Of a stretch of 36,074 bases of DNA, positions 1 through 36,074 are shown piece by piece. The stretch's first letter is position 1; every line of letters starts with the position of its first letter. The position numbers were made by a program, and so were the translations under genes. The stretch comes from Pseudanabaena cinerea FACHB-1277 (GTDB lineage Bacteria; Cyanobacteriota; Cyanobacteriia; Pseudanabaenales; Pseudanabaenaceae). The notes beneath the pieces are model-generated. The model did not search any database, was not told where the DNA came from, and was given only the letters and a program-made list of their open reading frames with translations. Location of the stretch: assembly GCF_014696345.1 (NCBI RefSeq), contig NZ_JACJPY010000042.1, positions 1 through 36,074 on the forward strand. The letters run 5' to 3'.

Positions 1-2
1 AC

Positions 3-359
3 TGCATTTTCTTGTTACTATTTTTATTCCTCTTTATTCTTCCTATTTCTTCCTTGCTTGTACATAAGTATATTTACTTACCGCAAACTTGGGATGCTCC
101 CGGGTATTTTACCTTTGCCGCTAACTATGCAGTGGGCAATACTGGAAGATATTTTCAGTTTGCAGTTTCATTTCCTCCTGTAGGAAGAAGAAAAATTAAT
201 CTCTGCTCTACCAATAGTCCTGGAAACTCTCCTGCCCAACAATGTTGGAATGGTATGTCCAATGCTAATGACAAAAATCTAAACAATGGGCAGTTTACTG
301 GTATAGCTCTTCTTAGCGCCCGAGATGGCAAAACTCAGTGGACATATCTAGTGAAATAA
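3..359 (+). CDS. Small membrane-anchored or secreted protein, 5' end cut by window
   Basis: The reading frame is open to the left edge, so the true start may lie outside; a TTG at 12 is the first possible start inside. The product begins with a strongly hydrophobic stretch rich in Leu and Phe (about 20 residues), which could be a signal peptide or a membrane anchor. The rest (about 85 residues) aligns with the C-terminal half of the protein at 565-1155: both show an F-x-F-A-x-N-Y motif, a K-I-N motif, G-N-x-P-A followed by W-x-x-M, a D-K-x-L motif and a terminal T-x-W. I do not recognise the family and give no function. It could be a diverged tandem copy or a fragment of one. The gene end is sure; the start is not. 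Confidence 0.55.
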   Translation, partial: CIFLLLFLFLFILPISSLLVHKYIYLPQTWDAPGYFTFAANYAVGNTGRYFQFAVSFPPVGRRKINLCSTNSPGNSPAQQCWNGMSNANDKNLNNGQFTGIALLSARDGKTQWTYLVK

Positions 360-430
360 CTGCATCTAAATTGAGACTTTAACTAATGTGAGTGACAAGT
401 TCACATAGTACATAGTACATAAATAGTATA

Positions 431-467
431 TAAAGATTTTTGGGAGCGGTGCTTTCAAAAATCTTTA
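431..467 (+). terminator. Stem-loop after first gene
   Basis: A 12-bp perfect inverted repeat (431-442 and 456-467) with a 13-nt loop is followed by TGCTTTTT. It lies 72 nt downstream of the stop codon at 359 and before the next gene at 565. It fits an intrinsic terminator, although the stem is AT-rich. Confidence 0.45.
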
Positions 468-564
468 TGCTTTTTAACTAAGCCAAAGCACTGTAATTTC
501 CCCAATATCATTTTTTATTTGCGAAATAATTATTATTTTGATTTAACTAAGAATATCTAACTGC

Positions 565-1155
565 ATGAAATCTCTAACTAAAATTTTTATTGTTTTATTG
601 TTGAGCGCAACTATTGCCTTTGGTAGTTTTAATAATTACGCTAATTCTTCACCTATAATTCCTTTAGACCACAGTCAATCTATTCCATCCGATCTACAGC
701 CACAAATTCTTCCTAATCAAACCATAGAAATACCAATGACGATTACATATAAAAGGATGGTTGAAATAGCTAATAAGACTCAATGTATTCTTAAACCTAT
801 AGGTGCTTACAATAAATCCTTAGAATGGCCTTTAGGTGATATTGATTCATTGCGATTAGTAGCTGAAAGATTTAACAGTGATAGCTTTTCTTTTGCATCT
901 AATTATCAAATTGATTGCGGGATAGGTAAAGAAAAAAGAAATTTACAATTTTCAACATCATTAGATACTGAAGGGAATAAAAAGATTAATATTGGAGTTA
1001 TTAATCAAAATGGCAATCAGCCAGCAAAATTAACTTGGGATCAAATGATAGACCCTGATGACAAATCTCTCCTTAATCCTCCCTTTGGGGTTAATGCTTT
1101 TATTAGACAAAAAGACCAGACATCAATCTGGCTCTTTGAAGTTGTAGAAAAATAA
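565..1155 (+). CDS. Secreted protein of unknown family, paralogue of the first gene
   Basis: A 196-aa protein with a clear Sec signal peptide: Lys near the start, a hydrophobic core (IFIVLLLSATIAFG) and a small-residue cleavage region near residue 27. The mature part has two sections. Residues about 55-105 are specific to this protein. Residues about 107-196 match the upstream gene (shared F-x-F-A-x-N-Y, K-I-N, G-N-Q-P-A-x-x-x-W, D-K-S-L and T-x-W positions). Two Cys residues (in TQCIL and IDCGIG) could pair in the periplasm. No catalytic motif is visible and I cannot name the family. The ATG has no strong Shine-Dalgarno sequence. The codons are AT-rich compared with the genes from 2.4 kb onward. 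Confidence 0.7.
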   Translation: MKSLTKIFIVLLLSATIAFGSFNNYANSSPIIPLDHSQSIPSDLQPQILPNQTIEIPMTITYKRMVEIANKTQCILKPIGAYNKSLEWPLGDIDSLRLVAERFNSDSFSFASNYQIDCGIGKEKRNLQFSTSLDTEGNKKINIGVINQNGNQPAKLTWDQMIDPDDKSLLNPPFGVNAFIRQKDQTSIWLFEVVEK

Positions 1156-1263
1156 TAGCTTTTCTGCTCATTGTGGAAAGTAGATGATGAACGGCTAATG
1201 AAAATGCTACACCCGCAGGAATTACATTGTCCAAACTGACACGCATTACCATCTCTTATCTAT

Positions 1264-1296
1264 GTAGCGGTTGTGAGCAGCGAGTAACGCCGCTAC
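1264..1296 (-). terminator. Inverted repeat directly after the J-domain gene
   Basis: GTAGCGG (1264-1270) pairs with CCGCTAC (1290-1296), immediately downstream of the minus-strand stop codon at 1297-1299. The loop is 19 nt and there is no clear T-run, so it may be an attenuating or RNA-stabilising hairpin. It sits between two convergent genes. Confidence 0.35.
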
Positions 1297-1947
1297 TTAC
1301 TTCTGGGTTTTAAGTTGCTGTACTCTTTCTAAGTCACGCTTTACTTCAAATACCAATTCACGGTTCTTAGAGTCAATATTCAATGCTTTGTTAAGATAAA
1401 TTTCTGCCTCTCGCAATTTACCTTTCAAAATTAACTCACTGCTCCAGCGATGATAGGTGACGGCTTGCCAATGGGTTACTTCTGGGGAATTGGGATACCT
1501 TTCGCTCATGCCCTCTACCACCGCGATCGCCACCACATATTTTTTTTGCTTGAGTAGCTCTTGCACCCGCCGCAACATATCTAACTTCAGTTTTAATTCA
1601 GGATCGCTGTTAATTGGATCAATCCGATTATTAACCTGCTTAACTTCAAGCTTGACTTTGGGTGGGGGTGGGGTAGGATTTTGGGGCTTTGGTGCAGGCG
1701 ATCGCACCTCTTGGGGCGGATTTTTGGCAAATATTTCCTTGGATAGATCCTTTAGATCGCCCTGATCCGCATCCTTGAGCATTTTGTAAGCTTCTTGGAC
1801 CTGTTGAAACTTTTCGGAAGCGGCGGGATCATTTTGGTTGACATCAGGGTGATATTTGCGTGCTAGGCGGCGATAGGCAACCTTAATGTCATCGAGCGTG
1901 GCATTGCGGGGTATTCCTAAGAGCCGATAGCATTCCGATAGATGCAT
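1297..1947 (-). CDS. J-domain (DnaJ-like) protein with TPR-like C-terminus
   Basis: A 216-aa protein. Residues 1-60 form a J domain with the diagnostic HPD tripeptide at 33-35, so it should stimulate the ATPase of an Hsp70 (DnaK). There is no Gly/Phe-rich region, zinc finger or DnaJ C-terminal domain, so it is not the housekeeping DnaJ. A proline-rich linker (about 75-97) leads to residues 125-210, which look like tetratricopeptide helices (HWQAVTYHRWSSELILKGK, then AEIYLNKALNIDSKN). This architecture is common in cyanobacteria and probably couples DnaK to particular clients. The start at ATG 1947 is right because the J domain begins within the first five residues. It lies downstream of the 54-aa gene on the same strand. 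Confidence 0.85.
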   Translation of the reverse strand: MHLSECYRLLGIPRNATLDDIKVAYRRLARKYHPDVNQNDPAASEKFQQVQEAYKMLKDADQGDLKDLSKEIFAKNPPQEVRSPAPKPQNPTPPPPKVKLEVKQVNNRIDPINSDPELKLKLDMLRRVQELLKQKKYVVAIAVVEGMSERYPNSPEVTHWQAVTYHRWSSELILKGKLREAEIYLNKALNIDSKNRELVFEVKRDLERVQQLKTQK

Positions 1948-1982
1948 GAAATTACAGAATATTGAAGTTTTGAGTGGCAGAA

Positions 1983-2023
1983 AAGTTTATAAGAGGGGCG
2001 CTATGCGCTCCTTTTATAAACTT
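1983..2023. repeat. 41-nt strong stem-loop between two minus-strand genes
   Basis: Arms 1983-2001 and 2005-2023 are 19 nt long with a 3-nt loop. Read on the plus strand all 19 positions pair (two as G-U); on the minus strand two become A-C mismatches. It lies just after the stop of the 54-aa gene (2032) and before the J-domain gene. It may be a terminator for the small gene or a dispersed palindromic repeat. No T-run follows on the minus strand. Confidence 0.5.
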
Positions 2024-2031
2024 CTCTGGAT

Positions 2032-2196
2032 TTAAGGCTTCTTACGAATTGTATATTTGCCTTTGCTGGTAACGGGCGATCCCTTATTAGCTTCTACAAG
2101 TTTAATATATTTGTCCAAAGCTTCTTCCTTGGTGGAATGCTCAGAAATAACATGAACTTTGCGACTACCCGCCAGTTCGAGGACAACTTGGTGCAT
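2032..2196 (-). CDS. 54-aa basic protein of unknown function
   Basis: Read on the minus strand from ATG 2196-2194 to TAA 2034-2032, this gives a 54-residue protein starting MHQVVLELAGSRKVHV and ending KGKYTIRKKP. It is lysine-rich (nine Lys), has no Cys and no signal peptide. The pattern is a beta strand, a helix (TKEEALDKYIKLVEAN) and a basic beta tail, so a small folded domain is plausible. It is too short for most ORF cut-offs but its composition looks like a real protein, and a strong stem-loop follows its stop. I do not recognise the family. The next gene on the same strand is the J-domain protein 84 nt away. Confidence 0.6.
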   Translation of the reverse strand: MHQVVLELAGSRKVHVISEHSTKEEALDKYIKLVEANKGSPVTSKGKYTIRKKP

Positions 2197-2382
2197 GATT
2201 GTTAGCCAATGCTCATCTTAGACAGAAATCTATGTGTAGTTTAGCAAATATTTAGTAAAACAAATCAAAACCTACAAATGCAGGTAAATGTAGGTAACAG
2301 AGGAAATTACAGCTACAGCGCTTTGCCCTGATTTAAATCACAGAAGGTTAGAATAGAATTATGTTTACCATTTCTTAATCTA

Positions 2383-3492
2383 ATGTCAGAAGTAACCATG
2401 GTGGAAGCATTGCCGATCTTAGCGATCGCACCAGCACGACTTTTACGGGGTAACGGGATCTTGTCGCAACTCCCTAAATATTTATCGCGCTATGGAAGTA
2501 AAGCGCTGGTAATTGCTGGCAATATGGCGGGGCAGGTCACAGTCAATTATTTCAACAACATTAACATAGAAATTATTCAGGCTCCCGCGATCGCTGCTTG
2601 TAACGATCAAAATCTGCAATTATTGCGCGACATCGTTGCTCAAGAACATCCTGACATGATTATCGGCATTGGCGGCGGCAAAGTATTGGATACCGCCAAA
2701 CTAGTGGCGCATCAAAACCAACTGCCCATCATCACCATCCCCACCACGGGCGCGACCTGTGCCGCTTGGACTGCCCTGAGTAATGTATACAATCAGAACG
2801 GGGGGTTTGCCTATGATGTCACCCTTGACCATTGCCCCGATTTAATGATTGTTGATTATGACATTATTGCCACTGCACCTCAACGTACATTGATCTCAGG
2901 TATCGGTGACGCGATCGCCAAGTGGTATGAGGCATCGGTGAGTAGCGGCAGCAGTGAGAAAACGATGGTCATTGCGGCGGTGCAAGAGGCAAGGATTTTG
3001 CGTGACCTGCTCTTACAAAAGGCGGCGGCGGCGATCGCCCATCCCCAAAGCCAAACATGGCGCGAGGTGGTGGATGCCACGGTCTGTCTAGCAGGGGCGA
3101 TCGGTGGTATTGGTGGCGCAAATTGTCGCACTGTCGCCGCCCACGCCGTTCACAACGCCCTCACCCATCTCCCCCAAACCCACCACACCTTGCATGGCGA
3201 AAAAGTTGCCTATGGCATCTTGGTACAACTGCGCCTTGAAGAATTTCAGGGCAATCAGTTAGCGGCTTCATCTCGGCATCAGCTATTGAAGTTTTATCAA
3301 GAGATTGGCTTACCCACATCGCTTACGGATCTAGGCTTGAGCCAAATTACGATCGCCGAATTAGAACAAATCGCGGCGATCGCCTGTCAACCCAATTCTG
3401 ATATCCATCGACTGCCCTTTAGCGTCTCTCCCAGCCAAGTATTGGCGGCAATGGTATCAACCACCAGCCCAATTGTGAGTATGATTGCTTAA
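2383..3492 (+). CDS. Iron-containing/glycerol dehydrogenase-like alcohol dehydrogenase
   Basis: A 369-aa protein of the group III metal-dependent alcohol dehydrogenase superfamily, closest in pattern to GldA. The N-terminal Rossmann-like part carries the nucleotide motif GIGGGKVLDTAK (95-106) and the IPTTGATCAAWT segment. Metal ligands by comparison with GldA are D176 (in SGIGDAIAKW), H257 (in HAVHNALTH) and H271 (in HTLHGEKVAYG), which are all present, so an active NAD(H)-dependent enzyme on a small polyol, aldehyde or ketone is expected. The substrate cannot be read from sequence; cyanobacterial members are usually annotated only as iron-containing alcohol dehydrogenase. The start ATG 2383 gives full length. 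The codons are rich in HIP1 octamers, typical of the core genome here. It stands alone, divergent from the 54-aa gene. Confidence 0.85.
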   Translation: MSEVTMVEALPILAIAPARLLRGNGILSQLPKYLSRYGSKALVIAGNMAGQVTVNYFNNINIEIIQAPAIAACNDQNLQLLRDIVAQEHPDMIIGIGGGKVLDTAKLVAHQNQLPIITIPTTGATCAAWTALSNVYNQNGGFAYDVTLDHCPDLMIVDYDIIATAPQRTLISGIGDAIAKWYEASVSSGSSEKTMVIAAVQEARILRDLLLQKAAAAIAHPQSQTWREVVDATVCLAGAIGGIGGANCRTVAAHAVHNALTHLPQTHHTLHGEKVAYGILVQLRLEEFQGNQLAASSRHQLLKFYQEIGLPTSLTDLGLSQITIAELEQIAAIACQPNSDIHRLPFSVSPSQVLAAMVSTTSPIVSMIA

Positions 3493-3537
3493 TCAGGTAG
3501 GGGCAATCCACCCGTGGTTGCCCTGCTGTGTTCTAAA

Positions 3538-4014
3538 TTAACGCACGCTAGGCAACTCAATCTCGATCGCCTGCTGTTGCATCTTTTTGAATACATTGTA
3601 AAAACCATTGGCACGGGAGGGCGTGAGACTGGCTACTAAACCTGTGTCCTTAATGAAATCTGGCGAAAGATGTTCGATTTCTTTTTGGGTTAAACCACTC
3701 ATACATATCGACAGCAAACCCAAGAAACCCTTACTAATGAGCGCATCAGAGTCTCCGCTAAAAACAACGCGCTCATTTTCATCTAACTTGGCAACGACAA
3801 ATACTTGCGAAACACAGCCCTGCACTTTGTTTTCAGGGGTTTTAAGCTTATCTGGAAAAGCCTCAAGCTTCTTCCCGTACAAAATTAACTGCTCATAACG
3901 TTGTTTGGGATCGGACAGCCGTTGAAATCGCTTGACAATGCGATCGATAGCTTCGGGTAAATTATCTGGACTTGATTGCATGGAAATGTTTAATACGGCA
4001 CTGTATTTTGACAT
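3538..4014 (-). CDS. sufE: Cysteine desulfuration protein SufE
   Basis: A 158-aa protein of the SufE family, which accepts a persulfide sulfur from the cysteine desulfurase SufS and passes it to the SufBCD scaffold for iron-sulfur cluster assembly. The acceptor Cys is C67 in the motif KVQGCVSQVFV, the hallmark of the family. The N-terminal pattern RYEQLILYGKKL and the C-terminal helix FYNVFKKMQQQA also fit. Length is usual for cyanobacterial SufE. The ATG at 4014 has GAGGA directly abutting it, too close for normal use, so ATG 3981 (residue 12, followed by QSSPDNLPEAIDRI) is an alternative start. No other suf gene is nearby. Confidence 0.92.
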   Translation of the reverse strand: MSKYSAVLNISMQSSPDNLPEAIDRIVKRFQRLSDPKQRYEQLILYGKKLEAFPDKLKTPENKVQGCVSQVFVVAKLDENERVVFSGDSDALISKGFLGLLSICMSGLTQKEIEHLSPDFIKDTGLVASLTPSRANGFYNVFKKMQQQAIEIELPSVR

Positions 4015-4286
4015 TCCTCAGCCTGAAAGCTTGAGGATGCTTGGACTCACTATTGTCTGTAGGATGCCTGTAGGACAAGCCCTAGGTCTTACTTAGTGAT
4101 ACCTAGTCTTGCAACTAGCTTCTCAAGCGTGAATTTCCGTATGCCCTACGGTATTTAGCCTATTGTAATATGAAGTCGTGTTGAAAGAACGAGGTTTTAA
4201 GCCAATTTTTCTAATAACTAAGCCTAGAGAAATTTTGAAAGCTACGTTTTTGCTTATATCCATTACCTAGATATTTTTAAGAATAG

Positions 4287-5792
4287 TTAAGATAGCCTCA
4301 AATCAATGTAAGCAGTATCATGGCTGGCTGATACTAAGGTTTCTTGACCTGCGGTTAGGGCTTGTGGTGGCTCGACAATATGCACAGCCTGCATCCAGCA
4401 AGTATCTTGATTGAAAGGACTGGTATCTAGATAGATTTCATCATCTAGCCAGAGGCGAAACCAAAAGGCGATCGCATGGCAGTGACCACTATTGGTAATC
4501 TGCACCGCAATTTCACGAGATTCAGGTTCAATATTTGCGCCACAAAAATCAAAATCAAAGACTTCAAAGGGTTGGCAGAGGGTTGTGTACTTAAAGTTAC
4601 GCAAGTACAACTGCAAGTATTCCGATTTTTTAGAAAAAGCATTAAACAAACTCAGATCGAAGCCCGAGACGATATTCACGCGATCCTCATGGAATATTTG
4701 GCTGCTATCCACTAGCACGGCATAGACAGTTGCTGACTTGGGAATAATTTGGGCATTGGGCTTAAGTAAATGTTCCCTTGCGTGACGAATAGAAGCAACC
4801 GCATATTCCGCCAAAAGCCCCACATCAAAGATTTCACTCACTAAAATGTCGGCGTGATCGCTTAAATCTACGCCAACTTGCAAATCATTGGACAATTTAT
4901 TAAAAGTCGTGATCTGGTGACTATAGCCATTCGCCTCGACAATCCGCCGCGCCATATTCGCCACCACCTGCACCTTCTCACAGGTATATACCTGCTTTGC
5001 ACCCGCCCTTGCCGCCATCAGCGCCAACAGACCAGAACCAGAGCCAATATCTAAAACCACTGATTCAGACTTGACCGCCTTCCGCAAAGCTTGCTCATAG
5101 CAATTATTGCGATAGGTGTCATTCATCATTGGGAAATGCCAACGGGGAACAAAGCGGTTATAGATTTTGTTGAGTTTTTCCGATAAGTCTGGCAGATCGG
5201 GGTTGAGGTTATGGGCATTTTCATAGCAGCCGATCGCTTCTTCAAACTGACTTTGGATCGCGAAGCAATTACCAAGATTGCAGTAGGCCTCGGCATATTC
5301 AGGCTTATGGGCGATCGCCTGCTGAAAATACTGCCCTGCCAAGGCATAGTTACAACGATCGTAGGCAATATTACCGAGTTCTAGCATGGCTGCCGCTAGT
5401 TCAGGGTTGATCTCGATCGCTTTTTGAAATGCTAATTCAGCATCACTTGTCTGCAAGCGATCGCGCAGTGTATACCCATACTCTAGATAAAAATCTGCAT
5501 ATTCCACTTCAATTTCTAAAGTGTCTTGATAGTAAGCAAAGGCTTGATCTAATACCTGATTTTGTGATTCCCCAAGACCACCAGAAGCAGGTGCAACCAA
5601 TATAACATCAGGGTCATAATATTCTGCGGCGTATTGATGTCGAATCTCAATAGTCCGATCATAGGCAGCGATCGCCTCTTGCCAATTTGCTTGCTGATAA
5701 CAAAACCTTGCCAGACGCAGCCAGACTTGATCATCACAGGAATTCATTTCCGCTTGCTGCTTAAGGGCTTGCAAAGATATTGCTTCTAGCAT
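4287..5792 (-). CDS. TPR protein fused to a PRMT9-like protein arginine methyltransferase domain
   Basis: A 501-aa protein. Residues about 20-210 contain tetratricopeptide repeats (units ending IEINPELAAAMLELG and AHKPEYAEAYCNLG). Residues about 216-501 are a class I S-adenosylmethionine methyltransferase of the PRMT type: a WHFPMMNDTYRN segment before motif I, motif I VLDIGSGSGLL (246-256), the acidic ribose-binding residue E272, and a double-E loop SEIFDVGLLAE with E320 and E329, the pair that binds the substrate guanidinium. The C-terminal half is mostly beta, like the PRMT beta barrel. TPRs before a PRMT core match eukaryotic PRMT9. Expected role: methylating arginine in a partner protein held by the TPRs; the target is unknown. 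It is cytoplasmic, with no signal peptide. Confidence 0.8.
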   Translation of the reverse strand: MLEAISLQALKQQAEMNSCDDQVWLRLARFCYQQANWQEAIAAYDRTIEIRHQYAAEYYDPDVILVAPASGGLGESQNQVLDQAFAYYQDTLEIEVEYADFYLEYGYTLRDRLQTSDAELAFQKAIEINPELAAAMLELGNIAYDRCNYALAGQYFQQAIAHKPEYAEAYCNLGNCFAIQSQFEEAIGCYENAHNLNPDLPDLSEKLNKIYNRFVPRWHFPMMNDTYRNNCYEQALRKAVKSESVVLDIGSGSGLLALMAARAGAKQVYTCEKVQVVANMARRIVEANGYSHQITTFNKLSNDLQVGVDLSDHADILVSEIFDVGLLAEYAVASIRHAREHLLKPNAQIIPKSATVYAVLVDSSQIFHEDRVNIVSGFDLSLFNAFSKKSEYLQLYLRNFKYTTLCQPFEVFDFDFCGANIEPESREIAVQITNSGHCHAIAFWFRLWLDDEIYLDTSPFNQDTCWMQAVHIVEPPQALTAGQETLVSASHDTAYIDLRLS

Positions 5793-5876
5793 ATGTATTG
5801 GCTATTTACTAGTTTTACTAAAGACTTACACAAAAATACCTTGAAACCCGCGCTACCCTACATAGCGAAAAGTCGC

Positions 5877-5900
5877 AAGGGCAATTCATCAACTGCCCTT
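5877..5900 (-). terminator. Stem-loop downstream of clpP
   Basis: AAGGGCA (5877-5883) pairs with TGCCCTT (5894-5900) across a 10-nt loop, 50 nt past the clpP stop codon on the minus strand and before the start of the TPR-methyltransferase gene. It is probably the clpP terminator. Confidence 0.4.
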
Positions 5901-5950
5901 ACAAACCTTCCTGTCATTCAAGCCCTATAAAAGACGGTAATTGCTGGCTG

Positions 5951-6547
5951 CTATGCCGCGATCGCAAATTTGGGACGCTGATTAACCACTTCATCGATTA
6001 AGCCATAGGTTTTAGCATCATCGGGAGCCATAAAGAAATCGCGATCGGTATCTTCGGCAATACGCTCTAGGGGCTGCCCTGTATGAAAAGCCATCAACTC
6101 ATTCAGGCGATTTTTATGGTACAAAATTTCCTTAGCCTGAATCTCGATATCCGTAGCTTGACCCTGTGCGCCACCAAGGGGTTGATGGATCATAATGCGG
6201 GTGTGAGGCAATGACAAGCGCTTACCCTTTGCACCACCCGTCAGCAAAAATGCGCCCATACTAGCAGCTAAGCCCACACAAATAGTAGAAACATCGGGGC
6301 GAATATGCTGCATCGTGTCATAGATTGCCATACCTGCGGTTACAGATCCGCCTGGGGAGTTGATGTATAGAAAAATATCTTTTTCAGGATCATCGGCTTC
6401 GAGGAAGAGTAGTTGAGCCACAATAACGTTGGCAATACTGTCATCTACCTGAGAGCCTAAAAATACAATCCGTTCCCGCAGCAGACGAGAAAAAATGTCA
6501 AAGGCTCTCTCGCCACGACCAGATTGTTCAATTACGGTGGGGATCAT
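5951..6547 (-). CDS. clpP: ATP-dependent Clp protease proteolytic subunit
   Basis: A 198-aa ClpP. The catalytic triad is S96 (in GLAASMGAF), H121 (in IMIHQPLGG) and D170 (in EDTDRDFFM), with the same spacing as E. coli ClpP. It forms tetradecameric barrels that degrade proteins unfolded by ClpC or ClpX. Cyanobacteria carry several clpP genes and one inactive ClpR; the intact triad shows this is a ClpP. I cannot assign the paralogue number. The N-terminal part, [26 protein letters not shown], is standard and the ATG at 6547 is convincing. A single gene is read away from the pentapeptide gene at 6933. Confidence 0.95.
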
Positions 6548-6739
6548 AGTTTATATTTACGATTTACTCTCAGTCTATTCTAATGATATAGCGATCCTAA
6601 TTGATTTGCAGAGGCATATTGTTAACCCCACTTGCCATTTTCCCAAAAAGCATATGATGAGCGGACATCTCTAATTGACTGACAAATTTTAACCATAAAC
6701 AGGCAAGATGCCCGTTCCACAAGGATTCTGTTTTTGTGG

Positions 6740-6758
6740 GTCAGACATCTTGTCTGAC
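6740..6758. repeat. 8-bp inverted repeat
   Basis: GTCAGACA and TGTCTGAC flank a 3-nt loop. It lies in the clpP/pentapeptide intergenic region, preceded by a run of five T. It may be a hairpin or a dyad for a dimeric regulator. Confidence 0.4.
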
Positions 6759-6780
6759 AAGGCTTGCAAGTACTTTTATT

Positions 6781-6828
6781 CAGCCAATCAGGTTATCAGT
6801 CAATCAGGTTATCAGTCAATCAGGTGTA
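6781..6828 (+). repeat. Three 16-bp tandem repeats
   Basis: Units are CAGCCAATCAGGTTAT, CAGTCAATCAGGTTAT and CAGTCAATCAGGTGTA. They lie 105 bp upstream of the pentapeptide gene and could be replication-slippage products or an iterated binding site. Confidence 0.75.
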
Positions 6829-6932
6829 CATCTCTGAACGCTCAATCAAGAATTATTCTATGCCCTACAGTATTTGCTGTATTTTAGTAAGATCCCCATG
6901 CTAGACCCCATTCTCCGATAGTCTCCACAGAT

Positions 6933-7724
6933 ATGCTCCAGAATGTTAATGAAGTTTTAACTGCGATCAAATCAGGCATCTCACTCCCGAAAAAAGATTT
7001 TTACCAAATTAATTTGAGTGGTTATGACTTGCGTGAAGCGAATCTCCAAACGGCTATTCTCATTCGCGCTAACCTGCGATCGGCAAACCTCAGTGCCGCA
7101 AATCTACAACAGGCGGATCTACGCAGTTCTGACTTAAGTTTGGCAATCTTGAGACAAGCGAATTTGCAAGGTGCATATTTGTATCGAGTAGATTTAAGTG
7201 GTGCGGATCTTAGTGGCGCAAATTTGACTGACGCTAAACTACAGGGTGCGCGATACGACAGCTATACTATTTTTCCTGAAAATTTTGTCTATAAGTCATC
7301 AGGGGCGATCGGTCCAAGTGCCAGCCTCAATGGTGCGCCGTTAAACACTGCCAACCTCAAAAAGGCGGATCTGCAAAATGCCAATCTCATGGGGGCGTAT
7401 CTTGGAGGCACTAACCTGACTATGGCAAATCTAGAGGGGGCGAGGCTAGTCCAAGCCGACCTACGCAAAGCCACTTTGACGGGGGCAAGTTTACGTAGGG
7501 CAAGGTTGAACGGGGCAAATTTGGCGGGGGCAGACCTGCGAGCTGTAAATTTTAGTGAAGCTGATTTTGAACAGTTTGAAAGTATCGCGGGCGCTGACTT
7601 TAGTATGGCTCAAGGGTTGACTGATGCTATGCGATCGCGCTTACTTAAGCATCCCCAATCTCAACTAGAGACCCGCAACTCCTTTACGCTCAAAACCACG
7701 ATCGCCACACTTACCATTGACTAG
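6933..7724 (+). CDS. Pentapeptide-repeat protein
   Basis: A 263-aa protein made largely of A(D/N)LxX pentapeptide repeats, which fold into a right-handed quadrilateral beta helix. A first array covers residues about 28-109, followed by an insert (about 110-136, with YDSYTIFPENF, a sequence common in cyanobacterial members), then a second array (about 137-215) and a non-repeat tail. A short N-terminal segment (MLQNVNEVLTAIKSGISLP) looks helical. There is no signal peptide. Cyanobacteria encode many such proteins and few have known roles; some pentapeptide proteins bind DNA gyrase, but nothing here shows that this one does. ATG 6933 is the only start that includes the N-terminal helix. The gene stands alone. 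Confidence 0.85.
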   Translation: MLQNVNEVLTAIKSGISLPKKDFYQINLSGYDLREANLQTAILIRANLRSANLSAANLQQADLRSSDLSLAILRQANLQGAYLYRVDLSGADLSGANLTDAKLQGARYDSYTIFPENFVYKSSGAIGPSASLNGAPLNTANLKKADLQNANLMGAYLGGTNLTMANLEGARLVQADLRKATLTGASLRRARLNGANLAGADLRAVNFSEADFEQFESIAGADFSMAQGLTDAMRSRLLKHPQSQLETRNSFTLKTTIATLTID

Positions 7725-7751
7725 CAGGCTATTCTTTTTCGCGCACATCAA

Positions 7752-7790
7752 AAATTTGGCATTCAAATTTGGCATTCAAATTTGGCATAA
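7752..7790 (+). repeat. Three 13-bp tandem repeats
   Basis: The unit AAATTTGGCATTC is present at 7752-7764 and 7765-7777, and as AAATTTGGCATAA at 7778-7790. They lie in the 191-bp gap between the pentapeptide gene and the porin gene. Confidence 0.75.
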
Positions 7791-7915
7791 CTTACACCGA
7801 AGAAACCGCGCCAATCTGTAACTGGAAAGCACTTATCAGCCAAATATGCCTTTGACATTCTTAACCAAGGAGTCTAACCTAAGTAATAAGGTGTATTCTG
7901 AGGAGAATTTTTAGG

Positions 7916-9541
7916 ATGATTAAGATCAAGAAATGCTTAAATCAATCACTTGTTGGTGTATCGGTTTTCGCCACATTATCCGCGCTACCTAGCATCGCTC
8001 TTGCCAATACTACTGCCATTACTTCCCCTAATACCGATCCCTATCAAGCAATTCGATTAGATAGCCAAGCAATTAAGCTTAACCCCATTGGTTCTAGTAA
8101 TTCTGAAGCCATTACCCAAAATGTTACCTCCGTCTCACAACTGAGTGATGTTCGTCCCACCGATTGGGCTTTTACAGCTTTACAATCCCTCGTAGAACGT
8201 TATGGATGTATTGCAGGATATCCCGATCGCACATTTCGCGGCAACCAAGCCACCAGTCGTTATGAATTTGCGGCGGGACTCAATGCTTGCCTTGACAAGA
8301 TCAATGAAATTATCTCCGCAGGACTAGCGGATAAAGTTAGCAAAGAAGATCTGGCAACATTGCAAAAGTTGCAAGAAGAATTTGCCGCCGAACTCGCAAC
8401 CTTGCGCGGTCGTGTTGATAGCCTTGATGCCAAGGTCGCCAAACTTGAGGCTCAACAGTTTTCCACCACAACTAAGTTAAGTGGTGAGGTGATCTTTGGT
8501 GCGGTTGCAGCTTCAGGTGGTTTAACCAATGGTAAATCTAATATTGTTTTTGGCGATCGCCTCCGCCTAGTTTTAAACACCAGCTTCACAGGCAAAGACT
8601 TATTAAGAACCCGTCTCGAAGCAGGGAATCTATTTGCCACCAATAATACCAATCCCGCAGGCATTGCTGGCGTTCTCAACAGTAATATGTCAAGGTTTGG
8701 CTTTGCCTCTGGTGTTCCTGCCACCGCTAACGTTGGCTCACTTAATCTTTTATTCTACCGCTTCCCCGCCTTTGATGGCAAAATGCACTTCTTCGCAGGT
8801 CCGATCGCTGCTCCTGATGACTTCTTTACCCAAATCACTCCATTTGCATCCAGTGGACAGGGTTCCATCTCTCGATTTGGACGCTTTGACCCATTCTTCC
8901 GCATCGGCGGCACTAGCTCACTCATTGGCGCTGAATATAAATTTGATGACAAGGTAAACCTACAGGTTGGCTATAGTGCAGGCAGTGCGGCTATAGCATC
9001 AGGCGATGGCGGTCTCTTTGGTGGTACAACATCGATCGCTGCTCAATTTCTATTTAAACTAGCCAACAATCTCGATACATCTGTTTCCTACGCCCATACT
9101 TACTTACCAAATGGCAGTCTCAATACGGGGCTAGTTAACGTTGAGCAACCTTTCGGTGCTTTTGCTACTAAAACCAACTTACTCTCTGGCAACTTGGTAT
9201 GGCGCATGAATCCTTCGATCACTTTCAGCACTTCAGGAACTGTCATCTTTGCTGATACTCCAACCCTTGGCGCATCCACTACCTTTACAACTTGGATTGC
9301 TGGCTTCAATTTTCCAAATCTATTTAGGGAAGGCAGCACAGGCGCAATTCTGTTTGGACAGCCCCTCAAGAATAGCAATACAGCCACAGCAACCCCTTAC
9401 CATTTAGAACTGTTCTATCGCTATCAACTAAACAAAAATATCAGCATCACCCCTGGTATTTTCTGGGTATTCAATCCTGAATCCTCCAGTGCCAATGCTA
9501 CTGCCACAGTTGGCTTAATTCGCACCACCTTCTCTTTCTAA
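7916..9541 (+). CDS. SLH-domain OprB-family porin
   Basis: A 541-aa outer-membrane protein with a cyanobacterial porin layout. Residues 1-30 are a signal peptide ending near SIALANT. Residues about 75-130 form an SLH domain (VRPTDWAFTALQSLVERYG, then GYPDRTFRGNQATSRYEFA), which anchors the barrel to the cell wall. Residues about 140-180 are a heptad-like coiled coil. From about 185 to the final Phe there are alternating strands of an OprB-type beta barrel. Such proteins are the main cyanobacterial porins and pass small solutes and inorganic ions, with iron uptake shown for some. The start is supported by AGGAG at 7901-7905, 10 nt before the ATG. A strong terminator follows. Confidence 0.92.
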   Translation: MIKIKKCLNQSLVGVSVFATLSALPSIALANTTAITSPNTDPYQAIRLDSQAIKLNPIGSSNSEAITQNVTSVSQLSDVRPTDWAFTALQSLVERYGCIAGYPDRTFRGNQATSRYEFAAGLNACLDKINEIISAGLADKVSKEDLATLQKLQEEFAAELATLRGRVDSLDAKVAKLEAQQFSTTTKLSGEVIFGAVAASGGLTNGKSNIVFGDRLRLVLNTSFTGKDLLRTRLEAGNLFATNNTNPAGIAGVLNSNMSRFGFASGVPATANVGSLNLLFYRFPAFDGKMHFFAGPIAAPDDFFTQITPFASSGQGSISRFGRFDPFFRIGGTSSLIGAEYKFDDKVNLQVGYSAGSAAIASGDGGLFGGTTSIAAQFLFKLANNLDTSVSYAHTYLPNGSLNTGLVNVEQPFGAFATKTNLLSGNLVWRMNPSITFSTSGTVIFADTPTLGASTTFTTWIAGFNFPNLFREGSTGAILFGQPLKNSNTATATPYHLELFYRYQLNKNISITPGIFWVFNPESSSANATATVGLIRTTFSF

Positions 9542-10180
9542 CAACCTAATGGCTAAAGCCTATTGAGGCATTAACTAACACGGCAGAAATATTGCAAGCG
9601 CAGCTTGCAATATTTCCTGTGGTTTGAGTGGTTGGTAATTGCCGTAAATTTTGCCCCATGACTTTTACTTCATGAATGTTGTATTTTATCTATTCATTTT
9701 TATAAAAAACTTAGAAAAGCTCTAAAAACTAAGATCTTCGGTGACATTGTTTGGCTGAAGTCATCGTTTTCTTTAAGTTTTAAGTTTTAAGTTTATTTGC
9801 TTACTTATATCTTTATTATTTGCTGATTTTTGAATCTGGAATTGCTAGCTATTGTCTAGTCTAGACTTGCATAAATTTAAAATTCTGTGATAGGGTAAAT
9901 TACGTGTTTCTATTTGCTGTTTAGTAACTTGTAAGATTTCACTAAGAATTAGGCTTGGCGAAATTTTACCTTTGTTTCTGGTCAACGATAGGAAGCTGTT
10001 TGAAAGGTTTTAATCTCCCCCTAAACAAGGGCAACTTTTTTAATCTGTCTCTCCCCTTTCGTAATGGGGCATAAATTAGTTCTTTTAGCGAAAGTAAAGA
10101 TTTTTTAAACAAATTCTAATAGTTGTAAAGCTGCTTTCAGTAAATATCCTATCTATTTCTATTTATTTGTCAGAGTAGTA
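9542..10180. other. Long intergenic region ahead of the polysaccharide locus
   Basis: A 639-bp AT-rich stretch with no supported gene. Contents: the porin terminator (9586-9616), a 7-bp unit AAGTTTT repeated about three times (9775-9794), and C/G-rich patches near 10010-10070 (CTCCCC ... GGGG). It must contain the promoter of the sugar-transferase gene at 10181, but no convincing -35/-10 pair stands out. A long untranslated leader is possible. Confidence 0.5.
9586..9616 (+). terminator. Porin gene terminator
   Basis: A perfect 14-bp inverted repeat (9586-9599 and 9603-9616) with a 3-nt loop lies 45 nt after the porin stop codon. A T-run is weak (TTTC inside the stem), but the stem is strong and the position fits the end of a highly expressed gene. 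Confidence 0.6.
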
Positions 10181-11194
10181 ATGTCAAGAGTATTAGGGGC
10201 TAACAAATTAAAATATGGGGGGCAAAACCAGAAATGGCTAATATTACTAGGATCTGATGATTACGATCTAGAGTGTGCCAAAATATTGCTGAACCACTTA
10301 CCATCTAGACAAGTGGTTGTACTGTCAAGTTGCTTACAACTAGTTGCTAAACTAGTAAAAAATAATCCCCAAGTTATTGATGGAGGAAATTTTGACATAC
10401 TTTCCAATTTAGAGCATCATTCTTGGGCAGGCATAATTTTAGGGGCAAAAGCTACCCTGTCTGATTCTGAAACGTTAAGCTTGATCAAATTGAAACTAAA
10501 TTATGTTCCTGTGTATCATATATGTGATGTCTGGGAATCCTTGTGGTTAAAGCTACCACCTTCTTTGCTTGATGCCAATTGGTTTGTTGCTAGTAGTAGG
10601 TTCCAGTATGCTAACTTTCTAAAGTTTAAAAGATTGATAGATATACTGGTTTCCATGCTTCTGTTAATAATTCTCTTGCCACTTATGTTGTTAGTGGCAG
10701 TAGCCATTAAGTTGGATAGCCCAGGTGAAATAATTTACAGCCAACTGAGAAATGGGCGAAATGGAAGGGTTTTTAAAATCTACAAGTTTCGTTCGATGTA
10801 TACAGATGCGGAAAAAACTGGAGTAAAATGGACTTCTATAGGAGACAGTCGAATCACTAGGATAGGCTATTGGCTAAGAACTTTGCGGATTGATGAGCTA
10901 CCGCAGCTCTGGAATGTATTAATTGGGGAAATGAGTTTGATTGGTCCTCGTCCAGAAAGACCAGAGTTTGACGTAAAGTTAAAAAATGCAATTCCATACT
11001 ATCAACTGCGTTACCTAGTGAAACCAGGCATTTCTGGCTGGGCGCAGGTACTTTATCCCTATGGAGCCTCCGTGGAAGATGCTTACGAAAAGTTAGCCTA
11101 CGACCTCTACTACATCAAAAACTATTCTCTATGGCTAGATATCGTAATATTTTTTAAGACAATCAAAGTTGTGTTATGCGGTAAGGGAAGATGA
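10181..11194 (+). CDS. Undecaprenyl-phosphate sugar-1-phosphate transferase (WbaP/WcaJ type)
   Basis: A 337-aa bacterial sugar transferase that starts repeat-unit synthesis by moving a sugar phosphate from a nucleotide sugar to undecaprenyl phosphate at the inner membrane. The catalytic core from about residue 145 has the usual order: basic residues, a long hydrophobic re-entrant helix (about 153-183), the KIYKFRSMYTDAE motif, RIDELPQLWNVL, GEMSLIGPRPERPEF and KPGISGWAQV. The N-terminal 140 residues are soluble and lack the four membrane helices of typical WbaP/WcaJ proteins, so this is a shortened type. The gene stop overlaps the galE start by 4 nt (ATGA), so the two are translationally coupled. 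Sugar specificity cannot be read, but galE next door suggests glucose or galactose. Confidence 0.88.
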   Translation: MSRVLGANKLKYGGQNQKWLILLGSDDYDLECAKILLNHLPSRQVVVLSSCLQLVAKLVKNNPQVIDGGNFDILSNLEHHSWAGIILGAKATLSDSETLSLIKLKLNYVPVYHICDVWESLWLKLPPSLLDANWFVASSRFQYANFLKFKRLIDILVSMLLLIILLPLMLLVAVAIKLDSPGEIIYSQLRNGRNGRVFKIYKFRSMYTDAEKTGVKWTSIGDSRITRIGYWLRTLRIDELPQLWNVLIGEMSLIGPRPERPEFDVKLKNAIPYYQLRYLVKPGISGWAQVLYPYGASVEDAYEKLAYDLYYIKNYSLWLDIVIFFKTIKVVLCGKGR

Positions 11195-12180
11195 GTCGTA
11201 AAATATTAGTAACAGGCGGTGCTGGTTATATAGGCTCGCATATTGTGCGCCAGTTAGGAGAATCTGGTTATGACATTGTTATCTACGACAATTGTTCTAC
11301 AGGCATACCTCAAGCCGTGCTTTGCGGAGAGCTAATTGTTGGTGATTTGTCCGATATAAATCGTCTCTACCAAATTTTTGGTAAGTATCGATTTGATGCG
11401 GTTATCCATCTAGCAGCACGTTTAGTCGTTCCAGAATCAGTTGATTATCCTCTTGAATATTATTCCAATAACACTTGTAATACTACAAACCTATTACATT
11501 GTTGTAATGTGATGGGGGTCGATAAGTTGATCTTTTCTAGTACTGCCGCAGTATATGGCGAGTCTCATCACAGCCCTGTTACTGAAGATGTTACTCCATT
11601 ACCGATTAACCCTTACGGGCGATCAAAGTTGATGAGTGAGTTAATCATTCAAGACTATGCTAAGGCTTCTTCACTACGCTATGTTATCTTGCGTTATTTT
11701 AATGTCGGAGGTGCAGATCCTGCTGGTAGAATTGGACAAAATTCTCGCCATGCTAATCATCTCATTGCCAATGCTTGCAATGCAGCACTCAAGAGACAAC
11801 CAACATTAAAAATTTTTGGGACTGATTTCCCTACACCCGATGGAACAGGCATTCGTGATTATATCCATGTTGAGGATCTGGCTACGGCACATATTGATAG
11901 TTTGCGTTATTTAGAGGATGGCGGAAACAGTGAGATTTTTAATTGTGGTTATGGAGAAGGGTATAGTGTGCGACAGGTAGTGGAGAGGGTGAAAGCCATT
12001 TCTGGTGTAGATTTTCCTGTAATTAATGGAGAACGTCGTGCTGGCGATCCTGCCTCTGTAACAGCGTCTATTGAAAAGATCAAAAAGGTATTGAATTGGC
12101 AACCCAGATACAACAACTTGGATGCTATTATCTCAAGCGCTCTGGCTTGGGAAAAACGTAAATTAAAATCTTGTGAGTGA
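11191..12180 (+). CDS. galE: UDP-glucose 4-epimerase
   Basis: A 329-aa extended short-chain dehydrogenase/reductase. It has the NAD-binding TGGAGYIGSH motif (8-17), the active-site SST segment (116-118) and Y142-x-x-x-K146 (in PYGRSK), plus GalE features such as RYFNVGGADP and the FGTDFPTPDGTGIRDYIHVEDLA segment. It interconverts UDP-glucose and UDP-galactose (or the N-acetyl forms) in the cytoplasm and would supply the polysaccharide repeat unit. It begins inside the last codons of the upstream sugar transferase (4-nt overlap). Related NDP-sugar epimerases exist, but the DxPTxDGTxxRDYIHVxDLA signature is strong for GalE. Confidence 0.93.
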   Translation: MSRKILVTGGAGYIGSHIVRQLGESGYDIVIYDNCSTGIPQAVLCGELIVGDLSDINRLYQIFGKYRFDAVIHLAARLVVPESVDYPLEYYSNNTCNTTNLLHCCNVMGVDKLIFSSTAAVYGESHHSPVTEDVTPLPINPYGRSKLMSELIIQDYAKASSLRYVILRYFNVGGADPAGRIGQNSRHANHLIANACNAALKRQPTLKIFGTDFPTPDGTGIRDYIHVEDLATAHIDSLRYLEDGGNSEIFNCGYGEGYSVRQVVERVKAISGVDFPVINGERRAGDPASVTASIEKIKKVLNWQPRYNNLDAIISSALAWEKRKLKSCE

Positions 12181-12260
12181 TTACCTAATAGCTGAAATAA
12201 TCTAGCTTTGCAATATTTTAGTCCTGATAGTTCAATTGTTAGTTCAGGAAAGTGGTGTGA

Positions 12261-13742
12261 GTGAAAAGTAATTTTTTTAGAAACGGGTTTTATAACACAT
12301 TTGCTGGTGTTATCAGAATTGGATTAGCTATACTCACAATCCCGTTACTAATGCGTTTAATTGGTATTGAGGAATACGGGTTGTGGACGTTAGCATCAAC
12401 CATCATCCTTGTTGTCACCTTAGCCGAGGCAGGTCTTTCTACAGCAACTACAGTGTTTGTTTCTCAAGATTTAGGGAAAGAGGATTTTGAAGATTTGTCC
12501 CAAACCCTAACTGTGACGGTTGGCGGAATTTTGATACTTGCAACTTTTGCTGCAATGTCTCTCTATTTTACTGCCGATACAATTATTTCTCTATTTTCTA
12601 AGTTGGAGAAGTCTCAACATATAGTAGCTGTACATAGTTTACAGATTGGAAGCTTGGTTGTTTGGTCTAGGCTATTGCAACATATTTTAATAGGTGTCGA
12701 GCAAGCCTATCAAAACTATGGTTTACTCAATATTTTAAACACAATACAATATTTTTCTCTGAGTTTCGGTTTAGTTATTGTAGCTTGGCTAGGAGGAAAA
12801 ACAGTAGAACTTATGCAGTGGCAAGCTATATCAAGTATGTTAATATTAATAGGACATATTTGGTTAGTCCGATCGCTGATAGGTAAGAATTTTCTTAGAC
12901 CAACTTGGAACTATGATAAGGTCTTGGCGATCGCCAATTATAGTTTTGCGGTTTGGCTATTGACGTTAGGAACAGCCCTATTTAGTAGAGGCGATCGCTT
13001 GATTGTTGGTTATTGTTTAGGTTCAGAGAATCTCGGTATATACGGAGGGGTTACTGAAGTAGCATCAGCTATTAACTCGTTGTCATCATTGCCAGTTCAG
13101 CCACTTGTACCGATTCTAAGCAATTATTCTAGAAACCATAACATTAGCCACGCAGAACTAACCCAGAAGGTAAAGCAGTCCATAGAAATAAATACTTTCT
13201 TTGCCTTAGGCTCAGCAGCTTTTTTGCTAATCATTTCACCATTAATTGTACAGTTAATGTTTGCTAATTATTCTGTAACTAGCACATTGATAGCACTTCA
13301 AATGGCAGTAGTGATTTATGGTCTTTTTTCGCTTAATGCCACAGGATTTTATATTCTTATCAGCACTGCTCCAAAAATGGTTATGATAATTCAACTAATC
13401 AGTGGATTCTTTGCCTTAATATTAATTTTCATAGGAGCCAATAAATTTGGTCTTTTAGGCGCTATAGCTGGTAACGTTGGATTTCTCTTAACTTGGCTGA
13501 TGATTTTCTTAGGATTAAAGCTACTAAAAATACCTAACTTATTGTGGTTAAAATCCTCCTCTTTTTTATTACTCTGGTTTATGGTATGTATATTAGGAAG
13601 TTTGTTTATTTCTCAGTTTGAGTTGTTAGTAGCATTTTCTATAATTCAGTCATTGGTTATCATGGGTTACTTTACTAGAATTTTTAATCAAGAGCTAAAT
13701 GCTTTGTTTCAAAAAATTATGATTAAAAAGTGTAAAAATTAA
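12261..13742 (+). CDS. Wzx-type polysaccharide flippase
   Basis: A 493-aa integral membrane protein of the MATE/MVF polysaccharide transporter group. The N-terminus has the typical pattern FRNGFYNTFAGVIRIGLAILTIPLLMRLIG followed by EEYGLWTLASTIILV, and about twelve to fourteen hydrophobic helices continue to the end. It should flip the undecaprenyl-linked repeat unit from the cytoplasmic to the periplasmic face. The start is GTG 12261, following GGAAAGTGG at 12248-12256. It lies 80 nt after galE. Two HIP1 octamers (near 12906 and 12992) are the last on the left before a HIP1-free stretch of nearly 5 kb. Confidence 0.88.
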   Translation: MKSNFFRNGFYNTFAGVIRIGLAILTIPLLMRLIGIEEYGLWTLASTIILVVTLAEAGLSTATTVFVSQDLGKEDFEDLSQTLTVTVGGILILATFAAMSLYFTADTIISLFSKLEKSQHIVAVHSLQIGSLVVWSRLLQHILIGVEQAYQNYGLLNILNTIQYFSLSFGLVIVAWLGGKTVELMQWQAISSMLILIGHIWLVRSLIGKNFLRPTWNYDKVLAIANYSFAVWLLTLGTALFSRGDRLIVGYCLGSENLGIYGGVTEVASAINSLSSLPVQPLVPILSNYSRNHNISHAELTQKVKQSIEINTFFALGSAAFLLIISPLIVQLMFANYSVTSTLIALQMAVVIYGLFSLNATGFYILISTAPKMVMIIQLISGFFALILIFIGANKFGLLGAIAGNVGFLLTWLMIFLGLKLLKIPNLLWLKSSSFLLLWFMVCILGSLFISQFELLVAFSIIQSLVIMGYFTRIFNQELNALFQKIMIKKCKN

Positions 13743-14086
13743 TTACCATGATAATTACTATGATCAATTTTACAAATAGTTACAGTATCATATATATTAC
13801 TTATTGACATTGTTGCGGATATTATTTTGGAACCACCTAAAATTTAGGGTCGCCTCATTTTCAAATTTGACATTTTATGTATCTATGAGAATAGGGCATT
13901 TTAATAGCAACGGACTCTATCTTGCAATGACTGAATTTATCTAAATTCGTTGCCAAGACAAAGAATCAAATAGCCCTGAATTTCATGTCTGATCCAACAT
14001 CTCTAAATTTTTTTATCTAAGCACACTTAGATGATGTTATATTAATATGGATTGATATTGATGAATTAGTGGAGTTATCAAGTAAA
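13743..14086. other. Intergenic region with relic leader and inverted repeats
   Basis: A 344-bp AT-rich gap without a gene. At 13782-13842 it holds a diverged copy of the leader that precedes the DUF268 gene (15068-15150). Further right, 13893-13977 contains nested inverted pieces: AGGGC with GCCCT, GCAACG (13907-13912) with CGTTGC (13948-13953), and the hairpin GAATTTA-TC-TAAATTC (13933-13948). These look like scars of recombination or a degenerate mobile element. Confidence 0.5.
13782..13842 (+). repeat. Leader repeat, copy A (degenerate)
   Basis: The first 33 bases match copy B at 15068 in 29 positions, including TTATTGACATTGTT. Then copy A lacks about nine bases, and the match resumes with CGG(A)TATTATTTTGGA and a weaker (AC)CTAAAAT. 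In copy A no open reading frame follows. Confidence 0.7.
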
Positions 14087-14923
14087 ATGAAACTTTTTAA
14101 TCCTTTTCTTAAGTTTTTTATTAGAAGATACTTATTTGGTGTTTTAGTAACCACACAGTTTTATCCCATATTTAAGGTGTTATATCGAATTTCGCTGTGG
14201 GGGATGAATATTGGCTTGGGAGGAGGAGGGGTAGAAGATACTGGAGAAAGTCATGTGTTGCAGATGCTTTCTAAAGATATTTCCAGAAAAAATAGCAAAA
14301 AAATTCTTCCTTTGATATTTTTTGACGTTGGTAGCAATCAAGGTCAGTTTGCCAAGCTTGTAATTAAGTCTCTGGGCGAAAAAGTCAGTTTATTCTGTTT
14401 TGAACCATCAAAGAATACATTTGACACTCTAACGCAAAATTTGGAAGGATTCCGAAATACTAAACTATACAATTTTGGATTAGGAGAGCGGGATCAATTG
14501 CTTAGTCTATATGCAGACAAGGAAATGTCTGGGCATGCATCGTTATATGATCGCAAACATTTTGATAAATCTACAACTAAACTAGTAGAAACTGTTGAAA
14601 TTAAATCCTTAGATAAGTTCTGTTCTGAAAATAAAATTTCGCATATCCACTATCTAAAATTGGATGTTGAAGGTCATGAACTAAGTGTTTTAAATGGATC
14701 AACTAAAATGCTTCAAGCAGGAGCAATTGATTACATTCAATTTGAATTTGGAGGATGTAATATAGACTCAAGAACTTATCTTCGAGACTTTTTCGAGATC
14801 TTAAGTGATAACTACGATCTATTCAGACTGTTGAGGAATGGTCTTGCTCCTATCAAGACATATGATGAAATATTAGAGGTATTCACTACAACTAATTTCA
14901 TTGCTAAGTTGAAAAGCCTGTAA
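14087..14923 (+). CDS. FkbM-family methyltransferase
   Basis: A 278-aa protein with an FkbM-type S-adenosylmethionine methyltransferase domain from about residue 80: motif I FFDVGSNQGQFAKLV, acidic residue in FCFEPSK, LYNFGLGERD, and the family pattern LKLDVEGHELSVLNGS, then FEFGG. FkbM proteins usually O-methylate sugars or small hydroxyl compounds, so it may methylate a sugar of the polysaccharide. The N-terminal 45 residues contain a hydrophobic segment that may associate with the membrane. I prefer ATG 14087 because GGAG lies 12 nt upstream; GTG 14069 would add six residues. The gene is AT-rich and lies between two relic repeat regions, so it may have been inserted as a cassette. Confidence 0.82.
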   Translation: MKLFNPFLKFFIRRYLFGVLVTTQFYPIFKVLYRISLWGMNIGLGGGGVEDTGESHVLQMLSKDISRKNSKKILPLIFFDVGSNQGQFAKLVIKSLGEKVSLFCFEPSKNTFDTLTQNLEGFRNTKLYNFGLGERDQLLSLYADKEMSGHASLYDRKHFDKSTTKLVETVEIKSLDKFCSENKISHIHYLKLDVEGHELSVLNGSTKMLQAGAIDYIQFEFGGCNIDSRTYLRDFFEILSDNYDLFRLLRNGLAPIKTYDEILEVFTTTNFIAKLKSL

Positions 14924-14939
14924 GGTTTTAATATTGTTT

Positions 14940-15058
14940 GGCTCTTCTAGGTTCATGGGAATAAGCGCAGCTAATAGTAACCAAAATCTTCTCTGCGTAA
15001 TAGTTACAGCCTTGTCATGTCGCCCCTATACTATTTACCACTCAAACCCAGAAGAGCC
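14940..15058. mobile_element. 119-bp MITE-like or IS relic with ISL3-like ends
   Basis: The ends form a 14-bp inverted repeat with one mismatch: GGCTCTTCTAGGTT (14940-14953) and the complement of AACCCAGAAGAGCC (15045-15058). The GGCTCTT end is typical of ISL3-family insertion sequences. There is no coding capacity. The 8-bp flanks (TATTGTTT and TAAGTAAG) are not a target duplication. It could be a non-autonomous element or a deleted IS. Confidence 0.55.
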
Positions 15059-15067
15059 TAAGTAAGT

Positions 15068-15150
15068 ACAGTATTATACGTATTATTTATTGACATTGTT
15101 TGTTGTTATTTCGGTATTATTTTGGATATTATTATGGAAACACTTAAAAT
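15068..15150 (+). repeat. Leader repeat, copy B (in front of the DUF268 gene)
   Basis: This is the complete partner of copy A at 13782-13842. It runs from ACAGTATTATACGTATTA through the putative promoter into the first codons of the DUF268 gene. Confidence 0.7.
15090..15120 (+). promoter_or_regulatory. Putative promoter of the DUF268 gene
   Basis: TTGACA (15090-15095) and TATTAT (15115-15120) are separated by 19 bp, a little long for a sigma-70 promoter. It lies 14 bp before ATG 15134. In the degenerate copy A the same boxes are only 10 bp apart. Confidence 0.35.
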
Positions 15151-15976
15151 GAATAAAAAACTAGGAATCTTCTCAATATCTAAAATAGTCTACTCACTTA
15201 AGATTATTCATCATATTATTTCTGAACTAGGATTTAATCCTCTAAATACAATCTGGTTTGTCAGAAGCTTTCCTCGATATATTTACCAATTTATAAATTT
15301 TTGGATCAAAACCAAAAAAGCCCAGCAAATTCCTCCTATTGGAACTCCATTCCCATGTATGTTAGATAGATATGAAAGTGCTGGCTCGTTACCTAAGCAT
15401 TATTTTCATCAAGATCTATGGGCAGCTCGTAAAGTCTATCAAAACAATCCAGAGCATCACATAGATGTTGGCTCCAGAATCGATGGATTTATTGCTCATA
15501 TACTGACTTTCCGTGATGTTGAGATTCTTGACGTTCGACCCATGACTTCTAATATTTCTGGTATTACTTTTCGTCAAGCAGATTTAATACAATCAGCAGA
15601 TTTACCATCTGATATTTGCGACTCTCTTTCTTGCCTACACGCTTTAGAACACTTTGGATTAGGACGATATGGAGATCCTATTGATCCAGAGGGGCATATT
15701 AAAGGCTTGCAGTCTTTGACTAAGTTGTTAAAGCCAAATGGGACGTTATTATTGTCGGTTCCGATTGGCTTAGAGAGAGTAGAATTTAATGCCCATCGTG
15801 TGTTCTCAGTTGAAACTATCCTTACATTAACTGAACCAGACTATGAGCTAATTTCCTTTGCTTATATTGATGATCATGATAAACTTCATAATATTACTAA
15901 GCAAATCGAGACTCCAGATATGATATATGGCTGTGGACTTTTTGAACTTAAGAAAAAATCAAAATCATTAATATGA
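15134..15976 (+). CDS. DUF268-family protein, methyltransferase-like
   Basis: A 280-aa protein whose central part (about 70-240) fits the DUF268 family: HQDLWAARKVY, HIDVGSRIDGFIAHIL, ILDVRPM, SLSCLHALEHFGLGRYGDPIDPEGH, LLKPNGTLLLSVPIG and FNAHRVF. The DVGS, DVRP and LHALEH steps follow the order of a Rossmann methyltransferase, so it probably uses S-adenosylmethionine, but the substrate is unknown. DUF268 genes are often found in surface-polysaccharide loci. I chose ATG 15134; TTG 15122 and ATG 15149 are alternatives. The last 4 nt overlap the next gene (ATGA), so the two are coupled. It follows an IS relic and a duplicated leader. Confidence 0.75.
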   Translation: METLKMNKKLGIFSISKIVYSLKIIHHIISELGFNPLNTIWFVRSFPRYIYQFINFWIKTKKAQQIPPIGTPFPCMLDRYESAGSLPKHYFHQDLWAARKVYQNNPEHHIDVGSRIDGFIAHILTFRDVEILDVRPMTSNISGITFRQADLIQSADLPSDICDSLSCLHALEHFGLGRYGDPIDPEGHIKGLQSLTKLLKPNGTLLLSVPIGLERVEFNAHRVFSVETILTLTEPDYELISFAYIDDHDKLHNITKQIETPDMIYGCGLFELKKKSKSLI

Positions 15977-17235
15977 GCATATTAAATTATATACAGACAA
16001 GAAAGAAGATCGAGTCAAGTAAGAATGTTGACATACTTTGGTATATAGCTTTACTGTTCTTTTTATTACTGGTAGTAACTTTACAATCTTTAGCAAAAAA
16101 TAATGTAATTTCAATATCAAATTTCTATATTCCTGATAGCTACACCTATGAGTTAAGACTATTAGGTATTAAAGACATTGAAAATGAAGGATTAGCGGCA
16201 CAAGCCTACAATATACTCAATAAGTTTTTGTATAGTTTAGGATCACATAGCTTTTTTATTTTCAATGCTTCATTATTGTTTTTGTCTATAAATATATGTC
16301 GAGATGTGTTTCGATATATATCATCCAGAGCAATTAGCTATGCCAGATTAGCTATAGTTGCAAATCCTTATCTTTTAATAGGTGCAGTCGGACCAAACAA
16401 AGAAACCATACTTATTTTTCTATGCCTTTTATTTTGGAAGTTTTTCTTTAAGCCCGATAGCAGATCTAGAATTATTATCCTAACTATCATAGCCACAGCA
16501 CCTATTTTTATTCGACCAATAGTCTCTTTTCCCCTGTATGTCTGTATATTTATTTATCCACTAATAAAAAACAAATATAATAAGCCTAGGGCTTTCATAA
16601 TAGCTTTCTTAGGCTTTTTCTTTTTACTAAACTCAATACCATTTACCAAGTCTCTTATTTCTAGTTTATATGCAGATGATAATATTTCCTCATTTGCGAC
16701 CTCTAGAATCTATGATATTTCATTGCTATTAAAAAACTATAGCCAAGATATCATTTTGCAATATCCAGCATTTGTTGCGAAATCAGTAATATTTCTTTTT
16801 GCTCCAATCGTTAGACCACTAACTATTTTTGAGTCTCCATTACCTCTGCTTGATGTTGGATATTCTTGGGTTGCCTTTTTGCTTTTTCCATTTAATTTGT
16901 CTTTAACCTTAGCTTCTTTTCCTTTTTGGAGAACCAGTAATAAACAGTTTTCTGTTTATCAATCAATGATATTTTTTTATTCATTATTATCTATAGTGGT
17001 AATTATCTTAAATCCGATTTTAACTTTTAGATATATATTTCCTTTTACTCCATTTGTATTTGCTTGCTTTGCATTACAATCAATCAAGGTCAGAAATTAT
17101 ATTATATATTTTTCTATTGTTATTATCTTAATAAGTGTTTGGCTTAGTGTTTGGCTTTCAATGATTTATAATTATAATATTGAAGGTGGAGTAAGTACGA
17201 TTGAAGCAATACCTGAATTTCTTCAATGGCTATAA
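15973..17235 (+). CDS. Probable Wzy-type polysaccharide polymerase
   Basis: A 420-aa integral membrane protein with about ten hydrophobic helices. A long non-membrane loop follows the first helix (about residues 48-85), and a GPNKE motif follows helix three, a feature of EpsG-like/Wzy polymerases. Wzy proteins are poorly conserved, so the call rests on topology, motif and place in a locus that has a flippase and chain-length kinase but no other polymerase candidate. It would join lipid-linked repeat units in the periplasm. It is very AT-rich (many TTT, ATA and AAT codons). The start codon overlaps the DUF268 stop. Confidence 0.6.
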   Translation: MSILNYIQTRKKIESSKNVDILWYIALLFFLLLVVTLQSLAKNNVISISNFYIPDSYTYELRLLGIKDIENEGLAAQAYNILNKFLYSLGSHSFFIFNASLLFLSINICRDVFRYISSRAISYARLAIVANPYLLIGAVGPNKETILIFLCLLFWKFFFKPDSRSRIIILTIIATAPIFIRPIVSFPLYVCIFIYPLIKNKYNKPRAFIIAFLGFFFLLNSIPFTKSLISSLYADDNISSFATSRIYDISLLLKNYSQDIILQYPAFVAKSVIFLFAPIVRPLTIFESPLPLLDVGYSWVAFLLFPFNLSLTLASFPFWRTSNKQFSVYQSMIFFYSLLSIVVIILNPILTFRYIFPFTPFVFACFALQSIKVRNYIIYFSIVIILISVWLSVWLSMIYNYNIEGGVSTIEAIPEFLQWL

Positions 17236-17288
17236 GCTTAGTGACACCTATGATTATAATTTTTATTACTAGTTTTATTTTATCTTAA

Positions 17289-18056
17289 ATGACTATACCT
17301 ATTTTGGTGGTTTCTTGTGATAAGTATCAGGATGTTTGGCATCCTTTCTTCCACTGCTTTTTTAAAAACTGGTCAGACTGTCCTTACCCGATTTATTTAG
17401 TTTCTAATACTCTTAAGTATTCAGATGAGCGCGTATCACCTTTGCTAATAAATCCAGATATGGACTATAGCTCTAACCTTATTAAAGCTTTGTCCTTAAT
17501 TCCCCATGATTGGGTGATTTTTTGGGTAGAAGATCGTCCCCCTGCTCATCCTGTAGATACTGAGCGATTAGTACAGCTAATCCAATTAGCTCAAGCTAAA
17601 GATGCAGGATATTTTAAATTGATTCCATGTAATCCACCTGCTTTAGTGAATGAAGTAGAAGGTATAGGAGAAATTCCTAAAGGAGCGCGTTATCGTATTT
17701 CGATGACGGTAGCTTTGTGGAAAAAAGAAACTTTACTTAAAATTTTAAAGGAAGGCGAAACAGCTTGGGATATCGAGAAGAGGGGTGGGGTAGAGAGAGC
17801 TAATAAGATAAGCGATCGCTTCTATGCTCTGCCTATTGAAACTTTTTCTAATCCGCCTCTTTTAGATATTCATTTAATTTCTAAGGGGCAAATAATGTGG
17901 CGAGGTCTAAAAATGCTAGAAGATGAAAGAATATTAAATCACTTAGCAGGTCGCCGCAAAGCATCTTTTTGGAAAAATATTTATTTTGATTGCTACGACT
18001 TAGTTTGGAACCTATACTATCGTACAATTTGGCTTTATAGAAAGCTAATATCCTAA
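17289..18056 (+). CDS. Glycosyltransferase-like protein of a polysaccharide locus
   Basis: A 255-aa soluble protein. The N-terminus IPILVVSCDKYQDVWHPFF and the following PIYLVSN resemble the nucleotide-binding start of a GT-A glycosyltransferase, and WVEDRPP (about residue 80) could play the part of the DxD metal motif. The stretch MTVALWKKETLLKILKEGETAWDIEKRG is typical of unnamed proteins in lipopolysaccharide and capsule loci. I cannot assign a CAZy family. It would add a sugar to the repeat unit in the cytoplasm, but this is inferred mainly from context. A HIP1 octamer near 17811 is the first after a nearly 5-kb gap. It starts 53 nt after the polymerase gene. Confidence 0.55.
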   Translation: MTIPILVVSCDKYQDVWHPFFHCFFKNWSDCPYPIYLVSNTLKYSDERVSPLLINPDMDYSSNLIKALSLIPHDWVIFWVEDRPPAHPVDTERLVQLIQLAQAKDAGYFKLIPCNPPALVNEVEGIGEIPKGARYRISMTVALWKKETLLKILKEGETAWDIEKRGGVERANKISDRFYALPIETFSNPPLLDIHLISKGQIMWRGLKMLEDERILNHLAGRRKASFWKNIYFDCYDLVWNLYYRTIWLYRKLIS

Positions 18057-18155
18057 ATCAACTCAGCCATAACTATGAAATCTATGCTACGGTATAATGT
18101 AGCACATCACTATTTCTTATGCTTTATGGCATTATCAATAGGCTATATAGCCTAC

Positions 18156-18206
18156 TTCAAACCTTACCTATCACTTCACAAGAGAGGTAAATACTATAGG
18201 TTTGAA
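18156..18206. repeat. Nested inverted repeat
   Basis: A 9-bp outer stem (18156-18164 / 18198-18206) and a 6-bp inner stem (18164-18169 / 18185-18190, sharing one base) could form one long interrupted hairpin in the leader of the kinase gene. Confidence 0.35.
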
Positions 18207-18316
18207 ATAATTTGACAGGAAATAGTTTATGATGTAAATTTTATTTAATATAAGGGAATGGGACTATTAATTAGACAGATGAATCTCACGTCTAGCTTTT
18301 ATACTAGGACAAAAAT

Positions 18317-18346
18317 AAATAATTTGAAATAATTTGAAATAATTCG
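18317..18346 (+). repeat. Three 10-bp tandem repeats
   Basis: The unit AAATAATTTG occurs at 18317-18326 and 18327-18336, and as AAATAATTCG at 18337-18346. A further related stretch GAAATAATTTGA occurs near 18204. Confidence 0.7.
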
Positions 18347-18436
18347 TTGCTATCAGATTGCTTTCAGATGTCAGTCGTTATAAACTGAGATATATGGTTA
18401 CAGCAATTTTGGCACATATTGGAGAACAGAATATCT

Positions 18437-20617
18437 ATGACTATGCCTGTAGAACAAGAAACATCAATCGATCTATCCAGATATTGGTATATTGCGAAGA
18501 AGCGCTGGGTTTCGGCATCAATTGTTGCTGCTTCTATATTTGGGCTGACGGCTATGGTTACTTTCATCCAAAAACCGATTTACGAGTCCCAAGGTAGATT
18601 AGTTTTTACTAAAAAAGATGCATCTTCGTCGCTCTCGTCAATTACTAACATGGCTGACAAAGTAGGTGAGTTGGGTGGCTTAACAAATACCAGTAACCCT
18701 ATTGACACTGAATCTGAAATTATACGCTCATACCCCATTGTTAATAAAACAATTAATTCATTGGATCTTAGAAATTCTCAAGGGGAGGTACTTGCTATTG
18801 AGAGTTTTCTAAAGAATCTTAGTTTGAAGACAATCCGAGGAACTGATGTTCTCCAAATTTCCTACAGGAGTACTGACCCACAGGAAGCTGCAAATGTAGT
18901 AAATACCATGATCAAACATTATTTAGATAGTAATGTTAGTTCTAATCGTACTGAAGCAAGGGCTGCTAAAGAATTTCTATCTAGTCAGTTACCCAAAGTT
19001 GAAGATCAAGTTAAGGAAGCCGAGGCGAATCTACGCAGCTTTAAGGAAAAAAATAATTTGGTGGCTTTAGACGTAGAAGCTGAATCTGGACTGGAGTCTT
19101 TGAGCAAACTATATGCAACAATTAATGAAATCCAAGGTCAGTTAGCTGCGGTGGAGGCTCGCTCTCAGTCCTTGCAAAATCAAATGCAACTTAATACTCA
19201 GGAGGCTATTGACCTTACCTCTATCGGACAATCTGCCTCTGTACAACAATCACTGGCTGAGTACCAAAATATACAAAGAGATATTGCAGTAGCAAGAACT
19301 ACTTATTCTAATCAACATCCCACTGTTGTGAGTTTAATGCTCAAAGAGGAAGCTCTAAAACAAGAGTTAGAATCAAGGGTTTCTCAAACTATTGGGAGGT
19401 CAAATTCCTTGCCTCAGCAAAATCGTCAAGCAGGATTACTGACACAATCTTTAACTCAAGACTTGGTTAAGTCGGAGGTAGAAAGGTTAGCATTAAGGAG
19501 TCAACTAGAAGAGCTACAAAAAATATTTTCAAATAACAGGAGTCGTTTAGATAGCTTGCCAAAATTGGAACAGGAGCAGATTCAATTACAGCGACAGCTA
19601 TCGGTGGCTCAAGGAACCTATGAACAACTGCTGAAACAATTTCAGTTAGTGCAGATATTGGAGAGTCAAAATGTTGGTAACGCTAGACTGGTTGAGGAGG
19701 CTTTGTTGCCCTCCCGTGCTGTGTCTCCTATAGTTCCTCTAAATTTAAGTTTAGGTGGGATTTTGGCAGTTGTTTTGGGGTTGGGAACTGCATTGGTATT
19801 GGAATCGATGGATAAATCGCTCAAAAATATCGAAGAAGCGCAACTTTTACTCGATCTTCCTTTGTTAGGTGCAATCCCGTTAATAACTGCGGATGGCAGT
19901 AAAAGTATTGGAGATAGCAGCCAAGATTTACCCTTACTGAGGCGATCGCATGCTGTAACTAATTCATTTGAAATTGTTCAGGCTAATCTCAACTTTAGCC
20001 TTCCCGATCAAAAATTAAAAGTGATTTTAGTGACCAGTGCAACAGCAGGAGAAGGTAAATCCTTTGTGTCAGCAAATTTAGCAACTGTTATGGCCGAGAG
20101 GGGAAAACGGGTGCTGCTGATAGATGCTGATATGCGTCGTCCTCGTCAGCATAGAATCTGGAAGGTGTTTAATTCCAAAGGTTTGAGTAATGTTTTAATC
20201 AATCAAACCTCTTTGCAGGATAGCATTTTTCAGCCTTTACCTAATCTCGATCTGATGACTGCGGGAACCGCACCACCTAATCCCATAGCCTTGTTAGATT
20301 CGCATTCTATGGAGGAGTTGATTGATAAAGCCAGAAATAATTATGATTTCGTGATTATAGATACTTCTCCCTTAATGGCTGTTGCAGATCCATTGGTTAT
20401 TAGTAAGCTGACCGATGGCTTATTGTTGGTAGTGAGGCTTGGCCAAGTGCATTCCGAAGAAGTAGCGATGGCGAAAACCCTACTAGATCAATCTAAGATT
20501 CCTATTTTAGGAATGATGCTCAATGGCATTAGTGATCACAATAGCTATGGTGGATATTACTACTATGGGCGTGATTATTATTTAGACAAAGAGGCGATCG
20601 CCGAATCAACTAAGTAA
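18437..20617 (+). CDS. Wzc-type polysaccharide co-polymerase and tyrosine autokinase (BY-kinase)
   Basis: A 726-aa protein in the usual order: N-terminal Wzz domain with membrane helix one (about 32-50), a periplasmic coiled-coil stretch (about 180-410) and membrane helix two (about 440-460), then a BY-kinase domain. Walker A is SATAGEGKS with K541, Walker A' DADMRRP at 563-569 and Walker B VIIDTSP at 639-645. The C-terminus (701-726) has a tyrosine cluster (Y704, Y707-710, Y714, Y715) for autophosphorylation. It controls chain length and export of the polysaccharide. I chose ATG 18437 because GGAGA lies at 18421-18425; TTG 18419 would place that sequence inside the gene. A partner Wza export protein is not in the window. 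Confidence 0.92.
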   Translation: MTMPVEQETSIDLSRYWYIAKKRWVSASIVAASIFGLTAMVTFIQKPIYESQGRLVFTKKDASSSLSSITNMADKVGELGGLTNTSNPIDTESEIIRSYPIVNKTINSLDLRNSQGEVLAIESFLKNLSLKTIRGTDVLQISYRSTDPQEAANVVNTMIKHYLDSNVSSNRTEARAAKEFLSSQLPKVEDQVKEAEANLRSFKEKNNLVALDVEAESGLESLSKLYATINEIQGQLAAVEARSQSLQNQMQLNTQEAIDLTSIGQSASVQQSLAEYQNIQRDIAVARTTYSNQHPTVVSLMLKEEALKQELESRVSQTIGRSNSLPQQNRQAGLLTQSLTQDLVKSEVERLALRSQLEELQKIFSNNRSRLDSLPKLEQEQIQLQRQLSVAQGTYEQLLKQFQLVQILESQNVGNARLVEEALLPSRAVSPIVPLNLSLGGILAVVLGLGTALVLESMDKSLKNIEEAQLLLDLPLLGAIPLITADGSKSIGDSSQDLPLLRRSHAVTNSFEIVQANLNFSLPDQKLKVILVTSATAGEGKSFVSANLATVMAERGKRVLLIDADMRRPRQHRIWKVFNSKGLSNVLINQTSLQDSIFQPLPNLDLMTAGTAPPNPIALLDSHSMEELIDKARNNYDFVIIDTSPLMAVADPLVISKLTDGLLLVVRLGQVHSEEVAMAKTLLDQSKIPILGMMLNGISDHNSYGGYYYYGRDYYLDKEAIAESTK

Positions 20618-20661
20618 TACTAGAAAATATTCTACTTCTTAAATAGTTTTTGTCACCCATC

Positions 20662-21798
20662 ATGTTTACAGATGCAAATTATCCCACGTTAACTGTAGGA
20701 ATACCTACATATAATGAGTCATCTCACATAGAAAGAGTAATTAGAGGATTTCTGGCTACAGATTATCCAAATCTTATAGAAGTCTTTATTGCTGATGGTG
20801 GTAGTACTGATAATACAGAAAACATAGTAAAAGAACTATCTTTAGAAGATTCTAGGGTTAAGTTTGTCCATAATCACTTAAAGATTCAATCGGCTGGACT
20901 CAATATAATTATAGAAAAATGTAAAGGAGAAATTTTCCTTAGAGCTGATGCCCACTCAGATTATGCTCATGACTATATAGAACAATCTGTAGAAACATTG
21001 ATAAAGACTAAGGCTCTTAATGCTGGTGGCGCTCAAAGATTTGTAGCCAAAAATTCATTTCAAGCCGCAGTAGCATTAGCTTCTAAAAGTATTCTGGGTA
21101 ATGGTGGTGCGCGCTATCGCGATCCAAATTATGAAGGATTTGTTGATACAGTCTACTTGGGTTGTTTTTGGCGAAGCACTTTATTGGAGTTATCGAAAAC
21201 AAATACAGCCTACGCCGAACTTCCAGTTAATGAAGACTTTGATTTAAATCTACGCTTAAGTAAAATAGTATTTAATAATATACAAGTTACAAATCAAGAT
21301 ACAGACATAAATCCAAAATCAATTAGTAGAAATCCAAGGGCAATCTATCAAAGTAAAAAAATTAAAACTTGGTATTATCCCCGAAAAACTTGGAATGCTC
21401 TGTTATTACAGTACTTTAAATATGGTCGAGGTCGTTACTTAACAAGTAGCAAACATCCTTGGATATCACAAATTAGAGGGATTATACCTTTTACAGTAAT
21501 TAGTCTCGCTGTATTGATGCTAGTTATTGATTTGTCATTTCCCCAACTTGGTTTACCTATCGAAATCCTGTTTTTATGTGGAATTTGCTTGACGTTTTTA
21601 GATAGCTTCCGACTAAATTGGCAATTCCGTAAAACTTTTAGTGCAGAAATTTGGCGTGGTGATGCAAATGCCAAACCGTCATTCCTTATTCTTTGGTTTT
21701 CCTGTGGAGTAGTCTTGTTAACAATGCCGATCGCCCATTGTGTCGGTTACGCTTATCAACTAATAAGACATAGGTTTTATAGAGTTGAAGGCTGGTAG
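20662..21798 (+). CDS. GT2-family glycosyltransferase (ExoA-like)
   Basis: A 378-aa glycosyltransferase family 2 protein. The GT-A domain has TVGIPTYNESSHIERVI at the start, FIADGGSTDNT, the metal-binding DAH (in LRADAHSDY), and NEDFDLNLRL as the ED region carrying the likely catalytic base. At the C-terminus there are about three hydrophobic helices (about 275-370), which tie it to the membrane as in ExoA. It would add a sugar to the lipid-linked chain. ATG 20662 is chosen because the conserved domain begins within ten residues; TTG 20650 is an alternative. Neither has a clear Shine-Dalgarno. It follows the kinase by 44 nt and probably ends the locus. Confidence 0.85.
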   Translation: MFTDANYPTLTVGIPTYNESSHIERVIRGFLATDYPNLIEVFIADGGSTDNTENIVKELSLEDSRVKFVHNHLKIQSAGLNIIIEKCKGEIFLRADAHSDYAHDYIEQSVETLIKTKALNAGGAQRFVAKNSFQAAVALASKSILGNGGARYRDPNYEGFVDTVYLGCFWRSTLLELSKTNTAYAELPVNEDFDLNLRLSKIVFNNIQVTNQDTDINPKSISRNPRAIYQSKKIKTWYYPRKTWNALLLQYFKYGRGRYLTSSKHPWISQIRGIIPFTVISLAVLMLVIDLSFPQLGLPIEILFLCGICLTFLDSFRLNWQFRKTFSAEIWRGDANAKPSFLILWFSCGVVLLTMPIAHCVGYAYQLIRHRFYRVEGW

Positions 21799-21832
21799 AA
21801 TTGATAAGAGTATCTGCTTGATATTGCCTATT

Positions 21833-21859
21833 CTTGCTAGATGTGTCGTCCCTAGCAAG
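21833..21859. terminator. Convergent terminator between GT2 and dipeptidase genes
   Basis: CTTGCTAG (21833-21840) pairs with CTAGCAAG (21852-21859), which overlaps the minus-strand stop codon at 21852. The genes on both sides converge here, so it may serve both. Confidence 0.45.
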
Positions 21860-22553
21860 CACTATTTGCTCTACCATAAATTGCGAGATTCTTATTGCTA
21901 ATCCAAGCCCATAGTTGATCACCATAGGAAAAATGCCACCATTCATTGGGATGTCTTGCAAAACCGCTATGGGTCATTACTGCATTTAATAACTGCCGAT
22001 CGCGATGAAACGCGAATGCTTGGGGGTGAGAGGAGCTAGCAAAATAATCTGGTAAAGAGCGATCGCTGATCTCATCAATAGGAGAACCCATATTTAGCAG
22101 TTCTGTATTAAGTTCTGCATTAAACAAAGTGACATCAATCGCCGCACCTGTGCTGTGGGGGGGTGGCATTTGTGGGTCGTTACTAGGAACTGCCCAAAAC
22201 TTGATCACTTCCGTCATTAGCAAATCTTTTTGTAACTCTGTAAGGTTATCTATTGGCAATCCCTTACTTGCCGCTAATTGAGCGAAGCTGTAGTCCACCA
22301 TAAACTGCTGCACAGGAATTGGGCGATAGGCATCAAAAATCGCAATTTGATAATTGGGATGCAGGGTTTGTAAATAAATTTGGGACTTTTGCAATCTTTC
22401 GAGAATGCCTTGGCGCACAAAAAAAGGAGACTGATCGCCATAGGGTGCGCCCAGCGCTATGTATGGGTGGGGATTGATCTTAAAAAAATGATCGGGAATC
22501 TGCACCAATGGCTCGTGGCACTCAGCGATCGGGACTGTTTGATATGGTTTCAT
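21852..22553 (-). CDS. VanX-like D-alanyl-D-alanine dipeptidase (peptidase M15D)
   Basis: A 233-aa zinc dipeptidase of the VanX/DdpX group. By comparison with VanX the zinc ligands are H133 and D140 (in HSTGAAIDVTL) and H207, the catalytic base is E204 (in EWWHFSYG), and R77 (in FDAYRP) stabilises the transition state; all are present. VanX cleaves D-Ala-D-Ala dipeptide. In bacteria without vancomycin resistance genes, such enzymes recycle cell-wall dipeptide or aid nutrition. There is no vanH or vanA here, so this is not a resistance cluster. No signal peptide is seen, so the protein is likely cytoplasmic. It starts 3 nt after the glycosyltransferase stop (22557), so the two genes form an operon. 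Confidence 0.88.
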   Translation of the reverse strand: MKPYQTVPIAECHEPLVQIPDHFFKINPHPYIALGAPYGDQSPFFVRQGILERLQKSQIYLQTLHPNYQIAIFDAYRPIPVQQFMVDYSFAQLAASKGLPIDNLTELQKDLLMTEVIKFWAVPSNDPQMPPPHSTGAAIDVTLFNAELNTELLNMGSPIDEISDRSLPDYFASSSHPQAFAFHRDRQLLNAVMTHSGFARHPNEWWHFSYGDQLWAWISNKNLAIYGRANSAC

Positions 22554-22556
22554 TGC

Positions 22557-23594
22557 TTAGCGACTTGATCCGTTATGCAAACGTTGGCTGATTTTGGCAT
22601 AAACTCTTTGCGATCGCAATTTTAGGATTTGCCATGTATTGAGATCGGGGATATGATGGCGCTGCGATTGCCTGTGATCAAAGAATTCATTGATTTCCGT
22701 AAGAATCACTTTTAACCGACTAATGATATTTTCGGTACGATATTCGGCTAATAATTCGGCTAATAAATGGGAATTTGCAAATATGTGGCGATCGCCCTGA
22801 TTGAACCGCTCAATGACCTTCAGAATACGCTGCATATCAAATTCTTGAGAATAGCCTGCAATTTTATAACAATTAAAAGCAGGGTCGAGATAGTCCGATA
22901 GTCCATGATTGACGCTAGAAAAGACTTGGCAACCACAGGCGATCGCCTCTAGGGGTTGCAGTCCAAACCCCTCGGTCACACCCTGCACTGCCCAATATTC
23001 CGCAGAATCATAGAGATAAACCTTGGTACGGTGGAAAAGCGTTTCTAAACTATCCACATAATAATTAATTACTTCAACGCGACATTGCGATCGCAAAGCA
23101 GGAATCAACTGCTCTATGAGGTAACGCGATGATTTGCGCGACTGCACTAAAACATCAATGTCGCGATCGCCTGCGATATTCTGGAACTTGGGTGAAATTT
23201 CGTTGGGTAAATAATAAAGCAGTGAATGGGGCGATCGCTGTCCCCAATAGCCAAGGGTATTGCGGCTGACGGTGACAATTGGCACTGAGGCAGGTAGGTC
23301 AAAGCCATAGCCAGAACTATGGGCATGGTAAATCACATTTAAATTTTTCAGCCTTGAGATTAGCTTCGGCACATCAAAACCCCAACTGACCACAAAAATC
23401 GCATCTTTGAGATTCTCCAATGAGTCCCTTAATAGCTCATCGAGCCACAGCAACTCAGGCTGTCGTTGGCGATAGGTGACGACTTCCGCAGGACAGATTT
23501 TGCTGGCAATTTCTAAGGTTTTTAGCTCTGCCCACAGTCCTCCACATCTAAACTTACTTGTAGTTCCAGGAAGCAGAAAGTATAGTCTTCTCAT
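22557..23594 (-). CDS. GT4-like glycosyltransferase
   Basis: A 345-aa protein with the GT-B fold pattern. The N-terminus LYFLLPGTTSKFRCGGLWAELK has the Gly-rich donor loop typical of family 4. The C-terminal half carries EGFGLQPLEAIACGCQVFSS, the E-x7-E type motif of GT4 enzymes, although it departs from the commonest form. The acceptor and donor are unknown. It is cytoplasmic, perhaps membrane-associated. It lies on the opposite strand from the polysaccharide locus but within 2 kb, and could take part in cell-envelope synthesis. It is the first gene of a pair with the dipeptidase (3-nt spacing). Confidence 0.75.
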   Translation of the reverse strand: MRRLYFLLPGTTSKFRCGGLWAELKTLEIASKICPAEVVTYRQRQPELLWLDELLRDSLENLKDAIFVVSWGFDVPKLISRLKNLNVIYHAHSSGYGFDLPASVPIVTVSRNTLGYWGQRSPHSLLYYLPNEISPKFQNIAGDRDIDVLVQSRKSSRYLIEQLIPALRSQCRVEVINYYVDSLETLFHRTKVYLYDSAEYWAVQGVTEGFGLQPLEAIACGCQVFSSVNHGLSDYLDPAFNCYKIAGYSQEFDMQRILKVIERFNQGDRHIFANSHLLAELLAEYRTENIISRLKVILTEINEFFDHRQSQRHHIPDLNTWQILKLRSQRVYAKISQRLHNGSSR

Positions 23595-23665
23595 CGATAA
23601 ATATGGGCTGTTGAGGTTTTCGGTAATAATCTTAGTCTGAAGATATAATTTTATTCTTTAATTTT

Positions 23666-24133
23666 TTAGGCTATTAGCCAACAGGTCAGTGCCGCCGCGA
23701 TCGCATCGGCAGCATCATCGGGGCGCGGAATACTATCTAGACTCAACTCCCGCTTGACCGCCTCCTGCACATCATTTTTATCTGCATTGCCATGACCCGT
23801 TAGCGCTTGCTTAATCTGCGGCGGCGAAAACTCAATTGGCTCAATATTTTGTTGATTTAGCACCAACACAATCACGCCCCTCGCTTGGGCAACATTAACC
23901 AAATTGCCCATTCGATAAAAAAATAATTTTTCCATGCCCACCACCTGTGGCTGAAACTGCTCAATCAGCGTGTGCATATCTTCATAAATCGTTTTCAGGC
24001 GATCGCCGATGGGTGTTTGCTTGGGTGTGACAATCGTGCCAAATTCTAAAAGTTTTGGTGCGTTAGGCTTTTCCACCTCAATCAAACCAAACCCAACAAT
24101 CGCTAAACCTGGATCAATGCCTAAAATTTTCAT
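23666..24133 (-). CDS. ruvC: Holliday junction resolvase RuvC
   Basis: A 155-aa RuvC endonuclease. The four acidic catalytic residues are visible: D7 (in ILGIDPG), E68 (in GMEKLFF), and D140 with D143 (in [12 protein letters not shown]). The DNA-binding segment [11 protein letters not shown] is standard. It cuts Holliday junctions in complex with RuvAB during recombinational repair. Length is slightly short but normal for cyanobacteria. It starts at ATG 24133, and its promoter region is shared with gyrB, which is read the other way. Confidence 0.95.
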
Positions 24134-24219
24134 GCAAATAATTTTAGCAGAAAAATGAGCATGGCAGTAGTAACTGTAATCTTTGGCTACATACAGGCTT
24201 GTATAAAAGTTTAATCTAA

Positions 24220-26280
<2,061 letters not shown>

Positions 26281-26307
26281 TTTAAAGCGCCAAGGTATGT
26301 AAATTAA

Positions 26308-26342
26308 CAAGGCAAAAAAGAGTTAAGTTCTTTATTGCCTTG
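26308..26342. terminator. Bidirectional terminator between gyrB and the pentapeptide gene
   Basis: The arms 26308-26320 and 26330-26342 match in 12 of 13 positions across a 9-nt loop. The genes on either side converge on it. Confidence 0.65.
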
Positions 26343-26346
26343 CTGC

Positions 26347-26742
26347 TTATTTTTTCACATTATAAAGATTAGTATTAGTCATCAAAGCGCCCACCAACAA
26401 AGCCCCCTGCAAATTTGCCCAGCTTAAATTTGCACCCCTTAAGTCCGCATCTCGCAAATCAGTCCTACGCAAGTCTGCTCCCTTAAGATTAGCGTGGCGC
26501 AGGTTGGCGCGGTGCAAATCTGCATCACTCAAATTGGCATAACTAAGATCAGCCCCCACCAAATTAGCTCGGCATAACTTAGTCCCAGCCAAACTTGCTT
26601 TATTCATCAGTGCATGGCTAAAGTCAACCTTATGCAGATCAATATTGTTTAGTTCAATTCCCACCATCACGACATTAGCAAATGTTTTCCGTCCTGACCG
26701 ATACAGCCGCAAAAACTCACTAGCATCCATTAATCGCTTCAC
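26347..26742 (-). CDS. Small pentapeptide-repeat protein
   Basis: A 131-aa protein. The N-terminal 33 residues (MKRLMDASEFLRLYRSGRKTFANVVMVG) are not repeats. The remainder is about eighteen A(D/N)LxX pentapeptides without a break, predicted to form a short beta-helix rod. The F-L-R-L-Y-R-S-G-R-K lead is often seen in cyanobacterial pentapeptide proteins. There is no signal peptide, so it is likely cytoplasmic. The specific role is unknown. It has no clear operon partner; hairpins lie on both sides. Confidence 0.85.
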   Translation of the reverse strand: MKRLMDASEFLRLYRSGRKTFANVVMVGIELNNIDLHKVDFSHALMNKASLAGTKLCRANLVGADLSYANLSDADLHRANLRHANLKGADLRRTDLRDADLRGANLSWANLQGALLVGALMTNTNLYNVKK

Positions 26743-26769
26743 TCAAAATATTAATTAATATAAAATAGT

Positions 26770-26820
26770 ACAAAGGTGTTCTGCAAATTTGACAAAGTTC
26801 AGCCTGCAAAACACCTTTGT
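26770..26820. terminator. Stem-loop between two minus-strand genes
   Basis: ACAAAGGTGTT (26770-26780) and AACACCTTTGT (26810-26820) form an 11-bp stem with a 29-nt loop. It follows the stop of the 126-aa gene on the minus strand, with ACTATTTT after the stem. On the plus strand a run of T follows. Confidence 0.5.
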
Positions 26821-26830
26821 TTTTTATCGG

Positions 26831-27211
26831 TTATCCTTCATAGGAATCTAAATCTAACGCCGCAGAGCCACCACGATCTAATTCGACTAACATTTGTCCC
26901 AACTGTCGCCATACCAATAGCGCAATTCCCAAAGTAATCGGTAAGGCAACAACATAACCAAACAAAGTTGGTAAGCCAAATACTTCAAGCCCAGTTGCCA
27001 TAAATATGGCAATGCTGATGGTCATGCCTAAGTAGGGAACTTTGATGCTGAAGCTCTTGAGTTCGAGGAGTGTGCGCGATGACTTGCTCACAGACCAAGC
27101 ATTCACCAGATTGCGTAGGGTGACTTCAAACGATCGCCCACAGGCAAGACCAGCAATCAGTGAAACAGCAAACAAAAAATAAGGCGGATCGGCTGGAAAG
27201 TAATAATTCAC
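26831..27211 (-). CDS. Conserved-type membrane protein, function unknown
   Basis: A 126-aa protein with three hydrophobic stretches (about residues 10-26, 58-75 and 80-102). The segment between the first two is basic (RNLVNAWSVSKSSRTLLELKSFSIK). The tail is acidic (LDLDSYEG). The N-terminus lacks a cleavable signal, so it is probably an inner or thylakoid membrane protein. I do not recognise a family. It is read in the same direction as the next upstream gene (the CTERM protein), but two large hairpins in the 174-bp gap suggest separate transcription. Confidence 0.6.
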   Translation of the reverse strand: MNYYFPADPPYFLFAVSLIAGLACGRSFEVTLRNLVNAWSVSKSSRTLLELKSFSIKVPYLGMTISIAIFMATGLEVFGLPTLFGYVVALPITLGIALLVWRQLGQMLVELDRGGSAALDLDSYEG

Positions 27212-27269
27212 GGTTATAAAATATATTAAATACTAGTAGTATGTCTGTATCTTATAGCGGTTTTACATC

Positions 27270-27302
27270 AAAGCGCAAAGTGGCATAGCCATTTTGCGCT
27301 TT
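27270..27302. repeat. 15-bp stem-loop with a 3-nt loop
   Basis: The arms 27270-27284 and 27288-27302 pair fully, with one G-U. It is one of two adjacent strong hairpins in this gap. It may be a palindromic dispersed repeat. Confidence 0.55.
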
Positions 27303-27337
27303 AGAATCTCTGACAGGAGTATTTTTTTTTAGAACCG

Positions 27338-27376
27338 AAAAGAGAGTTGCGGCACTTCGTGCCGCAACTCTCTTTT
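27338..27376 (-). terminator. Terminator of the CTERM-protein gene
   Basis: A perfect 18-bp inverted repeat (27338-27355 and 27359-27376) with a 3-nt loop. It lies 9 nt after the minus-strand stop at 27386, and the minus-strand stem ends in TTTT. Confidence 0.75.
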
Positions 27377-27385
27377 GCTTTTTGA

Positions 27386-28312
27386 CTATGCTTGATTAGC
27401 CTTAGCTTGTTGCTTGCGCCTAATGCGCCAGCCACCAACAGCACCCGCCACCAAAATACCAGCGATCGCAGGTGGTACTGGTACGGGTCTAGTGGGTACA
27501 TAGCCAGAGATGGTGTCATTGCTGCACTCAAAACCTAGGGTGGCGAGGAAGGACATTCCCCGAACATCTTCAGGCAATGTAAAAGCAAAGCCGAAGATAT
27601 GCTTATTGCTGGAGGCTATATTAACATTGGTGGGAAACATGGATGCGGCTAGGTCAGCAGGGCTGAGAGAGCGTACATTACCGCCAGTGTACTTAGTTCC
27701 AGTTGCGATTACATTGGGAACAGCAACGGAAGTGTTTTTAGTATAGTCACCGAAATAGGAATTGCTCCATGTCAAATCCCCAAATCTAGAGTTGGGGTCG
27801 GGCAAATTCTTGTTATCGTTATCAGCCTTTACTTTCTTGTTATAATCGTTCAGCTTGGCATAGCCACTATTGGTTGAAGCAACGCTCTTGCCAGTAACAT
27901 TTGTGTATACGCCATTGCCCACTGCCGAATCGTTAAAGGCAAAACGTACACCCAATAAAGAGCCTTGAGCAGATTTAAAAGTGCTGCCGTTGTCATAGCC
28001 AAGATCTAAGAACAGGTCGCCATAACCGACATTGTTAATCGTACCGCTAGCACCAGCAACATAGCTAGTATTGATACCAACAAAAAGTTCCTGTCCAACT
28101 TGCTTAAAGCCAAATCCGTAGAAATCATAGCGGCTAGTACCGCTAAATAGTGCGTTACCGCTTACTCCACCCGATCCATCGTAAAGTTGATCATCGTTAG
28201 CATAGTGCCAACCATTGATGAGGGTGCTAGCTTGAGCAGGTAAACCTACACTTAAAGCACCTAGGGAGAGTAATAATGCTGAAGCTATTTTCTGAACAAA
28301 TGCAATTTTCAT
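27386..28312 (-). CDS. XDD-type exosortase-dependent surface protein with PTPA-CTERM-like anchor
   Basis: A 308-aa secreted protein. An N-terminal signal peptide (hydrophobic ASALLLSLGALSVGLPAQAS) is followed by a beta-rich domain (about 33-240) starting INGWHYANDDQLYDGSGG and containing YGFGFKQVGQELFVGIN and GYGDLFLDLGYDNG, the pattern of cyanobacterial XDD exosortase-dependent proteins. The C-terminus has the sorting signal: PVPVPPAIAG, a hydrophobic helix and RRKQQ. These tags are recognised by the CrtA/cyanoexosortase system and lead to surface or sheath attachment. ATG 28312 is chosen because AGGGAAAC precedes it; GTG 28336 would add eight unlikely residues. The exosortase gene is not in this window. 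Confidence 0.7.
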   Translation of the reverse strand: MKIAFVQKIASALLLSLGALSVGLPAQASTLINGWHYANDDQLYDGSGGVSGNALFSGTSRYDFYGFGFKQVGQELFVGINTSYVAGASGTINNVGYGDLFLDLGYDNGSTFKSAQGSLLGVRFAFNDSAVGNGVYTNVTGKSVASTNSGYAKLNDYNKKVKADNDNKNLPDPNSRFGDLTWSNSYFGDYTKNTSVAVPNVIATGTKYTGGNVRSLSPADLAASMFPTNVNIASSNKHIFGFAFTLPEDVRGMSFLATLGFECSNDTISGYVPTRPVPVPPAIAGILVAGAVGGWRIRRKQQAKANQA

Positions 28313-28498
28313 GTTTCCCTGCTCCCCAGCATTCACAAATCCAGAAGCCTTAAGCCTAGAGTATGAACAACTGGTCTACATAAATTTAATTAACAGAATT
28401 GAGCATAGGTATTTTGTCGAGAGTTAGATACTAACTTAGGTTATCAAATAGTTATTTTTTAGTTATTAGTTTGGCTATTTGCGCTAAATTAAACATCC

Positions 28499-28533
28499 AA
28501 AGAAAGAAGAAAGCGCCGCTTTCTTCTTTCTTT
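28499..28533 (-). terminator. Terminator of the DUF3611 gene
   Basis: A long inverted repeat (28499-28515 and 28517-28533) of a purine tract and its complement, just after the minus-strand stop at 28539. The central bases cannot all pair, so the real loop is about 5 nt. Confidence 0.6.
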
Positions 28534-28538
28534 TAGTA

Positions 28539-29156
28539 TTAGTCGCGAGGTTTATCGGTGGCGCGATTGAGCAGCCATAATGATGAGACTAAACCCACAA
28601 AATGGGCGAAAATAATATTAAAGCTTGCCTGAATAATTTGAAAGTCGAGGGGTTGAATCGTCAGGTTGAAATTACCAGAGCCAGCAAATACACCCTGTTG
28701 CGATCGCAGGGTCAGTGAGCCGATAATTGCGGCAGAGCCGATTAGGGTCACAAACATCCCAATTAAATTGATGATTAAGCCGATTTTGATCTGCAAAATA
28801 GTTTGGGTTTTAGTGGGGCGATCGGGATATCGCAACTTTTCCGCCATCTGCGTATAGCGAAAGTTCCAAAAAATACTTGCCCCTAATACTGCCACCCCTG
28901 CCCAAGCAAAACTTAAGCCTGGCAAAGTGGCTGGGTTGCTATCAGCACCAGTGGGCAGCCCTGTTTGATTTCCCTTTAAAAAAACTAACTGCACTAGCAC
29001 CACCGATGAAATCACGCATAGCACCACCTGCGTCCAAAAAGCCGTCCAGCCCCACCGCCGAAATGAAACCATCACCCGTAAAACATTGGGTGAAACACCA
29101 CTTAGGTTATTGTCTCCGTTGGCATCTTTGTTTGTATTTTTAAGTTCTCTGGGCAT
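28539..29156 (-). CDS. DUF3611-family membrane protein (TIC21-like)
   Basis: A 205-aa protein with four hydrophobic helices (about 34-58, 78-98, 126-150, 175-196). The segment SPNVLRVMVSFRRWGWTAFWTQVVL is characteristic of the DUF3611 family, which includes chloroplast TIC21/PIC1, a protein of the inner envelope linked to protein import and iron transport. The cyanobacterial role is unproved; it is probably an inner or thylakoid membrane protein. It starts 15 nt after the stop of the TerB/Mo-nitrogenase-C gene and forms an operon with it. The first 20 residues are polar and likely face the cytoplasm. Confidence 0.75.
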   Translation of the reverse strand: MPRELKNTNKDANGDNNLSGVSPNVLRVMVSFRRWGWTAFWTQVVLCVISSVVLVQLVFLKGNQTGLPTGADSNPATLPGLSFAWAGVAVLGASIFWNFRYTQMAEKLRYPDRPTKTQTILQIKIGLIINLIGMFVTLIGSAAIIGSLTLRSQQGVFAGSGNFNLTIQPLDFQIIQASFNIIFAHFVGLVSSLWLLNRATDKPRD

Positions 29157-29171
29157 GGGATTTGTTAGGTT

Positions 29172-29828
29172 TTACTGGCAATATTTTGTGACATCTTCGC
29201 CTCTATCCGCCAAGTAATTGAGCGCTCGAAAGCGCAAACCCACTAGTTGATCGTAGAGTGGGTTGATTTCGCACATGGCGGGGATGTGCATAATTTTACG
29301 CCCAAATAGCTTAACATCACGCTCAAAGGGGCATTGGGCTGGAATAACTTTACAGATCAAATTTGCGAGTTTGGCATCGTGGATATCGAGATGATCGAGC
29401 CAATCTTTTACAGGATTGAGCAGATCGGGGTGATGTTCTTCATGGTGTGCTGCTGATTGTAGTTTTTGCCTCAGCTCATTTATGGCTGTGATCTCTTGAT
29501 GGAGCGCTCTAGAAAATTCTTGAATCACTTGGTCCTCACTATCAGTGTACTGTCCGTCCGCCAGTGCCATCATGACTGCCATTCTCAAAAAATTCTGCGC
29601 GATCGCAGGATCTTTGCCCAACCCATCCGCTAACTCTGCGGCGCTGATTGGAGGGTAATCGGAGAAGTTTGCACCTTCTTCTAACTCTTCGCTATGGCTG
29701 AGTTGATCGAATAAGGTGCGTTCTTGCTCGCTATAGTCATTGTCGGCAAGGGCGACACTCATGAGTCCACGCAGCCAAGCTGTGATTTGAGTTGAGGTAT
29801 AGGGTGAATGTTGTGTTTTCATAGCCAA
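29172..29828 (-). CDS. TerB-like protein with Mo-dependent nitrogenase C-terminal domain
   Basis: A 218-aa protein with two parts. Residues about 12-115 are helical and resemble the TerB/TerB-like fold (GLMSVALADNDYSEQERTLF, then MAVMMALADGQYTDSEDQVI, the paired acidic repeats of that fold). Residues about 150-215 fit the Mo-nitrogenase C-terminal domain found throughout cyanobacteria (LICKVIPAQCPFERDVKLFG, HIPAMCEINPLYDQL, FRALNYLADR). Despite its name, this domain occurs in strains that do not fix nitrogen, and its job is unknown. Three Cys sit in this part (C164, C173 and C194 by count), and a final Cys near the C-terminus. The DUF3611 gene follows 15 nt downstream. Confidence 0.7.
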   Translation of the reverse strand: MAMKTQHSPYTSTQITAWLRGLMSVALADNDYSEQERTLFDQLSHSEELEEGANFSDYPPISAAELADGLGKDPAIAQNFLRMAVMMALADGQYTDSEDQVIQEFSRALHQEITAINELRQKLQSAAHHEEHHPDLLNPVKDWLDHLDIHDAKLANLICKVIPAQCPFERDVKLFGRKIMHIPAMCEINPLYDQLVGLRFRALNYLADRGEDVTKYCQ

Positions 29829-29926
29829 TCGGTTAGTGACAATCGGTCAATGGTTTGTATAGATCATACAACTTTAAATCCTAAGAAGCGAGTGGCAGCG
29901 CTACAATCCGCTAGGCAATTCTTCTT

Positions 29927-29962
29927 AGAATTTTGCTTAGAATTTTGCTTGGAATTTTGCTT
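29927..29962 (+). repeat. Three 12-bp tandem repeats
   Basis: The unit AGAATTTTGCTT is repeated at 29927, 29939 and, as GGAATTTTGCTT, at 29951. They lie about 150 bp upstream of dnaX. The nearby pair CTAAGAAG (29881-29888) and CTTCTTAG (29921-29928) could form a hairpin overlapping the first unit. Confidence 0.7.
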
Positions 29963-30109
29963 GGATGGCGAATCATAAGAAAACCATTAAGCGCTATACA
30001 AAGCAAAGCCTTCCATGTTTTTCATGATTGGGAATTGGGTGATTTGCGCTGCAATGTAAGGGGCGACAGCTATACTTGATTAGCACTGCTCAATCATTGT
30101 TTGAATACT

Positions 30110-32419
30110 ATGGGCTATGAGCCGTTACACCACAAATATCGCCCCCAAACCTTTACAGATCTAGTCGGACAGGAGGCGATCGCCCATACCCTAGCAAATG
30201 CGCTGAATACTAAGCGGATCGCTCCTGCATATCTATTTACAGGCGCACGCGGCACTGGCAAAACCTCTAGTGCGCGGATCATGGCAAAGTCGCTCAATTG
30301 CCTTAGTTTTGACCATCCCACGCCTCACCCCTGTGGCAAGTGTGAGCTATGCCACAGCATCACCAATGGCAATGCCCTCGATATTACGGAAATTGACGCT
30401 GCCAGCAATACAGGCGTTGATAACATTCGGGAGTTGATCGAACGTGCCCAATTTGCCCCAGTCAAGGCAAGGTTTAAGGTCTATATTATTGACGAATGTT
30501 TGACGGGGGATACCCTTGTGCAGACTGATCTCGGTTTAATTCGTTTAGATGATCCATCTTTGTTAGGCAAACAGGTTTTAAGCTATGACGAGCAGACTGA
30601 AAAATGGGAGTACAAAAAAGTTTTGCGTTGGCTAGATCGTGGCATTAAACCAACTTTAATTATTAAAACCAATCAGCAGTCTATTCAATGTACAGGCAAT
30701 CACCTAATCAGGACTCACCTAGGATGGATCAAAGCAAGCAACATCAAAGCTGGGATGAGCATTTTGTCACCTGTGCCTGTGGAGAGGGTCGAATCTGTAA
30801 CCCTCGTTGGTGAAGAAAGAGTTTATGACATTGAGGTTGAGGATAATCATAATTTTGTGGCGAATGGATTGTTAGTGCATAACTGTCATATGTTAAGTAC
30901 CGCAGCATTCAATGCCCTTTTAAAAACCCTCGAAGAGCCACCCGATCGCGTTACTTTTATCCTTGCCACCACCGATCCACAGCGCGTATTACCGACTATT
31001 ATTTCCCGTTGTCAGCGTTTTGACTTTCGGCGCATTCCCCTTGATGCGATGGTACAGCACTTAGGGAAGATTGCAAAGAATGAGAATATTAATATTAATT
31101 TAGAAGCAATTACTCTAGTGGCACAGATCTCGCAGGGGGGACTGCGGGATGCGGAATCTTTGCTGGATCAATTGAGTTTGGTGGATGGCGAAATTAATGT
31201 CGGTGCGGTTTGGGATTTGGTCGGCTCAGTGCCAGAACAGGACTTACTGTCACTGGTGGAGGCGATCGCCAGCGATCATGCCACTGACCTCATCGACTAT
31301 GGGCGCAGGATTATGGATCGCGGTCGCGAACCTTTGATCGTGTTGCAGAACCTCGCCAATGTCTATCGTGATTTATTAATTGCCAAAACCGCCAGCGATC
31401 GCAGTGACTTAGTGGCGATGACTAGTGACGGTTGGCAGCGCCTAGTGCAGCTTGCCCAAGCTTTAGCCATTCCCCAAATCCTGCATGGTCAACAACACTT
31501 GCGATCGGCAGAATTCCAAATTCGCAACTCCACTCAACCACGACTTTGGTTAGAAATTACGCTCATGGGTTTATTGCCATCGGCAGCGATCGCCCCTATG
31601 CAATCCCATCAAGCCGCGATCGCGCCTCCACTGAATGTTAATCGCCCACCCATTGCCCAACGTCCAAATAATCCGTTACCTGCTGCGACTCCACCAGCGA
31701 TCGCCGCGCCACCATCAGTTGCACCATCAGTTGCACCATCAGTTGCGCCAATAACTCCAACCACCCCTGTCAGCAGCCCTTCTCCAATTAGCGCAGCTCC
31801 TATTCTCAACCCAGAAACTCCTCCTCTTTCTGAAACTCCATTATACTCAGGAGATGATGATCTTGAAGACTTTGCTGGCATCGGCTATGACCTCGCTCAA
31901 GTCTGGCAGAATGTTCTTGCGATCATGCAACCATCGACCAAAGCTTTACTAATTCACACTATGAAAGCGTTTGTGATGGGTATTGAACATCAAACTGTGA
32001 GAATATGTCTTGCGGTGGAACGGAGTAACCAAATTGAAAATCATGCCAAAGAGAAGCGGAATGAATTAGAGTCTGCGTTTTCTAGAGTCCTGCAAAGGTC
32101 AGTCAAGGTGGCTTTTCGCTGCGATCCTCATGCTGTCGCAACCACAACTAGCCCAACGCCTAACCCACCTACTGTAAATCGTGCAGCGATCGCACCACCA
32201 CCATTTAATCCCAATCCACCCAATCCCCAACCATCCTCGCCTTATCCTCCCCAATCTTCATCACCAATTCCGCCCAATCCTCCCGTTAGTAATTCTGCAA
32301 ACAATTCCCAAGGTCATTCTCCTAGTCCCGCTTTCACTCCACTGTCATCAGAGGATATGGTGATTAGAAATGTGGCAGAGTTCTTTAATGGGCAAATTGT
32401 TGATTTGGAAGATAGCTAG
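30110..32419 (+). CDS. dnaX: DNA polymerase III subunit gamma/tau, with an intein
   Basis: A 769-aa precursor of the clamp-loader ATPase. MGYEPLHHKYRPQTF is the standard N-terminus, so ATG 30110 is preferred over TTG 30101. It has Walker A GARGTGKT (45-52), four zinc-binding Cys (64, 75, 78, 81), Walker B YIIDE, then a mini-intein (130-258), then CHML to complete the DExH box, sensor 1 LATTD, the SRC motif ISRCQRFDF, and sensor 2 GGLRDAE. After splicing the protein would be 640 aa. The C-terminal region is rich in Pro, Ala and Ser with a repeated VAPS unit (12-bp repeats near 31712-31749). With SSB and polymerase partners it loads the beta clamp. It is probably essential, so splicing must be efficient. 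Confidence 0.95.
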   Translation: MGYEPLHHKYRPQTFTDLVGQEAIAHTLANALNTKRIAPAYLFTGARGTGKTSSARIMAKSLNCLSFDHPTPHPCGKCELCHSITNGNALDITEIDAASNTGVDNIRELIERAQFAPVKARFKVYIIDECLTGDTLVQTDLGLIRLDDPSLLGKQVLSYDEQTEKWEYKKVLRWLDRGIKPTLIIKTNQQSIQCTGNHLIRTHLGWIKASNIKAGMSILSPVPVERVESVTLVGEERVYDIEVEDNHNFVANGLLVHNCHMLSTAAFNALLKTLEEPPDRVTFILATTDPQRVLPTIISRCQRFDFRRIPLDAMVQHLGKIAKNENININLEAITLVAQISQGGLRDAESLLDQLSLVDGEINVGAVWDLVGSVPEQDLLSLVEAIASDHATDLIDYGRRIMDRGREPLIVLQNLANVYRDLLIAKTASDRSDLVAMTSDGWQRLVQLAQALAIPQILHGQQHLRSAEFQIRNSTQPRLWLEITLMGLLPSAAIAPMQSHQAAIAPPLNVNRPPIAQRPNNPLPAATPPAIAAPPSVAPSVAPSVAPITPTTPVSSPSPISAAPILNPETPPLSETPLYSGDDDLEDFAGIGYDLAQVWQNVLAIMQPSTKALLIHTMKAFVMGIEHQTVRICLAVERSNQIENHAKEKRNELESAFSRVLQRSVKVAFRCDPHAVATTTSPTPNPPTVNRAAIAPPPFNPNPPNPQPSSPYPPQSSSPIPPNPPVSNSANNSQGHSPSPAFTPLSSEDMVIRNVAEFFNGQIVDLEDS
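30497..30883 (+). other. 129-aa mini-intein in DnaX
   Basis: Bases 30497-30883 encode 129 residues that interrupt YIIDE/CHML. The first residue is Cys (block A, CLTGDTLVQT), block B holds T66-x-x-H69 (CTGNHLI), block F has VYDIEVEDNHNF, and block G ends NGLLVHN with penultimate His and final Asn, followed by extein Cys. These are all residues needed for class 1 splicing. The homing endonuclease domain is absent; a short linker (about residues 91-106) bridges the two halves. The same site and start are seen in the Synechocystis DnaX intein, which is 430 aa. Confidence 0.95.
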
Positions 32420-32549
32420 GCATATTTGGACAAATGAATTTTGCTTACGGAAAAGCTCTAAAGCTTTACGACAGTAGGAAATTGCGTCATCTTCTTTTAC
32501 CAAGCTTGGCAAATCTATCGCCATGTTCTTTGTAATAATTTGCGTCTGC

Positions 32550-34199
32550 TTAAAAGGGTAAAGTGGTGATGCACTTTTGACGATCCATGTCGCTGATGAT
32601 GCTGGCTGGAAGTTCTGGTACTTCAGAGGTGGCATAGATGGGATAAAGATCGCCATTGCCTGAGTCTCTAGATGCAACGATATTTTCGCGATCAATCCAG
32701 AAGAAGCCTTTACCGCCGCCATAGCGTAATTCTCTGTTGAGTACGGTTCCAATTTGCATGGTCAAATTTCCCTGATAGTCTTTGGTGACGACACAGGTTC
32801 CGCCTTTGGCTGTGGATGGATAGACATAAAAGGATTTATTGCCTGTGTACCAACTACCTAAAAATTTGGCGGCGGCAGGGTTACGACTTTCCCATTCTCT
32901 CTGAAATTTGCGTCGTTGATTTTGTTGGTTGCCTTTGAGATTAACTAAGCTTGCTGGGTTCCTAGATGCCCGTAAAATGCGATCGACTTTCTTGAAATCT
33001 TCGTTGGTAGGATATTTGGCGATCGCATCTGTTGGTCTTACAGGAGTGGAAGAAGATGGAGCAGAAGGTGTATTTTCGTGATTCCCCCACGGTATCTCAT
33101 TGAAATCTTGTCTTTGGTTGATACCTCTTAAAATAGACATCAAACTATAGATATTCGGGCTGTCTCTAAGATAAACAAAGTCAGCAATTTGCCATCTATT
33201 ATTATTTTTAGAGACTAAAACTTTAATTGGATTAGGTCTTCTTCTGCTATATCCAAGCCCTGTTTGGAGAGTAACATATACTTCAGCCGAATCCTGTTTA
33301 GGAGCAACTGAATCGATCTGAAATGAATAGCTTCCAACTTGAGCATTAGAAAACACATCGAAGTTAAGTATGCCACTCCATCGAGGCATCTCACTTATAC
33401 GAATAGCTCTATCTAAATTTCTGTAGAGCTCTGGAGTAAATGCCCTCCTCTTCTGCGATAGTGTACGGCGGTAAGTATCACTGTTTTGAAAATACCAAGT
33501 ATAAAAATCAAAGACAATGGATTCAGAAGGATGTTTTTGTGTAGGAGATTGAGTCTGAGTTTGAGAAGGTAGAGAAGCTGTACATCCTAAATCTGCAAAT
33601 CTTCTGTCACGGATTTCTTGTAACCTTGTTGGGAATATGTATGTGAAGACTGATTTCCTACTCCCAACAGTTGTGTATTGGGCAATAATATCAGTTTTTT
33701 GATCTGGAACAGCAACCCCTGATTGTTTCCTTATTAAGCCACCTTTCTTTCTAATAAATGTTGTTTTACCAAAATCTCCAGATACTAGTAATTTATCCCC
33801 TGTGACCCTACCAATACTAATTTTCTGCTTTGTCCCACCTTCGTCATAGAAAGTCAGGACAGCACATATTTGTCCTTTAGTTTGCGATGGATAAAAGCTA
33901 TAGCTTTCTTCCCATCCCGACCACATCCCCAAGAACGGAGAAATAGATGGATCAGCTTTTGCCCAAGCATTTGCAAAGTTATTGACTTGAGTAATCTCTG
34001 ATGCTGATCGTATATCTGTATAAGCTCTAACGCGACTTGATCCCAACGCTGCCACATCAAAATCTGGTTCAAGCGATCGGATTTCTTGATCAGATAAATA
34101 TCGGTTGGAAACTTGAGCGATCGCCTCTGTAATATTCCCCATGCTGAAAGATATAGAAGTAGCAACTAAACCAATTAGTAGATTTTTTGAATTAAACAT
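32550..34199 (-). CDS. Secreted protein: repeated YPS-KG-C module, DUF3828-like domain, second module
   Basis: A 549-aa exported protein. A signal peptide (ending near EAIAQ) is followed by RYLSDQEIRSLEPDF and a first module (about 85-220): FLGMW, then FYPSQTKGQICAV, a GKTTFIRKK turn, FPTRL and GCTASLP. The middle (about 225-365) looks like DUF3828/NTF2 (FDFYTWYFQNSDTYR, then VLVSKNNNRWQIADFVYL). The C-terminal part (about 440-549) repeats the module: FLGSW, VYPSTAKGGTCVV and a final CITTLP. The next upstream gene has the same start and module. I cannot name the module or its function. Cys pairs suggest periplasmic folding. It is the last gene of a four-gene run, 45 nt after the previous one. 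Confidence 0.7.
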   Translation of the reverse strand: MFNSKNLLIGLVATSISFSMGNITEAIAQVSNRYLSDQEIRSLEPDFDVAALGSSRVRAYTDIRSASEITQVNNFANAWAKADPSISPFLGMWSGWEESYSFYPSQTKGQICAVLTFYDEGGTKQKISIGRVTGDKLLVSGDFGKTTFIRKKGGLIRKQSGVAVPDQKTDIIAQYTTVGSRKSVFTYIFPTRLQEIRDRRFADLGCTASLPSQTQTQSPTQKHPSESIVFDFYTWYFQNSDTYRRTLSQKRRAFTPELYRNLDRAIRISEMPRWSGILNFDVFSNAQVGSYSFQIDSVAPKQDSAEVYVTLQTGLGYSRRRPNPIKVLVSKNNNRWQIADFVYLRDSPNIYSLMSILRGINQRQDFNEIPWGNHENTPSAPSSSTPVRPTDAIAKYPTNEDFKKVDRILRASRNPASLVNLKGNQQNQRRKFQREWESRNPAAAKFLGSWYTGNKSFYVYPSTAKGGTCVVTKDYQGNLTMQIGTVLNRELRYGGGKGFFWIDRENIVASRDSGNGDLYPIYATSEVPELPASIISDMDRQKCITTLPF

Positions 34200-34244
34200 G
34201 ATGTAAACTTCTTTGATATTTGTGATGATATGAAAAAACTAGTA

Positions 34245-34895
34245 TTAAGGGGATAAAGATGTTGTGCAGCCCATTTGAGTAAAGCGACCTTTATCCAGTT
34301 TTCCTATCCCCCTGAAGTCATTGAGTCCTAAGTGTCTTGGGAAATGTAATGGTAGAACTGATCTTTTTCCATTACTAAAGGAGTATTTAGCAAGAAATAC
34401 TCCTTCTTGACTGTTTTTTGTGCGGTTACTCTTTTTTCTGGTAATAACTACCTTTCCTAGCTCTCCATCTGACACAAGTCTGCCGCCCTGAACTGTTCCA
34501 AAATTATAAGCAGGGGGATAGCCGAGGACTGCTTCAACTACACAAACTCGCCCCTTTCTTTGAGAAGGGTAGATGTGGAGAGAAACATCATCCATATATG
34601 TCCAAGTACCAAGAAATGGGGCAAAATTTGGCATAGAAGGATCAACTTTCTGCCACGCATTTACAATGCGGTTAATTTGCGTTGAGTAAGTACGCAAAGC
34701 TTCACCAGAAAAAGCATTCATAAATTTAGTTGCTCTCTCAAATTCAGGCTCAAGAGAATTAATTTCTTGATTGGATAGGTATCGACTAGAGTATGGAACT
34801 TGCGCGATCGCCCCTGACCAATTTCCTACCATCCAAACCGTAGCAAAACTCAACGAACCTAACAAAACATTTTTAGCAAACATCATAAAATTCAC
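34245..34895 (-). CDS. Secreted single-module paralogue of the downstream protein
   Basis: A 216-aa exported protein with a signal peptide (FAKNVLLGSLSFATVW ... GAIAQ). The mature part starts SSRYLSNQEINSLEPEFERA, nearly the same as the 32550-34199 protein, and holds one copy of the module: FLGTW, IYPSQRKGRVCVV, GKVVITRKK, FPRHL, then MGCTTSLSP. The two Cys (in CVV and GCT) match the Cys positions of the other copies. The start is GTG 34895 with AGG nearby; ATG at 34886 or 34883 is equally possible. The gene clearly shares an ancestor with its neighbour. Function unknown. Confidence 0.7.
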   Translation of the reverse strand: MNFMMFAKNVLLGSLSFATVWMVGNWSGAIAQVPYSSRYLSNQEINSLEPEFERATKFMNAFSGEALRTYSTQINRIVNAWQKVDPSMPNFAPFLGTWTYMDDVSLHIYPSQRKGRVCVVEAVLGYPPAYNFGTVQGGRLVSDGELGKVVITRKKSNRTKNSQEGVFLAKYSFSNGKRSVLPLHFPRHLGLNDFRGIGKLDKGRFTQMGCTTSLSP

Positions 34896-34924
34896 TTAGC
34901 AACCTAAATTAGTATATTCAGAAA

Positions 34925-35332
34925 CTAATAGCACACAGAATTACGCCCTATTTGGAGACAATTGATCACATTTTGATCATTTCTATTCATCCGCTCCATA
35001 GTTTCTCTAGAAATACGTTCAAACGATATGGGATGACGATAATAACCGCGAGCGCAAACACCATCAACACTCATCTCTCCATTGCAAGTTTTCTCGCCTC
35101 GCCCCTGGAGTCCCCATTTCATGGTAGTCACTACACCATCTTTCCAAACTAATTTACTCACCCCTCCTCCAGCCCAAGAAGTTGATTCATAGATACAAGT
35201 CTGCCGCAGTTCTAACTGTTCTCCACGAAAAAAATAACAGGGTTTAGGTTGTGGCTCAGTTCTTCCTGCTTGCACAGGATTTGCCGACAAGAGCAACATG
35301 ATAGAAGGTATTAAAGCGATCAACTTTTTCAT
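34925..35332 (-). CDS. Small secreted cysteine-rich protein
   Basis: A 135-aa protein with a clear signal peptide (KKLIALIPSIMLLLSANPVQAG). The mature part has six Cys (in KPCYF, RQTCIY, EKTCNG, DGVCARG, INCLQ and SVCY), an even number that suits disulfide bonds after export. Its sequence has a beta character (KLVWKDGVVTTMKWGLQGRG). I do not recognise the family. It lies within a four-gene run of secreted proteins on the minus strand; gaps to its neighbours are 29 and 40 nt. Confidence 0.65.
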   Translation of the reverse strand: MKKLIALIPSIMLLLSANPVQAGRTEPQPKPCYFFRGEQLELRQTCIYESTSWAGGGVSKLVWKDGVVTTMKWGLQGRGEKTCNGEMSVDGVCARGYYRHPISFERISRETMERMNRNDQNVINCLQIGRNSVCY

Positions 35333-35372
35333 TTTTCTATATTTCTATATTTGCTAAAAGGCGAATGTTTGA

Positions 35373-35942
35373 CTAGGGCTGCCGATTACCGCTTTTGATT
35401 GCCGAATTGGCGATCGCCAATGCCGTCTCAGGCTGCCTTTGTTTTGCCGTAACGTCATACAAAACCCCATTTGACTTCCATTGTACTTTAGTCCAGCAAG
35501 CCGTTCCACCGCACCAACTTGTAAGCATTCCGTTGGAATTGCCAGACAACTTGACCTGCTTTATAGTAGCTGCATATCTGGGATCTGGATCTTGACGAGG
35601 TTTTTCAAAATCTTTGCCCCGCTTAGCGCTAACTGAAAAACGAAATGCAACATTACCCACCTCTCCAGGACGATTATTAAAACGAACACTGTAGTCAGTA
35701 TCTGAGTAAGTATCTAAGAAAGTATAAATGCTTTCGCTTCTATCAAACTTATACTGTTCAACCACTTGCTCAGATGGCAACAAAATTGGGACATTTGTTC
35801 TTCTTGCTATTTGAGCGGAAATTGCCTTAATTGAAAATGTCCCAGCGATCGCCTCTAAAACATTTACCCCACCCAAACTAACTATTAAACTCAAAGAAGT
35901 GAGTAAAACTTTGTTTTTATTTATAAAGTTCATAAAGTTCAT
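35373..35942 (-). CDS. Secreted protein of unknown family, first gene of the run
   Basis: A 189-aa protein with a signal peptide (INKNKVLLTSLSLIVSLGGVNVLEAIAG). The mature region is Lys/Arg-rich (IARRTNVPILLPSEQVVEQY) and ends with SNGVLYDVTAKQRQPETALAIANSAI, a pattern that recalls the C-terminus of DUF4367-like domains, a weak resemblance only. Two Cys (in SWCGGTACW) lie close together. ATG 35942 is preferred because AAGG precedes it; TTG 35960 would add six residues. It is the first of four same-strand genes with short gaps, so its promoter should lie in 35943-36074. Confidence 0.6.
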   Translation of the reverse strand: MNFMNFINKNKVLLTSLSLIVSLGGVNVLEAIAGTFSIKAISAQIARRTNVPILLPSEQVVEQYKFDRSESIYTFLDTYSDTDYSVRFNNRPGEVGNVAFRFSVSAKRGKDFEKPRQDPDPRYAATIKQVKLSGNSNGMLTSWCGGTACWTKVQWKSNGVLYDVTAKQRQPETALAIANSAIKSGNRQP

Positions 35943-36074
35943 GAAGTTTAGCCTTATCAATTACATCAAATACCAGAAGTGTTGAACGATAGAAAATAAT
36001 CAGAAAAAAGCGCTCCTAATTTGTTAAACTAGAAGCCATAAATTAAAAAAATAATATCTATGATGTTATCCAAC

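Follow-up and report, generated by a model that had tools for sequence, protein, structure and literature searches.

The window analyzed here, a stretch of 36,074 nucleotides from the 4.77-Mb genome of Pseudanabaena cinerea FACHB-1277, contains a dnaX gene whose Walker B motif is interrupted by a 129-residue insert. This locus raises the question of what the insert is, why it lies in this motif, and whether it descends from an intein that carried a homing endonuclease.

The insert in the Walker B motif of DnaX

Translation of the window placed the dnaX ORF on the forward strand at positions 30101 to 32419 (772 codons), and the whole ORF matched the DnaX model PRK14948 (2.4e-231). The N-extein extends from TTG 30101 or ATG 30110 to 30496 and ends with VYIIDE of the Walker B motif; the insert occupies 30497 to 30883 (DnaX residues 133–261, 129 aa); and the C-extein, which begins with Cys+1 (CHMLST) and includes the tau C-terminal region and the stop codon, covers 30884 to 32419. 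The insert begins with Cys, has TGNH at residues 66–69 (30692–30703) as its block B and sole TxxH sequence, and ends with His128-Asn129 (30878–30883), next to the Cys residue at +1; all of the splicing residues named in the original prediction were present in the translation. It matched Intein_splicing in Pfam (5.8e-15) and intein_Cterm (1.8e-10) and intein_Nterm (1e-6) in NCBIfam, and its best PDB sequence match in phmmer was 7cfv, the Spl DnaX mini-intein (1.1e-44). An AlphaFold model of the 129 aa (pLDDT 93.2) also gave 7cfv as the top Foldseek match (TM 0.88, rmsd 1.5), indicating a Hint (intein) fold. The ORF translation, the database matches, and the modeled fold agreed, and at this level the predicted mini-intein in the DnaX Walker B motif was confirmed, as one of class 1; it is ordinary as mini-inteins go.

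Class-1 splicing involves an acyl shift at Cys1, transesterification at Cys+1, and cyclization of the terminal Asn, here Asn129. On the grounds of its motifs, fold, and homologues, the insert is a putative self-excising element, and its departure from the DnaX precursor would rejoin the Walker B motif. The spliced host protein would contain 643 aa when counted from TTG 30101 and 640 aa, the length given beforehand, when counted from ATG 30110, three codons downstream. No endonuclease domain was found in the insert, whose Pfam and NCBIfam matches were to splicing domains alone, as had also been anticipated. The original prediction further held the insert to be close to the shortest natural inteins, by comparison with the Mth RIR1 intein, which is reportedly 134 aa long. 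This view was not borne out: 129 aa is the smallest length among 88 distinct DnaX inteins, but it is shared by three of them (L001, L009 of Snowella, and L162), and the gp41-1 intein chain in PDB has 128 residues. In the excerpted text of PMC7765530, the Mxe GyrA intein is named as the smallest known intein.

DnaX inteins at this site were found in 32 of 386 genomes of the phylum, counted as matches at E 6.5e-33 or better. All 32 inteins were extracted; 21 were up to 200 aa, one was 229 aa, one was 339 aa, and nine were 430 aa. Among 26 genomes of the same genus, including that of the window, dnaX was matched in 24, with eight mini-inteins (129–146 aa), three inteins of 376 aa, and 13 genes that were empty at the same site. 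Twelve of the 13 empty genes were confirmed by translation, and the remaining one, a fragment in G024, was judged from adjoining matches; no dnaX match came from G021 (82% complete) or G023 (93% complete). Since 13 of the 24 genes lack the insert, this comparison with cyanobacterial DnaX proteins indicates that it is not a normal part of DnaX, in line with the original prediction.

The phylum sample, the same-genus genomes, and a scan of GTDB contigs (68 cyanobacterial loci) together gave the 88 distinct inteins, which range from 129 to 452 aa: 43 are up to 200 aa, 7 are 201–300 aa, and 38 are longer, with 30 of exactly 430 aa and 3 of 376 aa. Parsing recognized DnaX in 146 of 185 loci (129 with an intein, 15 empty, and 2 without an end). 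Identical copies and empty genes stand outside the 88, as do L057 (at the end of its contig), L062 (intein frame interrupted), and L017, L030, L032, and L066, whose N-extein motif was missed by the search pattern; all four of the last-named contain shortened endonuclease remnants. The codon tables were made without L167 and the extein tree without L147. The common site of the 88 parsed inteins is true by construction of the parser; in the GTDB contig scan, the DE/C junction in DnaX was the start of 68/68 cyanobacterial loci.

The +2 frame of full-length DnaX inteins

The usual picture of an intein is a splicing domain into which an endonuclease domain has been inserted in the same frame. In the 376- and 430-aa DnaX inteins inspected, the intein frame contained no LAGLIDADG motif, and the intact ones had in the +2 frame an ORF of 284–347 codons with two LAGLIDADG motifs; that of L048 was interrupted by a stop. 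Among the 38 inteins longer than 300 aa, motif 1 was found in +2 in 37 and motif 2 (WWxxDD) in 36 (33 as AWW and 3 as TWW), and the +2 frame was stop-free in the tested interval in 34. The third frame contained 11–27 stops in each of the 38. A single internal +2 stop was present in L039, L048, and L055, and the middle of the hidden gene was missing in L170. L061 had 19 stops in +2, and its intein frame was nevertheless open; this intein can be regarded as a natural control.

The +2 products matched LAGLIDADG_2 (PF03161) in Pfam in all three cases tested (E 7.8e-20 to 2.4e-21). D138 and D237/D238, which are presumably the catalytic acids, were invariant in 19 aligned products, and a model of the product (pLDDT 83.5) gave I-WcaI and I-SceI as the top Foldseek matches (TMt 0.71–0.75). 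The relatives of the window's intein thus combine the two LAGLIDADG motifs and conserved acidic residues of an I-SceI-type enzyme. When the search was led by the endonuclease, a near-full relative lay within a DnaX intein in 9/9 phylum-sample genomes that had one, with the intein frame open in all nine. Judged from these sequences, the endonuclease of the full-length DnaX inteins is a separate overlapping +2 gene and not a domain of the intein. The source genome of the window was searched for a relative of the hidden enzyme of L042, and none was found. Distant relatives of the enzyme (L192–L197) showed 24–30% identity. A group I intron home was not supported for these relatives, with no Rfam match at gathering scores in L192–L197 or in the viral loci L198–L203. 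Plasmid carriage of the enzyme was rejected, since 72,556 records gave a single weak match (25.8%), which lay in a gene for an RNA ligase.

Codon positions were compared among 30 gapless 430-aa inteins. Variability of the spacer was highest at position 2 of the intein frame (approximately 0.45 compared with 0.15 and 0.25), and the flanks of the spacer varied most at intein-codon position 3. Mean pairwise identity over codons 101–385 was 0.67 in +2, compared with 0.44 in each other frame. Nine close, non-overlapping pairs yielded 654 substitutions in the spacer; 369 of these were synonymous in +2 (159 expected) and 118 in the intein frame (160 expected). Stops that seemed newly arisen numbered 6 in each of the two frames, compared with 31 expected in the intein frame and 37.5 in +2. 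All 30 inteins were free of intein-frame stops, although the protein sequence and codon usage of the enzyme would lead one to expect 5.8 on average (probability of zero stops between 0 and 0.04 per intein); this openness is partly ascertained, since extraction required it, and the endonuclease-led search is free of that ascertainment. In addition, third-position variability dropped at the hidden ATG from 0.465 to 0.206 in 30 full-length forms, compared with 0.495 to 0.434 at the same point in 42 mini-inteins, as expected if the constraint lapses after loss of the enzyme. Variability by position, substitution counts, avoided stops, and the relaxed mini-inteins support dual coding in the full-length forms; the evidence for selection in the +2 frame concerns these relatives, not the window's intein.

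Some features would suit a +2 ORF that is open by chance or is a dead relic rather than a selected gene, namely the +2 stops of L039, L048, L055, and L061, the lost middle of L170, and the absence of an enriched canonical ribosome-binding site, Shine-Dalgarno-like 4-mers being found before the hidden ATG in 14/33 full-length forms compared with 24/42 mini-inteins. However, the substitutions follow the +2 code, the product resembles LAGLIDADG enzymes in Pfam and in fold with invariant Asp residues, near-full relatives lie inside DnaX inteins in all nine phylum-sample genomes that have them, and phage inteins also contain related genes that are out of frame. We regard a chance or dead ORF as extremely unlikely.

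A selected +2 gene could be translated by internal initiation or by −1 frameshifting from the precursor. The latter is conceivable because +2 equals −1, and it would make a Shine-Dalgarno motif unnecessary. On the other hand, the hidden ORF began with ATG inside the Gly76-Trp77 codons in 33/33 inteins (a set without L037, of 431 aa with GGG at the fixed offset, and L061, with 4 codons there), the +2 constraint begins at this ATG, and a +2 stop lies 2–9 codons upstream of it in 25 of the 33 and 12–29 codons upstream in the other 8. Frameshifting is accordingly the unlikely one of the two routes.

Origin of the mini-intein and spread of the element

Read in +2, most mini-inteins link the enzyme's N-terminal end to its C-terminal end, and the breakpoints vary widely among them. 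Of the 43 mini-inteins, 35 fit a loose pattern for the 3′ terminus of the hidden gene and 28 fit a CxCG pattern for its 5′ terminus. The eight without the 3′ pattern include the window's intein, which keeps the last 9 residues alone, and five with no clear relic (L114, L162, L166, L167, and L184). L170 and L011 were identical over 432 nt except for one 585-bp deletion, and Microcystis L056 (430 aa) and L028 (148 aa) have identical splicing-domain proteins. By such comparisons, most mini-inteins look like internal deletions of the hidden gene.

The window's likely remnant of the hidden homing endonuclease gene lies in the +2 frame at 30724–30813 on the forward strand, with its ATG in the Gly76-Trp77 codons. 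It reads MDQSKQHQSWDEHFVTCACGEGRICNPRW followed by a stop (29 codons) and does not form a complete endonuclease ORF. It can be divided into MDQSKQHQSWDEHFVTCACG and EGRICNPRW with the stop; residues 1–20 and the final 9 are similar to the N- and C-terminal ends of the relatives' enzyme, and the stop is at their stop position. Relative to L134, a 376-aa intein, the window has a 741-bp deletion with 4 bp (TGGA) common to both breakpoints, which would put the junction at 30780–30783; this position is approximate because identity to L134 outside the deletion is 79%, and no microhomology was seen at the junction with L135 as the reference. Because these nucleotides specify conserved residues of the intein as well, some of the similarity in +2 arises by default, and the relic taken alone is suggestive. 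Descent from an endonuclease-bearing form is the better reading because the six other distinct mini-inteins of the genus all keep more of the 3′ end, as extra endonuclease codons. On this comparison, the window's intein is among the most completely trimmed mini-inteins, and it may be classed as a derivative of the hidden-endonuclease group but does not itself belong to it.

The same data bear on whether the window's intein could instead be an ancestral mini-intein that never held an endonuclease, with the hidden gene entering other lineages later. Conservation of the intein frame alone can explain much of the relic, five mini-inteins have no clear relic at all, and L001 and L005 were drawn outside the subclade of the 376-aa forms in the intein tree, which is based on 125 columns and has support under 80 at 40 of its 81 inner branches. 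The nearest named relatives of the window's intein are mostly Pseudanabaena, and the tree places it in a Pseudanabaena clade. The next row outside this clade is the 430-aa L168 (support 89), which argues against an ancestral mini-intein, as do the enzyme-like ends joined in the window's +2 frame with the stop in place and the 3′ endonuclease codons of its congeners. An ancestral mini-intein therefore seems improbable.

We consider it very probable that the window's self-excising mini-intein derives from a DnaX intein with a nested +2 LAGLIDADG gene that was trimmed by in-frame deletion. The ancestor would have been a DnaX intein with an I-SceI-type gene nested in +2 and started at an internal ATG; as in the full-length forms, its intein frame across the nested gene would have been a stop-free, otherwise little constrained spacer, with one DNA read in two frames. 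Intein-free dnaX genes would presumably have been cleaved by the nested enzyme in the conserved DNA of Walker B, and the element copied into them. Repeated in-frame deletions of the middle of the nested gene may then have produced mini-inteins in which the remaining ends of that gene are joined to each other out of frame; this origin is drawn from comparison for most of them, and the exact parent of the window's intein is inferred. The original prediction had proposed the loss of an endonuclease region. Loss is indeed the most likely event, but what was lost would be a separate +2-frame LAGLIDADG_2 ORF rather than an intein domain.

On the extein tree of the genus, mini-inteins, full forms, and empty genes were intermixed (10 changes compared with a shuffled mean of 9.4). 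Four-fold divergence was compared in 55 pairs. The 376-aa carriers L135 and L136 diverged by 0.22 in the intein and 0.56 in the exteins (Fisher 7e-5, for one chosen pair and with counts derived from printed rates). The mixed labels, the lower intein divergence of this pair, and the genes empty at the same site speak for homing of the element. For the window's intein, four-fold rates were similar to those of the exteins for nine of ten congeners, the exception being L133 (0.35 in the intein and 0.57 in the exteins), and recent transfer is therefore not claimed for it.

The original prediction also raised the possibility that splicing gates replication, and such condition-dependent control of DnaX could be a reason for the intein's retention. 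With Walker B interrupted, the unspliced precursor should be inactive, and excerpts of PMC6195587 and PMC7360933 report conditional splicing for inteins of other replication proteins, mycobacterial DnaB among them. The distribution of the intein, which is absent from 13 of the 24 same-genus genes and scattered among close relatives, speaks indirectly against gating. Its DE/C site is shared with phage helicase inteins and so suits a homing target, which explains the site equally well. Gating is very unlikely to be the reason for its retention.

Phage inteins and other known systems

Among 21 viral loci with relatives of the enzyme, five had the endonuclease embedded in a longer ORF without stops but in another frame (L198, L200, and L204 in +2; L201 and L203 in +1), four had it in frame in an ORF of more than 450 codons, and 12 had neither. 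L213 and L215 share the matched stretch; L202, L205, and L221–L224 are re-fetches or copies and were not counted. In L198 and L200, the host is a ResIII helicase and the Intein_splicing match exceeds the Pfam cut-off; L203 is a GpA terminase with an intein match below the cut-off, and L201 has a GpA match just below the cut-off and an HN/C end recognized by eye, with no Pfam intein match. Host-frame stops numbered 0 in all five, compared with 2.2–10.3 expected (P 0.08 for L200 and 0.008 or less for the others). The insertion site of L198, L200, and L204 is DE/C. The L200 intein showed 44% identity to the window's intein over 97 aa, and the phage endonuclease showed 33–39% identity to the DnaX one. 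In L199, the N-terminal half of the intein, the endonuclease, and a piece with C-terminal half motifs are three consecutive ORFs.

The annotated phage matches looked at were FoX3 and KLEP7. Gene gp40 of Xanthomonas phage FoX3, a 'putative DNA helicase', contains the same intein (DE/C...HN/CHH) and a 266-codon +2 LAGLIDADG ORF that is not among the listed features. The RefSeq copy of FoX3 lists 'head morphogenesis' at the gp40 locus. In contrast, the coordinates of the KLEP7 match put it in the frame of an annotated 'intein-containing RNA ligase'.

It is likely, in our judgment, that inteins at the Walker B/DExH sites of cyanobacterial dnaX and phage helicases carry their homing endonuclease as an overlapping gene, and the +1 phage terminase cases suggest a second, independent nesting. 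If so, splicing and mobility in the full-length relatives would be two proteins made from the same bases of an essential gene. Nesting would shield the selfish gene from indels (30 inteins are exactly 430 aa) and keep the enzyme out of the spliced protein, in-frame deletion would be the main route of its loss and would yield mini-inteins, and the overlap may be a route to split inteins (cf. L199). The varied internal deletions among the 88 distinct DnaX inteins would show the stepwise making of a natural mini-intein. An overlooked endonuclease is predicted in many cyanobacterial dnaX genes and in the isolated phage FoX3, and its translation and homing become directly testable.

Two elements of this picture were already known: a DnaX mini-intein of the same class (7cfv) and, from the excerpted text of PMC11855218, an out-of-frame endonuclease in a non-intein insertion. 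No account of an overlapping LAGLIDADG gene in DnaX or helicase inteins was found in the literature searched, which comprised titles and the starts of abstracts, with Liu & Hu 1997 and Gorbalenya 1998 outside its scope. Gorbalenya 1998, 'Non-canonical inteins', is cited in the excerpts of PMC11855218 in a sentence on overlapping frames, so that an earlier mention of the single Synechocystis case is possible. The insertion described there in 2025 is that of ShiLan, an out-of-frame HNH gene in a stop-free insertion of a phage methylase, in which, in the passages available, the authors found no intein splicing domain or intron. ShiLan and the DnaX inteins both hide an endonuclease out of frame, the former an HNH enzyme and not a LAGLIDADG one.

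The Spl DnaX mini-intein of Spirulina platensis is like the window's intein in host gene, fold, and length class, with 58% identity; its chain in 7cfv has 137 residues compared with 129, and the window's intein is without seven linker residues before the C-terminal block. The Ssp DnaX intein of Synechocystis PCC 6803 is a full-length form, given as 430 aa in the original prediction. A +2 endonuclease would be expected in it from this length. Mini and split versions engineered from this intein splice in E. coli (PMC3443213 and PMC3620165). The phage helicase inteins (L198, L200, L204, and FoX3 gp40) share with the DnaX inteins the DE/C site and the hidden +2 LAGLIDADG ORF and, in L200, a splicing domain homologous to that of the window's intein, and they differ in having a helicase host, that of L204 being taken as such without a domain scan. 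Finally, the DnaB intein of the same genome (L120) likewise combines an intein splicing domain with LAGLIDADG-like motifs (HLIGDG and WVTDG, recognized by eye), but these lie in the intein frame, unlike the hidden enzyme of the DnaX inteins.

Neighbouring genes and other loci of the source genome

The ORF upstream of dnaX (29172-29828 of the window, minus strand) combines a TerB domain with a Mo-nitro_C domain (the C-terminus of Mo-dependent nitrogenase). A Pfam scan of the gyrB-like gene (671 aa) at 24265-26280 gave no intein match. Elsewhere in the same genome (G000), a 241-aa ORF on contig C4 (locus L002, 1057-1782, minus strand) showed, in one stretch, 72% identity to the tau C-terminal DnaA_N-like domain of the DnaX encoded in the window (residues 592-681). 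Judged from its sequence, this ORF is a partial tau paralogue. A DnaB-like gene on contig C31 (locus L120, 1-2073) also contains an intein, with LAGLIDADG-like motifs in-frame. Two Intein_splicing matches, one of them spanning seven stops, were found at 10395-11471 of contig C179.

Atypical DnaX inteins in other cyanobacteria

The DnaX intein of Richelia intracellularis HH01 (locus L061) is 384 aa long and its intein frame is open; the +2 frame, which encodes the hidden LAGLIDADG_2 endonuclease in full-length DnaX inteins, contains 19 stops and represents a dead hidden gene. In the DnaX intein of a Prochloron didemni MAG (locus L062), short tandem repeats occupy the place of the spacer and the intein frame is broken, possibly because of an assembly error.

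A viral helicase in three ORFs

At 1986-4674 of L199, a viral locus related to the hidden endonuclease, a helicase is spread over three successive ORFs: the helicase with an intein N-half, a LAGLIDADG ORF, and an ORF equipped with an ATG of its own and with motifs of an intein C-half. For these C-half motifs there was no Pfam match. At the sequence level, the layout resembles that of a split intein with an endonuclease in between.
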